From positions 1-64,000 of the IMG/VR virus record IMGVR_UViG_3300035698_016731: a DNA stretch of 64,000 nucleotides; one strand, written 5' to 3'. Below the pieces are notes generated by a model. It searched no databases and was not told the origin of the DNA. It worked only from the letters and a program-made list of their open reading frames with translations. The DNA comes from a virus. Both the position numbers and the translations under genes were made by a program. Positions 1-64,000 of the stretch are shown here, one piece after another. The first letter of the stretch is position 1. Each line of letters opens with the position of its first letter.

Positions 1-107
1 AAATTGATAAAGATATGCCATATATTCTTTGGGATGGATATTTTAAACCAATAGCCAACGCAGTTCACAAAAAATATCGTAGCGTTAAACGGGAGGCAAC
101 GCCATGA
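1..107 (+). CDS. C-terminal end of an unidentified protein (partial)
   Basis: An open frame enters from the left edge (codons in phase from position 3) and stops at TGA 105-107. It encodes about 34 residues, aromatic and basic, ending in a Lys/Arg-rich tail. The stop overlaps the next ATG (104) as ATGA, the translational coupling seen throughout this phage, which supports it being a real gene end. Nothing in the tail allows a family assignment. Confidence 0.55.
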   Translation, partial: IDKDMPYILWDGYFKPIANAVHKKYRSVKREATP

Positions 108-196
108 AATATCGTGAACAGATTGACATGAAAGGAATTATAGAAAAAGTCAATGTTGAACTAAAAGAAAGAATAGGAATTAAGGATAAGAAATAA
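104..196 (+). CDS. Short hypothetical protein, 30 aa
   Basis: A 30-residue, Lys/Glu-rich frame starts at ATG 104 behind a GGGAGG ribosome binding site (91-96) and overlaps the stop of the preceding gene. It ends just before the promoter at 200. It has no recognisable domain and may be a small regulatory or accessory peptide. Support is the good ribosome binding site and the ATGA overlap only. Confidence 0.45.
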   Translation: MKYREQIDMKGIIEKVNVELKERIGIKDKK

Positions 197-199
197 CAC

Positions 200-228
200 T
201 TTACTTTATTAAAATTACAGAATATAAT
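200..228 (+). promoter_or_regulatory. Sigma70-like promoter, copy 1
   Basis: TTTACT (200-205) lies 17 bases before TATAAT (223-228). The flanks AACAC before the -35 and ACAGAA before the -10 recur almost unchanged at 13042-13070, and similarly at 10135-10163. Three matching copies with identical spacing, each in a short gap before a gene, make this a phage promoter class read by host sigma70-type RNA polymerase. It would drive the helicase-primase operon starting at 280. Confidence 0.8.
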
Positions 229-279
229 TAATTTAGAACTAAAGAGAATAACTACAACGGCTGGAGGCACTGAAGACAT

Positions 280-1620
280 ATGGGATATGACACCTTTGAT
301 TTCACTAAAAAGTTCCAGAAAAAAATACTTAAACTCTTCCTCATAGACCAAGAATTTACCTCTCGCTTTCACTCCCTTGTGAAGTCGAGTTATTTTGAAG
401 ACACCAGTTTAGAATTCATCTATAGTGTCTTTGTAGACTACTTCTCTAAGTACAGCACCCTTCCTTCCAAATCAACCCTTTTCGAAGAACTTCGACATAT
501 AAAAAAAGTAAGAGGGGTTAGTGATGAAGAATTCTCTCTGTACAAAGAAACAACTTTAGCAATCTACCAGATTAAAGTCAAGGATATTAAATTCATAGAA
601 GACAAGATTGTACTGTTTGCAAAAAACCAAGCTATGAAACAATTTGTCCTAGAATCCACCGACCTAGTACTAAGAGGAACTGAGGAGCATTTTATACAAG
701 TGAGAAGTAAGCTAGATGTGGCTCTAGGTGTGGGCAATCACCTCCTAGACACAGGAGTAGACTTCTTTAATCCTAAACAAGTGGACAAGAGGATTGATGA
801 AAGAAAAGAAGGGTTGAGAAAGGATGCAATCCCGACTGGGATAGAAAAGTTGGACGAGTACCTTTTAGGAGGCTTGTGCCCTGAAGAGACTGGAGTAATA
901 GTTGGACCACCAGGCAGAGGAAAGTCTATTTTCCTAATCAATATGGCTAAGACAGCTATCCGATTAGGTCACCATGTTTTTTACTATACTCTTGAACTTT
1001 CAGAGAGGAAGGTATCCAACCGATTTGATTCAGCTCTCTGCCGAGTAACCTATCATAAACTTAATGAATATCCTAAACGTGTACGGAAAAGATTGAAAAC
1101 TCTTTTAGATAAAGCCCATTCCCATTTACAAATTAAATACCTACCATACGAAGAAAGTACCATATTAGATATTAAAGCTCACATGATGAATATGAGAGCA
1201 ACAAAAGGCATAAAACCAGGCATGTTAGTAATAGACTATGGAGACATTATGAGACCATGCCGTTATTCATATAAGGAGAAAAGGCACGAACAAGCTAATG
1301 TCTTCTCAGAAATCTGTGCACTGGGGATAGAAGAGAAGCTCCCTATTTGGACAGGAAGTCAAGCTAACAAAGAATCTATGAAGAAACATCACATAGTGGA
1401 TATGAGCAATATGGCTGAAGCTTTCGCTAAAGCTAATAGGTGTGATGTGGTACTAGGACTGTGCCAAGACCCAGAAGAGAAGGATGATGAGAAAGCTCGG
1501 CTCTTTACTTCAAAGATGCGGGATGTTGAAGATTCAAAACTTATCCCAATAAACTTTTTTAAAGCTAAAATGAATATAACTTATGACCGAGAAAGAGATG
1601 AGGAGGAAGTTGAGAAATGA
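280..1620 (+). CDS. Replicative DNA helicase, DnaB/RecA-fold type
   Basis: A 446-residue helicase of the DnaB-like SF4 group, the ring motor that unwinds the replication fork. The first 150 or so residues are helical, as expected for the primase-contacting N-terminal part. The RecA-fold motor follows: Walker A GPPGRGKS at 209-216, a glutamate in TLELS near 239, and Walker B LVIDYGD at 316-322. It is about the length of bacterial DnaB. GGAGG at 263-267 serves ATG 280. It is the first long gene after promoter copy 1 and is translationally coupled to the next gene, with the primase three genes on. Its partner is probably that primase. Confidence 0.88.
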   Translation: MGYDTFDFTKKFQKKILKLFLIDQEFTSRFHSLVKSSYFEDTSLEFIYSVFVDYFSKYSTLPSKSTLFEELRHIKKVRGVSDEEFSLYKETTLAIYQIKVKDIKFIEDKIVLFAKNQAMKQFVLESTDLVLRGTEEHFIQVRSKLDVALGVGNHLLDTGVDFFNPKQVDKRIDERKEGLRKDAIPTGIEKLDEYLLGGLCPEETGVIVGPPGRGKSIFLINMAKTAIRLGHHVFYYTLELSERKVSNRFDSALCRVTYHKLNEYPKRVRKRLKTLLDKAHSHLQIKYLPYEESTILDIKAHMMNMRATKGIKPGMLVIDYGDIMRPCRYSYKEKRHEQANVFSEICALGIEEKLPIWTGSQANKESMKKHHIVDMSNMAEAFAKANRCDVVLGLCQDPEEKDDEKARLFTSKMRDVEDSKLIPINFFKAKMNITYDRERDEEEVEK

Positions 1621-1874
1621 ACTATAAAGAAATGGACAAGAAACTAAGTGATATTATAGAAACCTCTTTAAAACAAACTGAAGAGATAATAGATATTTTA
1701 AAAAACAGTTCTACAGGAATTAGAGGAATAAAATTCATGCCTGAATCTAAAGTACATCATTGTATTCTATTGAACCAACTAGTAATATTTGCTTATCTCT
1801 CTAAACAAGAAAGAAATATAGCTCAAATGCGATTTGACATGAGTAAAGAAGAGGAGGAGAAAGATGAGTTGTAA
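1617..1874 (+). CDS. Hypothetical protein, 85 aa, between helicase and primase
   Basis: An 85-residue, largely helical and charged protein with an acidic C-terminal tail. ATG 1617 overlaps the helicase stop as ATGA and the end overlaps the next gene by 11 bases, so it is part of the helicase-primase operon. No catalytic motif is visible. Position would fit a helicase loader or primosome accessory, but this is only a guess from context. Confidence 0.7.
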   Translation: MNYKEMDKKLSDIIETSLKQTEEIIDILKNSSTGIRGIKFMPESKVHHCILLNQLVIFAYLSKQERNIAQMRFDMSKEEEEKDEL

Positions 1875-2055
1875 AGAATGTAATGAATTTCAACAAACCC
1901 TGAACTCTTATTTCTATAGATGGAAAAATGCTAATGTAGAAATAAGAGGTTGTCAGGAGCATGTGAAAGAAGTAATGGATGTTCTAAATGGAATTCAAAA
2001 AGAACCTCTTTTTAAAAGTACAGAAATTCTTAAAAGGCTTTCAGATGAACATTAA
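1864..2055 (+). CDS. Hypothetical protein, 63 aa
   Basis: A 63-residue protein with an N-terminal CxxC pair (C3, C6) and a later cysteine, otherwise helical. It overlaps both neighbours (start inside the previous gene, end 11 bases inside the primase gene), and an AGGAGGAG-like site in the upstream coding region provides its ribosome binding site. Function unknown; the gene arrangement ties it to the replisome operon. Confidence 0.65.
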   Translation: MSCKECNEFQQTLNSYFYRWKNANVEIRGCQEHVKEVMDVLNGIQKEPLFKSTEILKRLSDEH

Positions 2056-3031
2056 AAGATTTCTTTTGAAGAGATACCCTGTTGAGAGAGTAGACTATCT
2101 TTGGGCAGGAAACTATGAAGAAATGAGACTACAATGTCCTTTCTGTGGAGATGACAGAGAATTTCATTTCTATATAAATCTAAGGTCTGGACGGTGGCAA
2201 TGCTTTAGATGTGCAGAGAGAGGAAATTCTGTCTACACTTTCATAAAGAAGATTGAACCAGACCGATACAAGAAGCTTCTTGAACAATATCGGAAAGCTC
2301 AACAAGATACTTCCCTCTCTACAATAGACAGTAGCTTAAAGAAGCATGTAGAGAGTATGTTTAGAGGAAAAGAAGAACTCCCCCCGCCAAAGCTCGACAA
2401 TGTACCCTTAGAGACTAAGGTGATTATGGAGGATTCACTGCCCTGTAAATATCTAAAAAAGAGAAGCATCACACTCCGAATGACAAAGAAATATAAACTA
2501 TGTTATACAATAAAAGGACAACTCGCTTTCCGAATTATAATTCCATTTTTTGAAGACAAACAACTTGTTTACTATTTAGGAAGAACTTATATAAATGGAA
2601 AGCCTAAAATCTTGAACCCATTCAAGAATAGTTCAATAAAAGGGAAAAATGAAGTATTATATAATTATGATTCTTTACAAAACAGAGGAGAAGCATGTAT
2701 AGTCGAAGGAGTGTTTGATTGTATAACTGTAGACCAAATTATGCCTACAGTAGCTTTATGTGGTAAAACTATAAGTAAGAAACAGGTATCTATGCTTTTA
2801 AAGAAGAGACTGGAGCATCTTTACTTGTTTCTCGATTCAGATACTGAAGGGGAAAGTGATGAACTATACAAGAGACTTAGAGGGTACTTTGATATAAGTA
2901 TGATTGTATTAAAAAAAGATGACCCCAATTCTATAGGAATATCTGAATGTGCTAGACTTATTAAAGAAAGCAAGAAGATTGACTACAAGAGTTATATTGA
3001 GCACAAGATGAGATTGAAACTCAAACAGTGA
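2045..3031 (+). CDS. DNA primase, DnaG-like (zinc finger + TOPRIM)
   Basis: A 328-residue primase that would make RNA primers at the fork. A CHC2-type zinc-binding domain comes first, with C31-x2-C34 and C53-x2-C56. The TOPRIM domain shows its conserved glutamate in EGVFD (221-225) and the metal-binding DSD motif (264-266). It is shorter than bacterial DnaG and lacks an obvious C-terminal helicase-binding domain, as is common for phage primases. The start at 2045 is preferred over an in-frame ATG at 1988 because it has AAAAGG at 2032-2037 and the usual short overlap with the gene before. Confidence 0.88.
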   Translation: MNIKRFLLKRYPVERVDYLWAGNYEEMRLQCPFCGDDREFHFYINLRSGRWQCFRCAERGNSVYTFIKKIEPDRYKKLLEQYRKAQQDTSLSTIDSSLKKHVESMFRGKEELPPPKLDNVPLETKVIMEDSLPCKYLKKRSITLRMTKKYKLCYTIKGQLAFRIIIPFFEDKQLVYYLGRTYINGKPKILNPFKNSSIKGKNEVLYNYDSLQNRGEACIVEGVFDCITVDQIMPTVALCGKTISKKQVSMLLKKRLEHLYLFLDSDTEGESDELYKRLRGYFDISMIVLKKDDPNSIGISECARLIKESKKIDYKSYIEHKMRLKLKQ

Positions 3032-3045
3032 AGGAGAAAGACACC

Positions 3046-3303
3046 ATGGAATTAAGCACGCATGAGTATGATGAAATAGCTCTCCGTCTTCAAGGATTGA
3101 TGGATGAGTTATATGAAGAGATGGATAATGATGGAGTAGAAAATGCAAGTACTATTCTTTCTGAAAAGGAAGCTTTTGTACTGGAAGATACCCTAAAAGC
3201 AGAGCAAGAAAAATTAGAAAGTAGACTGAAAATCATAAAACGAATTCGAGAAGAGTTGAAAAATGCTCCAGACCTTTGTGGAGAAAAACCTCTTTCTCAT
3301 TGA
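3046..3303 (+). CDS. Hypothetical coiled-coil protein, 85 aa
   Basis: An 85-residue acidic protein whose second half is a Lys/Glu/Leu-rich helix likely to form a coiled coil. AAGGAG at 3031-3036, nine bases before ATG 3046, decides this start over an in-frame GTG at 3028. It lies directly behind primase. No domain recognised. Confidence 0.65.
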   Translation: MELSTHEYDEIALRLQGLMDELYEEMDNDGVENASTILSEKEAFVLEDTLKAEQEKLESRLKIIKRIREELKNAPDLCGEKPLSH

Positions 3304-3312
3304 GAGGGTGAT

Positions 3313-3966
3313 ATGCTGGAAAATTTAGATAGAAAGTTAGAAGAAGATTTATGCACCAACCATGGATTCATCAAACAGGAAGTAAAGGAACTTTTAACTT
3401 GTATTAATTATCATTGTGGAACTAAACAGTGGCCACAACATTATGCTCTTAACTATGAGGAGATGAAAAGCAAATGTCTCTTACTCTTGGTGAAAGAATA
3501 TCCTAGATACAAAGGACACAGAAAACGGAAACGAGTCAATGGAATGAAATGGTTAATTATACACTATATAAAATCCTTACGAATGCCTTTTAGGACTCTT
3601 AAAAGAACTCCACACCATACTATTTCTTCCCATGGGATGTGGATAAATAGACATAAAATGAATGGTAAGAGTATTTATGATGGAAAGAGAAGGATGTATG
3701 TGAGAGAATTTAGAGAATATGTTCTTTGCTATGCTTCTCCAAAAACAAGTAATTTATATATGAATATGATTAACTTTTTTGCAGGAGAGGATAGGAAGTA
3801 TGGTTTAAAGAGAGACTTAGAGAACCATATGGGTTGTAGAAGAAAAGGATTGGAAACTCAATTGAAAGAACTAAAATGCCTGTTTAAAAATTATTTTATG
3901 ATTTCGAAAGATTTTTCAGAAAATTCAGAAGAAAAACTTTATTATAATAGTAGAGAAAATAATTAA
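3313..3966 (+). CDS. Hypothetical basic protein, 217 aa
   Basis: A 217-residue, Lys/Arg- and His-rich protein of mixed helical character. A basic segment around residues 70-105 suggests nucleic acid binding, although no helix-turn-helix or zinc motif can be drawn with confidence. The start at ATG 3313 follows GAGAGGGTG. It sits between the primase operon and nucleotide-metabolism genes. A divergent sigma-like or DNA-binding regulator is conceivable but not supported by a clear motif. Confidence 0.65.
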   Translation: MLENLDRKLEEDLCTNHGFIKQEVKELLTCINYHCGTKQWPQHYALNYEEMKSKCLLLLVKEYPRYKGHRKRKRVNGMKWLIIHYIKSLRMPFRTLKRTPHHTISSHGMWINRHKMNGKSIYDGKRRMYVREFREYVLCYASPKTSNLYMNMINFFAGEDRKYGLKRDLENHMGCRRKGLETQLKELKCLFKNYFMISKDFSENSEEKLYYNSRENN

Positions 3967-3989
3967 CCCCAAAAAGGAAGGAGGAAAAG

Positions 3990-4502
3990 ATGGGCAAAAG
4001 CAAGAAAGAGCTTGAGCAAGATGTGCTAGATGATGATAATGAAGATGACTGTTTCGGCAATTATCTAGCAAGTGATGAAGCATGCCAAGAGTGTGTTGAT
4101 GCGGAGAAGTGTAAGAAAGGAAAAGAAGAACCTAAGAAAAAGGAGTCCAAAGTGGCAAAGAAAGAAGAGAAGAAAGAAACAGAAGTTAAAGCTAAGTCTA
4201 CAAAGACAAAAGCTAAAGCAGAATCGAAAATAACATATCCAACTATCAATGGAGCTATTTCTCCATTTAAAGAAGGAACAACAGCTTTCATAGTCTTCAA
4301 GACTATTGTAGATAAAAAGAAAGCAACTCTGGACAGAATTATTGGAGCTATAGAGAAAAGTGGCTTGAAATGTTCTGACCCAGCTAATCGTGCAAAGAAA
4401 GTAGCTAATGTATTAGTTACTGCTTCTTATGCAGGGATTAAACCTAAGACATTTATCAAAAGTGAATCTAAAGGAAAGATTTCTTACGAATATGTTGGAT
4501 AA
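3990..4502 (+). CDS. Cys-motif protein with Lys/Glu linker, 170 aa
   Basis: Three parts are visible: an acidic N-terminus, a small cysteine cluster (C21, C32, C35, C41) that could bind a metal, and a long Lys/Glu/Ala linker (about 43-85) before a compact C-terminal domain. The C-terminal part, ending in a predicted helix-loop-strand unit, may be a winged-helix-like DNA binder. GGAAGGAGG precedes ATG 3990. The architecture of two small domains on a charged tether suggests a scaffold or nucleic-acid-binding protein. Function unknown. Confidence 0.7.
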   Translation: MGKSKKELEQDVLDDDNEDDCFGNYLASDEACQECVDAEKCKKGKEEPKKKESKVAKKEEKKETEVKAKSTKTKAKAESKITYPTINGAISPFKEGTTAFIVFKTIVDKKKATLDRIIGAIEKSGLKCSDPANRAKKVANVLVTASYAGIKPKTFIKSESKGKISYEYVG

Positions 4503-5331
4503 TCCTAAAATCATTATCTGTGGGTGTGGAGCAAGTGCTTCCATAGCTAAGCACTACTTTCCTGAATCTATGGTTATAGGGAAAGTGACCTCACCCACAT
4601 ATAATTTCGGTCTACATTATTTACATAGACCTTTAGAAGATATTTTTGAAATGCAAAAGATAAAAGTAGAAACAACAATAGATTTTGAACCAGTTACAAA
4701 AGAAGGAATTGAGCGATATAAAAAATCTGTATATGGAGATACTTGGGAAGAGCATACAAATAAAGAAGGACAATTTCCAGTTGGTGTAACTTATGGGTGG
4801 CTAATAAAAGGAGATAAGAAACCTTTGAAAGTAGATAGAGATGGAATGATACAGCATATTGATATATATAAAAAGACTATTGAAGTTGGTAGCTCTACAT
4901 ACTTCTATGATGTCCTAATAAATACTATACCTTTAAATATTTTTGCTGAGTTGATTGGAATAAAAATGGTAAATGATTTCCAACATTCTCCTATCTGTAT
5001 ACACCAAAGAGTCTGTCTTAGAACCGATAAGTGTGACCCTTACTTGTGGACTAATTATGATACTAAATATGAATATTATAGATATACAAAACTTTTTAAT
5101 GATAATAAAATATTTGAAACAAAAGAACATATCGGAGACTGCTTGGATGGAGTAGTAACTCTGAGACCAGGAAAAATCTTGAACTCAGGAGATTATAATA
5201 ATCTACTACAAAATCTTTTTAGAAAAGAAGTATATAGTGTTGGAAGATATGCTCAATGGGACAGCTCAGTACTATTGCACAATGTTGATGATAGAGTGAG
5301 GACTATAAAGGATATGCTCAATGAATTTTAA
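4492..5331 (+). CDS. Rossmann-fold, FAD-dependent oxidoreductase-like protein
   Basis: A 279-residue protein opening with a beta-strand and GxGxSAS loop (GCGASAS near residue 11), a dinucleotide-binding Rossmann signature. A later segment (near 165-180) reads like the 'VINTIP' strand of amine oxidase, UDP-galactopyranose mutase and protoporphyrinogen oxidase relatives. The start at 4492 is chosen because AAAGGAAAG lies 14 bases before it and the upstream in-frame extension only overlaps the previous gene. It is two genes before ThyX, itself an FAD enzyme, but a shared pathway is only inference. Substrate unknown. Confidence 0.6.
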   Translation: MLDNPKIIICGCGASASIAKHYFPESMVIGKVTSPTYNFGLHYLHRPLEDIFEMQKIKVETTIDFEPVTKEGIERYKKSVYGDTWEEHTNKEGQFPVGVTYGWLIKGDKKPLKVDRDGMIQHIDIYKKTIEVGSSTYFYDVLINTIPLNIFAELIGIKMVNDFQHSPICIHQRVCLRTDKCDPYLWTNYDTKYEYYRYTKLFNDNKIFETKEHIGDCLDGVVTLRPGKILNSGDYNNLLQNLFRKEVYSVGRYAQWDSSVLLHNVDDRVRTIKDMLNEF

Positions 5332-6265
5332 AGATATGTGGAAAGAACAAAAGAAATTTAATAAAATCTTCATTCCCAATTTAGATAGTCTAACAGAAGA
5401 AGAAAGAAATCAATTCACTAAAGACTATGCTATGAGTATCATGGGAGAAGTCGGAGAGTTAATGAAACAAATTAACTGGAAACTTCACCGAAGAGAGATT
5501 AAGGAATACAATAAGGATAATATTGTAGAAGAAATAGTGGACTTGTTCAAATATACTATGTCTCTAGCAGTACTATGGTGTGATAATTCTGATGAGTTTT
5601 TAGAAGAAAATTATAAGAAGTCTGTTATCAATCAACAAAGGTATGTCCAAGAATTCATTTCTACTTATAAAGACTGCTGTGTAATAGATATTGATGGAGT
5701 TCTAGCTCAATATAGAAAAGGATTTATTGAGTTTATAAATAAAGAAACAGGAAACTCTTTCAAAGAAGAAGATACAGAGAGATATGATTTTTGGATAGAC
5801 TTAAAAATTAATGCTAAAGATTGGCGTGTACTTAAAGAGAAATTCCGAAAGACAGGAGTTAAGAGACAACTAGAAACTTATAGGGGAGCCAGCACATTAA
5901 CAAAATGCTTAAAAGCTTGGGGATATTCGATAGTTATAGTTACTGCTCGTCCAGTACGGAAATATAAAAGAGTTGCTAGAGATACATTGTTCTGGCTTAG
6001 AGATAAAAATATACAATTCGATTCCTTAGTTTTTACTGAGAATAAGCTAGAGGGATTGATTGATATGAAGATTCCTTTTGAAAATATAAAGTTTGCAATA
6101 GAAGATGATTTAGGAAATGCTAAGAGATTTGCTTCTTGTGGAGTACTTACTTACCTTATAGACCAGTCCTATAATCAATGTGAAAATTTAGATACAAATA
6201 TCTGCCGAATGAAAAATTTAAGTAAAATTACTGGAGAACTACAATATATCAATAACCTAATATAA
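5321..6265 (+). CDS. MazG-like pyrophosphohydrolase fused to HAD-type phosphatase
   Basis: Two enzymes in one 314-residue chain. Residues about 1-105 show the all-alpha NTP pyrophosphatase (MazG/dUTPase-2) pattern: GEVGE at 42-46 and EEIVD at 70-74, the Mg-binding carboxylates. Residues about 115-290 are a HAD-fold phosphatase: DIDG at 123-126 (motif I), TAR at 208-210 (motif II) and EDD at 261-263 (motif IV). The fusion would convert an NTP or dNTP to the monophosphate and then to the nucleoside, or clear ppGpp-like or dUTP-like nucleotides. The start overlaps the previous stop by 11 bases and ThyX follows at once. Confidence 0.8.
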   Translation: MNFKDMWKEQKKFNKIFIPNLDSLTEEERNQFTKDYAMSIMGEVGELMKQINWKLHRREIKEYNKDNIVEEIVDLFKYTMSLAVLWCDNSDEFLEENYKKSVINQQRYVQEFISTYKDCCVIDIDGVLAQYRKGFIEFINKETGNSFKEEDTERYDFWIDLKINAKDWRVLKEKFRKTGVKRQLETYRGASTLTKCLKAWGYSIVIVTARPVRKYKRVARDTLFWLRDKNIQFDSLVFTENKLEGLIDMKIPFENIKFAIEDDLGNAKRFASCGVLTYLIDQSYNQCENLDTNICRMKNLSKITGELQYINNLI

Positions 6266-6274
6266 GGAGGAAGT

Positions 6275-7288
6275 ATGAACAAAAATCACAGACCAGTAGC
6301 AAATTTTAAAGGGGAAATACCAAGAACTGAAATAAAGTATGGAGTAGATGATATAAAAGTAACTTTGGATGCCTTTGGACCAGAGAATCCTTACTGGCAT
6401 CTTCTTAGAGAGATACAAAGCACTTGGGGAGATAAGCCTTTTCCTACTCCTGAATTTAGTGAAGACCTTAGAGATTTCACTAAAGAAGAAATGACTCTCA
6501 TAAAAGATTGCATAAGGGGAAAGAGTTTGGGGCAGTGTCTGGAAGCTATAACTACTATGTGGACTATTGAAGGAATAAGTAGAGCTTGTACCCATCAGTT
6601 AGTTCGGACTAGGATTGGAGCAGGCTTTATGCAACAAGGTGGTAGGAACAACGACTGGAGACATCAGAGCTGGCGTATGCCTGAAGCTCTAGTAAGAATA
6701 TGTGAGCCAGAACCAACTACAGTGTTTGGACTAAAGGATTGTGTAGTAGATGAAGAACCAATAAAGAACTTAGAAAAAATCTATGGAAAGGATATGAAAG
6801 GAATTATCCGAGAATATTTAGAAGTTGGAAAATATTTATATGCAAGCCTAGTAGATGCAGGACTTGCTTATCAAGATGCTCGTAGACTTTTGCCTATAGG
6901 AACTACTACTTGGATACATGCAAACTATTCCTTTGCTACTTTAAAGAATTTGTTAGCTAATAGGTTGGAGTTCTGTATGGATTGGGAAATAAATGCTGTA
7001 GCTCAATTGATGGTAAGAGAAGTAAAGATGAAGATGCCTGAACTTTTCGGTAATTCTCTAAAGAGCCATAGTGATAAGCTGAGAAGAGCTGCATTTGCAG
7101 ACCATGTAGATGACTTTCCTCCTGACCAGAAATATCCATTCCCTTGGAGACAAAGTGAGAGGACTCATAGACCTGAACAACACCCTTTCTTTGTACTTAA
7201 AGAATCATCTCTTGCTGGTGGACCAATAGAATGGATTAAGACTGATGGCATATATCCTGATAGACCAAGAGGAGAGATTACAAAATAA
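6275..7288 (+). CDS. thyX: Flavin-dependent thymidylate synthase ThyX
   Basis: A 337-residue FAD- and folate-dependent enzyme that methylates dUMP to dTMP. The ThyX core is seen around residues 107-135 (HQLVRTRIGAGF followed by QQGGR), and a second conserved block at about 205-250 carries the LPIGTTT and NLLANR segments that bind dUMP and FAD. The canonical RHRxxS box is altered to RTRIGA, so it belongs to a divergent branch. AAGGAGG at 6264-6270 precedes the ATG. It forms a nucleotide-supply group with the MazG-HAD fusion. Confidence 0.85.
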   Translation: MNKNHRPVANFKGEIPRTEIKYGVDDIKVTLDAFGPENPYWHLLREIQSTWGDKPFPTPEFSEDLRDFTKEEMTLIKDCIRGKSLGQCLEAITTMWTIEGISRACTHQLVRTRIGAGFMQQGGRNNDWRHQSWRMPEALVRICEPEPTTVFGLKDCVVDEEPIKNLEKIYGKDMKGIIREYLEVGKYLYASLVDAGLAYQDARRLLPIGTTTWIHANYSFATLKNLLANRLEFCMDWEINAVAQLMVREVKMKMPELFGNSLKSHSDKLRRAAFADHVDDFPPDQKYPFPWRQSERTHRPEQHPFFVLKESSLAGGPIEWIKTDGIYPDRPRGEITK

Positions 7289-7533
7289 TGGCTGAGATTA
7301 AACAAGGAAAATTCAAAGGCACTCAAGTAGAACTTTGTCAATGGTGTAATGATTGGATGAGTGTAAATATGCCTGATGGTGAAGCTAAGATTTATTCACC
7401 TGCTGCACTTTGGTATACAGAAGAAGAGTTTTGGAATATTCTTCATAGCAAAGACTTTCCTCATTTGAAAAAGTTTTATAATGAGGATGTGCGAAATGGT
7501 CGATTAACTTTTGTTAAGATAAAATGGACATAA
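7288..7533 (+). CDS. Hypothetical protein, 81 aa
   Basis: An 81-residue protein rich in Trp and Lys with a CxxC pair near residues 17-20. The ATG shares a base with the thyX stop codon (TAATG), which indicates translational coupling to thyX. No known family recognised. Confidence 0.65.
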   Translation: MAEIKQGKFKGTQVELCQWCNDWMSVNMPDGEAKIYSPAALWYTEEEFWNILHSKDFPHLKKFYNEDVRNGRLTFVKIKWT

Positions 7534-7561
7534 GTAACCAGATAAAGGAGTTGGAGAAAGA

Positions 7562-7741
7562 ATGGAAATAATGGTTAATAATATAGTGGTTGATATTGAA
7601 AAGCATGACCGAATAGTAACTCAACCTACTAGACGGAATGCTCACCCAAAAATGGACCAAGGCTGGATACCTGCTTTTGTAAAAGTATATAGAACTAAAG
7701 ATAGTGTTGAGAACTTGGTCCATGAACTTAAAGGAGAGTAA
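7562..7741 (+). CDS. Small hypothetical protein, 59 aa
   Basis: A 59-residue frame starting at ATG 7562 behind AAAGGAG (7544-7550); a second in-frame ATG at 7571 is an alternative start. The last codons carry another AAAGGAG, which may serve a 14-codon GTG frame (7743-7787) or simply belong to this gene. No domain recognised. Codon use resembles its neighbours. Confidence 0.5.
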   Translation: MEIMVNNIVVDIEKHDRIVTQPTRRNAHPKMDQGWIPAFVKVYRTKDSVENLVHELKGE

Positions 7742-7803
7742 AGTGAAGATAGAACATGGTACATTAATGGAAAACAAGCACCCATAAAGTAAAGGAGAGG
7801 GAG

Positions 7804-8019
7804 ATGACTGAGGTAACATATAAATCTCAAAGTATGATGTTTCGTATTGTTTGGGCAGATAAGAACTCTAAAGAAGAAAAGCTTTGGCAAGTAAATAGAC
7901 AGCTAAAAGATATAGGCTGTACTGTCTTCAGAGTAGAAAGACTACATGAGCCAGAGGAGTGCTGTGAAAAAGAATTCTCTGATAAGAAAGTTAGCAAAGA
8001 AGATAATCTGGACAAATGA
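7804..8019 (+). CDS. Hypothetical protein, 71 aa
   Basis: A 71-residue charged protein with a cysteine pair near residues 53-54 and an acidic tail. AAAGGAGAGGGAG lies directly before ATG 7804, a very strong ribosome binding site. Its 3' end overlaps the next frame by about 70 bases. Function unknown. Confidence 0.6.
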   Translation: MTEVTYKSQSMMFRIVWADKNSKEEKLWQVNRQLKDIGCTVFRVERLHEPEECCEKEFSDKKVSKEDNLDK

Positions 8020-8164
8020 GACTTTCGGATTCTGTCTTATAAAACTTGACCGCAAAGATGATATTATTCTTAATGGAAGAGTAGCTACTGATGAATATTG
8101 TAGAGCTAAGAAAGTTGCTGAAATGGTATATGATGAACTAATGAAGGTGATGAAAGATGAGTGA
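7946..8164 (+). CDS. Hypothetical protein, 72 aa
   Basis: A basic N-terminus followed by a short mixed alpha/beta region. The start is uncertain: ATG 7946 has little ribosome binding site, while GTG 7964 has AGAGGAG (7953-7959) four bases before it and would give 66 residues with less overlap. The end overlaps the next ATG at 8157. No domain recognised. Confidence 0.5.
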   Translation: MSQRSAVKKNSLIRKLAKKIIWTNETFGFCLIKLDRKDDIILNGRVATDEYCRAKKVAEMVYDELMKVMKDE

Positions 8165-8678
8165 AGATAATGGAATTGGATGTGGTACTATTATTACAGT
8201 TATTATAATTTTTAATTTGGTTAGTGGTGCTTTTAAATCTGATGTAAAGATTGATAAAAAAGTTATTGTTGGTTCAATAAAGGAAGTAGCTACTTTTGCA
8301 AAAACATTAGCTAGTCCTGATATAGATAAAATAGTTGAGAAAGTTCAAGAAGAGGAAGGTGCAAAAGTAGCTCAGATGATAGCAGATGAGAGAAAAGAAG
8401 TAGCTACTCTTGCAAAAACATTAGGAAAAGGTGCTGATGGTGGAGATGGGGTAGCTTTTGAAGTATATAGAAAAGCTAGTGAAGGTGATTCACATATAGC
8501 CATATATGAGGAAGAGGGAAAGAATGTGACAATTGAGTTGAATAATAGAGCAAGGGAATATTATGCAAGTGAAGATAAGATTAAGATAAAATTAAATAAG
8601 GAGGAAATCAGTGAAAATGAGAGCAGTATTGTTGATGATTTGGTTTGTAGGACAGATGGCGGGTTTGCTGTTGATTAA
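8157..8678 (+). CDS. Small membrane-anchored protein with internal repeat
   Basis: A 173-residue protein with one N-terminal hydrophobic helix (about residues 9-26) and a long charged, helical C-terminal region, so probably a single-pass membrane protein. A short motif, KEVATxAKTL, occurs twice (near 42 and 80), showing an internal duplication. Its last 68 bases overlap, in another frame, the start of a lipoprotein gene. No enzyme motif. Confidence 0.65.
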   Translation: MSEDNGIGCGTIITVIIIFNLVSGAFKSDVKIDKKVIVGSIKEVATFAKTLASPDIDKIVEKVQEEEGAKVAQMIADERKEVATLAKTLGKGADGGDGVAFEVYRKASEGDSHIAIYEEEGKNVTIELNNRAREYYASEDKIKIKLNKEEISENESSIVDDLVCRTDGGFAVD

Positions 8679-8811
8679 TGGTTGCAGCAATTCATTAAAT
8701 TATATAGAAAAAGATGGAATAAAGTATAGAAAAGTTTATCGCAGAGCACCAGAAGAAAGTTCTCGTGATTGGGAATACAAACTGGAGAGAATAAATGAAG
8801 AAGAGAAATGA
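8611..8811 (+). CDS. Putative small lipoprotein, 66 aa
   Basis: A basic start, a hydrophobic stretch of about 18 residues and the lipobox-like INGC (Cys near residue 25) predict a signal peptidase II substrate. AAGGAGG (8598-8604) lies six bases before GTG 8611; ATG 8617 is the alternative start. The gene begins inside the end of the preceding membrane protein gene in a different frame and overlaps the following lipoprotein gene. The nested arrangement recalls spanin pairs, but it is far from the holin. Confidence 0.6.
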   Translation: MKMRAVLLMIWFVGQMAGLLLINGCSNSLNYIEKDGIKYRKVYRRAPEESSRDWEYKLERINEEEK

Positions 8812-8956
8812 TATAATGTACTTTCTAATATTTTTAGCATTAGCAGTTGGCTTAATATTAGGAGTTTCTTTAATAGGTTGTGAGACTACTGAGAAAGATA
8901 TAAGACCACCATTAATGGATAACTCAAACTTTGTAACAATAAGAGGTGTAGAATGA
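8795..8956 (+). CDS. Putative small lipoprotein, 53 aa
   Basis: A 53-residue frame from ATG 8795 to TGA 8954-8956. It has a Lys/Arg start, a hydrophobic helix (about residues 8-27) and a clear lipobox LIGC with the lipidated cysteine at 29, followed by a short polar mature part. It overlaps its upstream lipoprotein neighbour by 17 bases and the downstream ATG as ATGA. Two consecutive lipoprotein genes suggest envelope-directed roles such as superinfection exclusion, although this is inference. Confidence 0.6.
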   Translation: MKKRNDIMYFLIFLALAVGLILGVSLIGCETTEKDIRPPLMDNSNFVTIRGVE

Positions 8957-9231
8957 GAGCAAAAAAAGAAATTGATGAAAAGATTAAAGAGATTAAAGCA
9001 GAAAGAAAAACATTACCACATTATTCAGTATTTGGAGATAATAATTGGGATTCAATGGATTTGCAAGTTGAGATTTTAGAAGAAGGATATGATGGAATTG
9101 AAGATTTACAAGACCAATTAGATGATATTTTAGATAGGTATGATGGCGACCTTCCAGAAGAAGATGGTGAAGACAAATGGAGAGTAAGTGTTTTAGATTA
9201 TCTGTTAGAAAATACAGATGAACTTTGCTAA
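8953..9231 (+). CDS. Hypothetical acidic protein, 92 aa
   Basis: A 92-residue protein: a Lys/Glu helix first, then a strongly acidic Asp/Glu-rich second half. It starts on an ATGA overlap with the lipoprotein gene before. No known domain. The acidity might indicate a nucleic-acid mimic, but that is not demonstrable from sequence. Confidence 0.65.
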   Translation: MRAKKEIDEKIKEIKAERKTLPHYSVFGDNNWDSMDLQVEILEEGYDGIEDLQDQLDDILDRYDGDLPEEDGEDKWRVSVLDYLLENTDELC

Positions 9232-9247
9232 CAACAAGAGGGATTGA

Positions 9248-9457
9248 ATGAGTGAAAAACAGGCTTTAGTTAAAGGAAATTTGCGCCCATACGGAGTAGA
9301 GTGTTTTATTAATGAGAATACTTTAGATTATGATTTAGATTCCATTACACCTGTTCCTTGGCACTCATGGAATATCTCAGCTCAAAAGGATAGCATTGGA
9401 GGTTATAATTATTTAGTTGTGTTAAAAAAACGTCCACATGTGGAGGGTGTAGAATGA
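9248..9457 (+). CDS. Hypothetical protein, 69 aa
   Basis: A 69-residue mixed-composition protein preceded by AGAGGGA. Its stop overlaps the ATG of the protease gene (ATGA at 9454). No family recognised; the coupling suggests co-expression with the protease. Confidence 0.6.
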   Translation: MSEKQALVKGNLRPYGVECFINENTLDYDLDSITPVPWHSWNISAQKDSIGGYNYLVVLKKRPHVEGVE

Positions 9458-10125
9458 ATATCTTCAATTTAATCAAAGGAATTAAAGTAACTCATTTCAA
9501 AGCAGGATTCTGTCACAAAGAGCAACTTCCTGTTGGAACAAAAATAGTAAAAACTAATACAGAGTTCCTTGCTCCAAGAAAGATTGACAACAGAGATATG
9601 TTATTAATGAGCAGTAATCAAGGCAACACTCCTCATTGTGCAGGGTATGCTACTGCAGGGTATATAGAATTTCAAAATTGGAAACACCTTCATTATTCTC
9701 GCCAAGTAGATGGAGATGAAATCTATAGACAAGCTAAAACAATAGACTGGATTAAGAGTGAAGGAACTACATTGAGCTCAGCTATCAAAGGAGCTATCCA
9801 GTTAGGTTTTATAAAAGGAGAATTGAAAGCCATTAAGAAAACAAGAATTGCTATTAAGTTCGCTATTCACCAATATGGAGTAGTAGTATCAGCTTTTGAT
9901 ATTACTGATGAATGGAACTATGTAAATGGTAAAACTGGTATGCTGAATATACTTGATGGAGAAGCAGAAGATTTAGGTGGACATGCAGTATTACTCTGTG
10001 GCTACGACAAAGACGGAGTTTACATACAGAACTCTTGGGGAGAGAATTGGGGAGTACATGGTTTCGCTATAGTACCATGGGAACTCTTTGATAAACAATT
10101 TTATAGTGGGAGGGTGATAGGATAA
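9454..10125 (+). CDS. Papain-like (C1-type) cysteine protease
   Basis: A 223-residue peptidase of the papain fold. The oxyanion glutamine (Q56) and catalytic cysteine (C62) lie in SNQGNTPHCAG, the catalytic histidine (H177) in GGHAVLLCGY, and the asparagine (N193) in the NSWGENWG block. It is about the size of a mature C1 peptidase, with no propeptide or signal sequence visible, so it should act in the cytoplasm of the infected cell or in the virion. Such enzymes are unusual in phage early regions. Target unknown: host protein inactivation or maturation of a phage protein are both possible. Confidence 0.82.
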   Translation: MNIFNLIKGIKVTHFKAGFCHKEQLPVGTKIVKTNTEFLAPRKIDNRDMLLMSSNQGNTPHCAGYATAGYIEFQNWKHLHYSRQVDGDEIYRQAKTIDWIKSEGTTLSSAIKGAIQLGFIKGELKAIKKTRIAIKFAIHQYGVVVSAFDITDEWNYVNGKTGMLNILDGEAEDLGGHAVLLCGYDKDGVYIQNSWGENWGVHGFAIVPWELFDKQFYSGRVIG

Positions 10126-10134
10126 AAAAAACAC

Positions 10135-10163
10135 TTTACTTTTCATAAATACCATAATATAAT
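10135..10163 (+). promoter_or_regulatory. Sigma70-like promoter, copy 2
   Basis: TTTACT (10135-10140) and TATAAT (10158-10163) are separated by 17 bases. The surrounding AACAC...TTTCATAAAT context matches the copies at 200 and 13042. It lies in the short gap before rtcB and would start transcription about 20 bases before the rtcB ribosome binding site. Confidence 0.8.
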
Positions 10164-10188
10164 AGAGTTATAAAGGAAGGAAAAAGAG

Positions 10189-11370
10189 ATGAAAGTATAT
10201 GAAGGCAAAAGAGTACCAATAAAATGTTGGTGTAATAATCCAGAACAAGGAGCATTAAACCAGGCACAGAACTTAGCAAGTCTACCTTTTGTCTTTAAAC
10301 ATATCTGTCTTCTGCCTGACACTCATCAAGGTTATGGTATGCCTATTGGTGGGGTTATTGCATGTAAACAAATAGTTATCCCAAATGCTGTAGGAGTAGA
10401 CATTGGCTGTGGAATGTGTGCAGTACAAACCTCATTAACAGAAATAACTCAAGAACAAATTAAAAAGATTTTTGGAGGCAGCAAAGAAAATCATGGAGGT
10501 ATTAGAAGTGCAATCCCTGTAGGATTTAATCACCATAGTAAAAAACAAGAATGGGAAGGCTTTGAAGAACACCCTGATATTCCAATTATAAATCAGGAAA
10601 TTGAATCATCTAAAAAACAACTTGGGACTCTTGGTGGAGGAAATCACTTTATAGAAATACAAAAAGGAAGTGATGGATATATCTGGATTATGCTTCATTC
10701 TGGAAGTAGAAATTTCGGCTTAAAGATAGCAAAAACTTATAACCGAATAGCTACTAATTTATGTAACAGATGGTTTTCAAATATACCTCCAATAAAAGGA
10801 GAGGATGGTCTTGCTTTTCTTCCTATAGAGACAAAGGAAGCTAAAGACTATTTGTCTGCTATGAACTATGCTTTAAAATTTGCTCTTGAAAATAGAAAGA
10901 AGATGATGAGTGTAATAAAATATGAATTTAATGAAGTAACTGATTGTTTTTTTGACCAGGAAATAAATATCCATCATAACTATGCTAAGTATGAAAATCA
11001 TTTTGGAAAGAATGTTATTATTCACAGAAAAGGTGCTACTTCAGCAAGATTAGGAGAATATGGAATCATACCAGGAAGTCAGGGAACAGCATCATATATA
11101 GTAAAAGGTAAAGGCAATCCAGAAAGTTTCAATTCTTGTTCTCATGGTGCAGGTCGGACAATGAGCAGAAGTAGAGCCAAAAAAGAACTTAATTTAGAAG
11201 AAGAGCAGAAAAAATTAAATGATAAAGGTATTATACATTCTATCAGAAATGCTAAAGACTTAGATGAAGCAAGCTCTGCATATAAAGATATTGATTTAGT
11301 TATGCAAGAACAAGATGACCTTGTTGAAATAGTTGTTAAACTTGAACCTCTGGCTGTAATAAAAGCATAA
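10189..11370 (+). CDS. rtcB: RNA ligase RtcB
   Basis: A 393-residue Mn- and GTP-dependent ligase that joins 2',3'-cyclic phosphate or 3'-phosphate RNA ends to 5'-OH ends. Metal-site residues lie in GVDIGCGM (D71, C74), GGGNHF (near 149-154) and LHSGSR (near 169-174). The histidine that takes GMP is H319 in the CSHGAGR box. It is close to the size of bacterial RtcB. It has its own promoter (copy 2) and AAGGAAGG. A plausible role is repair of tRNAs cut by host anticodon nucleases, an anti-defence function known for other phage RNA ligases; here it is inference. Confidence 0.92.
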   Translation: MKVYEGKRVPIKCWCNNPEQGALNQAQNLASLPFVFKHICLLPDTHQGYGMPIGGVIACKQIVIPNAVGVDIGCGMCAVQTSLTEITQEQIKKIFGGSKENHGGIRSAIPVGFNHHSKKQEWEGFEEHPDIPIINQEIESSKKQLGTLGGGNHFIEIQKGSDGYIWIMLHSGSRNFGLKIAKTYNRIATNLCNRWFSNIPPIKGEDGLAFLPIETKEAKDYLSAMNYALKFALENRKKMMSVIKYEFNEVTDCFFDQEINIHHNYAKYENHFGKNVIIHRKGATSARLGEYGIIPGSQGTASYIVKGKGNPESFNSCSHGAGRTMSRSRAKKELNLEEEQKKLNDKGIIHSIRNAKDLDEASSAYKDIDLVMQEQDDLVEIVVKLEPLAVIKA

Positions 11371-11384
11371 GGAGATAGAAGATA

Positions 11385-11585
11385 ATGTATAAAGTAAAAC
11401 CAGCCGAAAAAATAGCTTGTTTCCGATGTGGGAAGAATGGAATGGAAGCTAACTTACAATTTCAAGAAGTAATTAGACATGAAAAAGAAATAGGTCGACT
11501 GTATATCTGTAAACCTTGTGAGACTAAACACAAAGAATATAGTGATGTATTACTATTAGCGAGTGGGATTGATGAGAATAAATAG
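11385..11585 (+). CDS. Small zinc-ribbon protein, 66 aa
   Basis: A 66-residue protein with two CxxC knuckles (CFRC near residue 12 and CKPC near residue 43), a minimal zinc-ribbon pattern. GGAGATAGAAG precedes ATG 11385. Likely to bind a metal and perhaps nucleic acid or protein; precise function unknown. Confidence 0.65.
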   Translation: MYKVKPAEKIACFRCGKNGMEANLQFQEVIRHEKEIGRLYICKPCETKHKEYSDVLLLASGIDENK

Positions 11586-12003
11586 TAAATTCAAACATTT
11601 CTTTACTGGGGGAGGCAAGGAAGGCAAAGAGCACAAAATCACAGAACAAGATTTTGAAAAGATAGAGAAGCCTCATGTAAAGTCTAAACCAAAAAAGAAG
11701 AAGAAAAAGAAATACATCTTTGATGGGTATATTTGTCCTTTCTGTAAAAAAGAACTTGAATATGCTGCAGTAAGTGATAAGCCAAAATGGTTTGGTAATT
11801 GGATGAGGAAGAGAAAAAGCTATTGTAAGGAGTGTGGAGCTTTAGAAGTAAAAGAAGGTTGTCCTGCTTGTCATAGAGATATATGGTACCATAATGGAAT
11901 GTTTACCCATCAACATAGTGGTTGTGGTTATAAAGGGGTAGGTGTGTTTGAGGATAGGTTAAAAGTTCTGGAACAAATAAGAGAAAATAAAAGAAATGAG
12001 TAA
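11572..12003 (+). CDS. Zinc-ribbon protein with basic linker, 143 aa
   Basis: A basic N-terminal half with a run of lysines, followed by cysteine pairs in CPFC, CKEC and CPAC and a Cys/His-rich C-terminal segment, consistent with one or two zinc ribbons. ATG 11572 is preferred over the in-frame GTG three codons earlier. It overlaps the previous gene by 14 bases and the next by ATGAG. Possible nucleic-acid-binding accessory protein. Confidence 0.62.
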   Translation: MRINSKFKHFFTGGGKEGKEHKITEQDFEKIEKPHVKSKPKKKKKKKYIFDGYICPFCKKELEYAAVSDKPKWFGNWMRKRKSYCKECGALEVKEGCPACHRDIWYHNGMFTHQHSGCGYKGVGVFEDRLKVLEQIRENKRNE

Positions 12004-12337
12004 TTCATTAGAAAGTAAAATTATAGCGAAAGAGATTGTGAACTATTGCAAAGAAAATAACTGTTTTGAAAAGTTATTGGATTTGTATGCTACTGAAAAT
12101 CCTGATATGTTTATTGATTTTGTTCATCATATTGTTACAGCAAAATTTGAATTTGTAAGAGATGAAAATATTCGAGATGTTTACAATATTCTTGCTTGGC
12201 ACAGTACTTGTTTGGGTATAAAAGATGAATTAAAAAAATTAGGAAAAGACGATAAAATGTTTCCAAATGAGCTAACAGAGAAAGAAAGAACTATATTTAG
12301 TGAATGGCATAAGAATAAAAGAAAGGAGAGTGAATGA
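11996..12337 (+). CDS. Hypothetical helical protein, 113 aa
   Basis: A 113-residue alpha-helical protein with no visible active-site motif. The ATG at 11996 overlaps the previous stop and its own stop overlaps the next ATG (ATGA at 12334), so it is locked into this small-gene operon. Function unknown. Confidence 0.65.
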   Translation: MSNSLESKIIAKEIVNYCKENNCFEKLLDLYATENPDMFIDFVHHIVTAKFEFVRDENIRDVYNILAWHSTCLGIKDELKKLGKDDKMFPNELTEKERTIFSEWHKNKRKESE

Positions 12338-12510
12338 TGATAGTTATATTAGCTTGGTGGGTAGTAGGATTTCTTTTTACATTAGGATTCATTAAAACTA
12401 GCAATAAGAATATACATTATATGGAAGATTTTTGGGGGTTCTTCTTGTGGCCAATGTTTTGGGGAAGCTTAGTTGCAACTCACTTATATGATAATGAGGA
12501 TAACAAATAA
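12334..12510 (+). CDS. Small two-helix membrane protein, 58 aa
   Basis: A 58-residue frame from ATG 12334 to TAA 12508-12510. Two hydrophobic segments (about residues 3-20 and 33-50) rich in Trp and Phe predict a hairpin in the membrane with a short polar tail. The start is coupled to the previous stop by ATGA, and GAAAGGAGAG lies just before. A small holin-like, antiholin-like or superinfection-exclusion protein are possible; the sequence does not decide. Confidence 0.55.
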   Translation: MMIVILAWWVVGFLFTLGFIKTSNKNIHYMEDFWGFFLWPMFWGSLVATHLYDNEDNK

Positions 12511-12511
12511 A

Positions 12512-12742
12512 ATGAAATACTATATGATAATTAGTAAAAAAAGCAAAAAGCTTCCTACAGTCAAAGGAGATTGCTGTGCTGGGCTTTATGGGACTAAAGA
12601 TGCTGCACAAAGTTGGTTGGGAGATACTGTTGAAAGTAAAAATTGGATAGTTGTACCAGTTGGAGTAGAAATAATAGAAGAACTTGTTATAAGTAAAAGT
12701 ATGGCTAAGAGATTATCTATTCAAAGAGGTGAGAGATGTTAG
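12512..12742 (+). CDS. Hypothetical protein, 76 aa
   Basis: A 76-residue alpha/beta protein with adjacent cysteines near residue 22. ATG 12512 is placed directly after the previous stop; an upstream in-frame ATG at 12473 would overlap the membrane protein gene by 38 bases and lacks a ribosome binding site. No family recognised. Confidence 0.55.
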   Translation: MKYYMIISKKSKKLPTVKGDCCAGLYGTKDAAQSWLGDTVESKNWIVVPVGVEIIEELVISKSMAKRLSIQRGERC

Positions 12743-13011
12743 AAGAAACAAGAGGCACTATAAGAAGGGGAGAATATCACCCAGCTGCAGCTGCTGCTAT
12801 GGCTTATATGAAAACTTTATCCTTGATTACATTAACTATGTATTTGGAATCTTTTTCTAGTTGTGCTATTGAAGGAAATAGATTGGGAGAAATTTGTAGT
12901 GAAACACTTAATAGATTAATGAAAGGTGACCCAATTAGCGACAGATACCTTTTGGGTTTGGCTTGGACAATTAAAAGTATGGAAGAGAATAATGAAGAAA
13001 TTAATCTTTGA
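12736..13011 (+). CDS. Hypothetical protein, 91 aa
   Basis: A 91-residue helical protein with an Ala-rich stretch near residues 17-23. The ATG overlaps the previous gene's end by 7 bases and AGAGGTGAG lies before it. It is the last gene before promoter copy 3. Function unknown. Confidence 0.6.
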   Translation: MLEETRGTIRRGEYHPAAAAAMAYMKTLSLITLTMYLESFSSCAIEGNRLGEICSETLNRLMKGDPISDRYLLGLAWTIKSMEENNEEINL

Positions 13012-13041
13012 ATGGCTAGAAAAAAAATAAAAAAATAACAC

Positions 13042-13070
13042 TTTACTTTTCGTAAATAACAGAATATAAT
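13042..13070 (+). promoter_or_regulatory. Sigma70-like promoter, copy 3
   Basis: TTTACT (13042-13047), a 17-base spacer, and TATAAT (13065-13070). From AACAC through the -10 it is nearly identical to copy 1, including ACAGAA immediately before TATAAT. Transcription would cover the 13096 gene, the seven-hairpin RNA array and the TerD-like gene beyond it. Confidence 0.82.
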
Positions 13071-13095
13071 AGGTTTATAGAGTAGGAGAGATAGA

Positions 13096-13413
13096 ATGAT
13101 AGAAGTTGACAACAAAGTAATATTTGGTTGCTATGATACTTTTTTTGCAGAAGCTAAAGAAGTATTTATAAAAAAAGATATTGATTATGGAAAACATTGG
13201 TTGAATAGTAGATTTAAAAATGGTATGCATTTACTAGTTCATATGGAAGGAAAAGTATCTCGATTGATAAATCTTCTTGAAAATGATGGTGACCCTAATT
13301 TTGAGAGTGTACATGATTCATGTATAGACTTAGCTAATTTTAGTAATATGTTAGATATGTATTTGAAAATAAAGGAGAGTGAATTCGAAGATAAAGAGAT
13401 ACTACAAATATAA
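13096..13413 (+). CDS. DUF1599-like protein, 105 aa
   Basis: A 105-residue helical protein. The DYGKHW...KVSRL...DSCIDLANF pattern recalls the DUF1599 / nucleotide-modification-associated helical family, which sits among phage nucleotide-metabolism genes; this similarity is from memory and moderate. GTAGGAGAG precedes ATG 13096. It is the first gene after promoter copy 3 and its end is 2 bases from the first hairpin of the RNA array. Confidence 0.6.
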   Translation: MIEVDNKVIFGCYDTFFAEAKEVFIKKDIDYGKHWLNSRFKNGMHLLVHMEGKVSRLINLLENDGDPNFESVHDSCIDLANFSNMLDMYLKIKESEFEDKEILQI

Positions 13414-13414
13414 T

Positions 13415-13914
13415 AAGACAAAGAGAGTTCCTATTAACCTGACTTGAAATCAAAAATACTCTCCGTCTTTTAAATAGTGAAGACATAAGAAGTTCCTAAA
13501 CGACAATACTCTGATAATGTAAATACTTCTCGTCTTCATAAAAATTGAGGCATAAAAAGTTCCTAAACAACTTTCATTTGGAGAAAAAATACTTTTCGCC
13601 TCCCTAAAAAATTGAGACAAAAAAAGTTCCTATTAAAAAATAATCTGCCTAACCAGCAGACTCGAAAGATACTTTTCGTCTCATTAAAAAGGGAGATTTT
13701 TAAAGACAGAAAAAGTTCCTAATAACCGACAGAGCCTTCCTTTTAGGTTGGCTGTGCCACTGAAATACTTTTCGTCTTTTTAAAAAAATTTAAGACATAA
13801 GAAGTTCCTATATATATCGGAACTGGCTAACCACCAGTCTAAATACTTCTCGTCTTTTGAAAATAAAAACAAACTAAGGCAAAAAAAGTTCCTATCTGGT
13901 TACTTTTAGCCTTA
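13415..13914 (+). ncRNA. Tandem array of seven structured RNA hairpin units
   Basis: About 500 bases with no gene, filled by seven units of one hairpin design: 13415-13469, 13478-13538, 13547-13602, 13614-13682, 13702-13779, 13792-13856 and 13875-13914. Each reads stem P1 (5-7 bp), a three-base ANA bulge, stem P2 (5 bp), invariant UUCCU, a variable part, AxAUA (absent in unit 7, where only UA remains), P2', one unpaired C (A in unit 7) and P1'. P1 is AAGAC, UGAAGAC, GAGGC, GAGAC, AAAGAC, AAGAC or UAAGGC and P2 is GAGAG, AGAAG or AAAAG, each matched exactly by its 3' partner, so the stems covary. Units 4 and 6 carry an inner hairpin with loop CUAACCA. It is transcribed from promoter copy 3 and ends seven bases before the next ribosome binding site. 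It could be a stand-alone RNA or a long leader. Confidence 0.88.
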
Positions 13915-13924
13915 CCACTAAAGG
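13909..13924 (+). promoter_or_regulatory. Possible ribosome-binding-site switch at the last hairpin
   Basis: The 3' strand of hairpin 7 contains CCTT (13910-13913). It can pair with AAGGC (13876-13880) to complete the hairpin, or with AAGG (13921-13924) of the AAGGAGGG ribosome binding site across a 7-base loop. The two pairings exclude each other, so folding of unit 7 would free the ribosome binding site of the TerD-like gene. Only four pairs support the alternative, so this is tentative. Confidence 0.35.
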
Positions 13925-13933
13925 AGGGATGTG

Positions 13934-15838
13934 ATGAAGTCAACCATCAATCTATTCAAAGCTCTTCCTATCACAAAGAAAGGGAAGAAAAATGCCAACC
14001 GACTAATTCTTGAAGAGACTATAAAAAGAGGATTTGTATTCTCTCCTGAAGTAGTTAAGAATTACTCTGAAGCAGAGTTGCTCCAGTTAATCAAAGTTGT
14101 TGAGAAAGAAGTAGGCTTGACAGCAGGACAGATGAATGCTTCTTTCCATAAGTCTTGGAAGAAAGTTCAAGAAGCCAGTATCGAGCAATTAGTCATGGAA
14201 CAGTTGATTCACTATATGACTACCTATGGCTTTGAAAGAATGGGGATATATGATGAGAGTACAGTCTTTATTCCTGTTGAAGAGTTGGATATTCCTGAAA
14301 CAAAGTTAGACCAAATAAAACTAACTGTAATAAAAGGATATACTAAAGATGAATTGAAAGTAAAGTTGTTAGACTTTCTGGATACAGGAATTGCTTTAAA
14401 AGAGGAAACAAAGAAAGATGTTATAGATGTTTCTACTTTTGTAGATGTAGAGACTAATGACCTTGAAAAAGTGAAAAATAAAGAAGTTCGGATAGCTCTA
14501 TATGATTATTTAGATATATTTCCTAAGAGTCCTGTAGAGTTCCTACGTTATGCTATTTATAAGTCTACCAATAAGACTCTTCTCATTAAAGACAAAATGA
14601 CTATAGCTGAGATAAAGTCTAAAGATAACCTTCAGACTCTTGCTCTTTTCAACAAATATAAAAAGAAATATGGTTTAGAAAGATTGAGTGAAATATTCTA
14701 TCGCTTTAAACCTCTCTTCCTTGCTTTTAAAACCAATACCAGATTAGGAAGTATAATAAACCGAATCAGAAAGCTTGCTCCAAAGAACCATAAGCCTCTT
14801 CCAGAAGATTATCTGAACACAGTTACGGCTCGGATAAAGAAAGGAAAGAAGCTTAATACAGTAGAATTAGAAAGGTGTTTAGAAAAAGCAAATACCTTCA
14901 GAAAGATAAGGTTAGCTTATGCTTTGAAGTTCCGTACTATTGGTGCTGATTCTATTCTATATCGAATAAGGAATGGTAAAGGATTTGCAAAAGCATTTGA
15001 GCCATCTAATAGTATGGTTTCTAATATGATTTTAGCACAAGTCTTACACTCTATTGCTAAAAGTGTAAAGGAAAATGTAAAGGGGAAGAAAATCTATATC
15101 CCTGATTATATAGACTATGCTCTTCCTGCTACAGAGAAGATGTTTACAGGAGACTTTCCTTCAGGTACTTGTGTAACAGTTCCTAACAATATGATTCTAG
15201 GAGTACAGTGGTTCAATCTTAAAGGTCAGAGAATAGACCTTGACCTATCTTTGCAGAATCCTGAACTTGGGAAGATAGGATGGGATAGAAGTTATCGGAC
15301 TGATGATAGAAAAATCTTATTCTCTGGAGATGTAACAGATGCTCCTAAACCAAAGGGAGCTTCTGAACTCTTCTATATTAAGAAACAGTTTAACCAGGAT
15401 ATGATTCTGGTAGTAAACTATTTTAATCATGACAAAGCACAGAATGCTGAAGTTCCTTTTAAAATCCTAGTTGCTCAAGAGGAAGTAGCAAGATTTGGAA
15501 AGAACTATACTGTTGACCCAAATAATGTACTATCTGTATCTAAGACTTCCATAAATAAATCACAGAAGATATTAGGTCTACTTTCCATTACTGAAAAGGA
15601 ATGTAAGTTTTACTATGCTGAAGCTAATATAGGAAAGTCTATAACCTCTTATGGAGCTGACTATATGGAACACAGTAGAAAATACCTTTTCCAGTTCTAT
15701 AAAAATACTATAGGATTGAAAGGTATTCTCGAATATGCTGGTGCAACAGTAGTTGGGGATAAGGAAGAATGTGATATAGATATTGACCTTTCTCCTGAGA
15801 CATTAGAGAAAGATACTATAATCAATCTGTTGAAATAA
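13934..15838 (+). CDS. Large protein with C-terminal TerD-like domain
   Basis: A 634-residue protein. Residues 1-400 are mainly helical and basic, resembling an alpha-solenoid (repeated helix pairs around 185-350), which could bind RNA. From about 415 the sequence turns to beta-strands with GQRIDLDLSL (near 431-440) and LFSGDVTDAP (near 462-471), a pattern like the Ca-binding TerD stress-response domain. AAGGAGGG lies five bases before ATG 13934; an in-frame GTG one codon earlier is less likely. It directly follows the seven-hairpin array in the same transcript, so the RNA may be its ligand or its control element. Similarity to TerD is by eye. Confidence 0.7.
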   Translation: MKSTINLFKALPITKKGKKNANRLILEETIKRGFVFSPEVVKNYSEAELLQLIKVVEKEVGLTAGQMNASFHKSWKKVQEASIEQLVMEQLIHYMTTYGFERMGIYDESTVFIPVEELDIPETKLDQIKLTVIKGYTKDELKVKLLDFLDTGIALKEETKKDVIDVSTFVDVETNDLEKVKNKEVRIALYDYLDIFPKSPVEFLRYAIYKSTNKTLLIKDKMTIAEIKSKDNLQTLALFNKYKKKYGLERLSEIFYRFKPLFLAFKTNTRLGSIINRIRKLAPKNHKPLPEDYLNTVTARIKKGKKLNTVELERCLEKANTFRKIRLAYALKFRTIGADSILYRIRNGKGFAKAFEPSNSMVSNMILAQVLHSIAKSVKENVKGKKIYIPDYIDYALPATEKMFTGDFPSGTCVTVPNNMILGVQWFNLKGQRIDLDLSLQNPELGKIGWDRSYRTDDRKILFSGDVTDAPKPKGASELFYIKKQFNQDMILVVNYFNHDKAQNAEVPFKILVAQEEVARFGKNYTVDPNNVLSVSKTSINKSQKILGLLSITEKECKFYYAEANIGKSITSYGADYMEHSRKYLFQFYKNTIGLKGILEYAGATVVGDKEECDIDIDLSPETLEKDTIINLLK

Positions 15839-15845
15839 GGAAAAC

Positions 15846-18800
15846 ATGAGTAGAGACTTTTGCCACCTACACTTGCATGACGAGTTCTCTATACTGGATG
15901 GTCTTGGACATCCCTCAGACTATGCAACGAGAGCTAAAGAACTTGGGCAGAAATACATCGCTCAGACTAATCATGCGAGTATGGGTGGTCTTTATAGATT
16001 CCATATTGCAGTTACTAAAGAGAAAATAAAACCAATTCTTGGACAAGAGTTATATTATGTAGATTCCCTAGAAGATAAAGGAGCAAGACGGCACCATCTC
16101 ATTCTTCTAGCTAAGAATCAGAAAGGCATAGAAAGTCTCAACTCTCTTATCACCATAGGTAATGAACCAGAAAACTATTATCGTAGACCTCGTGTAACTA
16201 TAGATATGATTTGTAAATACTCTAAGGGTTTAGTCTGTGCTACAGCTTGTGTTGCTGGTCCATTGGGAAAAGAAAATGGAGAAAAGGATTTTAGAAAACT
16301 ACTTGAGTGTTTTGCTGAAGATTTATATTTAGAGATTCAACCTCATGTTTGGAATGAACAATCTCTCTTAAATCAACAAGCCTATAGATACTGGAAAAAA
16401 TATGGAAGTAAAGTAATAGCCACTAATGATTGTCATTATGTATTAAAAAAGCATGCTACTTCTCATGAAGTCCTCTTAGCAATACAAAGAAAAGCTAAAT
16501 GGGGTGACCCAAAACGTTGGAAGTTTGACATCAGAGACCTCTATCTTAAAAGCCGAGAAGAAATGTTAGATGACTTCCAAAGAATGGAAAACAAATTTAA
16601 GACAGATTTACCTAATAAATTCTATATAGAATCCCTAGAAAACACCATGCTAGTGGCGTCATCGTGTCACTTTAAGCTTAAAGACCTGCCTCTTAACCTT
16701 CCTAGTGTAAACGACTCGGATTGGACTGATGATGAGCTTTTTAAGAAGAAATGTCTTCAAGGATATAAAAAGAGATTTGACTTTAAAAAGGACAGTCCTG
16801 AATATTTGAGATATAAGAAAAGATTACAATTTGAAATAAGAACCATTATTGAAGGTGGTTTTAGTAGATATTTTTTAATAGTTCTGGATTTAGTAGAGTG
16901 GGCAAGGCGAGAGGATATAATGGTTGGACCAGGCAGAGGTTCTGTGAGCTCATCCCTAGCCAGTTATTGCTTAGGAATTTCTGGTATTGACCCAATTCAC
17001 TACGGACTTATATTCTCTCGCTTCATATCTCCAGACCGAATAGACCTTCCAGATATTGATATTGATTTTGAAGATAGGAAAAGAGATAGAGTTGTGACCT
17101 ATCTTACTGAGAAGTATGGAGAGAAGTGTGTAAGTGGAGTAATTACTTTCGCTAACATGAAGGGCAAGATGGCTATTAAAGATGTAGCTAGGGTGTTTGA
17201 TGTTAGCATAAAGGAAACAAATGATGCAACAAAAATGATAGTTACTCGGAGTACAGGAGATGCAAGAGCAGATTTCTCCATAGATGATAGCTTTAAAGTA
17301 TTTGAAGAATGCATAAAATATAAAAAGAAACATCCAGAAGTAATTAAACACGCCACAGTTTTAGAAGGAAATATCCGACAAGTCGGTCAACATGCTGCAG
17401 GAGTTGTTGTCTCAGGAGATGAGATTGTGCCGAAACGTGCAGCCATTCTTCGAGGTTCTAAGGGTAAGATACTCTGTTATGATAAAGATGACTTAGATAG
17501 AATTGGATTGATGAAGTTAGATATTTTGGGATTAAGAACCTTGAGCATACTTAATGACGTACAACATTTGGTTAAAGATAGACTTGGAGAAGTTCTGGAC
17601 TTTGAGAAGATAGATGTAGGAGATGAAGAAGTGTTGAAGATGTTTGGAGAAGGAGACACTATTGGAGTCTTTCAATTTGAATCTAAGGGTATGGCTAAAC
17701 TTTGTAAAAGATTAGCTCCAATAGAAAATTTTGATATGTTAATTGACGCTAATGCTCTCCATAGACCTGGTTGTATTAAGTCTGGAACTATGAGCAGATA
17801 TGAAGATGTAAGACATGGACGCAAAAAACCTGACTATATTATTCCTTATATGAAAAAGATAACTGAACCAACTCGTGGTATAGTTCTTTATCAAGAGCAA
17901 ATTATGCAAACTATGGTTTTCCTTGCAGGATTTGGTTGGAAAACTACTGACATGATTAGAAAAGTGGTTAGTAAAAGTAAGGGAGATGAATTGTTTGGAA
18001 AGTTTGAAGAAGAATTTGTAGCGAAGTGTAAAGAAAAAAGAAACATTTCTCCAAAGCTATCCAGAAAACTTTTTAAAGAGATTCAGACTTTTGGAAGTTA
18101 TGGATTTAACAAATGTATATGTGGTGATACTAAAGTGTTAAGGGCATCTTGGTACAAAGGAAATAATGCATATTCTATTAAACATTTGTGGAAAATAGTT
18201 AATAATATAGAATATGCGAAAGAAGTCCATGGTCTTTCTTTAAGAAGCAAATTAAGAACTTATGGATATGGTTTTATATTAAGTCAGCATAAAAATGGAA
18301 GAATAAAACCTAATAAAATTATAGATATATATTATAATGGAGAGAAAGAAGTATATGAAATAGAAACTGTTGGAGGAGATTTTGTAGAAGCTACTTTAGA
18401 CCATAGATTTTTAACAAGTAAAGGTTGGAAAAAATTAGAAGATATTGAAATAGGAGATAAAGTAGCCTTTATAGGAGACTATGAAAAATCTAATATCAGA
18501 TATAACTTTACCAATGGAAATTTTAAGTTAAACTCTAAAAAAGGTAAAGAAGGATTTCAAGAAAAACCTAATGGGCAGTCTGTTAAATTTCAGAGGATAA
18601 GAAAAGATTATCTTAAAAAGTTTGGAAATAAATGTATGGAATGTGGGAAGGAACACAAAAGAATAGAAACTGCTCACTTAGATGGAAATAGATTAAACAA
18701 CAAGAAAAGTAATTTAAAAAATCTTTGTCCAAGGTGTCATAAAGTTCATGATTATTCTTTAGGAAGGAAAAAGAAATGGGACAAAGGCAGACCTACTATA

Positions 18801-20417
18801 TACAAAAAAGTCAAAAGCATTAACCTTTCTGGAATGAAAGATACTTATGATATAGAAATGGAATCTCCTAATAACAACTTTATAGCTAATGGATTTGTTA
18901 GCCACAACTCTCATGCTTGTACCTATTCTCTTATAGGATTCTGGTGTATGTATTGTAAAATACATTACCCCACTATCTTCTTTAAAGCTGTTATAGAGAA
19001 TACAAATGCTGATGATAGGTTATGGGAAGCTTTTGAAGGCATGAGACAAATGGACATTAAGACATATATGCCTGATGTAAACCATTCTCAAAGGAAAATA
19101 GACTTTTATGAAGATGGACTGATGTTGGGATTTGCTTTAATAAAAGGATGTGGAGATAAAGCAACTGAGAATATGTTAGGAGAAAGAGAGAAAAATGGAC
19201 CATTCAAAGATTTTCAAGATTTCCTAAAAAGAGTCAACAGAAGAGTAGTCAATAAGAGAGTAATAGAAGCTATGGCTTCAGTAGGAGCTTTTAAATGTTG
19301 GTATCCTAATCAACGGCAACTTATGGAAAACCTTGAACAAGTCTTAAAGGGAAAGTATGAGTGGAAGAAGGAGTATGACTTCTACTCTGAGAAACAAACT
19401 CTTATGATTATAAAGAAACTTATTCCATATATTTCTGGAGCTAATAAGATATATTTCTTTGACAGGCTCAGAAGTATGTTAGGAAGTTTGAAGATAGCTG
19501 AAATAAATTTCAAAAGAGCCAATAGGAATTATACAGTTATCGGAGAGCTTACTGAAGTGAAGTATAGTTATGCTGAAGCTCATAGTGGTAAGAAGATAGG
19601 TGGATTTGTAGACCAACAAAATCTCGGAAATGTATATGGGAATCTATATGATGGAGAAGAGTATATAGTTGGCTGGTTTGATGGAGACATAAAAGCTAAA
19701 CATAAAGATGAAATAGAAAGTATTAAATCTAATGTTATCTGCAGTAAGTTAGAAAATCTTGCTCATAAAACAAGAGTAGCTATCCGAGATTATGCTATCG
19801 TTGATGGCATTCAAGATATAGATATGATTCAACGATTAAAAAAGATAACTAAGTTTAGAATATTGAGAAGGAAAATAAAAAAGAGAGTAGATTGTACAAG
19901 TTGTAATAATTGTAAATTGAGAGAGACTTGCACCAACCCAGTTCCCTATTATTGTAGCAGGGATAAATTCTATGGATTTATAGTAGGAGAAGCACCAGGT
20001 AAGAATGAAGATGCAGGAGGAAAACCATTTATTGGAATGGCAGGAAGAGAGTTAAGAAATATGTTCGACAAGTGTGGAATGAGTGCGAGTGATTTCTTTA
20101 TAACTAATGCTGTAAAATGTCGTCCACCTAGCAATCGAAAACCTTATAAGAATGAAATAGGAAAGTGTGCAAGGTTATGGTTAGAAAAGGAAATAAAAAC
20201 CAACAAGCCAAAGGTAATACTAAGCTTGGGAAATACTCCTTTGTATTTCTTTACAGGAAAGGAGAGTGGTATACTTGAGATGAATGCAAAGTATGAATGG
20301 AACTATGACTATGAGTGTTTTGTAGTCTATTCAATTCATCCTGCAATGGTGTTGTATAACTCTGAGAACAGAGGGATGTTGAGAGAAAGTGTAACTTTAC
20401 TAAGTCAGTTTATATAA
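15846..20417 (+). CDS. dnaE: DNA polymerase III alpha (DnaE) with intein and C-terminal UDG domain
   Basis: A 1523-residue precursor, 1258 after splicing. It has an N-terminal PHP domain (HLHLHDEFSILDG), a C-family polymerase palm with catalytic D403 and D405 in PDIDIDF, then the YGFNK|SHA motif split by an intein (residues 757-1021), and fingers and OB regions. From about residue 1350 there is a cysteine cluster (CTSCNNC...C) and a family 4-type uracil-DNA glycosylase: GEAPG at 1381-1385, GGKPFIG, CRPPSNR and SIHPA near the end. The cysteines fit an Fe-S cluster. It would copy the genome and recognise or remove uracil. AAGGAAAAC precedes ATG 15846. Confidence 0.92.
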   Translation: MSRDFCHLHLHDEFSILDGLGHPSDYATRAKELGQKYIAQTNHASMGGLYRFHIAVTKEKIKPILGQELYYVDSLEDKGARRHHLILLAKNQKGIESLNSLITIGNEPENYYRRPRVTIDMICKYSKGLVCATACVAGPLGKENGEKDFRKLLECFAEDLYLEIQPHVWNEQSLLNQQAYRYWKKYGSKVIATNDCHYVLKKHATSHEVLLAIQRKAKWGDPKRWKFDIRDLYLKSREEMLDDFQRMENKFKTDLPNKFYIESLENTMLVASSCHFKLKDLPLNLPSVNDSDWTDDELFKKKCLQGYKKRFDFKKDSPEYLRYKKRLQFEIRTIIEGGFSRYFLIVLDLVEWARREDIMVGPGRGSVSSSLASYCLGISGIDPIHYGLIFSRFISPDRIDLPDIDIDFEDRKRDRVVTYLTEKYGEKCVSGVITFANMKGKMAIKDVARVFDVSIKETNDATKMIVTRSTGDARADFSIDDSFKVFEECIKYKKKHPEVIKHATVLEGNIRQVGQHAAGVVVSGDEIVPKRAAILRGSKGKILCYDKDDLDRIGLMKLDILGLRTLSILNDVQHLVKDRLGEVLDFEKIDVGDEEVLKMFGEGDTIGVFQFESKGMAKLCKRLAPIENFDMLIDANALHRPGCIKSGTMSRYEDVRHGRKKPDYIIPYMKKITEPTRGIVLYQEQIMQTMVFLAGFGWKTTDMIRKVVSKSKGDELFGKFEEEFVAKCKEKRNISPKLSRKLFKEIQTFGSYGFNKCICGDTKVLRASWYKGNNAYSIKHLWKIVNNIEYAKEVHGLSLRSKLRTYGYGFILSQHKNGRIKPNKIIDIYYNGEKEVYEIETVGGDFVEATLDHRFLTSKGWKKLEDIEIGDKVAFIGDYEKSNIRYNFTNGNFKLNSKKGKEGFQEKPNGQSVKFQRIRKDYLKKFGNKCMECGKEHKRIETAHLDGNRLNNKKSNLKNLCPRCHKVHDYSLGRKKKWDKGRPTIYKKVKSINLSGMKDTYDIEMESPNNNFIANGFVSHNSHACTYSLIGFWCMYCKIHYPTIFFKAVIENTNADDRLWEAFEGMRQMDIKTYMPDVNHSQRKIDFYEDGLMLGFALIKGCGDKATENMLGEREKNGPFKDFQDFLKRVNRRVVNKRVIEAMASVGAFKCWYPNQRQLMENLEQVLKGKYEWKKEYDFYSEKQTLMIIKKLIPYISGANKIYFFDRLRSMLGSLKIAEINFKRANRNYTVIGELTEVKYSYAEAHSGKKIGGFVDQQNLGNVYGNLYDGEEYIVGWFDGDIKAKHKDEIESIKSNVICSKLENLAHKTRVAIRDYAIVDGIQDIDMIQRLKKITKFRILRRKIKKRVDCTSCNNCKLRETCTNPVPYYCSRDKFYGFIVGEAPGKNEDAGGKPFIGMAGRELRNMFDKCGMSASDFFITNAVKCRPPSNRKPYKNEIGKCARLWLEKEIKTNKPKVILSLGNTPLYFFTGKESGILEMNAKYEWNYDYECFVVYSIHPAMVLYNSENRGMLRESVTLLSQFI
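18114..18908 (+). other. Intein with HNH homing endonuclease in the polymerase gene
   Basis: A 265-residue intein occupies the codons between YGFNK and SHACTYS of DnaE. It begins with the nucleophile C757 (CICGDTK, block A) and ends in VSHN (N1021) followed by +1 Ser. Block B histidine lies in TLDHRFL. An HNH nuclease domain in the middle shows CMEC, ETAHLDGNR and CPRCHK, so homing should be active or recently so. All catalytic splice residues are present, so self-splicing to mature polymerase is expected. It is slightly more AT-rich than the extein by eye. Confidence 0.92.
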
Positions 20418-20433
20418 AAAAGGGGGTGAATGA

Positions 20434-20631
20434 ATGAGAGTATTTGTAATCTTTGAATTTCTAATAGTTATTGGTCTACTGTGGTTATCAGCTAACATAG
20501 TTCAATATGCTTGGTTCAAAGAGTTGAGAAGTGGGAGATTCTTCTGCTTATCAAACAAGTGGATAAGGGAAGATGATGAACGACTAGAACAAAAAATCAA
20601 AGACAAAAAGAGGAGAAAAAAAGATGAATAA
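20434..20631 (+). CDS. Small membrane protein, 65 aa
   Basis: One N-terminal transmembrane helix (about residues 3-25) followed by a basic, charged cytoplasmic tail. AGGGGGTGA lies before ATG 20434. Its end overlaps the SPFH gene by 8 bases, implying a joint role at the membrane with that protein. Confidence 0.6.
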   Translation: MRVFVIFEFLIVIGLLWLSANIVQYAWFKELRSGRFFCLSNKWIREDDERLEQKIKDKKRRKKDE

Positions 20632-21619
20632 AGGATTTATATTTGCACTTGCTGGAGTTATTGTATTGTTCTTTTTACTTTTCACTTTCGGCTGGGTTAA
20701 TATTGACCCAACAGAAGTTGGTGTAGAAGTTAATAAGATAATGGGAAAGGTTGACCCTGAACCTCTCGGAGTTGGTTATCATTTCTTTAATAGATTCAAA
20801 ACTGATGTTGAAGTCTATAAGGTAGCCTCTCGTGCATTTCCTGGTGATGTAGACAAGAGTGAAGAGGAAGAAAAATATACTCTTGAACTTAAAACTAATG
20901 ATGGACAAAGAGTATCAGTAGACCTTACTATAATTTATGCCCTTAAATCTAAAGAAGTACCTGTACTTCATGCTAAAGTAGGAAGGAATTTTGAAGATGA
21001 AATACTTCTGCCTCAAGTTCGCAGTGAAGCAAGATTAGCCATAGGTTCTTACTCTGCAGAGGAAATCTATCAAGGTAAGGTTCGAGATGAAATACAGCAA
21101 GGTATTAAAGCTAAACTTATTGCAGCTTTAACATCTCACCCAGCTTTCATCGTTCAAAGTGCTTTAATGAGAGATTTCCAATTTAGTCCAGCTTTTGAGA
21201 AAGCTATTGAGTCTAAGAAACTTGCTGCTCAGCAGGTTGAGATAAACAAGAATAGAGCATTAGCTCAGGAAGAAGAAGCAAAAAGAGTAGAAGCTATAGC
21301 AAGAGGAAAGAAACTACAAGCTATTCAAAATGCAACAGGTGTTGCTGAGTCAGTCAAAATTAATGCTGATGCAGAAAGATATGCATTAGAACAAAAAGCT
21401 ATTGGTAGTTTAGCTATCTACAAAGCTGATGCAGAAGGAAAGAGACTTCAGGCTGAGGCTCTTGGTGGTGGACACAATGTAGTAGCTCTCAAGTTTGCTT
21501 CTACTTTACCTAGAAACTTGAAGATTATTGCTGTTCCAGTAGGGAAAGACTCTACAAGTATCATGGACTTAAATGGAGTATTCAAAGGCATGTTCACTAG
21601 TCCAAAAATAGGTGAATAA
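20624..21619 (+). CDS. SPFH/prohibitin-family membrane protein
   Basis: A 331-residue protein of the stomatin/prohibitin/HflC group. A transmembrane helix (about residues 5-24) precedes the SPFH domain (roughly 28-200, beginning WVNIDPTEVGVEV), and a long Ala/Glu/Lys coiled coil (about 205-285) follows, as in prohibitins. Family members oligomerise into membrane microdomains and restrain FtsH-type proteases; in a phage this could protect phage membrane proteins or remodel the envelope, which is inference. It is coupled to the small membrane protein before it and followed by two pilin-like genes. Confidence 0.85.
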   Translation: MNKGFIFALAGVIVLFFLLFTFGWVNIDPTEVGVEVNKIMGKVDPEPLGVGYHFFNRFKTDVEVYKVASRAFPGDVDKSEEEEKYTLELKTNDGQRVSVDLTIIYALKSKEVPVLHAKVGRNFEDEILLPQVRSEARLAIGSYSAEEIYQGKVRDEIQQGIKAKLIAALTSHPAFIVQSALMRDFQFSPAFEKAIESKKLAAQQVEINKNRALAQEEEAKRVEAIARGKKLQAIQNATGVAESVKINADAERYALEQKAIGSLAIYKADAEGKRLQAEALGGGHNVVALKFASTLPRNLKIIAVPVGKDSTSIMDLNGVFKGMFTSPKIGE

Positions 21620-21620
21620 G

Positions 21621-21896
21621 ATGAAGAAAGGTTTTACTTTGATAGAAATCATAATTATAATTATGGTAATGGTAATACTTGTTGCAGTTGCTATTCCTAA
21701 ATTTGCAGAATTACGCAAGAGAGCTGAACAGACAGAGAAGAAGAGAAGAAAAGCTGAACGATGGGGCAACTCCTTATCTGATAAGGTGTCTGATATTACT
21801 ATGGAGTATGACAATTCAACTAATCAAATAAAATTCACTGTTCACAAAGTGGATGGAAGCAGAAGTAGAGGGTATCTATATGTTCATGATGAATAA
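21621..21896 (+). CDS. Type IV pilin-like protein 1
   Basis: A 91-residue protein beginning MKKGFTLIEI, the prepilin signature: a short basic leader, Gly at the prepilin peptidase cleavage point, Phe +1 and Glu +5, then a hydrophobic helix of about 20 residues and a small charged head. ATG 21621 gives the usual leader; an in-frame GTG at 21612 is less likely. Processing would require host PilD. It is smaller than true pilins, so pseudopilin or pilus-interfering protein are options. Confidence 0.78.
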   Translation: MKKGFTLIEIIIIIMVMVILVAVAIPKFAELRKRAEQTEKKRRKAERWGNSLSDKVSDITMEYDNSTNQIKFTVHKVDGSRSRGYLYVHDE

Positions 21897-22197
21897 AAGG
21901 AAAACTGGTTTTACTTTAGTTGAAGTAATGATAGTTATAGCTATATTAGGTTTACTTGTTGCTATTGTAGCACCTGCTATTATGAAGGCTAAAGAAAAGA
22001 CTGAGAACCACATTAATTATGATAAGAGAATAGAAAGATTCTCAAAAAGGTATGGGTATGAGATGGGAGATGTGAGAATCTTTCTTGAAACTTACGATTT
22101 TACCAACAAGGACTTTATGGAATCAGGTGTATTAAGAGGACAGTTTGAGAGATGGTGTGATGGAGAAGAAACTCAATTTCTCAAAAGAAGAGATTAA
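21880..22197 (+). CDS. Type IV pilin-like protein 2
   Basis: About 105 residues with leader ending KTG and the processed start FTLVEVMIVIAILG, again with Glu at +5, a 20-residue hydrophobic helix and a charged helical head. GAGGG (21868-21872) favours ATG 21880; ATGs at 21886 and 21889 are alternatives. It overlaps the end of the first pilin-like gene in another frame. The two heads are unlike each other, so they are not a recent duplication. Confidence 0.78.
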   Translation: MFMMNKRKTGFTLVEVMIVIAILGLLVAIVAPAIMKAKEKTENHINYDKRIERFSKRYGYEMGDVRIFLETYDFTNKDFMESGVLRGQFERWCDGEETQFLKRRD

Positions 22198-22214
22198 CCA
22201 AAAAGGAGGGTACC

Positions 22215-22502
22215 ATGGAAGATGAAGTAAAAAAAGAAGAAGTCCAAAAAGAAGGAGCTTTTATTGTTTCTCTAAAAAGGAACAACAAGAAGATTCGGTA
22301 TATCCGATTCATTAGAAACCAAAATCTTGTAATAACTTGCTTAGACCACATTAAACATCTATGGGATTTTGTATACAAAGGACAGATTATTCATTGTTCC
22401 AATGAGAAAGTTTTTATCAAGGGAATAGCTAACATACTAAAGATAGATAAAGTGTATGTTAGTAGGTCAATAGTCCAAGATATTAAAGAAGAAAAAATTT
22501 AA
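22215..22502 (+). CDS. Hypothetical protein, 95 aa
   Basis: A 95-residue basic alpha/beta protein preceded by AAAAGGAGGG. Acidic N-terminus, then a strand-rich core. No known motif. It lies at the start of the recombination gene group. Confidence 0.6.
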   Translation: MEDEVKKEEVQKEGAFIVSLKRNNKKIRYIRFIRNQNLVITCLDHIKHLWDFVYKGQIIHCSNEKVFIKGIANILKIDKVYVSRSIVQDIKEEKI

Positions 22503-22558
22503 TATTTCTTAGGACTTTTCAGGTGTTTTTCTTTAATATATAATAAAGGAGATAAATA

Positions 22559-23068
22559 GTGAACATAACTAACATCGCAAGACGCATTAAGAAGCTAATT
22601 CTCAGCATGGACATCAGCAGAGAAGAGTATGATATTATTAAGGTTGCAAGTATTGACGAAAGAGCATTGAATGAAGCTTGTATACACCATCCTCGCTTGT
22701 ATGCTTTTTGGGCTACGATTTTCCGTATCTCTGAAAGTAATATGAACAAGGCTGAGTTTGAGCTTGATAAGTATAAAGCTGAACTCGACAGTAAAATTAG
22801 AAAGAAATGGGAAGGTGAGAAGTTTACAGAAACCAGTATTAAGAATGAAGTATTGAGAGATAAAGGCTACCAAGAATTGCAATTAGAATTACTGGACAAG
22901 CAAGAATCACGAGGGATTTTTAAAGCTTTTGTTTCCTCTTTGGAACAGAGAAAGGATATGCTCTTTACTCTGGCTGCAACAGAGAGAAAAGAAATGGAGA
23001 CAAAGATTGAGCTACAGTCTAAAGCTGTACAAGAGTATTACAAGAACAAAAAAACCAAAACCAAATAA
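22559..23068 (+). CDS. Hypothetical helical protein upstream of SSB (recombination mediator candidate)
   Basis: A 169-residue, highly charged helical protein starting at GTG 22559 behind AAAGGAG (22546-22552). No motif is visible. It lies directly before gp32-like SSB and RecA genes, where T4-like phages need a mediator such as UvsY or a helicase loader such as gp59, and size and helicity would fit a UvsY-like role. This is context inference only. Confidence 0.65.
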   Translation: MNITNIARRIKKLILSMDISREEYDIIKVASIDERALNEACIHHPRLYAFWATIFRISESNMNKAEFELDKYKAELDSKIRKKWEGEKFTETSIKNEVLRDKGYQELQLELLDKQESRGIFKAFVSSLEQRKDMLFTLAATERKEMETKIELQSKAVQEYYKNKKTKTK

Positions 23069-23080
23069 GGAGGGTGTTGT

Positions 23081-23968
23081 ATGGGCAAATTGAGCAGAGA
23101 TGCAATTAAAAAGCGTTCAAAAGAACGGCATGGTGGGGGAGAGTTCTGGAAACCAAAAGATGGGAAGAACTTTGTAAGGCTTCTTCCCCCTGCTGGTGAG
23201 TTAGAAGAACCATGGAAGGAAGTTTATATCCACTATGATGTAGGAGAAGAAAGTACATCTACTGTATGTCCTTTTAAGAACTACAAGAAACGTTGTCCTA
23301 TCTGTTCTGAAGTTAGGAAGCTGTGGAAGGGTGATGATGATGAAAGAGCACTAGCTTCTCGAAGAGGAGCTAAACGTCAATATTTCACTCCTATGATTGA
23401 CCTTACTAACGAAGATGCTGGAATACAAGTTTGGCGTCACGGAGTTAGTGTAGTTAATCAGTTACTTGATTTATTTGATGATGATGATGATGAGGATAGA
23501 GTAGTTGACTTTACTAGCATTAAGAATGGCAATAAAGTAATAGTAGTGCGCCATCAGAAAGCTAAGAACACTGAATTTATCGACTACAATATTCGCCTTG
23601 GCAAATCTCATGTAGTAGAAGATTGGAAGAAGCTAAAAGAAGAAATGCCTGAATTAGATAAGTATGGCATCAGTCTTAGCTTTGAAGAAATTGAGGCTTT
23701 GATTAATGGAGACAAAACTTCTTCTGCTCCTCCTCCTGCTGATGATGATGGAGAAGATGATGATGAGGTAAAAAGAAAACCTGTTGAGGAAGAGGATGAT
23801 GATGATGATGACCCACCTTCAAGTAAGAAAAGACGTGATGATGATGATGACAATGAAGGTCTTGATGAAGAAGGTAAGGATGAGGAGTTAGATAAGGAAG
23901 ATGATGATGGAGATGATGATGACCCACCAAGAAAGTCTTCATCTAAAGTAAAAAGGAGAAAAAGATAA
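23081..23968 (+). CDS. Single-stranded DNA-binding protein, gp32-like
   Basis: A 295-residue protein. The N-terminal LAST-like basic region is followed by an OB-type core with a zinc motif H51-x11-C63-x8-C72-x2-C75, close to the T4 gp32 spacing. It coats ssDNA during replication and recombination. The C-terminal tail (from about 215) is an exceptionally long Asp/Glu run, as expected for partner-binding acidic tails, but it ends in a basic patch (KVKRRKR) that gp32 tails lack. AAGGAGGG precedes ATG 23081. RecA is the next gene. Confidence 0.82.
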   Translation: MGKLSRDAIKKRSKERHGGGEFWKPKDGKNFVRLLPPAGELEEPWKEVYIHYDVGEESTSTVCPFKNYKKRCPICSEVRKLWKGDDDERALASRRGAKRQYFTPMIDLTNEDAGIQVWRHGVSVVNQLLDLFDDDDDEDRVVDFTSIKNGNKVIVVRHQKAKNTEFIDYNIRLGKSHVVEDWKKLKEEMPELDKYGISLSFEEIEALINGDKTSSAPPPADDDGEDDDEVKRKPVEEEDDDDDDPPSSKKRRDDDDDNEGLDEEGKDEELDKEDDDGDDDDPPRKSSSKVKRRKR

Positions 23969-23971
23969 ATA

Positions 23972-24940
23972 ATGGACAGAAAACCTGTAAAGAAAAGAAA
24001 TTCTGAGATTGACAAAAAGATTAAGGATTTAGCAAATGCTTTAAAGAAGGACAATGTCTTCACAGGAGACAACATAGAAGCAACCGAGTTCGTCAGCTCA
24101 GGGATTCTGTCCATAGATTATGTTCTAGGTGGTCGTGGAGTGCCGAAGGGTAGGATTATTGAACTTTTCGGCACACCATCCTCTGGAAAGACAACTCTTG
24201 TTCTCCAGCTTATACGAAACTTTCAAAAGGTTGGACTCACTTGTGCTTTCTTGGATGTTGAACATGCTCTAGCTCCAGAGTGGGCAGAGTTAATAGGTGT
24301 AGATTTAAGAAACCTTTTATTCTCTGAACCAGAAAATGGAGAAGATACTTTCGACCTCATAAAGAAATTAGTGAAAGGTGGTGTAGATTTAGTAGTTGTT
24401 GACTCCGTTGCAGCTCTAGTTCCAAGAGATGAACTTGAACAAGAAGCAGGGAAAAGAAATATTGCAACACAAGCTCGTCTCATGTCTCAAGAGTTAAAGA
24501 AGCTGAGCTCTTATATTGCTAAAACTGATACCACAGTAATCTTCTTGAACCAAACTCGCAGTAAGGTAGGTATTATGTTTGGGAATCCTGAAGACACTCC
24601 TGGTGGGTCTGCCCTTAAATTTTATTCCTCTATTCGTTTACGAATGAGTGTGAAGGGAAAATTAAAGAAAAGCAATGGAGAGATTGTTGGAGTAACTTCT
24701 AAAGCTAACTGTGTTAAAAGTAAAGTCTTTATTCCATTCAAGTGTGCTGTTATAGATATATATTATACCAGAGGTATAAGCAAAGAGAGTGGAATATGGG
24801 AATTGGCTTTAGAAGGAGATGTTATCGAGAAAACAAATAAAGCAGGAACTTATAGATTTGGAGAAATCGAGTTCAGGAAGAAAGACTTTATAGAACAAAT
24901 TCTAAAGAGCAAAGAATTCAAAAAGGAGCTATTCGGATGA
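23972..24940 (+). CDS. recA: RecA-family recombinase
   Basis: A 322-residue RecA/UvsX-type strand-exchange ATPase. Walker A GTPSSGKTT at 67-75, the catalytic glutamate in LDVEHAL (E96), Walker B LVVVDS near 139-144, and the loop and allosteric segment VIFLNQTRSKVG near 188-199 are all present. It is shorter than bacterial RecA (about 350) at the C-terminus. AAGGAG lies before ATG 23972, just after the SSB gene. It forms a recombination set with SSB, SbcCD and the RuvC-like nuclease. Confidence 0.93.
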   Translation: MDRKPVKKRNSEIDKKIKDLANALKKDNVFTGDNIEATEFVSSGILSIDYVLGGRGVPKGRIIELFGTPSSGKTTLVLQLIRNFQKVGLTCAFLDVEHALAPEWAELIGVDLRNLLFSEPENGEDTFDLIKKLVKGGVDLVVVDSVAALVPRDELEQEAGKRNIATQARLMSQELKKLSSYIAKTDTTVIFLNQTRSKVGIMFGNPEDTPGGSALKFYSSIRLRMSVKGKLKKSNGEIVGVTSKANCVKSKVFIPFKCAVIDIYYTRGISKESGIWELALEGDVIEKTNKAGTYRFGEIEFRKKDFIEQILKSKEFKKELFG

Positions 24941-25245
24941 TTGATTTCAATATAACAAAGTTAGTAGGAAAGACAATTGCAGTTAAATATAAAAATCGTT
25001 GTAAAAACTGCTACAATGGAAAATTAGAAGCTAAACAAGTCATAGATATTTCAGTAAACCAAAAAATGATTTTACTTGCTGGTGAGAGGGGTAGGTGTAC
25101 GGAATGGATAGAAGTTACAGTTTTTAATGATAATTATGAAATAGTAGATGTAACCAAAGGTCAAGTTCAGTCTATAGAAGATGTAATCACTGATGATGGC
25201 GATGATGATGATGACGCTGTTGTTGATGAGGTAGTATTAAAATGA
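24937..25245 (+). CDS. Hypothetical protein with acidic tail, 102 aa
   Basis: A 102-residue protein: a beta-rich core with a CxxC pair (near residues 22-25) and a C-terminal Asp-rich run. It overlaps recA by 4 bases and sbcD by 4 bases. The acidic tail resembles that of the SSB and may compete for or recruit the same partners. No family recognised. Confidence 0.65.
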   Translation: MIDFNITKLVGKTIAVKYKNRCKNCYNGKLEAKQVIDISVNQKMILLAGERGRCTEWIEVTVFNDNYEIVDVTKGQVQSIEDVITDDGDDDDDAVVDEVVLK

Positions 25246-26267
25246 GATTCATTCATTGTGCAGATTTACATTTTTCTAATAGTTTTCCATACTCTCGTAT
25301 GAATCCTGAGAGTAGTCTCAACAAAAGATTTGAGTCTCAAATATTTCTTTTTGAAGAAATGTGTGACTATGCCTTACAACATAAAATTCAATATATCCTT
25401 ATCGCAGGAGATATATTCCATACCAACAATCCTTCTTCTAAAGTCCGAGCAGAAGTTGCTTTACGATTTGCTTGGTATTCAAAAGAAATTGAGTTTATAA
25501 TATGTGCTGGAAATCACGATACCTGTGGACAATGGTATAGCCTTCAAGATATTGCTTATATGAATAATAGAAATTTTTATTTCTATTGGAAAGCTGATAC
25601 TTATGGACTACAAGAAGGAACAATTCAAGTATTACCATGGGGATATAAACTAGAAGATATTACCTCTTTTAAGAAAAGCAAATTTTCAAGAATCCTCTTA
25701 GCTCACTGTGAAATAAGAGGAGCTAAAATGGACAATGGATATATCTGTGAAGACGGATTTGAAGTTGAAGATTTAAAGAAATTGGGATTCGATTATATAG
25801 CTCTTGGACACTTTCACACTTATCAGAAGATAAGCAAGAGCATAAGATACTCTGGCTCAATGTATCCTAGAGATTTTAAAGAGATGGGAAGTGAAAAGTA
25901 TTTTCTTGATGTAAATATTGAAGAAGAACAGAGTCCTTCAGTAACTAGAATAATATCTTGTGAAGATAAATTTAAAATCTTAAATATCGAAGATGATATA
26001 AAAGATGTGGAGAAACAAATTGTGAGACTTATTATAAATCATGATTATGAAGGCTCAGTTTCTGAGATAGTTCGCAAGCTTTATCAAGCTGGTGCTGACT
26101 ATGTAGACAAGTCTTTTATTCGCAAAAAGTTTGAAGGAAAAGTCAGCCGAGATGTTATCTTAAATACATCTTTAGAAAAAACAATTAAAAAGTTCCTTAA
26201 AATTAATAAAATAAAAGACAAGGCTATAGAACAAGAAGCCATAGACATCTTGAAGGAGATGGAATGA
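25242..26267 (+). CDS. SbcD/Mre11-like nuclease subunit (T4 gp47-like)
   Basis: A 341-residue calcineurin-fold nuclease. The five metal motifs are visible: DLH at 8-10, GDIFH at 56-60, GNHD at 90-93, AHC at 154-156 and GHFH at 189-192. It works with the following SbcC/Rad50-like ATPase to process DNA ends and hairpins and to feed recombination-dependent replication. ATGA-type overlaps at both ends show tight coupling with its partner. Confidence 0.93.
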   Translation: MRFIHCADLHFSNSFPYSRMNPESSLNKRFESQIFLFEEMCDYALQHKIQYILIAGDIFHTNNPSSKVRAEVALRFAWYSKEIEFIICAGNHDTCGQWYSLQDIAYMNNRNFYFYWKADTYGLQEGTIQVLPWGYKLEDITSFKKSKFSRILLAHCEIRGAKMDNGYICEDGFEVEDLKKLGFDYIALGHFHTYQKISKSIRYSGSMYPRDFKEMGSEKYFLDVNIEEEQSPSVTRIISCEDKFKILNIEDDIKDVEKQIVRLIINHDYEGSVSEIVRKLYQAGADYVDKSFIRKKFEGKVSRDVILNTSLEKTIKKFLKINKIKDKAIEQEAIDILKEME

Positions 26268-28390
26268 AACTTTTAAAATTAAAAATTGAGAATTTGTTTT
26301 CTTTTGAAAGTGCTGAAGTAGATTTTAGTCAGTTCAAATCAGGCATAATTCTTATAGAAGGAATCAACAATGACAATCCTTCCTCTAGTAATGGAGCAGG
26401 AAAGAGTTCTATTTTTGAAGCTATAAATTGGCTATTATTTGATAATACCATAAAGGGAGACACTAAAGACACTGTTATCAAATTAGGACATAAATCGGGA
26501 AGTGGCTATCTGAAGTTCCAAGTAAATGAAGACATCATTGAAATAACTAAATTCAGAGGAGCTAAGAACAAACTTCAAATAGCTGTTAATGGCGAAGAGG
26601 TTTCTAAGAAAAATCAGACTGAAGCAATCTCATGGATAAACCAATTGTTGGACATTAATTTTGATATATTCCGAAACAGTATAGTTCTAGGACAAGGAGA
26701 CAAAAGCAAGTTCCTCTATGGAGCAGATAAAGCACGGAAAGACCTTGTAGGAGGTATACTTGGATTTGATGTTTTAGATAGAGCTTTGAAGTTTGTGCGA
26801 ACAAATAAAACTGCTGTAGCAAAAGAATCTTATGTTGCATTTAGTGAAAAGATAAAATTTGCTGAAGAGAAGATAGATGAAAGAGAAAATCTACAAAAGT
26901 TAGAAGATGAATTAAAAGTTACCAAATATAGAATTGGAAAGACTCAGAAAGGTCTTGACTCCATTGAAAAAGAAATAGAAGAGCAACTAGGCTTTCAAGA
27001 AGATGATACCAAATTAGAAAATTTCCAACTTGTAATTAAATATAACAAAAATGAATTAAAAGAGTTAACTATTGAATACAATGATGAAAGGTTTGAAACT
27101 AGAAGACAAGCTGACAAAATAGAGAATGAGATAAAAGAAAAAGCTTCATGGGTAACAAATCTGAAAACTCTTAAAAAACAATTTGAAGCATTTAGAGAAA
27201 AACAAGACACAGCAGAAGAACAACTTAATCACTATCGAGCTTTACATGAAGTCAATAAATCTAATCAAAAAAATCGTGATGTGGAGATTCAAGCTATTAA
27301 TAAAAAGATTCAAGACCTTTCTTCTGGAGAGTTAGTAAAGTGTCCTTATTGCAAGCAGGATATTGATGAAAGATGTTTAGACAATCTTAAACAAGATATT
27401 TCTACTGAACGAATAAAATTAAAAAAATTGAAAGAAAAAGAAGAAGACATAAAAATAAAATGTTTTAAATTCCTTCAACAAGTTAGTGACAACCACAACA
27501 AAGTTCAAGAGATAGAAGAGAAAAAAGAACTCTTTTATTGGAGAAGTAAAAAAGAGTTGATTCTTGATAGTCTTAAAGAAAAGTTAAAAAAAGGAACAGT
27601 TGGGTTCGACAAAGACCGAAAAGTTATTGGAGTTGAAATTGCAAGATTAAATAAAGAAATAGAAAAAATTGGAAAGATAGATTATAATTTCAAACACCAT
27701 CAAGGACTTCTTGAAAAACAAACTGTGCGAAAAGAGTCCATGGACAGCCTTAAAGAAGCTCAAAAGAATTTAGAAATCAATATTACGATAGTCAATGACT
27801 ATACAAGGAATTTAGAAACACTTTATAAAGAGTCTCAAGAAGCAAAAGAAGAATATAAGAAAGCTCAAATTCTGGAAGCTATCTTTGGACAACAAGGTAT
27901 CAGAGTCAATATGTTAATCAATATAATACCTTTCATAGAGCATAGAGTAAATAGTTACTTATCAAATCTTGATATGAGCAATTATGAAATAAAATTAGAG
28001 CTAAAAGATGACAAGTTTAATATAGACATCCTTGATGATGACTTCAGTAGACCTATCAGCACTTACTCTGGAGGAGAAAAGAAGTTGTTCAATGTATTGT
28101 TCAATCTAGCTCTAGGAGAGATAGTAGCAGATAGAAATATGGGATTTGATTTCTTAGTCTTAGATGAGATAACTGATACTCTTGATGAGTTACACAGTGA
28201 AAGAGTGATAGACTTACTTATGAATATAGCTGATAAGAATAAGAAGCAACTATTTTTAATAACTCATCGTACAGATACTAAAGACTTGTTAGAGAGCTAT
28301 GGAGTACAAAAGATTGTAGTCGAGAAAAAAGAAGGGAAAAGCCGTATAAAAAGGGTAATTGCAGGCTCTAGGAGTGTGTCTACGAGATGA
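26264..28390 (+). CDS. SbcC/Rad50-like ATPase subunit (T4 gp46-like)
   Basis: A 708-residue SMC-type ATPase. Walker A NGAGKSS at 43-49, long coiled coils on each side of a zinc hook CPYC at 360-363, ABC signature SGGEKK from 602 and Walker B FLVLDE at 630-635. It is shorter than bacterial SbcC (about 1050), mostly through shorter coiled coils, as in T4 gp46. It partners the nuclease encoded just upstream (4-base overlap) for DNA-end resection. Confidence 0.93.
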   Translation: MKLLKLKIENLFSFESAEVDFSQFKSGIILIEGINNDNPSSSNGAGKSSIFEAINWLLFDNTIKGDTKDTVIKLGHKSGSGYLKFQVNEDIIEITKFRGAKNKLQIAVNGEEVSKKNQTEAISWINQLLDINFDIFRNSIVLGQGDKSKFLYGADKARKDLVGGILGFDVLDRALKFVRTNKTAVAKESYVAFSEKIKFAEEKIDERENLQKLEDELKVTKYRIGKTQKGLDSIEKEIEEQLGFQEDDTKLENFQLVIKYNKNELKELTIEYNDERFETRRQADKIENEIKEKASWVTNLKTLKKQFEAFREKQDTAEEQLNHYRALHEVNKSNQKNRDVEIQAINKKIQDLSSGELVKCPYCKQDIDERCLDNLKQDISTERIKLKKLKEKEEDIKIKCFKFLQQVSDNHNKVQEIEEKKELFYWRSKKELILDSLKEKLKKGTVGFDKDRKVIGVEIARLNKEIEKIGKIDYNFKHHQGLLEKQTVRKESMDSLKEAQKNLEINITIVNDYTRNLETLYKESQEAKEEYKKAQILEAIFGQQGIRVNMLINIIPFIEHRVNSYLSNLDMSNYEIKLELKDDKFNIDILDDDFSRPISTYSGGEKKLFNVLFNLALGEIVADRNMGFDFLVLDEITDTLDELHSERVIDLLMNIADKNKKQLFLITHRTDTKDLLESYGVQKIVVEKKEGKSRIKRVIAGSRSVSTR

Positions 28391-28917
28391 AAAGAGTTAA
28401 GAGAGTAGAAAGGAAAGGGAATAAAAAGAATGTTTTTATAGGGATTGATAATGGAGTATCTGGAAGCATGTTCATTATAACTCCTACTGAGTATATTTAT
28501 AGGATAACTCCTGTAAAGAAATGTCTCAACTATACAAAAAAGAAAGCTTGGATAAACAGAGTAGACCATGACCATCTACAATTATATTTTAATAATTTAG
28601 TAGAAACTTATGACCAACAAGATATGATTTGTGTTATAGAAAGACCTATGGTAAACCCAGGCAGATTCAAAGCTACTATTTCAGCAATACGTTGTTTAGA
28701 AAGCACACTGATTGTTTTAGAGTTCTGTTGTATTCCTTATGAGTATCTGGATAGTAGAGAATGGCAAAAGGAAATGTTACCTAGTGGTCTGAAAGGAGAT
28801 GAATTAAAAAAGGCAAGTCTCTCTGTAGCAAAGAGACTCTTTCCATCATTTAGTCCAAAGAAAGATGGAGACAGTATACTAATGGGTGAATATGCGAGAA
28901 GAAAATATGGAGGATAA
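28387..28917 (+). CDS. RuvC-like Holliday-junction nuclease
   Basis: A 176-residue RNase H-fold protein: IGIDNG (D21) in strand 1, VIERP (E85) in strand 4, and later acidic residues (E105, D160/D162), matching the four carboxylates of RuvC. It would resolve recombination junctions before packaging. It overlaps the SbcC-like gene by 4 bases, completing the recombination module. Confidence 0.8.
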   Translation: MKRVKRVERKGNKKNVFIGIDNGVSGSMFIITPTEYIYRITPVKKCLNYTKKKAWINRVDHDHLQLYFNNLVETYDQQDMICVIERPMVNPGRFKATISAIRCLESTLIVLEFCCIPYEYLDSREWQKEMLPSGLKGDELKKASLSVAKRLFPSFSPKKDGDSILMGEYARRKYGG

Positions 28918-28918
28918 A

Positions 28919-29203
28919 GTGAACAAAGAGTCAAACAGCAAAATATTAAAGACACTAAAACGTATTGAGAAAAGATTAGAATTTCTTTTCAAAGAAAACA
29001 AAATTGAAGAAAAGTATTGTATGGCTGTTGAAGCAGAAGAAAAAGAAATACACAAGAAAAGACTGGATATGGCAAAGAGAAATGCTAAAGATATAGCTCT
29101 CGTCAAAGCTGCAAAGGAATACTATAGAAACAATAAAGCTATTCCAAAAGATGGTCTTGTCCTATTCTTTATGAACAAAAAACCTTATTGGGTTATAATA
29201 TGA
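28919..29203 (+). CDS. Hypothetical coiled-coil protein, 94 aa
   Basis: A 94-residue Lys/Glu-rich helical protein. GTG 28919 is chosen because GGAGG (28909-28913) lies five bases before it and it follows the preceding stop; in-frame starts at 28886, 28892 and 28907 overlap the RuvC-like gene. Its stop overlaps the next ATG (29200). Function unknown. Confidence 0.55.
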   Translation: MNKESNSKILKTLKRIEKRLEFLFKENKIEEKYCMAVEAEEKEIHKKRLDMAKRNAKDIALVKAAKEYYRNNKAIPKDGLVLFFMNKKPYWVII

Positions 29204-29346
29204 ACACTTATTGGATAATATATTCAATCCTTTTCTTTCTGTTTTTTATTGTATGGGCTATGGCAACAGCTAATTGGTTAAGGAATATCTATTCAGCTAT
29301 TAGAGGAAAGAAAATTGAACCACTTTTTAGAAATTGGAGAAACTAA
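29200..29346 (+). CDS. Small membrane protein, 48 aa
   Basis: A 48-residue frame, ATG 29200 to TAA 29344-29346. A single very hydrophobic helix (about residues 4-24) is followed by a basic tail. ATGA overlap with the gene before and TAATG overlap with the gene after support translation. Probable inner-membrane microprotein; role unknown. Confidence 0.6.
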   Translation: MNTYWIIYSILFFLFFIVWAMATANWLRNIYSAIRGKKIEPLFRNWRN

Positions 29347-29552
29347 TGGAAAGACAAGACTTAACAGATGAAATGGTAAACCACAATCGAGCTGGTCAAG
29401 GTGAAGGTGGAGAAGTTGTAAAGGTTAAATGTAAAATGTGTAATAGAACTTTTGAGTGTGCAAAGCATAGCCAAAGTTGTGAAATAAGAATTTGTTCTAA
29501 GTGTTTTAGAAAGATGAAAAAAGAAAAAAATCCTGTAGAAGAGGTTAGGTAA
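29346..29552 (+). CDS. Small zinc-ribbon protein, 68 aa
   Basis: A 68-residue protein with CKMC and CSKC knuckles plus a further Cys/His segment between them, a zinc-ribbon pattern. ATG 29346 shares its A with the previous stop and has GGAG six bases before; an in-frame TTG four codons earlier is unlikely. Function unknown. Confidence 0.6.
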   Translation: MERQDLTDEMVNHNRAGQGEGGEVVKVKCKMCNRTFECAKHSQSCEIRICSKCFRKMKKEKNPVEEVR

Positions 29553-29851
29553 TGCTTTATCAATATACAAGACAATGTGAAGTGTGTGGTGGAGAGATGA
29601 TATCCATGAGAGAGATATTTAGAAAGACTCTAAAATCCACTTGCTCTAAATGCCATCATATGGAAGAGTTTCACATTATATTCCTTTGTAATCATTGTAA
29701 GATAGGAAAGCTTGTCCACAAAGGAACTCTCCATGGAGTGTTTGGAGGAGTAGAAAAAACTGTTTACAATTACCACTGTGATACTTGTGAAGATGATAGA
29801 ACTTATGATGACAAATTAGATGAATATATGATGGGATATGATATAGATTAA
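29552..29851 (+). CDS. Multi-knuckle zinc-ribbon protein, 99 aa
   Basis: A 99-residue protein with four CxxC pairs (CEVC, CSKC, CNHC and CDTC), enough for two zinc sites, and an acidic C-terminus. The ATG overlaps the preceding stop (TAATG). It is one of three successive zinc-binding microproteins (with 29346 and 30067) and probably acts in protein or nucleic-acid contacts. Confidence 0.62.
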   Translation: MLYQYTRQCEVCGGEMISMREIFRKTLKSTCSKCHHMEEFHIIFLCNHCKIGKLVHKGTLHGVFGGVEKTVYNYHCDTCEDDRTYDDKLDEYMMGYDID

Positions 29852-29871
29852 TCTTAATGGAGGCAAAAGAA

Positions 29872-30042
29872 ATGGATGAGAAAACTATAATTGGAGCAAT
29901 GACTGTTAATCCAGAAGATGGAGAGCCTGGTGGGGAAATAACAAAATGTATTAAGAGGTTTGTTGAAATGGCACAAGGAAGAATATTCTTTCCTGAAAAA
30001 GATGTAGACTACTATCAAATAAAAATAAAATATAAAAAATAA
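29872..30042 (+). CDS. Small hypothetical protein, 56 aa
   Basis: A 56-residue frame. GGAGG (29859-29863) lies eight bases before ATG 29872, which is therefore preferred to the in-frame ATG at 29857 that overlaps this site. No domain recognised. Confidence 0.5.
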   Translation: MDEKTIIGAMTVNPEDGEPGGEITKCIKRFVEMAQGRIFFPEKDVDYYQIKIKYKK

Positions 30043-30066
30043 TCTTAACAAATGAAGGAGGTAGAA

Positions 30067-30198
30067 ATGGCTTTATATAAATGTCAATGTCTGAAATGTT
30101 CACATACTGTGACTTCAGAAAAACACTGTGTTGATATTAAATGTTCAGTGTGTGGTGGTGAGATGCGCAGAGCAGAAAGACCTGGTGCTGGACGATAA
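30067..30198 (+). CDS. Small zinc-ribbon protein, 43 aa
   Basis: A 43-residue frame, ATG 30067 to TAA 30196-30198, with AAGGAGG at 30055-30061. CQCLKC and CSVCGGE form a compact rubredoxin-like knuckle pair with a basic C-terminal tail. The pattern is that of a single zinc ribbon. Function unknown. Confidence 0.6.
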   Translation: MALYKCQCLKCSHTVTSEKHCVDIKCSVCGGEMRRAERPGAGR

Positions 30199-30230
30199 TA
30201 ACCCGATAACGAATGAAGGAGGTGAATAAG

Positions 30231-30605
30231 ATGGATTGGCTAAAAGAAATACTTGAGACTTTCTTAGCTCCAACTCTTGGTACAGTTATAGTTTATATTA
30301 TAGCTAAAGTTGGTGGGGCAGTAGTTGCTTTTATTAAAGCTCAAATAGGCAATATCAACAATGCTGCTATACAGAGCTTTGTTAGAGTTGCTGCTGGTGA
30401 AGTAGTTCTCTATATTCAACAGAAGTATGCAGAGCTTTCTAATACTGAAAAGTTCGATTTAGCTGTTGAGAAATTAGAAACTAAGATTGATAACTTTACT
30501 GAAAGCATTAAGCTTGGTAGAGAAATCGTTAGCAAGGAAGATGTAGAAGTAGCAATTGAAGCAGCAATTAAGTCCTTAAAAGACAACTGGTCAAAAAACC
30601 TTTAA
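30231..30605 (+). CDS. Holin, LLH-type, 0-frame product
   Basis: A 124-residue protein: a hydrophobic helix (about residues 10-35), a polar segment, then a long amphipathic helical region, resembling the LLH (superfamily 6) holins that permeabilise the membrane for lysis. AAGGAGG at 30215-30221 sets ATG 30231; an ATG at 30213 overlaps this site. The last codons form a slippery A-AAA-AAC just before the stop, and the -1 frame beyond is open for 59 codons, so a longer form probably exists. No endolysin gene is adjacent. Confidence 0.72.
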   Translation: MDWLKEILETFLAPTLGTVIVYIIAKVGGAVVAFIKAQIGNINNAAIQSFVRVAAGEVVLYIQQKYAELSNTEKFDLAVEKLETKIDNFTESIKLGREIVSKEDVEVAIEAAIKSLKDNWSKNL

Positions 30606-30778
30606 TCTGGCGTATAGGGAAGAAGTTAGTTTGGTTTTTTAACAAGGTGGAGTTTGGATATGGAAATATGCCGTTTTATACGCCAGCCGATAGGGAATTC
30701 TATAAATGGCACGCTTGGAGTGACCAGCTCAAAGAAGATAGAAAAATATTCTGGTTCAAATTCAAACACAGATTTTAA
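30231..30778 (+). CDS. Frameshifted long form of the holin (182 aa, predicted)
   Basis: If ribosomes slip back one base at 30593-30599, translation continues from CCT 30599 to TAA 30776-30778. That adds 59 residues rich in Trp, Phe, Lys and Arg, for example PFYTPADREF and KIFWFKFKHRF. The extension has coding character but no in-frame ATG until 30668 and no good ribosome binding site, which argues against an independent gene. A long form could act as an antiholin or regulator of lysis timing, as dual-start holins do. The product is predicted, not shown. Confidence 0.55.
30593..30686 (+). promoter_or_regulatory. Programmed -1 frameshift signal in the holin gene
   Basis: The heptamer A-AAA-AAC (30593-30599) is in the correct zero-frame register. 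After a 7-base spacer, CTGGCGTATA (30607-30616) can pair perfectly with TATACGCCAG (30677-30686), a 10-bp stem closing a 60-base loop. Slippery site, spacer length and downstream stem match known -1 frameshift signals. The zero-frame stop is at 30603-30605, inside the spacer. Confidence 0.62.
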
Positions 30779-30851
30779 CGGCATATGGGACATTAAATGC
30801 ATTCAATAGCCTTACTGGATGAGGTAGTCTGGTAGTCCTATATGTCGTTAA
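30775..30851 (+). ncRNA. Long hairpin behind the holin -1 frame
   Basis: Bases 30775-30791 pair with 30835-30851 in a 17-bp stem with two G-U pairs, closing a 43-base loop. It begins at the -1 frame stop. Its 5' arm (AACGGCATAT, 30777-30786) is also an exact 10-base complement of 30666-30675, so two folds compete. No U-tract follows, so it is not a standard terminator. The remaining bases to 30890 hold no gene. Confidence 0.5.
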
Positions 30852-30890
30852 ATTTTAAACTTATGAAAGGATATAATAAAATATAACAAT

Positions 30891-31541
30891 ATGAGAAAAG
30901 ACTTTCCAAAAATCATATATAAAGAAGATTTAGAGTACACTGAATCTACAGGCTTCTATAAATTTAGAGGTCACAAGATTTGTGGCTATTTGAAAAATAA
31001 AGTAACTAAAGAAATTTGCAAAGGTGTACCCATGGCTAATGGGAGATGTAGATTTCATGGAGGAAGTAAGATAAAAGGATTCAGTAAAAGCCAACTTAAA
31101 ACAGAAAACAATCTTACTCCAGAAGATATAGAAGGTGATAAAGTACATCTTGGTGAGTCTTTCAGAAGGAGATATGAAATATATTTAAAGAATCCTGATA
31201 TATATGACATGAATCAAGAGATTGCTAAAGTCATAGTTCTTAGTGACATGTTGATAGAAAAATTAGATGATAACAACCTCGAACATCTTTCAGGTAAAAT
31301 CGGAGAGCTTATAAAGATTACAGCAGGAGTTAAAGAAAAGTATCATAAAATAAAACAAGGTTATATCGATATTGTTGCTGTAAAAATTATCATCATGCAA
31401 CTTCATCAAATAATAACTGAGTATATGAATACTACTCGCCTTCTTATAACTGACCCAACAAATATTAGAAAACTTGAGAGTCTAAAAGAAATCACTATCA
31501 AGAAAATATCAGACATCAAACTACCTGTTATAAAAGAATGA
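30891..31541 (+). CDS. Terminase small subunit (probable)
   Basis: A 216-residue protein immediately upstream of, and overlapping by 4 bases, the terminase large subunit. The N-terminal block has C32, C43, then NGRCRFHGG, a Cys/His motif with HGG that is common at the N-terminus of phage small terminase-like proteins. The rest is helical, fitting an oligomeric DNA-recognition subunit. The ribosome binding site is weak (AAAGGA 20 bases upstream), so the start may be less efficient. Confidence 0.68.
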   Translation: MRKDFPKIIYKEDLEYTESTGFYKFRGHKICGYLKNKVTKEICKGVPMANGRCRFHGGSKIKGFSKSQLKTENNLTPEDIEGDKVHLGESFRRRYEIYLKNPDIYDMNQEIAKVIVLSDMLIEKLDDNNLEHLSGKIGELIKITAGVKEKYHKIKQGYIDIVAVKIIIMQLHQIITEYMNTTRLLITDPTNIRKLESLKEITIKKISDIKLPVIKE

Positions 31542-33193
31542 GCCGAAAAGAAATATTTACTATTGGAGACATACTTGGAGATAAAGTATTTGCTGATGAA
31601 AATCTTTCTTCTCTTGAAAAAGGCACTCAGTTTATAGGTCAGGAAATAGCTCAAAAACTTAAAGAGACTACTGACAGCAGGAAGAGAGATAAAATCCATG
31701 ATGGTATTATAAGAGGTTGGAAAAGACCTCGCCAGCTTCAATTCTTCCTTCGCCAACTTGACCTCACTATTCCATATAAAGTAAACTGCAACAAAGGACA
31801 TTGCTCTCCTTTCCGATTTCTAAGTGATGTTGTAATCTATAGAGTTCCTAAAGCTATTGCTTGGGCTAACAGAACTGGAGGAAAGAGTTACATTGCTGGA
31901 CTTATAAACTGGCTCAATGGAAACCACTATCCTCTATTTGATGGAAAGATATTGGGAGGCTCTGCTGACCAAGCTTTAAAATCATACGAAGCTATGGCAG
32001 ATTTTTGGGGAAGGTCTATTGGACTATCTGAAAAGATGTTAGTAGGTGGAGAATATAGAGCTAAGTTTACTAAATGGCTTCATGGTGCTATAGTGTCTAT
32101 TCTTACAGCTTCTAAAAAATCAGTCCGTGGTCCACATCCTAATATCCTTACTTTGGATGAAGCTGATGAAATTCTTTGGGAGCTAGTTCAGATTGCTCTA
32201 TCCCAACCTATGACTAAAAACCATATCCCTGCTCAACTTATTGTACTTTCTACTTACCATGCAGTGGGAGGTACAATGGCTAGACTGTTAGGAGATATTG
32301 ATGAAGAATATGATGATGAAGAAACTATGGAGGTCATGGAGAACCTAAAAAAAGACCATAGGTTTATAACTTATGCTTGGTGCTTTTGGGAAGTAATGGA
32401 AAGTTGTAGGGATTATAATTGTAGCACTTGTCCTCTTACTCCATGGTGCCCTGGTACTCATATGAAGGAAGCTGTTGGATATTATAAGATTTCTGACTTA
32501 ACTATGAAACTTTCCACTATCAGCATAGACAATCTAAGAGTTGAATGGTTTTGTGATAAGCCCAGTAGAAAAGGACTTGTATATGATGTTTGGGATAGCA
32601 CAATAAATACTATTATGTGCCCTTACAATCCTGAACTAAAAGTTGAGTTAAGTATAGACTTTGGATATAGTGATGGATATTATAGTGTTGGTGTATGGCA
32701 AAATGTTATGGATTATGATTATCAAGGAAGGAAAATAAATGGATATGTAAGAGTTGATGAAATATATCTTATGGAACTCAGCACTCCTGAAATAATTAGC
32801 CGAGTTAAAAACCGACCTTGGGCAAATAGTGATAATAAAATAAAAGCTACAAGAGGGGTTGCTGATAGTAGTAGACCTGACTCCATAAAAGAATGGAAAA
32901 AAGCTGGATTCCAAATCAAAGCTGTAAAGAAGAAATTGATGACTATTAATGAAGGTATAGAATTAGTCAAAGGAAAAATTAGACCAGTAAAAGGTCAACC
33001 CACTTGCTATTGCCACAAAGGCTGTCGAGGATTCTTGAAAGAGATTAACTCTGGTTATCGCTGGCCAAAAGAAAGTATCATGCGAGATGATAGAGAACCC
33101 TTAGATAAAGACAACCATGCTATGGATGAGACAAGATACTTCTTTATGTGGAAAGGAAAGAAGACGATAATGTCAGGGGGAGCTATAGTCTAG
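31538..33193 (+). CDS. terL: Terminase large subunit
   Basis: A 551-residue packaging motor. ATPase domain: Walker A variant ANRTGGKSY (110-118) and Walker B LTLDEAD (204-210). RNase H-like nuclease domain: D374 in SIDFGYSDG, D443 in VADSSRP, and a late acidic site in KDNHAMDETRY. A four-cysteine insertion between them (C290, C295, C298, C304) looks like a metal site and is not usual for TerL. It cuts and pumps genome concatemers into procapsids. It is the last plus-strand gene, separated by orientation from the other virion genes. Confidence 0.93.
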   Translation: MSRKEIFTIGDILGDKVFADENLSSLEKGTQFIGQEIAQKLKETTDSRKRDKIHDGIIRGWKRPRQLQFFLRQLDLTIPYKVNCNKGHCSPFRFLSDVVIYRVPKAIAWANRTGGKSYIAGLINWLNGNHYPLFDGKILGGSADQALKSYEAMADFWGRSIGLSEKMLVGGEYRAKFTKWLHGAIVSILTASKKSVRGPHPNILTLDEADEILWELVQIALSQPMTKNHIPAQLIVLSTYHAVGGTMARLLGDIDEEYDDEETMEVMENLKKDHRFITYAWCFWEVMESCRDYNCSTCPLTPWCPGTHMKEAVGYYKISDLTMKLSTISIDNLRVEWFCDKPSRKGLVYDVWDSTINTIMCPYNPELKVELSIDFGYSDGYYSVGVWQNVMDYDYQGRKINGYVRVDEIYLMELSTPEIISRVKNRPWANSDNKIKATRGVADSSRPDSIKEWKKAGFQIKAVKKKLMTINEGIELVKGKIRPVKGQPTCYCHKGCRGFLKEINSGYRWPKESIMRDDREPLDKDNHAMDETRYFFMWKGKKTIMSGGAIV

Positions 33194-33275
33194 TCCTAGT
33201 ACTAAAAAGGTAAGAAAGTTCGTGCTCCATGTGAGGAGGTGGCTTCATTTATCTATTATTACCCTATATTAACCT
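33194..33275 (+). other. Convergent strand-switch gap
   Basis: An 82-base AT-rich gap where plus-strand transcription from the left meets minus-strand transcription from the right. Only weak inverted repeats are present (CTCC/GGAG, and AAAGGT/ACCTTT far apart) with no hairpin plus U-tract in either direction. No terminator can be claimed. A GAGGAGGT sequence here has no start codon at a useful distance. Confidence 0.5.
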
Positions 33276-33674
33276 TTAAGTCCACTGTGGGACATCTGTT
33301 ATCTTATCGATAGTAATTAATTCCAAAGTTCCCTTGTATCCATTATCAACCCAATGCCATTCAGATAAACTCATACCACTCATAATTCTTACAGAGAATA
33401 CTGAATTAGGATAGGTTTCTGGATAGGGATAAAAGTTAAATGCATCATGAGTGTTTACTATAGCTCTTAATATTTCATACTGAGCAATTGTACAGATACT
33501 ATTCTCCCAAATCAAATTAGCTACCATTCTAAAACCTTTGTGATAGATTCTTAATCCTCCATTAGCTAATTCATGTTCTCTTTTTAACTCTTCAAATATG
33601 ACTCTCACTGCTGGAGGATAATTATTAAAACTATAATCAAAAGTATCTTCTTTTTGAAATCTTGGACTTTCCAT
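33276..33674 (-). CDS. Hypothetical protein at the end of the tail operon, 132 aa
   Basis: A 132-residue protein rich in Tyr, Phe and Trp, alpha/beta. It is the last gene of the minus-strand operon, after the C1q-like protein, so a tail tip or fibre-associated role is likely. GTGAGATAAA lies before the ATG. No family recognised. Confidence 0.65.
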   Translation of the reverse strand: MESPRFQKEDTFDYSFNNYPPAVRVIFEELKREHELANGGLRIYHKGFRMVANLIWENSICTIAQYEILRAIVNTHDAFNFYPYPETYPNSVFSVRIMSGMSLSEWHWVDNGYKGTLELITIDKITDVPQWT

Positions 33675-33685
33675 TTTATCTCACC

Positions 33686-34324
33686 TCACATTAATTTATG
33701 TATAGACCAGCTAGAATATCTACCATTAGCATGGCCATATATAGTATCACTATTTTGATTGTTTATATATTTCATATAAAGAATATCTCCAGCTTTTAAA
33801 TCTTGAACAGAAATATTCTTGTTACCTTGAATATTTCCACTATCGAAATCATGTCTGCTATATTGTTTAATTGTTCCATTAACATATAAATCTAAATAAA
33901 CATAATCTCCAGCAGTGAGAGCCAAATGAGCATTACATATAGATAAATACTTTCCATCTTTTTTTGGAACAAAAGAATGTGTTACTAGTGAATATTCATT
34001 TTGTGTATCCCAATCTACTGTATCCCATTCTATTATTGTACTTATAGCAGATGAGACCGCAAAACTACTAGTTAAATAAACTTTTACACTGCTCTGCTTT
34101 GGCATACTTATTATACCATTAGCATCAACCTTGAAAGATTCTCCACTCTTACTACTAAAACTAGCAAAGCTCCATACTCCCTGAGAAGAGCAAACATACA
34201 GTCTTTGAGTATCATAAGCAAAGTAAGCATCTCCACGACTTGGAGTAGCAGGAAGCTTACTATCTACACCATATATGAATGGTTGATGTAAATCCATTCC
34301 ATTAAAATTTCTATGTTCAGTCAT
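33686..34324 (-). CDS. Tail tip protein with C1q/TNF-like C-terminal domain
   Basis: A 212-residue protein. A short N-terminal attachment region is followed by an all-beta jelly-roll domain (about 75-212) whose strand order and motifs (HSFVPKKDGKYL, LDLYVNG, DLKAGDILYMKY) match C1q-like trimeric heads found on phage fibres and host-binding proteins. It probably forms a trimeric receptor- or glycan-binding knob. It overlaps the upstream gene by 8 bases. Confidence 0.75.
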   Translation of the reverse strand: MTEHRNFNGMDLHQPFIYGVDSKLPATPSRGDAYFAYDTQRLYVCSSQGVWSFASFSSKSGESFKVDANGIISMPKQSSVKVYLTSSFAVSSAISTIIEWDTVDWDTQNEYSLVTHSFVPKKDGKYLSICNAHLALTAGDYVYLDLYVNGTIKQYSRHDFDSGNIQGNKNISVQDLKAGDILYMKYINNQNSDTIYGHANGRYSSWSIHKLM

Positions 34325-34763
34325 TTAACTTCACCCTTAATACAGTTATTAAATTTCTCAATACTTTTAAAGTCTTAACAAATAAATCCTGTGCACCAGC
34401 TATATTGGTTACATGGTTTTCAACATAAGCTGTTATTTCACCATTATCCATTTCAAGCAAAGCCTTTAAAAGTTTTAAATCAGTAAGAGCATTTTCTATA
34501 TCAGTTGGTACAGGTATGAAAGTGAGTGCTGCTGTCCATACAGCTTCTTCATCAGCAATCTCTTCTTCTCCACTAAATCTCAACCTCATCATTCCTATTA
34601 CAGTATCTTCTCCTTCCACTGGTGATTGAAAAGCTACTGCTATGATTCTTGGCTCTACTAATCTTATAGCATCAATCATTTGATTAAGTTTTAATGCTTG
34701 TGCTTTTGTAGTAATCACCACTTTGAATAAAATACGATTGTCTCCTTCTATTTTTGTAGGCAT
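34317..34763 (-). CDS. Hypothetical tail-operon protein, 148 aa
   Basis: A 148-residue mixed alpha/beta protein ending in a long helical segment. The ribosome binding site AGGAGG lies in the last codons of the upstream HNH gene; the second of two adjacent ATGs (34763) has the better spacing. Located between LamG and C1q-like tail proteins, so probably structural or chaperone-like. No family recognised. Confidence 0.65.
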   Translation of the reverse strand: MPTKIEGDNRILFKVVITTKAQALKLNQMIDAIRLVEPRIIAVAFQSPVEGEDTVIGMMRLRFSGEEEIADEEAVWTAALTFIPVPTDIENALTDLKLLKALLEMDNGEITAYVENHVTNIAGAQDLFVKTLKVLRNLITVLRVKLND

Positions 34764-35200
34764 CATTTCCTCCTTCTATTCTCTATCGCATGGCAACATC
34801 TACATAGAGAAATAAGATTATCTAGATTTAAATTATGTTTGTTAAAATCTTTATGGTGAATATCTAATTTTCTCTCTTCTTGAAGACACCCACAATGTTG
34901 ACATTTATATTCATCTCTTTTACGAATTAATTCTCTTAATTCATTATTAAACTGAAAAGGGTAACCAGAACGATTTACTCCACCGTGCCAATTAGGGTGC
35001 TTATCTCCTTTCTTCAAAGAAGTTGCAGTTGCTATTCGACCATTTGTCTTATGACCAACTATATTCTGATACTTTTCCTTTTGTCTTTTCAACCAACTTT
35101 CTCGATTATCATTATAGTATTCTGTGAAATATTCCTTGCGTCTTTTTGCACATTCCTTTGCCTTTATACCCCAAGAACCACATGCATAAGGACTCATCAT
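34763..35200 (-). CDS. HNH homing endonuclease, free-standing
   Basis: A 145-residue protein. A basic N-terminal half resembling a NUMOD/DNA-binding segment leads into the HNH domain: C100-x2-C103, LDIHHKD with paired histidines at 115-116, then NLISLCRCCH supplying the second zinc pair and metal histidine. It is wedged into the tail operon with 4-base overlaps on both sides and its C-terminal codons carry the next gene's ribosome binding site. Probably a mobile homing gene. Confidence 0.87.
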   Translation of the reverse strand: MMSPYACGSWGIKAKECAKRRKEYFTEYYNDNRESWLKRQKEKYQNIVGHKTNGRIATATSLKKGDKHPNWHGGVNRSGYPFQFNNELRELIRKRDEYKCQHCGCLQEERKLDIHHKDFNKHNLNLDNLISLCRCCHAIENRRRK

Positions 35201-36936
35201 TTAACCTCCTTAATTAATATACACCCTTCTGCTAATGTACAGTTACTACTTCCTGTATCCCATTCTGCTTTTATAGGAATAGTTCCCTTTCCTCCAAACA
35301 CTAGAGCATGTAAACGGATAGGCTGATAACCACTATCCATAAACAAACCTTCTAATTCATTGTATTCTTGATTATTTATTTCCAAATGAATATCAGTAGC
35401 TGCAACAGGAAGTATAGATGAATTTAATTGTACATATATAGGATAGCTTCCCTGTGTAAAGTATGTTAAAGTTCCATCAATAGTTGTATCTGCTGCAGTT
35501 GAAGCAGTAACAGCAGGAAGATGTAGGACTACACTTCTTGGAGCCATCCAATCTAATTCTTCTATATCAAATGTACTCAATCCAGCCAAGTTGGCTATGC
35601 TTGCTCCTGTTCCACTATTATAAATAGCACTCGCTTCTCCAGAACTTATCTGCCTATTCCAAATTGTAAAATCATCTATCTGCCCTCCCATAGCAAAAGC
35701 ATAAGAAGTAACAATAGCACCAGAATAGTATTTAAAATAATCAATCTCAGAAGTACAAAACCAAGTTGTACTTTCATTTCCAAAACTCACAAGGTCAGCA
35801 CCTGGGTCTTGACTATTTACTGTACCACTTAAAACTTTCTTTCCATTAATATAAAAATCCCAAGCTGTTCCACTTACTTCTATCTTATATACTCTCATTA
35901 CATCATAAGTATCTATCCAATAAGTTTTTGTACTGGCTCCATGAAATAGTTGAATACAATGACGATAAAACTTTATACGGACTACCCTATCATTAGTATC
36001 ATCATCAATACGAACAGTAAAGATTCCATTACTATCATATACTCCTGCTTCTTCAGTAAGTCTCATACGCCATTCAGCAGTAAAACCTGTAGCAAAATTC
36101 ACTGTAGGAACTATTTCATAATAAGCACTATATTGAGAAGCAGTTTCTGATGAAGTATTGATTACTAATAGTCCATCTTTTATTGTACTAAATTCACTTT
36201 CTACTCCATTAGTTTTACCTGTAGTAAAAGACCAACTATTCTCAGTAGGTAATTCTGTACCATCTTCTGATTTAGTCCAATTAAATTCATTCTTTCCACA
36301 ACCTACCATAGAGTAAGCATCTATATGATTAGGAGGAGTCTTGATGGTTTGCTTTATTAATTTAGTTCCTTCTTGGCTTCCATCAAAAAGCAATTCCAAT
36401 CTATCACTTCCATCTCCCTTACATCTCCATTTAGCAACAACATGGTGCCAGTCTGTATCAGCACTTCGGTCTGTGCTCCCTGTTACCTTAAATTCTGTAC
36501 CTTCAGTATCTATCATATAAATTTCTAAATAACCCAATGAAGTAAGATGTGCTTTTAATCCCCAAATAGTTTCAAATATTACTCCACTTTTACTTGCCTT
36601 CCTAAACCAGAAACTTATACTTCCTTCCTCATGACAATTTCTATTCTTCATTGATAAAAGAAGAAAAGTATCATCATCAGAAAAATCTCCAGAATAACTA
36701 TCAAACATTTTATTAGTACTATTCAAATCAGAAACAACAAAAGAATCATTACCTGATAGACTGTAGTTTGTTTCAAAACCATGGTCTATCATTCTACTAT
36801 AATCTTCAAAATTTTCATACAGCAGCATACCTCTTCTTAAAAAGGACTGTAGGTCATTGTCAGCCATATTTTGATATAGCTGATGAGTCATTAATTTTCC
36901 ATTTGACCAAGTATCTGTAAGGTCTGTATAGCTCAT
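35197..36936 (-). CDS. LamG-domain tail protein (paralogue 4)
   Basis: A 579-residue protein with two concanavalin A-like LamG domains (about 85-215 and 245-445). Recurrent LamG phrases include EGSISFWFRKA, WHHVVAKWRCKG and IDDFTIWNRQISS. A beta-rich C-terminal domain follows. The N-terminus (YTDLTDTWSNG) is shared with the other paralogues and may be a virion attachment tag. It is likely a carbohydrate-binding tail or capsid decoration protein. Overlaps upstream paralogue by 4 bases. Confidence 0.82.
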   Translation of the reverse strand: MSYTDLTDTWSNGKLMTHQLYQNMADNDLQSFLRRGMLLYENFEDYSRMIDHGFETNYSLSGNDSFVVSDLNSTNKMFDSYSGDFSDDDTFLLLSMKNRNCHEEGSISFWFRKASKSGVIFETIWGLKAHLTSLGYLEIYMIDTEGTEFKVTGSTDRSADTDWHHVVAKWRCKGDGSDRLELLFDGSQEGTKLIKQTIKTPPNHIDAYSMVGCGKNEFNWTKSEDGTELPTENSWSFTTGKTNGVESEFSTIKDGLLVINTSSETASQYSAYYEIVPTVNFATGFTAEWRMRLTEEAGVYDSNGIFTVRIDDDTNDRVVRIKFYRHCIQLFHGASTKTYWIDTYDVMRVYKIEVSGTAWDFYINGKKVLSGTVNSQDPGADLVSFGNESTTWFCTSEIDYFKYYSGAIVTSYAFAMGGQIDDFTIWNRQISSGEASAIYNSGTGASIANLAGLSTFDIEELDWMAPRSVVLHLPAVTASTAADTTIDGTLTYFTQGSYPIYVQLNSSILPVAATDIHLEINNQEYNELEGLFMDSGYQPIRLHALVFGGKGTIPIKAEWDTGSSNCTLAEGCILIKEVK

Positions 36937-38711
36937 TCTAATTCCTCTCCAATTATATGAAAATAATTAACTGCATTATAAGTTTTAGCAGCATTTTTAA
37001 CTTGCATTTGTATAGCTATTGTACTAGCAACAGAAGAGCTAACAGCCATAGGTAACTGTGTATTTGCATAATTAGTATCTTCATGCCAAGAGATAGAAGG
37101 GAATTGACCTACACCATCTTCCATTCCTACATCTAACATTCCATAAAAAGTATCTTGTCCATCAATTGACTCACAAGATTGTGAACTGTAGTATATCATA
37201 GGATTTCTTGGTTGAATATTGTAAACTAGATTTGCAGTTATATTTTGATAAGTAGCTGATAGACTAAATGTACCTCTTTCATCTCTAATTTTCCCGAATA
37301 TCTTCATACCTTTATGATTAAGTTTTTGAACCTCTAATGAACTAAGGTCACAGTAATCAGAAATAGCATATCCCAAACCATTATTATATATTGAATCGAA
37401 CTCATTGTCATCTAACTGTCTATCCCAAAGAGCAAGGTCATCCATTTGACCTCCAAAACCTGAAGTACCATTTATATCAGGAACATTTAATAAATCATCT
37501 TGATAACCAACTTTTACATAATCCCATTCAGAGAAAGATTCCCTATTTGCTGCAACATCATCATCTCCAAAACCAAATATAGTTCCACCATCAATGTTTC
37601 CAGCTGTTATATCAATACTTCCAGACATTATTCCATCTATGTATAGAACAACATTTGTTTCACCATAAACTACTATCCTATAAGTGTGCCATTGGTAAGT
37701 ATCAATAGAAGTAGACTTATAAGTGTCAGCTCCTATGGTTACTCCTTGAGGATAAATCCAAAGTCTAACATAATAAGGAGTATCACTATCTTCCATCCAC
37801 ATTACACATTGAGTATTTGCACCTCCAGTCATATCATAATCTATCAATCTCATCCTCGCTTCCATCCAAACAGTTGCTGCACTAAAATCTATATTAGCAT
37901 CACTTTCATAATAATAAGCAATAGCAGCAGAAGCCATAGTTTTTATTTTCAACACACCATCCTCAACCCCACTACGAAGATTCTCATCTCCTCCTGTAAA
38001 AGTCCCACTATCTGCTGAAGGAAGGGCTGTCATCTCCCAAGTTTCTATATCATTATCAGCTGTATCATTTCTATCACAACCAATCAACATGGTACTTCTA
38101 TCAGAGCCTGTTACAAAAATAGTTTTGCTAGTAAGAGCAGTTCCTACTTCCTCCCCATCAATAAACAAATGCATCTCATCACTTCCATCTCCCTTACATC
38201 TCCACTTAGCTCCAATATGTTTCCATTCAGATTTTGAGTCCACAATGTTATCGCTTATAATAGTATTAGTAACACCACTAGTGTCTGTAATATTAAATCT
38301 TAAATAACCACCATTATCTATTTTAATTTGAGCACCCCAGTATGGTCTCCAAAGGCTCTTTCCTTTCAACCCAGCTCTAAACCAAAAACTAATACTTCCC
38401 TCTTCAGCATTATCCTTTAAATCCATTTTATATAAAAGGGTATCAGCACTACCCATATTCAAAGCATTAGTTCCAAACTTTACATTATCACTTTGAACTG
38501 CTGGTGCTAACAATTCTAAAACTCCATCATTATTCCAATCCAACTCTGCTCCATTATCACACATGTTAACAAAGTTCTCAAAGTTCTCATAGAATATCAA
38601 TCCTTTATCTAAATGAAGAAGTGAGTCATTTACAGCATGAGCATGCATATATTGCCATCTTACTATGCTCTTATATTCCCACACTTCAGTTAAGTCCATA
38701 TAGTTAGACAT
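36933..38711 (-). CDS. LamG-domain tail protein (paralogue 3)
   Basis: A 592-residue paralogue with the same plan: an N-terminal tag resembling YMDLTEVWEYK, a first LamG domain (about 80-215), a second (about 230-430) ending in MDDLALWDRQLDDNEF, and a C-terminal beta domain. It differs from its neighbours mainly in the C-terminal region, as expected when receptor-facing parts diversify. Overlaps the neighbouring genes by 1 and 4 bases. Confidence 0.82.
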   Translation of the reverse strand: MSNYMDLTEVWEYKSIVRWQYMHAHAVNDSLLHLDKGLIFYENFENFVNMCDNGAELDWNNDGVLELLAPAVQSDNVKFGTNALNMGSADTLLYKMDLKDNAEEGSISFWFRAGLKGKSLWRPYWGAQIKIDNGGYLRFNITDTSGVTNTIISDNIVDSKSEWKHIGAKWRCKGDGSDEMHLFIDGEEVGTALTSKTIFVTGSDRSTMLIGCDRNDTADNDIETWEMTALPSADSGTFTGGDENLRSGVEDGVLKIKTMASAAIAYYYESDANIDFSAATVWMEARMRLIDYDMTGGANTQCVMWMEDSDTPYYVRLWIYPQGVTIGADTYKSTSIDTYQWHTYRIVVYGETNVVLYIDGIMSGSIDITAGNIDGGTIFGFGDDDVAANRESFSEWDYVKVGYQDDLLNVPDINGTSGFGGQMDDLALWDRQLDDNEFDSIYNNGLGYAISDYCDLSSLEVQKLNHKGMKIFGKIRDERGTFSLSATYQNITANLVYNIQPRNPMIYYSSQSCESIDGQDTFYGMLDVGMEDGVGQFPSISWHEDTNYANTQLPMAVSSSVASTIAIQMQVKNAAKTYNAVNYFHIIGEELE

Positions 38712-41551
38712 TATTTCTTCTCCATTATTACCATAGTTCTACCTATTGTATCTCCAGTAATTGTATTACTAGCAACTTTCCATCTTTCCAAAGCCAACAT
38801 AGCTCCGTAGTCTCCCATATTTATTCCCATATTAGAAATTGGTACATAATTTCCTGTAGCAAGAACTACATCATGCACCCAACTTTCTGAAAATGTAGAA
38901 CCTGTATCCAGCACTCTCATATTTAATTTACCTAATCCAAAAACTCCAGAACCTGCTGCATTCATATCCCAAGCATCACTATAGAAACCAATCCATGGAG
39001 CACTTCCTTTCATATAATACAAACTCATTTCAGGAACATTAACATAACTAGTATCAGTTTCTGTAGGGCTTATAGTACTACCAGTAGCCATATGACATTG
39101 TGCTGGGTGGTGATTGAGTTCTTTTAATTCCTTTCTTCCTATGTATGAAAGTTCTTTGATGCTTTTTCCTGTCCCACTGTTGTAAATCAATTCTATTTCA
39201 TTTACACTTATCTGCCTACCCCAAATTGCTAAATCATCTATCAAGCCTAAACAAGTATCACCAATAGGAACATCAGTTGAATCTAATATATATTTAAAAT
39301 ACTCCCACTTAGTTTCAGAATCCTTCCCTGATGTACTATCTGAATCTCCAAATTGAACTAAATCTGCTCCTGCATCACCACCATTTACTGTACCAGTCAT
39401 TCTCATTACACCATCTACATAAAATAAATATGTTGTTGCAGTTACTGTAACTCGGTAAGTGTGATAGTCTAATCTTGGATTCATATAGATATGTTTATGA
39501 ATGTCACCACTTATCCTAATCCTATGATTGTAGAATTTTATATCTAAACTTTCACTTTGTGTACCATCTCTAAAGTATACCTGACAAACATCATAGTTAC
39601 CTCCACTACTTTCTGCATTAACAACTTTCAATTTCCATTCAGCAGTAAAACCTGCATCAAAATCAACATCAGGAGCTATGTCATAATAGGCATCTCCTAC
39701 AGCAGCATTGTCTCCAGCATAGAGTTCATCAATATATATAGTATTCGCCGCATCAGCATTAGTTATCTCTATCTGTATCTTTTCTATATCATCAAGGTCA
39801 GAGGCACTCTCCCCACTAATGTCCCAAGTTTCAGTTTGCCAAGTATCAGCTACTAATATATTGGGAGTGTCTTCTATCCAATTTCCTCCAACATCATAAA
39901 GACGAACATTAAAGTGACTTCCTATCCTTGAACCTCTAACTTGATATTTTATCTGTGTTTGTTTAGAAATATCTATTGTTGAATCAAGAGTCCTTGTTAG
40001 AGTATCATCTAAGGAGTCAGTAATAGCAGCAACTACTTTCATACAATATGTACCTTCTTGAGCTTCCCCAGCATTTGAAAAAGCAAGTAGATTAGTTTGA
40101 GGCAAATCTAACTCACTTCCATTTCCACTATTATATATAGCAACTACATCGTCAGAAGTCAAAACACTATCATACAATCTCAAGTCATCCAACTTTCCAT
40201 CAAAATAAGTACTTCCACTTCTTCCTATATAAATAGTAAAACATTGCTGAATGGGAGCAGTATCTGTCCAAGTATCTACACTCGCACCGTCTTCATATAT
40301 TTCATAATCTCCATCTACATTTCTTGTTATAGCATAATGAGTCCAAGTTGTACTTATATCTCCACAAGCATAATCATTATTAAATTGACCAGGTACAGAA
40401 ACTCTTAATAGGTTTGCATGAAATGTAATCTCAAATAGGTCATCATAGTAAAATATTACAGGTCTATTAGCTACATTGTCATCTCTATATACCCAAAAAC
40501 TCCAAGTAAAAACAGTACTTGGTATAGTTATTGGAACAAAAGCTGATGCATATTCTCTTCCTGAATACACTGGTCCATCAGTATATCCATCAACATAAAA
40601 TATCTTTACTGTACCACCATTAGTAGTCCTATTTGCTCCACCACGTACATCAAGAACACCACTACTGATATTTATTCCATCTGCTGTGTAGCATTTTAAA
40701 AGGATACCACCACCTGCACCTTCTCCTGATGCTCCACTACTACCACCTTTATTAGCTGTCTTTGTACAGTATTCTCCTCCACCTCCAGTAAGACATGGAC
40801 CAGGATTACAGCCATAACCTCCTACTGCTCCTGCTCCTGATTGAACACTAGCATGACTTGCTCCTCCTATTCCAGCACCTTGACCATAACGGCAAATTGC
40901 TCCATTACCAGCATTGCCATTTCCTCCATATCTTCCTCTACAATAAATTCCACCAGTAATAGTAATAGAAGTAGAAGCATAAAGCTTTACCCAAGCAGCA
41001 CCATCTCCACCTCCTGCTCCACCAGCACCTCCACCTGCAGAGTAGTTGTTATTAGGACAACATCCACCATAGGAAGGTGAACGAATTTCTCCACCAGCAC
41101 CTCCACCACCACCTCCACCTCCTGAACCCATTACTAAAGATTCATCAGTAGAAGAGTCTCCATTAGCACCAGAACTTTTATATCCACCATTGGCTCCACC
41201 TGAAGCACTACCTCCCAAACAACAACTAGCTGCTCCTCCACCACCTCCACCACCAGGATAAGAACCAGAACCTGTTGCTCCACCTGTACCATTACTTGGA
41301 GTGTCTCCACCAGCTGAACCAGCACCACCATTACCACCATTATATCCTCTACCATCTCCAATAATAGTTCCAATGATATTAATAACATCAGCTTCTATCT
41401 GAAGCCAACCAGTAACAGAAGAAACATACTCAGCAACATAAAGTATCTTACCACTATTAATAGTAAGAGTACCTATATTGTAATGTCTGTCACTCCAAGT
41501 GGTATTTGCACTTATAGTAACATTTGCACCTGCATGGTCAGTTGCTGCCAT
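38711..41551 (-). CDS. Large LamG/Gly-rich tail adhesin (paralogue 2)
   Basis: A 946-residue protein, the largest of the family. The N-terminal 330 or so residues are a glycine-rich region with poly-Gly runs and several Cys residues (for example GSYPGGGGGGGAAS), like the polyglycine-helix adhesin tips of some phages. Two LamG domains follow (about 345-490 and 560-790), then the common C-terminal beta domain. Probably the main adhesin. It overlaps the upstream 87-residue gene by 14 bases. Confidence 0.8.
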   Translation of the reverse strand: MAATDHAGANVTISANTTWSDRHYNIGTLTINSGKILYVAEYVSSVTGWLQIEADVINIIGTIIGDGRGYNGGNGGAGSAGGDTPSNGTGGATGSGSYPGGGGGGGAASCCLGGSASGGANGGYKSSGANGDSSTDESLVMGSGGGGGGGGAGGEIRSPSYGGCCPNNNYSAGGGAGGAGGGDGAAWVKLYASTSITITGGIYCRGRYGGNGNAGNGAICRYGQGAGIGGASHASVQSGAGAVGGYGCNPGPCLTGGGGEYCTKTANKGGSSGASGEGAGGGILLKCYTADGINISSGVLDVRGGANRTTNGGTVKIFYVDGYTDGPVYSGREYASAFVPITIPSTVFTWSFWVYRDDNVANRPVIFYYDDLFEITFHANLLRVSVPGQFNNDYACGDISTTWTHYAITRNVDGDYEIYEDGASVDTWTDTAPIQQCFTIYIGRSGSTYFDGKLDDLRLYDSVLTSDDVVAIYNSGNGSELDLPQTNLLAFSNAGEAQEGTYCMKVVAAITDSLDDTLTRTLDSTIDISKQTQIKYQVRGSRIGSHFNVRLYDVGGNWIEDTPNILVADTWQTETWDISGESASDLDDIEKIQIEITNADAANTIYIDELYAGDNAAVGDAYYDIAPDVDFDAGFTAEWKLKVVNAESSGGNYDVCQVYFRDGTQSESLDIKFYNHRIRISGDIHKHIYMNPRLDYHTYRVTVTATTYLFYVDGVMRMTGTVNGGDAGADLVQFGDSDSTSGKDSETKWEYFKYILDSTDVPIGDTCLGLIDDLAIWGRQISVNEIELIYNSGTGKSIKELSYIGRKELKELNHHPAQCHMATGSTISPTETDTSYVNVPEMSLYYMKGSAPWIGFYSDAWDMNAAGSGVFGLGKLNMRVLDTGSTFSESWVHDVVLATGNYVPISNMGINMGDYGAMLALERWKVASNTITGDTIGRTMVIMEKK

Positions 41552-41801
41552 CTTTTATCACCCTATTGTAAGAAATTATTTTCCCTTCTAAGTCTTTAAC
41601 AAAAGGAGGATAATATACTGGAGCAGAGGCTTTGCTTTTAGCCATATCCAGAATCATATCTATTACCCTATCTTTTGTTGCTACCTTTCCTAAATTAATA
41701 TATTCATTACTTAAAAGCTTATCATTTGCAAATATATCAAAATTAGCTACTATTCCATTTTCATCTGCACTAAATTTATTAATTTTAACAGATACAGTCA
41801 T
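41538..41801 (-). CDS. Small hypothetical protein, 87 aa
   Basis: An 87-residue beta-rich protein between two LamG genes, overlapping the next gene by 14 bases and the previous by 4. Fibre chaperone or small attachment protein are possible from context. No family recognised. Confidence 0.6.
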   Translation of the reverse strand: MTVSVKINKFSADENGIVANFDIFANDKLLSNEYINLGKVATKDRVIDMILDMAKSKASAPVYYPPFVKDLEGKIISYNRVIKDGSN

Positions 41802-42025
41802 ACTATCACCTCGATATTTTTAATCCAATTAAGTTCCATTTGTATAATCTTCCTTATATAATTAATCATCTGAGTTACATTCACAGGACAACAATGACTT
41901 ATCCTATTTAATACCAAAACAATATTATCTTCAACTATCTCTTTCAATTGAATGAGAAAACCTTCTCCCATTAATTCACTTTCTAAATAAGCTAAAACTT
42001 TTCTCACTTCTTTTTCTTTATCCAT
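41798..42025 (-). CDS. Small hypothetical helical protein, 75 aa
   Basis: A 75-residue helical protein with adjacent cysteines near residue 45. It overlaps LamG paralogue 1 by one base and the next gene by 4. Perhaps a fibre-assembly chaperone; no motif supports this directly. Confidence 0.6.
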   Translation of the reverse strand: MDKEKEVRKVLAYLESELMGEGFLIQLKEIVEDNIVLVLNRISHCCPVNVTQMINYIRKIIQMELNWIKNIEVIV

Positions 42026-43758
42026 TATACAGTTCCGCCAATCAGATAATCATTGCTACCTGAATTAAACTCTATACAATAATCTCCAGTATGTCCTGTT
42101 TCTTGGTCTCTGTTGTTGTCAAAAGTTAAATCTATATTTCCTTTTAAATCGGATTCTGTAGTAGCATTATCTCCTTCAAAAGTCCAATGAGCATAAGGTG
42201 AAGTAGTCATAGCATCACTACCTATATAGGTAACTTGAGCAGAAGCATCAGAAGCATACTCGAAATTATCCAAAGTAACATAAGCAGTTGTTGTGTCTAT
42301 AGTTAATATACCATTAGCTATTGAAACAAATTGAGTTTCCTGACTTCCTTGATAAGTCCAATTTCCAGCAGAAGGAAGAGCACTCATATCTTCATCTTCA
42401 CCCCATACTGGGTCATTCCTTCCACTTCCTACTATAGCATAGCTATCAAAACAACCTCCTGCAATTTGAACAGTACCACCACTCATTGCTGTTCCACTAG
42501 CACTACCATCAATGTATAATTTTAAACTATCTGAAGCATCACCTAAATTTCTCCAAAGGACAATAATATGATGCCATGCCTCATCACAAATATCAACTGT
42601 GCTGTCTGTTATTGCACCGACACCACCAAATCCACCAGAAGGTAGAGACTCTGTAAGACCTACATCAATATAGCCTGTAGCATCAACTTCTATCTTTAAT
42701 CCCCAATAAGCTTCATAGAGGGTTGTAGACTTTTTAGGATTTTTAATCCAGAAACTAATACTTCCTTCTTTGTGATGTTCACGAAGGCGAGTTGATAAAA
42801 GCATATCTCCATCATCATGGAAGCTAATTGCCTTTTGACCAAACTTTGCTGCCTTATCAAAATGTAATAGTAAATTAGTATCACTGTCAGTAGTGTGAAC
42901 TGCTGTTGGAGTAGTAATAGTATCATCTCCACTTCCACCTGTGGCATTTGGTGCTGCTGTGAATATATTACTCATTATGATTCTAACTTCTTCCATATTT
43001 CCATTGAAAAATATATCATCATCACCACGTTGTCCTAACCAGAGCCTCCCAACAAATATATCTTCAGTAGCATCACTTACATAAGCCACCTGTGCTCCAT
43101 CAAGATATAATCCCCACTCCACAGTTGGACCACCTGAAGTAACTTTACAAAGAGCAACATGATGCCAATCTGTATCAGCTATCTCAGTACCCCAACCTGA
43201 ATCAATAGTTCCTGCCCCACCATTATATGAAGCTAAGAATCTTAAACCACTTCCGTGTTGGTGATAAAGTTGCCAATAATTAGTTACATCTTCATATTGT
43301 TCAATAAGTACTTCTGTTCCTACATGGTCACCCATCTTTACCCAAAGGTCAATTGTCCAATCAACTGTATCATCATTCAATAAAGCCCAAAGAGGGGAAT
43401 CAGCAAAGTAAATAGCATCAGCTTGGCCATTAAATTCTGCACTTCCATTTCCCCACTTATAATTTACAGCATCAACTTTTACATGATAAGAAACAATTGC
43501 TTCTTCATGGTTACTACTATAGTCCGTAACATCAAGGTTCATTATCTGGTCATATTCTACATCAGGAGTCTCACTATCATTACTAGGATTAGGGTGATAG
43601 CCATAATCTATCATCTTTCTATAACTTTCAAAATTACAATAGGATTCTAATTGATTAAGAATATATTGACTCGCATCATTGTCTGCCATATTTTGCAACA
43701 ATGTAGTTGTAATGAGAGTTCTATGTTCCCAACTATCTGTCAAATCTGTATAAGCCAT
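42025..43758 (-). CDS. LamG-domain tail protein (paralogue 1)
   Basis: A 577-residue protein with the shared N-terminal tag (YTDLTDSWEHR), a LamG domain at about 90-270 (DWTIDLWVKMG, DTDWHHVALCKV), a second at about 310-460 (HKEGSISFWIKNP) and a shorter C-terminal region. It is the first of the four paralogues in transcription order, just after the Cys-rich and tail-tip genes. Confidence 0.82.
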   Translation of the reverse strand: MAYTDLTDSWEHRTLITTTLLQNMADNDASQYILNQLESYCNFESYRKMIDYGYHPNPSNDSETPDVEYDQIMNLDVTDYSSNHEEAIVSYHVKVDAVNYKWGNGSAEFNGQADAIYFADSPLWALLNDDTVDWTIDLWVKMGDHVGTEVLIEQYEDVTNYWQLYHQHGSGLRFLASYNGGAGTIDSGWGTEIADTDWHHVALCKVTSGGPTVEWGLYLDGAQVAYVSDATEDIFVGRLWLGQRGDDDIFFNGNMEEVRIIMSNIFTAAPNATGGSGDDTITTPTAVHTTDSDTNLLLHFDKAAKFGQKAISFHDDGDMLLSTRLREHHKEGSISFWIKNPKKSTTLYEAYWGLKIEVDATGYIDVGLTESLPSGGFGGVGAITDSTVDICDEAWHHIIVLWRNLGDASDSLKLYIDGSASGTAMSGGTVQIAGGCFDSYAIVGSGRNDPVWGEDEDMSALPSAGNWTYQGSQETQFVSIANGILTIDTTTAYVTLDNFEYASDASAQVTYIGSDAMTTSPYAHWTFEGDNATTESDLKGNIDLTFDNNRDQETGHTGDYCIEFNSGSNDYLIGGTV

Positions 43759-43783
43759 TTATTTAATTCCTACTTTGGTGATG

Positions 43784-44113
43784 TTACTCAATAACCACAT
43801 CTCCCAATTTCTTTAAATTAGGAAATTCTATAACAAAATGTATACAACTCTTACAAACCTTATTATTAAAAAATGTCTCAAAACCATTTGGACATTTATC
43901 TCCACTTTGTTTTAGGTAGCAAGTCTCTGCTTTTGTTAGCTGAGCTCGACTTACTCCTGTACCATCAAAAAATTTACTATCATAGTTACGGCATGATTTA
44001 CAGCTCGTATCAACTTTAGTTTTTTTCATAGGACATTGACTCAATCCTACTTTACAATTCTCTATAAGTATTCCTTTTACTTCAGTTACTTTTCTTCCAA
44101 ACATAAACGGCAT
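43784..44113 (-). CDS. Cys-rich small tail-operon protein, 109 aa
   Basis: A 109-residue protein with about eight cysteines in pairs (CKSC repeated twice, plus single Cys) that could bind zinc or Fe-S. An AAGGAGA site favours ATG 44113 over an in-frame TTG at 44119. It lies between the tail-tip gene and LamG paralogue 1. Function unknown. Confidence 0.6.
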   Translation of the reverse strand: MPFMFGRKVTEVKGILIENCKVGLSQCPMKKTKVDTSCKSCRNYDSKFFDGTGVSRAQLTKAETCYLKQSGDKCPNGFETFFNNKVCKSCIHFVIEFPNLKKLGDVVIE

Positions 44114-44135
44114 ATCCAATCTCCTTTTTTAATCA

Positions 44136-45437
44136 TTAATATGCATAGTACATAGGTGCTACTGAGGCTGCTGGTGCAGCACAGTATGCAAATTCTTTAT
44201 TTGCTGTACTGGCAGCTGCAAAAGTATCACTCTGTGGACTCAAGTCATCTCCCTCATCTACACTACTTCCCAAGAAAGCCCAAGTATAGCCTCCTATGTC
44301 AGTTGTCTTTTCCAATTCTAGTTGAGTTTCATGCTGGGACATATCCATGACTACCCGATTTATTCTACAATATTCAGAACTCAAACCAGCAATGCTAGAA
44401 ATTACAATTACAACTTGTCCTATATCTATATCAGGCAACCAATGAGCATCTACATGTATATTTGGTATGTCATCTCTTGTTCCAAACTTGGTTATAATTT
44501 TATCCCCTATGTCTTTTGCTTGAGCATACTTCTGGACATAAGGATTGTTTATTATTATGTAGCGACCTGCTTCTTGAGTATCTGTATTGTCTATTGGATA
44601 GAAACTATCTCCACTATAATGAACTCTTACTTTATTAACTAACATAGTAAAGTCAGTAATGTAAGTAACATCTTTCGTATATGATTCTAAGTTAAGTTCA
44701 TCTCCTTCCCCAGCGAAGACAGGAATAAACTCTTCTAAATTTATAACTCCAAACCTATCTTCCCAAATTCTTGTATTTGAGCTTTCAGCTAAATATGCAA
44801 TAGCTGAACTTATTGTCATATCACTAAATACAATATCTCTATAAAAGATAGAAAGGTCTTGTATACTGTATTCTGCAGCAGTCAACCCTGCAACCTCTTT
44901 CAATAGATATTCTACAATATCATTGAACTTCCAATCTCCCATAAAAGTAAGTGGGTCTGCAACTCCATCATCATCAGGCTCTCCCACTCTTTTCTCTAAT
45001 GCCTTCTTACTCTTTCCCCTGCCATATAGCTGAGCCATTCCACTGTCATCCTTCAACTCGACCTTCTCTAATAGGACTACAGCCTGTGGAGTTACTTCTA
45101 TGTTGTCATCATCTATATAGAACCCTGCATAGATGGAAATTTCTGCATCATAGTAGTCTTTTCCATAAAACAGACTTGTAGGCTCTTCAGGAGAAAAATA
45201 TCCAGTATTATTACTAACCATTACTGTCGAGTCACCACTTCTAATTTGAGATACCTGTCCAGGTTGATTTGGACTACCTCTATCTATACTAGAGATGTTG
45301 GTTACATAGTCTGTTATATCTATAGCATCTTCATCACCAATAGCTATAGTAACATATTTATATGGACGACTGTTGGAAGATGCTCTTTCTGCTATAAAAT
45401 CAGAGCTTACAGTATTATTTATAGTAATATCAGCCAC
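44136..45437 (-). CDS. Tail tip/baseplate protein
   Basis: A protein of about 433 residues directly after the tape measure gene, the usual place for distal tail or hub proteins. The N-terminal half (DITDYVTNISSI, then a FSPEEP...Y segment) and beta-rich repeats resemble hub or receptor-platform subunits of siphophage tails. The C-terminus is Ala- and Tyr-rich. There is no ATG: GTG 45437 has GAGGAG 11 bases upstream, while GTG 45449 overlaps that site. Confidence 0.68.
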   Translation of the reverse strand: MADITINNTVSSDFIAERASSNSRPYKYVTIAIGDEDAIDITDYVTNISSIDRGSPNQPGQVSQIRSGDSTVMVSNNTGYFSPEEPTSLFYGKDYYDAEISIYAGFYIDDDNIEVTPQAVVLLEKVELKDDSGMAQLYGRGKSKKALEKRVGEPDDDGVADPLTFMGDWKFNDIVEYLLKEVAGLTAAEYSIQDLSIFYRDIVFSDMTISSAIAYLAESSNTRIWEDRFGVINLEEFIPVFAGEGDELNLESYTKDVTYITDFTMLVNKVRVHYSGDSFYPIDNTDTQEAGRYIIINNPYVQKYAQAKDIGDKIITKFGTRDDIPNIHVDAHWLPDIDIGQVVIVISSIAGLSSEYCRINRVVMDMSQHETQLELEKTTDIGGYTWAFLGSSVDEGDDLSPQSDTFAAASTANKEFAYCAAPAASVAPMYYAY

Positions 45438-48400
45438 GGCTACTTGCACTCCTCATCAATCTGGTTTGTCTTTCGATTGCTGTTTTAATTGGACCACGTA
45501 CCAACTTATCCATATCATCAACACCATATATCGGAGCATGGTTATGAATATTTATTACTATACCTCCAGATATTGGGTCACCTCCACCTCCACCAACACT
45601 AGGGGTAGGCATAATTCCTGGTCCACCACCAACAGTCCTTGATGGACTAATTCTTATAGGAGGAATTGGGTCATGAGAACCTTTTCCATGAGTAAGAACC
45701 TCTCTAAATATATCAGGAACTTTTCTTAATGGTAATATAGCTTCATTTCCATGAAGAATAGTAGGCATACCACCAGGCATAGGCTTTATAAATCCACCTC
45801 TACTCATTCCATAACCTACTGGATATCCACCAACTACCTCATTTCCAGCCCAATCTGGAGCTTCTGATGATGATGGCGAAGAATATGTTCCAGGAGCAAC
45901 TTGACCAGAAAGCTCAGCCATTGCCATTTCAGGACTTATTTGCTTTGTTCTAATCATAGAACCATAAGCATCACCAGTTCCTCTATCTATTCCAAAGTTT
46001 TCCATTAACCAAAGTGCCCAATCTTCTCCACTACCCCAACCATCAGCATCTTCCCCTACATATTTTTCTATTTGGTCTTTCCAAAGAAATTTATCTGGGT
46101 CTTTATTCTGAAATGCTCCACCAACAAGGCTTCCAAGCAAATTACCAATAGCTGCACCAATTGGACCAAAAGTGCTTCCTATATAAGTTCCAATTAGTCC
46201 ACCAATACCTTTTTCGGGTGAACCAGTTACTATATCCATAATACTTAATAAATAAGGTAAAGCTGTTACTGCTTTACCCATTAAACCTTTTGCTCCAGTT
46301 GCAGCTCCTGCTCCTTTTGCTCCTGCTGCAACTCCAGTTCCTGGTGTTCCTGCATAGTGTAGACCCATATATTCTGATAACTGTGCTCCAGTTACTCCTG
46401 TTGTTCCCATCATATCAGTCATTCCAGGGAAAAATCCTGATATTGCTGGAGCTGAAAGTGAGACTCCATAAGAAGTAGTTGGACCAGTACCCATTCCAAA
46501 GAAATTTTTCATACCTGCAACAAATCCTGTATCTTTAACATTCAAAGCATCTCCACCTGCAGCAGCACCAGCCAGAGTATATCCTGCATTAGCCGATGTA
46601 GCAACACCTTCAGCCTGAAACCATTTCATAGGATTCAGAGCACTAAGGCTAAAACCTGTACCTCCTAATAGACTGCTTAAAAATTCAGTAAAGAACCAAT
46701 TGGTTACCATTTCAGCAACCATGTCTAAGAAAGAAGCCAGTATTGAATCCCAAAGAGAATCTAAGAAACTTCCAAAAGTCATACTATCTTGCATCATAGC
46801 TAAGATACCTGATTTGAAAGTGCCTTTCATGCTTGTAGCCATTTCTTCCCACATGTCTTTATAACTAAGAGTAGATTCATACAACTTATCCCAAAAATGG
46901 TATGCTGTGCCTTTTAAATCATAAAACATTAAAATCCAAGCATTTTTCATTCGAGTAAGAATTGGTCCAGTTTTTGTATTATACTTCTCAATCATTTGCA
47001 ACATCTCTTCATAATGTGCTTTTGCCTTTTCTTGAGCTATTTTTAACTCTTTCATCTTTTTTTCTAATTCTTTTTTTCTAAGAATATCAGATTCAGATAA
47101 TTGCTTCTTTTCAGCAGTTTGTTTCTTTTCAAGATGCTTTACAAATTTATCATATTCTTTTTCAAGTAAATCTACTTTATCTTGAAAATGTTTATAGTCC
47201 CATGCTGCTTGTACAATTAGAGCTTTCTTTTTCACAAGTAGCTCTTCACTATTCATGCTTTTTAAATCTTTAAGATACTGAGCTAATTTCTTTTTTTTGT
47301 CTTCAAAAAACTCATCTTGTGTTTTGGAAATATTATTATATGCATCAGCAGCTTCCTTTTGCCAATCTTTAGTTTCCTCAGTTAAATGTTCATATCCTTC
47401 ACTTGCATTCCAAAGAGCCAGAGTTAGCTTATCATAACCAGGAATAATCAGCCTGAGTCCTACCTCATGCTCCACCATAAATTCAAAAGCCTTAAAGAAT
47501 AAATCAGAAAGCCATTGGAAAAAATCATTAAACTTAGCTTTCCAACCTGCTATTGAAGTATATATATAAGCTCCTAATACATCCAGACTAGATATTCCTA
47601 CATCTTTAAAATAGACAAAAGTCAAACCAGCATCAACTAAATCTTGTTTCAATACTTCTAAACTAAAGGAAAGAACTGCAAAAGTGAGTTTACCTTGTAA
47701 AAACAAACTCATCGTAACCCAAGTCATTTTCAATATCACATCAATACCTGTTTTCATAATATCTATCATGAATTGTGCAAATTCTGCTACTTCATGTCTA
47801 TTACTTTTTATATATTCAATAGCTGCTTTTAGACCAGTTTGCATATCTAAGAAAAACTTTTGAAGTTCTGGCTTGAAAGATTCAAATATTTCTATTTTAA
47901 GCTCTGTGAAAAGATTCTTGACTACTTTTGCATACCCATCAGTAGTGTTCATGATTTCACGGAACATCCTATCTGCTTCACCAACAGAGTCTGTTAATAT
48001 TTCTACATATTCTTGTATAGAGTCTATGCCTAATCGCTGTCTTTCAATAACAGATGCCATTCCAGCACCACCTCTAACTCCAAATAATCCTATGGCATCT
48101 GTTGCATCCATAGTTGAAATAGCAAGTCTGGCAACGATTTCTGAAAAGGTTTTAGTTTGAGGATTTATTTCATTAAAATTTACTTTAAGGTCTTTGAGGA
48201 TTTTAACCTGTCTACCACCAGCACCATTCATCTTTTCCCATTCACTTATACTGGCTTTTTGTATTTCAGTAAGTCCAGACATGCTTCCTTTTACTTGAGC
48301 ACCAACTCTTAACAATGCACTCATACTCATTCTAAGCTGAGTACCTACTCTACTTCCAGTAAGTCCTAAGTCAGCAAATCGGGCAACTGCTGCAGTAGCT

Positions 48401-49059
48401 TCTTCCAAACTCCATCCAAGTGAGGAAGCAATTGGACCAGCATAACGCATAGCATCAGCTAAGTTCTCCATACTTAAAAGAGATGTAGTAATAGCCAAAG
48501 AAAAAATATCAGCAACACGGCTAGTATCTTTAGTAGTCCTTCCAAACTGCTTCATAGTTGCAGCAACCATTTCAGTAGTCCTACTCATATCAGCCATAGT
48601 AATACCAGCTAACCTCACACTGGCTGCTGTTGCATCCATAATGTCTTTAGCCTGATAACCAGCACGAGCAAAAGACAACATAGCATTACCAATTTTGTCA
48701 GCAGAGTACTTACTTGTTCTAGCTAATTCAAGAGCTTTCTTTGAAAGCTGGTCTTGAACCATCATCATTTCATGACCAACTTTTCCTGTGATAACAGCAG
48801 TTTGTTTCATGGTACTTTCAAACTGCATTCCAACTTGTGCTGAACTAACTAGCAATTTTCCCATAGCTAATGTGGTAGCACCAATGGCTGCAGTTGCATA
48901 CAGACCAAATTGATTTAAGGCTGAACGTATTTTACCAGTCTCTTTTTCAACTCCAGCAAATGATTTTTCAAGAGTCTTGGTAGCCATTACAGCATGAGAC
49001 ACATCACCCTTGATTAAAATATAGGCTGTCGCCATAGGATTGTTGCCACCGAAAGCCAA
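45430..49059 (-). CDS. Tail tape measure protein
   Basis: A 1209-residue protein. The N-terminal TP901-type domain is clear (residues about 60-330, including SKKALELARTSKY and the Ala/Gly-rich segments ATMKQFGRTTKD and GLTGSRVGTQL). Hydrophobic helices (near 400-500), a Lys/Glu coiled coil (near 580-690) and Gly/Ala/Pro-rich C-terminal parts follow. At about 0.15 nm per residue a tail near 180 nm is implied. TTG 49059 with AAGGAG eight bases before is the likely start. Confidence 0.92.
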   Translation of the reverse strand: MAFGGNNPMATAYILIKGDVSHAVMATKTLEKSFAGVEKETGKIRSALNQFGLYATAAIGATTLAMGKLLVSSAQVGMQFESTMKQTAVITGKVGHEMMMVQDQLSKKALELARTSKYSADKIGNAMLSFARAGYQAKDIMDATAASVRLAGITMADMSRTTEMVAATMKQFGRTTKDTSRVADIFSLAITTSLLSMENLADAMRYAGPIASSLGWSLEEATAAVARFADLGLTGSRVGTQLRMSMSALLRVGAQVKGSMSGLTEIQKASISEWEKMNGAGGRQVKILKDLKVNFNEINPQTKTFSEIVARLAISTMDATDAIGLFGVRGGAGMASVIERQRLGIDSIQEYVEILTDSVGEADRMFREIMNTTDGYAKVVKNLFTELKIEIFESFKPELQKFFLDMQTGLKAAIEYIKSNRHEVAEFAQFMIDIMKTGIDVILKMTWVTMSLFLQGKLTFAVLSFSLEVLKQDLVDAGLTFVYFKDVGISSLDVLGAYIYTSIAGWKAKFNDFFQWLSDLFFKAFEFMVEHEVGLRLIIPGYDKLTLALWNASEGYEHLTEETKDWQKEAADAYNNISKTQDEFFEDKKKKLAQYLKDLKSMNSEELLVKKKALIVQAAWDYKHFQDKVDLLEKEYDKFVKHLEKKQTAEKKQLSESDILRKKELEKKMKELKIAQEKAKAHYEEMLQMIEKYNTKTGPILTRMKNAWILMFYDLKGTAYHFWDKLYESTLSYKDMWEEMATSMKGTFKSGILAMMQDSMTFGSFLDSLWDSILASFLDMVAEMVTNWFFTEFLSSLLGGTGFSLSALNPMKWFQAEGVATSANAGYTLAGAAAGGDALNVKDTGFVAGMKNFFGMGTGPTTSYGVSLSAPAISGFFPGMTDMMGTTGVTGAQLSEYMGLHYAGTPGTGVAAGAKGAGAATGAKGLMGKAVTALPYLLSIMDIVTGSPEKGIGGLIGTYIGSTFGPIGAAIGNLLGSLVGGAFQNKDPDKFLWKDQIEKYVGEDADGWGSGEDWALWLMENFGIDRGTGDAYGSMIRTKQISPEMAMAELSGQVAPGTYSSPSSSEAPDWAGNEVVGGYPVGYGMSRGGFIKPMPGGMPTILHGNEAILPLRKVPDIFREVLTHGKGSHDPIPPIRISPSRTVGGGPGIMPTPSVGGGGGDPISGGIVINIHNHAPIYGVDDMDKLVRGPIKTAIERQTRLMRSASSRG

Positions 49060-49075
49060 TTTAATTTCTCCTTAT

Positions 49076-49516
49076 TTATATGGACATCTTTTTCTTTTTG
49101 TTCTTAAAATAATCTTTAAAAAACTCAGGACTGCGATTTGAAGCTACGATACCTTTTTTGTCTTCTTTCCAATCAAAGTCTTTAGATTCACCAATGTCAA
49201 CTTCTATGTGTGGTTGAGCTAAAGCACTTTTAACTCCTGCTTCAAGTTTGTTATAGAAATTGCTAAAAGCTCTTTTATCACCAATAGCTGAGACTCTAAT
49301 TAAATTAGACATCATCTTCATCTCTTCAAACCTCTTTCTTGTAAGTGAAGCTGAGAACTCGATAATCTGCGTAAGAGTTAATCTTCTAATCTCTTCCAAT
49401 CCCAATCCCATCTCACAAGAGAGATGTACTACCATATCAGCTATAGTCTGTAATCCTAGTTTTCTTGCTTGGGCAGGGTTGACTTGCCTAGCTTTTCCAG
49501 TCTCCCCCTGATTTCC
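49076..49516 (-). CDS. Tail assembly chaperone T, made by -1 frameshift
   Basis: The -1 frame is open from 49516 to the stop at 49076 and adds 146 residues to protein G. Residues after the slip (GNQGETGKARQV...) link to a helical, basic T-like region. There is an internal ATG at 49435, but no ribosome binding site, so synthesis as a G-T fusion of about 274 residues is favoured. G and G-T coat the tape measure during tail assembly in lambda-like systems. Confidence 0.75.
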   Translation of the reverse strand, partial: GNQGETGKARQVNPAQARKLGLQTIADMVVHLSCEMGLGLEEIRRLTLTQIIEFSASLTRKRFEEMKMMSNLIRVSAIGDKRAFSNFYNKLEAGVKSALAQPHIEVDIGESKDFDWKEDKKGIVASNRSPEFFKDYFKNKKKKMSI

Positions 49517-49899
49517 AAAAAAAGTTTTGCTGCTTCAATAAGCTCAACTTCATTTATTTCAAGCCATTTGTCCACTATCTTCAGAAAATCAACTAAGGGC
49601 ATTCCTTTCATTTCTTCTTCTCCAAGACTTGAACAAACTGCGATAATCTGTCTCATAACAGCTATGTCTTCTCTTCTTATCATATTAAATACAGGAGCAC
49701 CAGGCTGGAAAACTAATATAAATTTTATAATTGTAGCAGTAGCAATCTCCAGAGACTCAACACTTATTCTCCAAATCTGAACTACTCTTTTCCCTACAAC
49801 AAGAGATGTCTTGGTGTTAAGGATTTCTGCAGTAGGTGAAGGCTTACTGTCCTCAGGGATAGCTTCAACTATGTCTTCAGTTTTTTTCTTTTCTTCCAC
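49456..49899 (-). CDS. Tail assembly chaperone G
   Basis: A 147-residue helical protein between tail tube and tape measure genes. GGAGG eight bases before GTG 49899 sets the start; an in-frame TTG at 49914 overlaps that site. It ends 60 bases after a T-run slippery site where a share of ribosomes shift to the -1 frame. Position and frameshift are diagnostic for the G component of the tail chaperone pair. Confidence 0.78.
   Translation of the reverse strand: MEEKKKTEDIVEAIPEDSKPSPTAEILNTKTSLVVGKRVVQIWRISVESLEIATATIIKFILVFQPGAPVFNMIRREDIAVMRQIIAVCSSLGEEEMKGMPLVDFLKIVDKWLEINEVELIEAAKLFLEIRGRLEKLGKSTLPKQEN
49516..49522 (-). promoter_or_regulatory. Programmed -1 frameshift site of the tail chaperones
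   Basis: Read on the minus strand, T-TTT-TTG (49522 down to 49516) is a heptamer in zero-frame register (codons CTT TTT TTG). Slipping one base back gives TTT TTT GGA and leads without a stop into the T frame. No strong downstream hairpin was identified by eye. Confidence 0.72.
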
Positions 49900-49950
49900 T
49901 TTATCTTCCTCCAATAAATTGTTAATTATATTTAAAATTCAATCTTTATA

Positions 49951-50289
49951 TTACGATATTCTGCTGTTAATCAAATCCTTGAGGTCATTCATTTTTTGAG
50001 TGAACTCTTTGGGTGAGACGAGTGCTCTGTCATTGTAGTAAGCCATAATCAAAGGTCTGAAGGGCAACATGCCTCTATTAACTAGATAAAACAAACACTG
50101 ACCGATTTTATTTCTATCCTTTGATTGTGAAATACGTCTTACTGACTCCATAGTAATTTTTGGATTTACAATTTCTATAGTTCCATCATTCTTTACCAGA
50201 GCAATCTCGTCACACCATAAAAAAGCAGTTATACGGATGTCCGTATGCTGTATCTTTTCTTCTCTTTTAGTTTCAATCTCGTTTCCCAT
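49951..50289 (-). CDS. Hypothetical tail protein, 112 aa
   Basis: A 112-residue helical, charged protein between tail tube and chaperone G. GGAG precedes ATG 50289. Phages of this layout often encode a small tail assembly factor here; no motif identifies it. Confidence 0.65.
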   Translation of the reverse strand: MGNEIETKREEKIQHTDIRITAFLWCDEIALVKNDGTIEIVNPKITMESVRRISQSKDRNKIGQCLFYLVNRGMLPFRPLIMAYYNDRALVSPKEFTQKMNDLKDLINSRIS

Positions 50290-50315
50290 TCTTAATCTCC
50301 TTTTCTTAGGTTATA

Positions 50316-50819
50316 TTAACCTTTTGTATTAGTTAGTTCCCTATAACCAAAACGGTTTCCATTACTGTCATCTTTTAAACATTTAAAAGAAGCAGGCACG
50401 GATGTCACTTCACCTCTACCAAGAGTAATCTGACCAGCTTCCATCGAACACGCTCTGAAGATATACCAAACCTGATAGGTAAGGCTGTCACCAGTAGGAG
50501 CTGCTGCATTTATTGTGAGTGTGTGCTCATTAGCTCCATCTTCTGTTCCAAGAGCAAGGAAAGTTCCACCAATAAGTAGTGAACCCTCCTGGTCCCAGAC
50601 AGTTTTTAAGTTGTTCATAGTCAATTCTGAGAAAGCTGTTTCTATTGTCATAGTCTCATTGGTAAGGAAAGTCTTAATTGTTCCTTTGACTTGTTCCACA
50701 ACTGCATCATTGTAGTCTCTCTCAATGCGAATCGTAGTGGGTTCAGTCGTGTAGCCAATATCTACACCATCGATTTTGAATTCAGCATTTGCTGACAATA
50801 TAAAATTTCTGTCACCCAT
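50316..50819 (-). CDS. Major tail tube protein
   Basis: A 167-residue beta-rich protein with the compact gpV/Hcp-like tube character: strands throughout, a FKIDGVDIGYTTEP start and a central loop. GGAGGAC lies before ATG 50819. It lies upstream of chaperones and tape measure and downstream of the terminator, the standard siphophage order. Stacked hexamers would form the tail tube. Confidence 0.78.
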   Translation of the reverse strand: MGDRNFILSANAEFKIDGVDIGYTTEPTTIRIERDYNDAVVEQVKGTIKTFLTNETMTIETAFSELTMNNLKTVWDQEGSLLIGGTFLALGTEDGANEHTLTINAAAPTGDSLTYQVWYIFRACSMEAGQITLGRGEVTSVPASFKCLKDDSNGNRFGYRELTNTKG

Positions 50820-50836
50820 TAGGAGTCCTCCTTATT

Positions 50837-51331
50837 TCAAGACTTAAAATACCAATCCATTACTACTACCACGTCAGTTCTCCATACATCAATCTCATCC
50901 TCTAATCTTGTATTTAATCTACTTAGCACTATTGCATTATTAATTTGTACCTGACTATCACTTAGGTCTGGTCCAACAAGAGTGCCTGGTTGAAAGATAC
51001 GTTGAATGCGACCTGCAATCACATCACAATATATCCTATCTCTTATTTCCTCTGTTTTAAAAGTAATAAAATCTCCTCTTCCTACAATTATAGCAAAATT
51101 AATTATAGTTTGTCGATATTCATCAATTCTATCCACTACACTCACTGTATTCTCATCCCAGAAACAAACACAAGGGTACTTAGCCATCATATCTGGTGTT
51201 CCTGAAAATATTCGATAATTACTTGATGAATGGTCCATCAAAGCAACCAAATCACTATCAGCAATTAAAAAATTATAAATTGCAAGCATTAAGTATCGCA
51301 AATCTTTTGTGCTTTCAGCTGCTGTGCTCAT
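50837..51331 (-). CDS. Tail terminator protein (probable)
   Basis: A 164-residue alpha/beta protein. Size, fold pattern (helix start, strands such as YPCVCFWDE and INFAIIVG, C-terminal strand WYFKS) and position between the gp10-like and tube genes match tail terminator/completion proteins that cap the tube. It overlaps the upstream gene by 4 bases. Confidence 0.65.
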   Translation of the reverse strand: MSTAAESTKDLRYLMLAIYNFLIADSDLVALMDHSSSNYRIFSGTPDMMAKYPCVCFWDENTVSVVDRIDEYRQTIINFAIIVGRGDFITFKTEEIRDRIYCDVIAGRIQRIFQPGTLVGPDLSDSQVQINNAIVLSRLNTRLEDEIDVWRTDVVVVMDWYFKS

Positions 51332-51942
51332 AATTTTTTGTACCTCTTCATTATAGGCTTAAATGTCGAATTGTAATAACGACTTTTCAAAACATCCATA
51401 ACTTGGTCAAGTAGATGTTTCAACACATTTCCCCATTCCTGTTGTGCAGTTGGAAGGAGATATGGTCTTGGAGGCATGCCTGCAACTTGTTTTGCAAAAT
51501 ACCATAAGCCACCACTTTTCCAAGCAAGTATTCTTTTTTTTACAGGTTTTATGTAACGCATTTTTGGACCATAGATACCTGTTCCTTTTTCAAAATAAAT
51601 ACCATAACTTACCTTATTACCAAAATATATTTCCACATTAGTAAACTGAGCTTTTTTAACAACAGATTCAATACCTTTTACAAGATTCCCTGTTCTCTTA
51701 GATTTTATTGTCCTTTTATATCCTGTTATTAATTTCCTCAACCTTATTTTAGCATTCTTCACTAAAATCTCATCACAGGCTCTTTTCATCATCTTTACCC
51801 AATCTAATTTTACTCGGTTCTGGATAAATTTCAAATCATCAGCAATCTGGTCAAAGTTTGTATAGACTACAAAAGTATCTCCACCTGGTCCAAGTTCAGT
51901 CTTCTGTTTTGCTAAATCACCAGTTATTGTAATATCACTCAT
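51328..51942 (-). CDS. HK97 gp10-like neck/tail completion protein
   Basis: A 204-residue basic protein. YGIYFEKGTG near the middle and AGMPPRPYLLPTA towards the end match the HK97 gp10-like family of head-tail joining proteins. It overlaps both neighbours by 1-4 bases in a standard connector order. Confidence 0.82.
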   Translation of the reverse strand: MSDITITGDLAKQKTELGPGGDTFVVYTNFDQIADDLKFIQNRVKLDWVKMMKRACDEILVKNAKIRLRKLITGYKRTIKSKRTGNLVKGIESVVKKAQFTNVEIYFGNKVSYGIYFEKGTGIYGPKMRYIKPVKKRILAWKSGGLWYFAKQVAGMPPRPYLLPTAQQEWGNVLKHLLDQVMDVLKSRYYNSTFKPIMKRYKKL

Positions 51943-52298
51943 TATATTTTCTCAGCTATCATTAGAAGATGACTATATCTTCCAACATTGTCTTTCTTTG
52001 CTTCTACTTTTACAATTTCATAATTCTCTAGTTCATTGCTAGGAGTTCGAAATTGAAGAGTCATCCCTTCTTTTATATCAGCATCATACTCTCCAGTAAC
52101 AAACCAAGAGTTTGTTCTATCCAATCCTGCTGAAGTAACTTCTAAGAAACGATATATCTCAGTAGTTCCCATAGTTTTACGACATCTATAATTTCTCTTG
52201 ATAATGTTTTCAAGTTTTTTCAAGCCACCATAGCCATCAGGAACATTCTCCTGAATCATAAGCACTTTAGCTATGTCAGATAATCCACTAGTAAGCAT
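51942..52298 (-). CDS. Head closure protein (probable)
   Basis: A 118-residue beta-barrel-like protein in the position of SPP1 gp16-type head closure (stopper) proteins, between adaptor and gp10-like gene. It has FVTGEYDADIKEG and several beta-strands. The ATG overlaps the adaptor stop by one base. Would seal the filled capsid. Confidence 0.7.
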   Translation of the reverse strand: MLTSGLSDIAKVLMIQENVPDGYGGLKKLENIIKRNYRCRKTMGTTEIYRFLEVTSAGLDRTNSWFVTGEYDADIKEGMTLQFRTPSNELENYEIVKVEAKKDNVGRYSHLLMIAEKI

Positions 52299-52972
52299 TA
52301 AACAGCTCCCATGTCTATAACTTTTACACAGTAAGGTTTTAACAGCAAATCTATTTCAGGATAACCAGTAAGAATAGGAATGCTCTTTCCATAATTTTTG
52401 CTAATCCCTTTTCCAGTTTCATACTCATAATCTGTCCAACGTTCATGTTGCACCATTCGACTTTTCAAATATCCTGGTTTCAGAATATCTCTTACCAGCA
52501 AAACACAGGCTTTCTTTATCGAAACAGGAACTGAGCTATGTCCAAAAGATGCTGTAATTCTGAAATTTTGCTGTCCTAGTGTCCACACACCTCTACTCAA
52601 TACAGCTCTTCTCACCGAACTCCAATATTCAGCTATCTCTATTCGATGTGGGTCACTATCTGGTATAAAATAATCTGTACTAGTAAGAGTAGTTCCATCA
52701 CCCCAATCATCTTCCAAATCATCTCTCTCAACTATTGAAGTAATTGATTGAATTGGTAAACTTACATAAGGATACAACCACATCATACTACTACCAGTTC
52801 CAGAAACATCAAGAACCTTTGCTACACTGTCATTAAAATTATTTTTTGTTTTATCCTCTATAATATCTTCCACATCTGCAATTATAGCTGTAATATCTGA
52901 TGTTTGAAAGTTATCTGGAATTTGAAAAGTCCTTCCAATCCCTTCTATATCATCTCGGTCACAGTAAGCCAT
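52298..52972 (-). CDS. Head-tail adaptor (connector) protein
   Basis: A 224-residue protein: helical N-terminus (CDRDDIEGIGRTF; helix with AIIADVEDIIEDK), strand region and C-terminal helical part, resembling HK97 gp6/SPP1 gp15-type adaptors that dock on the portal. AGAGGAG precedes ATG 52972. The portal and capsid genes that normally precede it are replaced here by an HNH gene and the sugar cassette. Confidence 0.78.
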   Translation of the reverse strand: MAYCDRDDIEGIGRTFQIPDNFQTSDITAIIADVEDIIEDKTKNNFNDSVAKVLDVSGTGSSMMWLYPYVSLPIQSITSIVERDDLEDDWGDGTTLTSTDYFIPDSDPHRIEIAEYWSSVRRAVLSRGVWTLGQQNFRITASFGHSSVPVSIKKACVLLVRDILKPGYLKSRMVQHERWTDYEYETGKGISKNYGKSIPILTGYPEIDLLLKPYCVKVIDMGAV

Positions 52973-53033
52973 GTACTACTCCTCTTTTATCATTCAATCT
53001 TATATTTTATTTTTCATGACTGTCGTTTTAGTT

Positions 53034-53351
53034 TTATATATCTATAAAAGCAACGATTTCTCTAATATTCTTATTATAGTCCTTATAATTATTCATATGG
53101 CCAACATGAAAGTGGCAGTCACCACATAAAGCTACTAAGTTATACATATCTAAGGTTAGAGTAGGGTTTATGTGACGAGGGATTATATGGTGTACTTCTA
53201 TATCCTTCTTATATCCACAAATCCTGCACCACTTTCCAAATCTCTTTAGAAATATTCCACGAGTCTTTTGCCAACGATAATTTAATGTAGCATTATCTGG
53301 AGCAAGAATATTAAGAACATGTCGTTCAATAGTTTTAGTAATAGGAATCAT
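53034..53351 (-). CDS. HNH endonuclease, 105 aa
   Basis: A compact HNH nuclease: CRIC at 42-45, IEVHHIIPRH with paired His near 54-55, and LVALCGDCH completing the zinc site and HNH fold. The short form resembles packaging-associated HNH proteins that cooperate with TerL as well as homing nucleases. It overlaps the epimerase gene by 4 bases; neither role can be chosen from sequence. Confidence 0.83.
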   Translation of the reverse strand: MIPITKTIERHVLNILAPDNATLNYRWQKTRGIFLKRFGKWCRICGYKKDIEVHHIIPRHINPTLTLDMYNLVALCGDCHFHVGHMNNYKDYNKNIREIVAFIDI

Positions 53352-54385
53352 ATCCAGTCTCCTCTTATTCCCAATTTGTCATTAAAGTCAGGATACCAAG
53401 TCTTAGGAGTCTTGTTATTATAAAGCTCTAATCTCTCTTTAGTCCATTCTTGTGCTCCTTGTTTCTTTGCCCATTCAGCCATAATCTCTATGCCCTTATC
53501 AAGTCCAATACTTTCCTTATAGCCTAAAAACTTTTCAGATTTCTTATAAGAACAATAAGCATACTTCACCTCACAAGGTCTATCAGGCAGATACTCTATC
53601 TTCCATCCCTTTACTCCCATAGCCTTGATAACTTTTTCAGCTAAAACATTTACAGTTATATCAACTTTTCCTCCAATATTGATAGTCTCTCCATTAACCT
53701 TATCAGACAAACATTTAACATAACAGCCCAAGCTATCTTCAACATAACTGAAAGCTCTCTTCTGATTTCCATCTCCATAGATATAAATAGGTTCATTTCT
53801 CATAATCCTATTCATAAATATTGCAATTACATTTCTAAACTTATCTCTCAAACATTGATTCTTTCCAAAAACATTGTGAGGTCTAATAATTGTATAATTA
53901 AAATCATGAACTTCAGAAAGTATCTCAGTATTCTGTTCCATGGCTGCTTTAGATACAGCATACACATCATCAGGCTCTCTTCTCATATCCTCTGAGAATG
54001 GAGGAACTTGACTGCCATATACAGCCATACTGCTAAACAAAACCACCTTCTTCAGCTTCTTAGTCTTGATAGCAGATATCAATACATTCATATAAGCATT
54101 AAGATTATCTTCAGTCATTTGTAGAGGAGAAAACTGTGAAGCTCCTTCTCTGGCTGTAGCAGCAAGATGGAATATAACTTCAGGTTCAACATAACGAATA
54201 TAACTTCCAACTTCTTTCTGTCTTTTAAGTTCAACTCTATTAAATTTTTGTTTATATAAATCAATATTCTCCTCATTTCCACCACTCATATTATCAGCAC
54301 CAAACACTTCGTGTCCATCATCACATAACTTGTGAGCCACATGACTTCCCATGAAGCCTGCTGAACCTGTAACAAGAATCTTCAT
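53348..54385 (-). CDS. NAD-dependent sugar epimerase/dehydratase (extended SDR)
   Basis: A 345-residue nucleotide-sugar enzyme. Rossmann motif GSAGFMG (7-13) and catalytic YAVSK (Y142, K146), with SSMAVYG supplying the Ser. Similar to UDP-glucose 4-epimerase/dTDP-glucose dehydratase relatives; the exact substrate cannot be read. It supplies sugar nucleotides for the glycosyltransferases upstream. AGGAGGCG precedes the ATG. Confidence 0.85.
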   Translation of the reverse strand: MKILVTGSAGFMGSHVAHKLCDDGHEVFGADNMSGGNEENIDLYKQKFNRVELKRQKEVGSYIRYVEPEVIFHLAATAREGASQFSPLQMTEDNLNAYMNVLISAIKTKKLKKVVLFSSMAVYGSQVPPFSEDMRREPDDVYAVSKAAMEQNTEILSEVHDFNYTIIRPHNVFGKNQCLRDKFRNVIAIFMNRIMRNEPIYIYGDGNQKRAFSYVEDSLGCYVKCLSDKVNGETINIGGKVDITVNVLAEKVIKAMGVKGWKIEYLPDRPCEVKYAYCSYKKSEKFLGYKESIGLDKGIEIMAEWAKKQGAQEWTKERLELYNNKTPKTWYPDFNDKLGIRGDWI

Positions 54386-54393
54386 ATCGCCTC

Positions 54394-54555
54394 CTATTGG
54401 ATATCTTCTTGGCGAGGCAATGAGCTTTCACCCTTGTCCTCAATAACTTTTTCGCACTCATCACAGAGTTCTTTGTCTTCATCTCCAAAAGAAGCATAGA
54501 AAATCTCACCACAAGATTTACAATTCTTTTCATATCTAACTACCATTGAACACAT
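54394..54555 (-). CDS. Small zinc-ribbon protein, 53 aa
   Basis: A 53-residue frame, ATG 54555 to TAG 54394, behind AAGGAGG. CKSCGEIFY and CDECEK are the two knuckles of a zinc ribbon; the tail is acidic. It lies between a glycosyltransferase and the epimerase. Function unknown. Confidence 0.6.
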   Translation of the reverse strand: MCSMVVRYEKNCKSCGEIFYASFGDEDKELCDECEKVIEDKGESSLPRQEDIQ

Positions 54556-54566
54556 TAAATACCTCC

Positions 54567-55610
54567 TTATTTTCCCTTCTTAATGATGTTAATCATTTTC
54601 TCTAATCTATGTTTTATAGTATGATTGCTGACAGTATAATCATATACCATCTTTGCTTTAAATTTCGTTTCTTCTTCATGATGTAAAGAGTGATACACTA
54701 AAGCCTTTATTTGCTCATAATCAAGGTCGAAGAGATGTGGCAACTTATGAGTATAGTAATGATTATAGTAATATACAGAATGTAATGGAAATAATTCTTC
54801 AAGAGTAGGAACATAGTTTGTAATAAGCAATCTATTACAAGCAGCAAGTTCAAAATTGTGGAAGCTTGTATCATAATGTCCTGTACGATTAAAGGTTATT
54901 CTCCCCTTTTGTATAATTTTTGCATAATCCTTACCAAAGTGATTGCCCTTATAAATACGAACATCAAAATCTTTCGACAATCTATAAAGTAATTCACCTC
55001 TTTCTTGGTATTCATATTCAGACATAAACTTATCAGATTTACTGTTCAAGTCATCTGGAAACTTAGACATAAATCTAAATCCATCTTTATCAACTCTATC
55101 GTGATAAATATACTTCTTATTAATTCCTGGCTCTCCAACAAAAGCAATATCACATTCAGGTTTAACATCCATGTCATAAATTCTATCATTTTCATAACCA
55201 CAAGGAAGCCAAATTGGAGACATACCTCGAATCTGAAAGTGGCAGTTATAATACTTAAAAGAAAGAAATACAAAATCAAAATGTCCATCAAATATTAAAT
55301 CCCTAAAAGGTCTTCCACCCCTGTGAATATCAAATACCCAACAAGCACTTTTAATACCATTAGGACAATTACCTTTAAACCAGAATCCAGGTTCTAGTTG
55401 AAGTATTAAATCAAAATCTCTTCCTGCTTTACCAAGAATTTCATCATAGGTATATGTTTCTGGAAATGATTTTCGAGGTAGAAGTGGTATATCTGCAGTA
55501 TCATATGGTCCACATGTGGTAACAGTATGCCCCATTTTTCTAAATTCTGCAATAGCAACTTGAGAAGCACACCAGTTTACTTTCTCTCCAGTGCATGCTA
55601 AAATTTTCAT
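54567..55610 (-). CDS. CgeB-like glycosyltransferase
   Basis: A 347-residue GT-B-type protein: MKILACTGEK strand start, GYENDRIYD region, VGEPGINKK near the domain link and a C-terminal FHNFELAACNRLLIT sugar-nucleotide region, similar to the CgeB family. Start ATG 55610 has GGAGG before it; the in-frame ATG 24 bases earlier lacks one. Likely adds sugar to phage DNA or virion protein, or alters host surface glycan. Confidence 0.75.
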   Translation of the reverse strand: MKILACTGEKVNWCASQVAIAEFRKMGHTVTTCGPYDTADIPLLPRKSFPETYTYDEILGKAGRDFDLILQLEPGFWFKGNCPNGIKSACWVFDIHRGGRPFRDLIFDGHFDFVFLSFKYYNCHFQIRGMSPIWLPCGYENDRIYDMDVKPECDIAFVGEPGINKKYIYHDRVDKDGFRFMSKFPDDLNSKSDKFMSEYEYQERGELLYRLSKDFDVRIYKGNHFGKDYAKIIQKGRITFNRTGHYDTSFHNFELAACNRLLITNYVPTLEELFPLHSVYYYNHYYTHKLPHLFDLDYEQIKALVYHSLHHEEETKFKAKMVYDYTVSNHTIKHRLEKMINIIKKGK

Positions 55611-55612
55611 TT

Positions 55613-56863
55613 TTATCCTCCCCATCCTATACATTCTCTAAGCAGAACTCTACATCTTTCTTCATACGTTTGCTTCGTGTCTCGTATCCAGTTGTAAGCA
55701 GCGTTCTGTATCCTCTCCATATCCTTTGGCTGAGATATAAGTTTCATTATTTTATTTACAATAATGTCATAATCCAAATCAAAGTTAATATTGAAAGGAT
55801 GATAGAACTTGTTATATTCTACATGAGTAACACCAGGTTCACCAAGTATTTCTCTTTGACCTACGAAAATGTGGTCAGTAAATAAAAGTCTTCCACAAGA
55901 CATAGCTTCTGTTGTTCTCATATTTACATCAAAATTTATAGAACTGTTTATTACAATCTTTCCCTTACAAAGCATTTCAGAATATTGAGGAGGATTGATA
56001 TTTCCTTGAAGCACTTTGAATTTCTTACCTAACAATTTAGAAAACTTCAATCGACAGAACATTTCAGCTCTATGATGATACTCTCCAAATCTGTGGTCTT
56101 GAGGACACCCTACTTGGAACAATGGATATTCAGGCTCTTCTCTTACTACTTGTCCATATTTGGTTTTGTGAATTACTTTAGACCATTTATAATCCATTTC
56201 AAAATCATCATGCTGTGGACACCCTTTAAGAATCTCTATCCCTGCTGCTCCCATAAAAACAATATCATACTTCTCATAATCTTGAGTTTCAGGGTATCGT
56301 TTATGGATGTCTGGGTCTGCTGCTGTAGGACTCCAAATTACTTTCTTTGGAGGATTGTAGATGACTTTCTTATCCCACATATTTATTACATGAGTTGTTT
56401 CAAATACTTCTTTATGATACAAATTGGCTATAGAAAGAAAATCCATTTTCCCCATTGCCATTGTCCACATGGTATTTCTTGGGCAACGATGAGTATCAAT
56501 TGTATGATAACAAACAGGAATATCTGGTTTCCAACCATCATCTCCAACAATAGGATATAAATTCGGTTCACTAAATACCAACAAATCAAAATTCGTATCA
56601 TAGCCTTTGCTCCGAATAATATCAAACAGCTCTGTATAAGTATAAAGTTCTGGGTGCTTTTTATAAGGAAGCTCTACATCATGAGTAAATCTTGTTCCAT
56701 GCTTCCTTTGTAAATCCCAACTCAATCCATCAGTACCTTCTGGACCAATACTTACAACATTTTCCCTACCCAAAACTTTACGGAAATTTCTCAGATAGTG
56801 CATACCAGTAGTTGGGGGACTATGTAGTACACCAAATAAGATATAAGGTTTTCCATTTTTCAT
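55613..56863 (-). CDS. CgeB-like glycosyltransferase 2
   Basis: A 416-residue GT-B-type enzyme and relative of the preceding gene product. It has an N-terminal strand (YILFGVLHSPPTTGMH), a His/Asp-rich middle and the C-terminal CgeB-like block NMRTTEAMSCGRLLFTD with a conserved Glu. It overlaps the methyltransferase gene by 4 bases. Probably acts on the same acceptor as its neighbour. Confidence 0.76.
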   Translation of the reverse strand: MKNGKPYILFGVLHSPPTTGMHYLRNFRKVLGRENVVSIGPEGTDGLSWDLQRKHGTRFTHDVELPYKKHPELYTYTELFDIIRSKGYDTNFDLLVFSEPNLYPIVGDDGWKPDIPVCYHTIDTHRCPRNTMWTMAMGKMDFLSIANLYHKEVFETTHVINMWDKKVIYNPPKKVIWSPTAADPDIHKRYPETQDYEKYDIVFMGAAGIEILKGCPQHDDFEMDYKWSKVIHKTKYGQVVREEPEYPLFQVGCPQDHRFGEYHHRAEMFCRLKFSKLLGKKFKVLQGNINPPQYSEMLCKGKIVINSSINFDVNMRTTEAMSCGRLLFTDHIFVGQREILGEPGVTHVEYNKFYHPFNINFDLDYDIIVNKIMKLISQPKDMERIQNAAYNWIRDTKQTYEERCRVLLRECIGWGG

Positions 56864-57876
56864 ATGTCATACTCTCCTTTTAAGATTTCTGTCCAATTTA
56901 TTGAATTATCAGTTTCGTAAGGTACATTGCCTCCTTTATAAATTATATCATAAAGTCTACTACAAAAAACAGATACATCCTCTCCATTCTTGTGCATAGT
57001 TTGAATATCTATCAGTCTACGATACATACTTGCCCCTCTCCATGTTTCTATAACTTTGCTCCTACCTGGAAAAACTAAATTTGGGAAAGTAAAAGGTTTT
57101 GGTTCTCTTTTTTCAAAGACTTTAAACTTCGCTTTATCAACTGAAAAAAGTCCAATAGATTCCAAATTTCTAAGATAATAATACAATCCTTGCCAAATAT
57201 TATTTTTCTTCAAATGAAGTGGGTCATGTCCATCCATATCATCAAAGAATGTATCCAAAAAAATACGACTGCCTTCTTTTAAATGTTCAGCAAAATGTTT
57301 TGCTACTTCTATTGGCTCCCAACAATGTTCCAATACTTGACTACAGATAATGTAATCATAAGTTTCTGTTAAATCTTTTTCGGTTACTATATCAACAAAC
57401 TTGACTCCTATTTCATATTTCTTGCAGATATACTGAAAATACTTAAAAGTAGGAGTAGGAAGGTCAGCAAAAGTAACATCATCATATCCTGCAAAGTATA
57501 AAGCCATAGCATTTGCACTATGCCCAAATCCATAGTCAATTATCTTAGCTTTTTTATTATTCTTCAATAAATGAAGTCCAAGAAATACAGATAGATTCTG
57601 TTTCTGTTCTAATAAAGATTTAGCATGGTTAAAAAAACCTTTATTATATAATCTGTTCTGTAACATCCATCCCATATCAGCATACATGGATTTGACTTGT
57701 TCTTGAGTAGAGGGAGCTATTTTATCATATACTTTCCTATGAACATCCGTACTTACACTTTTCATATCATCATTATATTTTTCGGTTAAATCTTTTAAAG
57801 ACTCCCCAAAAAACTCCTCAAAGTCTTTACTAAGGTCACTTGGTATTCTTTTCAATATTTCATCTGCTCTGTTCAT
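56860..57876 (-). CDS. SAM-dependent methyltransferase
   Basis: A 338-residue protein with a helical N-terminal domain and a class I methyltransferase core: IIDYGFGHSANAM (SAM loop), FADLP (acidic loop), CSQVLEHCWEP (motif IV-like). GGAGGGAG before ATG 57876 decides the start over ATG 57894. Sits between glycosyltransferases, so sugar or glycan methylation is likely. Confidence 0.8.
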   Translation of the reverse strand: MNRADEILKRIPSDLSKDFEEFFGESLKDLTEKYNDDMKSVSTDVHRKVYDKIAPSTQEQVKSMYADMGWMLQNRLYNKGFFNHAKSLLEQKQNLSVFLGLHLLKNNKKAKIIDYGFGHSANAMALYFAGYDDVTFADLPTPTFKYFQYICKKYEIGVKFVDIVTEKDLTETYDYIICSQVLEHCWEPIEVAKHFAEHLKEGSRIFLDTFFDDMDGHDPLHLKKNNIWQGLYYYLRNLESIGLFSVDKAKFKVFEKREPKPFTFPNLVFPGRSKVIETWRGASMYRRLIDIQTMHKNGEDVSVFCSRLYDIIYKGGNVPYETDNSINWTEILKGEYDI

Positions 57877-57903
57877 AATAATAGCTCCCTCCATTAAATT
57901 AAA

Positions 57904-58314
57904 TTATTTCATTCCCCACTTAATCTTTCTCCAAATAAACTCATTCCAAATATAGATAACATGCTTAATACCTATATAAGTGAGAGTAATAGCTGTCATT
58001 TGTTTTCCACTTCCTGTAATCAAATAAGTTATTAGTCCAAGAATTATATTTCCACAAAGAGTTTCATAAGTAAACATTTTACAAATAGACAATCTTAATG
58101 GACTTATTATTCTCTTATCTGAAAGATACCATAACCATATTCTTTCATGAAAGTAAAACACTACTAAGAATACACCATGATGAATAAAAGTTATCAATCC
58201 AGTTTGTACCCAATGGTGTGTATAAGCAAAAGTTACAGCTCCTAATATAATAACACCAACAATTCGCCATATAAAACTCTTCAATGCACTTCTAGTTTTT
58301 ATTTCAGTTTCCAT
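57904..58314 (-). CDS. DUF2061-type membrane protein, 136 aa
   Basis: A 136-residue protein with a tandem DUF2061-like pattern: SFIWRIVG, a hydrophobic helix and YFHERIW, then a second weaker copy. Four transmembrane segments are visible. GGAGG before ATG 58314 sets the start. DUF2061 proteins are bacterial membrane proteins of unknown role often near sulfate or sugar genes; occurrence in phages is unusual. Confidence 0.72.
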   Translation of the reverse strand: METEIKTRSALKSFIWRIVGVIILGAVTFAYTHHWVQTGLITFIHHGVFLVVFYFHERIWLWYLSDKRIISPLRLSICKMFTYETLCGNIILGLITYLITGSGKQMTAITLTYIGIKHVIYIWNEFIWRKIKWGMK

Positions 58315-58454
58315 TTTAATCCTCCAGTTACTTCTACAATTTCCCATCCATTATGTGGGTCACTATCTGCTGATAGACTAAACTCACTCGGTTTTGTAGT
58401 TACACAACCATTAAGTGCTATGAGAACTACCATCATCATAAACAACCTTTTCAT
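58299..58454 (-). CDS. Putative small lipoprotein, 51 aa
   Basis: A 51-residue frame, ATG 58454 to TAA 58299, behind AAGGAAGGGAAAG. A KR start, hydrophobic stretch and lipobox ALNGC (Cys 17) predict a lipoprotein. It overlaps the end of the cytidylyltransferase gene and the start of the DUF2061 gene in other frames. Third small lipoprotein of the window. Confidence 0.6.
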   Translation of the reverse strand: MKRLFMMMVVLIALNGCVTTKPSEFSLSADSDPHNGWEIVEVTGGLKWKLK

Positions 58455-58872
58455 CTTTCCCTTCCTTTATCTTGTTCTTTATATCAGTTGAACTTTGATA
58501 AGGATAATATGGAAGTACAATCACTTTTCCTCCCCATGTTGAAACAACTTTTCTCATATTATCAATATCTTTTTCCTTATGGCTTTCAGATTCCATAAGA
58601 ATATCAGGTTTGATATTGATAATATTTTCATATGGAGAGTATTCATTTTGAGGAATTGCTACGTCAACATATCTAATAGCCTCTGCTATTTGTAGCCGTT
58701 CTTCAAAAGAAATAATTGGTTTTGGTTTCTTTTCCATACAAGCCTCATCCGTCAATACACCAACAACTAACTGCCCTCCTTCACCAGCTAATGCTTTAGA
58801 ATTTTTCATCATTAATAAATGTCCTTTATGAACAACATCCAATACATAATAACTATAGACTATTTTACTCAT
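58411..58872 (-). CDS. Cytidylyltransferase-like nucleotidyltransferase
   Basis: A 153-residue protein of the TagD/RfaE-C type. HKGH (15-18) is the HxGH nucleotide-binding motif, and FEERLQIAEAIRYVD resembles the TagD helix. It would transfer CMP or AMP to a sugar- or polyol-phosphate, activating a building block for the glycan cassette. The catalytic ISSTxI motif is replaced by QSSTDIK near the end. Confidence 0.82.
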   Translation of the reverse strand: MSKIVYSYYVLDVVHKGHLLMMKNSKALAGEGGQLVVGVLTDEACMEKKPKPIISFEERLQIAEAIRYVDVAIPQNEYSPYENIINIKPDILMESESHKEKDIDNMRKVVSTWGGKVIVLPYYPYQSSTDIKNKIKEGKDEKVVYDDGSSHST

Positions 58873-59138
58873 GTTTTCACCTCATCCTCACCATAAAATC
58901 TTAATTCACTTCTCCTATTATCTTTAGGTACACCTGCTAAACTTCTATCAATTTTTATAGTTACAATAACTTTATCAAGTTTAGGACAATCATTTTCTAT
59001 ATAATGGCGAAGTAAATCCATTATTTTATTGTTTAATTTTGCAGTATGTTTTATAATAATGGCTTCATTATCTATACCACATCTTCTAAAATGACCATGT
59101 GCATAACACTTATCACAACTTTCACATATATTATTCAT
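58869..59138 (-). CDS. Small Cys-rich hypothetical protein, 89 aa
   Basis: An 89-residue protein with a Cys cluster at the start (CESCDKCYAHGHFRRC), perhaps a zinc or Fe-S knuckle, then a helical and basic part. GGGAAGGTG favours ATG 59138 over an in-frame TTG. Overlaps the next gene by 4 bases. Function unknown. Confidence 0.6.
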   Translation of the reverse strand: MNNICESCDKCYAHGHFRRCGIDNEAIIIKHTAKLNNKIMDLLRHYIENDCPKLDKVIVTIKIDRSLAGVPKDNRRSELRFYGEDEVKT

Positions 59139-59139
59139 T

Positions 59140-59922
59140 TTACACCTTCCCAATTAAATAAATCATTCTCTTTTTATCATAGGTACAAGCACTTTCTTCA
59201 TAATCTCCATAACAATCTATAGTTTTTAATCCTGCTTTATCAATCATAAGTTCCATTTCACTCTTACTTACATATCTTACTTCATTCTTTCTTATGGTTA
59301 CTGTTTCTATATTATCTGTCTGTTTATCTTTTATAATATAAACGTAAGTAAGGTAATTAATCTGTGTATCAAAATTTGTTACAATCTTTTTATATCTATC
59401 TACTTTATATCCATTAATAATCTTATCTTTATAGTCTTCCACTAATACATCTTTATACTTTACAAGGTCTTCATATTTCTGACGAAAGCAATCTATTATC
59501 ATTATACCATCATCAGCTAACCAGTTTCTTGCTCTTCGTAAAAATAACTGCTGTTCGTACAAAGAAGTAAAATGATAGAACACATCAAAAGCTAAAATAA
59601 TAAGTTTAAAAGGTTCTATACCAATTACTGGAGAAAAGTTTGTTCCATTACAAACATGAGCATGACACACACCTCCAACATCAGGTTGGTATTCAGATAT
59701 TTTTCTTTTTAATTTCTTTATCATTTCTCCTGAAACATCTACAGCCACAACTTCATGTCCTTCATTTAGTAAAGGCAGAGTAACCCTTCCAGTACCACAG
59801 CCCATATCTAATATAGGACTTCGAGCATGTTTCAGATAAAGAGCAATATCACCTTTCTTACTATCACTCTCTCCCATATCCTTATCATAAACATTTGCAA
59901 AGTCATCGTAGTATGCTTTCAT
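59140..59922 (-). CDS. SAM-dependent methyltransferase
   Basis: A 260-residue class I methyltransferase: YYDDFANVYD start, ILDMGCGTGRVTLPLL SAM loop, VVAVDVS acidic loop and LIILAFDVFYHF motif IV region. GAGGAG before ATG 59922 decides the start over the in-frame ATG at 59955. Small-molecule or sugar methyltransferase likely from fold and neighbours. Confidence 0.83.
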   Translation of the reverse strand: MKAYYDDFANVYDKDMGESDSKKGDIALYLKHARSPILDMGCGTGRVTLPLLNEGHEVVAVDVSGEMIKKLKRKISEYQPDVGGVCHAHVCNGTNFSPVIGIEPFKLIILAFDVFYHFTSLYEQQLFLRRARNWLADDGIMIIDCFRQKYEDLVKYKDVLVEDYKDKIINGYKVDRYKKIVTNFDTQINYLTYVYIIKDKQTDNIETVTIRKNEVRYVSKSEMELMIDKAGLKTIDCYGDYEESACTYDKKRMIYLIGKV

Positions 59923-60863
59923 TCTTTTATCTCCTCTCTTAACCAGAAATCCCAAGGTCTAAATTTTCCAATATCTTTTATTCCTGCTTCCTTACATTTA
60001 TCACAAAGCCAATATCCTCTTTTCCAAACTTCGGTACATTTTGCATATTCTTCTTTATCAGGAGTAGTACTGAAACCCTTTTCACCCTTTCCACATCCAA
60101 GACATAACTTCCAACCTTCATTCAATGCCCACCTAGTACCTTTTAAATTATTTACAGGAGAACACATTTGGTCTTGATTTCCTGTTGCCCCAAAATGATA
60201 GACAGCAGACTGGAAACCTTGCTTACATTCAAATCCTTCTAATGGAGGTAAATTCCCGCCAAACTTCTCTGTCCCATAAGTCTGTCTAGCCTCAAGTTGC
60301 CTTTCATGTCCCCACCCATGAGTACAATGAAAAGTATAACCATAGTATTTAAAAAAGTTTTCTCTGTGATGTACTAATGGATATCCTATTTGCCAATGGT
60401 CAGGTTGATGTTTATGTTCTTCTATTAGTTTCAAAACTTCTTCTTCTTTAAAAGTTTCAAGTTTTCCAAATTCATAGACATATTCATGACCTGTATTACA
60501 TTCATATCGAAACAGATTTCCAAAACAAGCTGGGTGCATAAAGTCCATTATTGCTTTATCCCAATTTGGACCAAACCATACGTCATCATTACAGATACTT
60601 ACATATTCTCCATGTGCTTTCCATGCTCCATAATCACAACACAAATCATATTGTCCAAATGCTGTTGGATAATAACTAAAAATATCTCCTTTTACTAATC
60701 TATCATCTAAAACTTTTATAGTCTGCCAACTAGGAAAATCACTTACAATTATCAACTCGTTGTCGTAATACGAATTCTTTTCCAAACTAGCTAAACAAAG
60801 TTCTAACCATTCACTTGCCCATCTAGTTACAATTATAACACTAAGATTTGATTTTGGTTTCAT
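59919..60863 (-). CDS. Family 2-type glycosyltransferase with zinc-knuckle tail
   Basis: A 314-residue protein: GT-A start SVIIVTRWASEWL, NDDVWFG as the DxD metal site (near residue 96), and a C-terminal region with CLGC and CDKC cysteine pairs, an added zinc knuckle. Overlaps the epimerase gene by 23 bases. Acceptor unknown. Confidence 0.78.
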   Translation of the reverse strand: MKPKSNLSVIIVTRWASEWLELCLASLEKNSYYDNELIIVSDFPSWQTIKVLDDRLVKGDIFSYYPTAFGQYDLCCDYGAWKAHGEYVSICNDDVWFGPNWDKAIMDFMHPACFGNLFRYECNTGHEYVYEFGKLETFKEEEVLKLIEEHKHQPDHWQIGYPLVHHRENFFKYYGYTFHCTHGWGHERQLEARQTYGTEKFGGNLPPLEGFECKQGFQSAVYHFGATGNQDQMCSPVNNLKGTRWALNEGWKLCLGCGKGEKGFSTTPDKEEYAKCTEVWKRGYWLCDKCKEAGIKDIGKFRPWDFWLREEIKE

Positions 60864-61713
60864 ATCTCTCCTTCATCCAATTGATAGTCAATACTAATCC
60901 TTGTTTAAGATTAACTGTCTGTTCCAAACCTAATCTACTTTTCGCTGTATCATTATCAAGTTTCTTTATTCCAACTGTCAAAGGCTCTGTTTCCTTCATC
61001 TCTACAAGAGCATTAGCTTGAGGCAAACATCCTGCTATATTTGTAAACACTTCCCAATTCTCACTTTCCTCATCTCCTGTAACATTGTAAGTATCTATAC
61101 AAACTTCCTCATTTGCTGCATTAGCAAAAGCCTTAATTGCATCATCTATATACAACCATGTCCTTTTGTGATTCTTGTATAGAGTGAACTCTTCTTCCTT
61201 TAAGCATTTATAAATCAATGTAGGAATCAGTCCTCTATACTGACTATACTCTTCTTTTCCATACAAGCCACTCGGTCTTATAATTATAGTCTCAGTTCCT
61301 TTTCTTTCCATGGAGTTTCTTACCATGTGTTCTCCAACATATTTACTCATAGCATAATCATTATAGAGTCTTCCACCTTCTCCTAATGCCTCAGAAGATG
61401 AAAAGTAAATCATTTTGAACTTTATCTTCTCTTGCAACATTATCATATTCTTAGTGCCAATAGCATTCACTTCCCAAAGATTCTTATATCTGTCTTCACC
61501 TCTGTGTCTACCATAAATAGCAGCAAGATGGTATACAACATCGAACCAATTATTATGAAACACTTTCTGTAGTTGAAAGAAGTCTGATATATCACACTCT
61601 ATGTCTGCTGTATCTTTTACATCAAGACTGTATACATCATGTCCTCTGTCTTTTAATTCTTTTACTAATTCTTTTCCTACATTCCCTTCTCCGCCAGTAA
61701 CTAATATTTTCAT
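60841..61713 (-). CDS. NAD-dependent epimerase/dehydratase (extended SDR)
   Basis: A 290-residue enzyme with TGGEGNVGK Rossmann loop, SSSEAL and catalytic YAMSK (Y120, K124). It is smaller than the 345-residue SDR at 53348 and differs in the substrate domain. It supplies a modified nucleotide sugar to the cassette. Confidence 0.84.
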   Translation of the reverse strand: MKILVTGGEGNVGKELVKELKDRGHDVYSLDVKDTADIECDISDFFQLQKVFHNNWFDVVYHLAAIYGRHRGEDRYKNLWEVNAIGTKNMIMLQEKIKFKMIYFSSSEALGEGGRLYNDYAMSKYVGEHMVRNSMERKGTETIIIRPSGLYGKEEYSQYRGLIPTLIYKCLKEEEFTLYKNHKRTWLYIDDAIKAFANAANEEVCIDTYNVTGDEESENWEVFTNIAGCLPQANALVEMKETEPLTVGIKKLDNDTAKSRLGLEQTVNLKQGLVLTINWMKERYETKIKS

Positions 61714-62246
61714 TTGAATCTCCTTTTTTCTCTTAAAGGATATATAGTCATACTTTTACTAATATCAAAAGAAAGTGTTTCTTCTGGCAAACTACTATTC
61801 ATTTTAAGTTTAGTATAAAAGTAATTATCTTTAGTACAAGCCTTTACTGCCTTATTTTCAGAATCAAAAATCCCTTGAACTTCCCAAATAGTATCTGGGA
61901 ATACTCCTTTTTCATATTTACCAACTAGATATACATAATCTTTTTCATATTCAGGACTTGGTTCTTCGTTTTCCCAATAGCCTTGTTCTTCTAAAAACTT
62001 ATCTAATTCAGTTTTAGAAAAAATCTTTCCATTAAATTGAAAATGCTGTTCCTCATCTCTTAACTTTTTCATATATTTTTCCTTTCTTTTAGGTATAATC
62101 TGGTCATTAGTTACACGAAGTGTTTTCATTGTTTCTGGACTAACAATGCCTCCTTGGTGTAATATAGGTTCTTTTGCCCCTAATTCATTTAAAAAGACTT
62201 CTGGATTCTTATCCATTCCATGACAAATATATTTTTTCTGTTTCAT
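61710..62246 (-). CDS. Hypothetical protein, 178 aa
   Basis: A 178-residue protein: basic N-terminal half and a C-terminal alpha/beta part with YVYLVGKYEKG. The start overlaps the SGNH gene by 4 bases and its end the SDR gene by 4. No known family recognised. Confidence 0.65.
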   Translation of the reverse strand: MKQKKYICHGMDKNPEVFLNELGAKEPILHQGGIVSPETMKTLRVTNDQIIPKRKEKYMKKLRDEEQHFQFNGKIFSKTELDKFLEEQGYWENEEPSPEYEKDYVYLVGKYEKGVFPDTIWEVQGIFDSENKAVKACTKDNYFYTKLKMNSSLPEETLSFDISKSMTIYPLREKRRFK

Positions 62247-62806
62247 AATTTATCTATTGCCTCCATCCATATTTCAGCCATGGCTTTATATCCCATATTA
62301 TCAAAGTGAACTTTATCTATTCTATATTTATTCAATGGAGTCATATCTACAAAAGCTACCTCATAATTATAAAGAAACTTTTTTATTATTTCATTATACT
62401 GGTCAACATACCATTGAGAACCAATAGGATAGTCAAATAAACCTGTTCCCTTTATACTAGGCAATGTAGCCAGAATAACTCTTTTCTTAAACAATATACA
62501 CAACTGAATAAGCTCTTTAAGATTCTTTCTGAATATAGGAACTGGCACCCTTTCCTTTGCATCATTAGTACCTATCATCAGAAGAACCAAGGCACTCTCA
62601 GGATAGCTCTTCAATGTTTTATATGCTCGATTAAGAAGGTCTGAACTGGTTTGTCGAACTATCCCTTCATTTACTACAACAAAAAACTTTTTCTTATGCT
62701 TCTCATTTAACATTTGTTGTAGTTCAAGAGGATAACCTCTTCTATACTCATCTCTTGCTCCTGATGTTAATGAATCTCCTAATCCAATAATTAAATCCCA
62801 AATCAT
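62243..62806 (-). CDS. SGNH/GDSL-family hydrolase
   Basis: A 187-residue SGNH esterase: GLGDSLTSG (S12), a Gly in block II, GTND (N81) in block III, and DKVHFD (D164, H167) in block V. All four catalytic elements are present. Would remove acyl (e.g. acetyl) groups from polysaccharide or lipid. Overlaps both neighbours by 4 bases. Confidence 0.87.
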   Translation of the reverse strand: MIWDLIIGLGDSLTSGARDEYRRGYPLELQQMLNEKHKKKFFVVVNEGIVRQTSSDLLNRAYKTLKSYPESALVLLMIGTNDAKERVPVPIFRKNLKELIQLCILFKKRVILATLPSIKGTGLFDYPIGSQWYVDQYNEIIKKFLYNYEVAFVDMTPLNKYRIDKVHFDNMGYKAMAEIWMEAIDKL

Positions 62807-64000
62807 ATTTTTACTCCTTTAACTACCACAAATTTCATATCAAACCAAACATCTCCATACGGATGACCACTTCTAACATCTGCTTCTTCACAAAAGTTTA
62901 CAACTCTCTTATATTCAAGAGATGAATTGTGATAACATCTTTTAAAAGCTCTTTCTTCATATATATCAAACAATTTTAAACTCTGTAAAGATACATGAGG
63001 AACTACAATTTCCTTAATCTCAGGAGTTGCAAATCCTATTGCTTGTAAAAGTTGGAGTATTTTTCCTTTAGAATAAACATGCTGTTTTAAAGTATAATCA
63101 GCACCTGAAACACTTTCCCAATCTTCAAACAAGCTATCTGAAAAAGGTATCTCATTACAGAAGATAAAACTTCCTCCTTCTTTCAATACTCTATGTACTT
63201 CTTTTAAAGAGTCTAATACAGTTTCTTTAAATTCTAAATAATCAATTACTTCTCTCATGATTACAGCATCAAATTCTTCATTAGGAAATTTTATCCTAGT
63301 TACATCCCCAGTTCTAATGTCAATCTCTTTATCTTTAACTTGAAGTAACATAGATGGAGATACATCAATACCATAAAACTTCTTATCTGTTAATTGTCCT
63401 TTTAAATATTTACTTACTATTCCAGTCCCACAACCTGCATCTAATATTCTTTTTCCTTTTTTTGCAAAATCAGAAATAGTTTGTAATACATTTTTATCTG
63501 AAACAGGGCTCATCTTGTCATAAACTTCAGCTCTCTTTGCCCAATCATCTATCCCTACTTCATCAAAAACACCTTTAACATATTCTAAATTTTTATAATT
63601 CAAATATCTAAACTGAAGCTCTTTTTTACTTATAATTCCATCAACAGGAAACTTCTTTAACTCTTTATATATCTCTTTAACTATGTCATCTCTCTCTTTC
63701 GACAAGTTAATTTTCTCTTCTGGGTCATGGAATATATTATAAAGCATAGTAGTTGTACCTCTGTCAACTTCTGACAGAAGTATTAACTTCCATCCATCTT
63801 GTCTAATAAGAGTAAAGATTCTTGTTGTCCCTGCCCTATCAATATAAACATCACGGAAAATAGAAGCATCATATTCTTTTATTGATTCATCCAAATAATT
63901 TCGCCAGCTCTTTCCATCAATAGGAGTCTCCAATGGTTTGTCCAAAAAATCTAACAATGTAGGCATAATATCTATGTATGGTGTAACCATTTCAATTCGT
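62803..64000 (-). CDS. Sulfatase-methyltransferase fusion (partial, runs off right edge)
   Basis: An open frame that continues past 64000 in frame, so the N-terminus is missing. Residues 1-130 of the visible part match the C-terminal end of arylsulfatase/phosphoethanolamine transferase-type enzymes (TPYIDIMPTLLDF; W-KLILL; LYNIFHDPEEKINL). After a helical linker, a class I methyltransferase follows (ILDAGCGTGIVS; YGIDVS; VIMREVIDYL). The catalytic sulfatase core (CxPxR) would lie outside. It may modify sulfated host glycans or phage sugars. Confidence 0.8.
   Translation of the reverse strand, partial: RIEMVTPYIDIMPTLLDFLDKPLETPIDGKSWRNYLDESIKEYDASIFRDVYIDRAGTTRIFTLIRQDGWKLILLSEVDRGTTTMLYNIFHDPEEKINLSKERDDIVKEIYKELKKFPVDGIISKKELQFRYLNYKNLEYVKGVFDEVGIDDWAKRAEVYDKMSPVSDKNVLQTISDFAKKGKRILDAGCGTGIVSKYLKGQLTDKKFYGIDVSPSMLLQVKDKEIDIRTGDVTRIKFPNEEFDAVIMREVIDYLEFKETVLDSLKEVHRVLKEGGSFIFCNEIPFSDSLFEDWESVSGADYTLKQHVYSKGKILQLLQAIGFATPEIKEIVVPHVSLQSLKLFDIYEERAFKRCYHNSSLEYKRVVNFCEEADVRSGHPYGDVWFDMKFVVVKGVKI

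What the first reader, a model, noticed from the sequence alone, without database searches (positions are those of the whole stretch)
13415..13914. Seven tandem covarying RNA hairpins form a 500-base non-coding array
Seven copies of one two-stem hairpin occur between two genes. Each has invariant UUCCU after stem P2, a three-base ANA bulge opposite a single base, and (in all but unit 7) an AxAUA segment before the 3' strand. P1 and P2 differ between units (for example GAGAG, AGAAG, AAAAG) with exact matching changes on the other side, which is direct covariation evidence for RNA structure. Variable middles include inner hairpins. I cannot match it to a named RNA family from memory. This is the best candidate for an undescribed system.
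Basis: seen in the sequence. Interest (0 to 1): 0.92.

Follow-up and report, generated by a model that had tools for sequence, protein, structure and literature searches.

The report
Phage tRNA-mimic RNAs with partner protein
Seven small structured RNAs next to one gene belong to an unrecorded RNA family that travels with one uncharacterised protein in many phages and some bacterial and archaeal bins, and that often carries whole, rearranged or partial copies of transfer RNAs, probably as decoys or handles for enzymes that act on tRNA.

Summary
In detail: seven covarying hairpins fill 13415-13914. A covariance model built only from other genomes finds exactly these seven in the 79.8-kb virus record (E 8e-14 to 1e-6). 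No Rfam family matches.

(1) A partner. The array lies 16 nt before a 635-aa gene (13931-15838) without Pfam, PADLOC or PDB relatives. Its homologues in cyanophages, a gut phage, huge phages and bacterial or archaeal bins have the same hairpin close upstream. In 148 Bacteroidota genomes strong RNA hits and strong protein hits fall in the same three. In huge phages further copies lie in tRNA clusters, up to hundreds of kilobases away, so the RNAs probably act in trans.

(2) The variable middle is often a piece of tRNA: whole tRNAs with the anticodon loop replaced by a tetraloop, circularly permuted tRNAs with a capped acceptor stem, or anticodon and T arms. The helix also sits inside anticodon loops of otherwise normal tRNAs.

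Best reading: an RNP built like bacterial Y RNA/Ro60, with a conserved (inferred) protein-binding helix plus a tRNA-mimic module, but Ro60 homology was tested and not found. Binding and function, most likely decoys or handles for tRNA-acting host enzymes, are inferred. Mimicry in the window's own units is partial.

The parts
13415..13469 (+). unit 1; cargo contains UGA-CUUGAAA-UCA (tRNA-Ser(UGA)-like anticodon loop, only 3 bp of stem)
   Evidence: R1 54.6 bits, E 2e-13
13477..13539 (+). unit 2; cargo without a clear tRNA-like hairpin
   Evidence: R1 45.2 bits, E 1.3e-10
13547..13602 (+). unit 3; cargo hairpin UUUC-AUUUGGA-GAAA (tRNA-Gln(UUG)-like anticodon loop), same hairpin in L002 and L154
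   Evidence: R1 56.2 bits, E 6.6e-14
13613..13683 (+). unit 4; inner hairpin UCUGC-CUAACCA-GCAGA, 7-nt loop with U33 but C at 37
   Evidence: R1 44.3 bits
13702..13779 (+). unit 5; long inner hairpin
   Evidence: R1 32.7 bits, E 6.1e-7
13792..13856 (+). unit 6; inner hairpin ACUGG-CUAACCA-CCAGU, same loop as unit 4 on a different stem
   Evidence: R1 41 bits
13875..13914 (+). unit 7; minimal cargo, A instead of C opposite the ANA bulge, ends 16 nt before the gene; candidate cis-acting copy
   Evidence: R1 32.1 bits, E 9.3e-7
13920..13927 (+). ribosome-binding-site-like AAAGGAGG between unit 7 and the start codon
   Evidence: sequence
13931..15838 (+). partner gene, 635 aa (GTG 13931 or ATG 13934); N-terminal all-helical domain plus C-terminal TerD-like beta domain; no Pfam/PADLOC/PDB relative
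   Evidence: homologues
10189..11370 (+). RtcB RNA ligase; neighbour, not shown to be part of the system
   Evidence: PF01139 E 4.7e-112; RtcB in only 3 of 22 related large viral records

Best explanation
The array encodes seven small non-coding RNAs of one family, each made of two modules. Module 1 is the conserved terminal helix (P1, ANA/C bulge, P2, UUCCU/UA internal loop), most likely the binding site of the 635-aa protein encoded directly downstream. Module 2 is the exchangeable middle, which in many members is a whole, circularly permuted or partial tRNA that mostly cannot work in translation. The protein-RNA particle would present these tRNA parts to enzymes that act on tRNA; in a phage the likeliest use is as decoys or competitive inhibitors of tRNA-targeting host defences such as anticodon nucleases. 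The copy next to the start codon probably lets the protein control its own synthesis. SHOWN: RNA structure and family, linkage and co-occurrence with the protein, dispersed copies, tRNA-derived cargo in many members. INFERRED: transcription, binding of helix by protein, decoy function, autoregulation.
For: RNA family. Linkage: homologues in S-CRM01, S-CBWM1, Phass-1, 62 viral and 53 genome loci; nearest unit ends a median 23 nt before the ORF, 59 of 73 loci within 100 nt. Co-occurrence: among 148 Bacteroidota genomes strong RNA hits (E<1e-6) in G001, G027, G103 and strong protein hits (E<1e-200) in the same three, G001 being the query genome. Trans: in G213 the protein is at 19.6 kb and RNAs also at 320 and 414-423 kb. 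Cargo: linear tRNAs matching Rfam RF00005 inside units of L064, L152, L186, L193, L199, in L152, L186, L193 and L199 with a GNRA tetraloop instead of an anticodon loop; 7 of 22 long cargos are tRNAs only after rotation, none in shuffles; hairpins with 7-nt loop, U33 and purine 37: 54 vs 21.8 expected, z 8.7, other combinations z<=3.6 (includes T-loops). Helix inside tRNA anticodon loops. Phage tRNAs do counter tRNA-cutting defences (PMC11555353, PMC10264068), and YrlA's tRNA-like domain has been proposed to inhibit an anticodon nuclease (PMC7790460).
Against: No expression, binding or phenotype data. Only unit 3 (and weakly unit 1) of the window shows an anticodon-loop-like cargo; units 4 and 6 have C37, units 2, 5 and 7 none that is clear. 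Many short cargos elsewhere have no evident tRNA feature. Some MAG loci carry a single unit, which fits a simple leader. 7 of 16 viral records chosen by RNA had no protein hit, though they may be fragments or pattern artefacts (two of the seven had no model hit either).
Confidence: 0.5

Rival explanations
1. Same particle, different use: the tRNA-like middles are handles that recruit a nuclease, tRNA-modifying or processing enzyme to the protein, as Y RNA tethers Rsr to PNPase, making a dedicated RNA-processing or degrading machine.
For: Same two-module build as YrlA; T-arm and D-arm cargos, not only anticodon arms.
Against: No partner enzyme is linked; the diversity of anticodon loops (Lys, Asn, Gln, Ser, Thr, Cys) fits decoys better than one tether.
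Confidence: 0.2
2. The hairpins are only a cis-acting leader through which the protein represses its own translation.
For: A unit lies close before the gene in most loci, often only one in MAGs; the last window unit abuts the ribosome-binding site.
Against: Many copies lie in tRNA clusters far from the gene, some downstream of it (L003), and carry tRNAs; seven copies are not needed for a leader.
Confidence: 0.12
3. The helix is a splicing or circularisation signal: cut at the UUCCU and UA strands and joined by RtcB, it frees spliced tRNAs, circular tRNAs or small RNA circles.
For: In several tRNAs the insertion lies between positions 33 and 34, and removing it leaves plausible anticodon loops (Asn GUU, Gln UUG, Pro UGG); RtcB is in the window.
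Against: Permuted tRNAs have capped acceptor stems and most linear cargos have tetraloops instead of anticodons, so products could not translate; some cargos are about 10 nt; RtcB in only 3 of 22 large viral records; not an archaeal bulge-helix-bulge (bulge sizes and helix length differ).
Confidence: 0.1
4. A strongly diverged true Ro60/Y RNA system.
For: Same RNA architecture with circularly permuted tRNA mimic; RNA next to protein gene; RtcB nearby as in rsr-yrlBA-rtcBA operons.
Against: hhalign against 13 TROVE proteins 0.2% probability, no better than reversed decoys; no TROVE Pfam hit in 70 members; no Ro60 among listed Foldseek hits for the whole protein or N-domain; no Y RNA model in Rfam matches.
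Confidence: 0.06
5. RNA antitoxin repeats of a type III toxin-antitoxin pair (ToxI-like).
For: Tandem structured repeats upstream of a protein gene.
Against: No ToxN/AbiQ/CptN/TenpN Pfam or PADLOC hit; units are two-stem hairpins of variable length, dispersed among tRNAs.
Confidence: 0.02

Closest known systems
Bacterial Y RNA (YrlA) with Ro60/Rsr
   Same: Terminal stem plus a tRNA-like module that is a circularly permuted tRNA (PDB 6CU1; PMC11472068, PMC8394870); RNA gene beside the protein gene; RtcB in the neighbourhood here
   Different: Protein has no detectable TROVE homology; no Y RNA model matches the helix; cargo is far more varied; tandem arrays and copies dispersed in tRNA clusters
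Phage tRNAs that counter tRNA-targeting defence (T5 tRNA-Tyr, tRNA-Lys; PMC11555353, PMC10264068)
   Same: Phage-encoded tRNA-like molecules, in tRNA clusters
   Different: Here most tRNA bodies are built so that they cannot translate and are attached to a conserved helix linked to one protein
Type III toxin-antitoxin RNA (ToxI, antiQ)
   Same: Tandem structured RNA repeats with an adjacent protein gene
   Different: Other structure, no toxin homologue, tRNA cargo
Permuted and intron-containing tRNA genes of archaea and algae
   Same: Permuted order and helix at the anticodon end
   Different: Acceptor ends capped, helix is not bulge-helix-bulge, many cargos are not tRNA genes

Membership tests
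Y RNA / Ro60 RNP | partner is a TROVE-domain protein | tested here: not met
Y RNA / Ro60 RNP | RNA matches a known Y RNA covariance model | tested here: not met
   Rfam scans
Y RNA / Ro60 RNP | tRNA-like module, circularly permuted, on a terminal stem | tested here: met
   7 related units; not in the window's own units
Y RNA / Ro60 RNP | direct binding of the stem by the protein | not testable with these tools
   linkage and co-occurrence only
Type III toxin-antitoxin | adjacent ToxN-like endoribonuclease | tested here: not met
Archaeal-type (bulge-helix-bulge) tRNA intron | 4-bp helix flanked by two 3-nt bulges on opposite strands | tested here: not met
   ANA/C bulge, 5-bp P2, UUCCU/UA loop in 279 strict units
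Archaeal-type (bulge-helix-bulge) tRNA intron | flanking exons form a functional tRNA | tested here: inconclusive
   holds for tRNAs with an inserted helix, not for capped or tetraloop cargos
Known Rfam family | match above gathering threshold | tested here: not met
   window; related loci give only tRNA-type families and tmRNA

The most novel reading that the evidence does not exclude
A phage-borne platform, unrelated to Ro60, in which one protein holds a set of exchangeable RNAs that each display a tRNA part (anticodon arm, T arm, whole or permuted tRNA) to absorb or redirect host enzymes that attack tRNA: a modular counter-defence against tRNA-targeting immunity.
Probability: 0.38. Interest if true: 0.95.

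Novelty: categorically new. Interest (0 to 1): 0.88.

Why it matters
It would be a new RNA family with a new protein partner, spread over cyanophages, gut and rumen phages, huge phages and several bacterial and archaeal bins. It suggests an unexpected reason for unassigned gaps in phage tRNA clusters, and an independent case of tRNA mimicry on a protein-linked helix besides Y RNA. It makes the question what phage tRNA clusters are for directly testable: cargo anticodons predict which host nuclease each RNA meets.

Tried and rejected
Ro60/TROVE homology: first suspected from helical repeats and RtcB; rejected by Pfam, hhalign with reversed-profile control, and Foldseek on whole model and N-domain. 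Universal anticodon-arm cargo: the first count by best hairpin was weak; only the U33/R37 test on 279 units is clear, so it is claimed for a subset. A G36-G37-like loop motif is enriched (29 vs 5.8) but unexplained. RtcB as an obligate part: 3 of 22 records. Relatives by fold in Campylobacter phage CP21 and Lactobacillus phage LpeD: no model hits; LpeD protein distantly related, E 4.5e-12. Promoter-like sites are no more frequent than in shuffles. Nucleotide search of phages: none. Literature: no report found among open-access papers; subscription papers and most preprints were not searchable.

Full report
WHAT IS THERE. The intergenic stretch 13414-13930 holds seven hairpins as described. Consensus from 176 distinct units: 5'-RGGC-ANA-RRARG-UUCCU ... 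UA-CUUYY-C-GCCY-3'. Selecting only 5' halves by sequence, 137 of 155 have their own complementary 3' half, 15.7 expected with swapped partners. In 29 units from other loci all 11 pairs show changes on both sides, 91 cells against 24.6 in shuffles (these rows were chosen by a pairing descriptor, so this count leans). Model R1 from those 29 units, none from the window, finds exactly the seven units in the whole 79.8-kb record. Rfam has nothing.

THE PARTNER. The array stops 16 nt before a 635-aa gene. AlphaFold gives a confident model (pLDDT 92.8, pTM 0.90): an N-terminal all-helical domain and a C-terminal beta domain. Weak NCBIfam similarity to the MXAN_6230/SCO0854 family lies in the C-terminal part, and viral structure hits are 'tellurium resistance'-like and TerD-like proteins. 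PDB searches by sequence and fold give nothing convincing. Homologues exist in Synechococcus phages S-CRM01 and S-CBWM1, gut phage Phass-1, 62 viral loci and 53 genome loci, including bins labelled Lokiarchaeota, Selenomonadaceae, Desulfobacteraceae, Bacilli and Bacteroidota-type taxa, and the isolates Pedobacter psychrophilus and Zunongwangia pacifica. Many of the bins' contigs may be viral.

LINKAGE. Across those loci the hairpin occurs 208 times on the gene strand and 15 times on the other. The nearest unit ends a median 23 nt before the ORF. Several loci without formal hits have visible variants. In 148 Bacteroidota genomes strong RNA hits and strong protein hits fall in the same three genomes, two of them independent of the query. 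Starting from the RNA alone, IMG/VR patterns lead to tRNA clusters of huge phages; 9 of 16 such records also hold the protein, often far away. So the RNAs are not only a leader.

CARGO. Long middles are often tRNAs. Type 1: linear tRNA whose ends join P2; in L152, L186, L193 and L199 the anticodon loop is a GNRA tetraloop, whereas in L064 a tRNA-Met is intact. Type 2: circularly permuted tRNA, opened at the anticodon, with the acceptor capped by UUCG or another loop; seven are recognised by ARAGORN only after rotation, none in shuffles. Type 3: isolated anticodon arms with authentic loops such as CUUUUAA (Lys; S-CRM01, Phass-1, L029), CUGUUAA (Asn), UUGGUAA (Thr), CUGCAAA (Cys), AUGCUAA and CUUGAAA (Ser), or T arms; the U33/R37 signature is found in 54 cargos against 21.8. 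Type 4: the same helix, turned round, inside the anticodon loop of tRNAs, mostly between positions 33 and 34. In the window only unit 3 (AUUUGGA loop, Gln-like) is convincing, unit 1 weakly so.

INTERPRETATION. A conserved helix linked to one protein family, carrying interchangeable tRNA parts most of which could not translate, is the architecture of bacterial Y RNA, whose tRNA-like domain is a circularly permuted tRNA (PMC11472068; PMC8394870). The protein, however, shows no homology to Ro60 in any test made, so this works like a Y RNA system but is not shown to be one. In phages, tRNAs counter tRNA-cutting defences, and a decoy role for the YrlA tRNA domain has been proposed. I therefore favour decoys or competitive inhibitors, with a tether to RNA enzymes as the closest rival. 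Transcription, binding and function are untested.

LIMITS. E-values of R1 are rough. The co-occurrence sample is small. Several viral records are fragments. Literature coverage is partial, so prior description in a subscription paper or preprint cannot be excluded; novelty is stated on that condition. If a Ro60 relation were shown by structure, the right label would be a new variant of the Y RNA kind.

Noticed in passing
window 15846-20417: DNA polymerase III alpha subunit with an intein (about residues 817-1021) and a C-terminal uracil-DNA-glycosylase domain fused on.
   Followed up: no
window 20624-22197: SPFH/Band-7 protein followed by two short ORFs with type IV pilin-like N-termini (GFTLIEIIII, GFTLVEVMIV), unusual in a phage.
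   Followed up: no
window 9454-10125: Papain-family cysteine peptidase next to RtcB.
   Followed up: no
L002 4001-6543: The partner gene is interrupted by an HNH-type endonuclease ORF (5034-5651); L027 and L114 also have the gene in two pieces.
   Followed up: partly
L025, L026, L038, L045, L061, L071, L072, L073: tRNA genes with about 40-nt insertions holding the conserved helix in the anticodon loop; annotation tools call them intron-containing tRNAs.
   Followed up: yes
L032 31-391 and L065 4223-4583: tRNA-Ile call with a 275-nt anticodon-loop insertion, possibly a group I intron.
   Followed up: no
short cargos in many loci, e.g. L007 4808-4859, L011 4469-4527: Recurrent AUUUGG[AC]-type loop (loops ending in GGN: 29 vs 5.8 expected), resembling G36-G37 anticodon loops.
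   Followed up: partly
L287 1970-4210 (Lactobacillus phage LpeD): Distant relative of the partner protein without R1 hits in the phage, near a PemK mRNA interferase; may use another RNA.
   Followed up: partly
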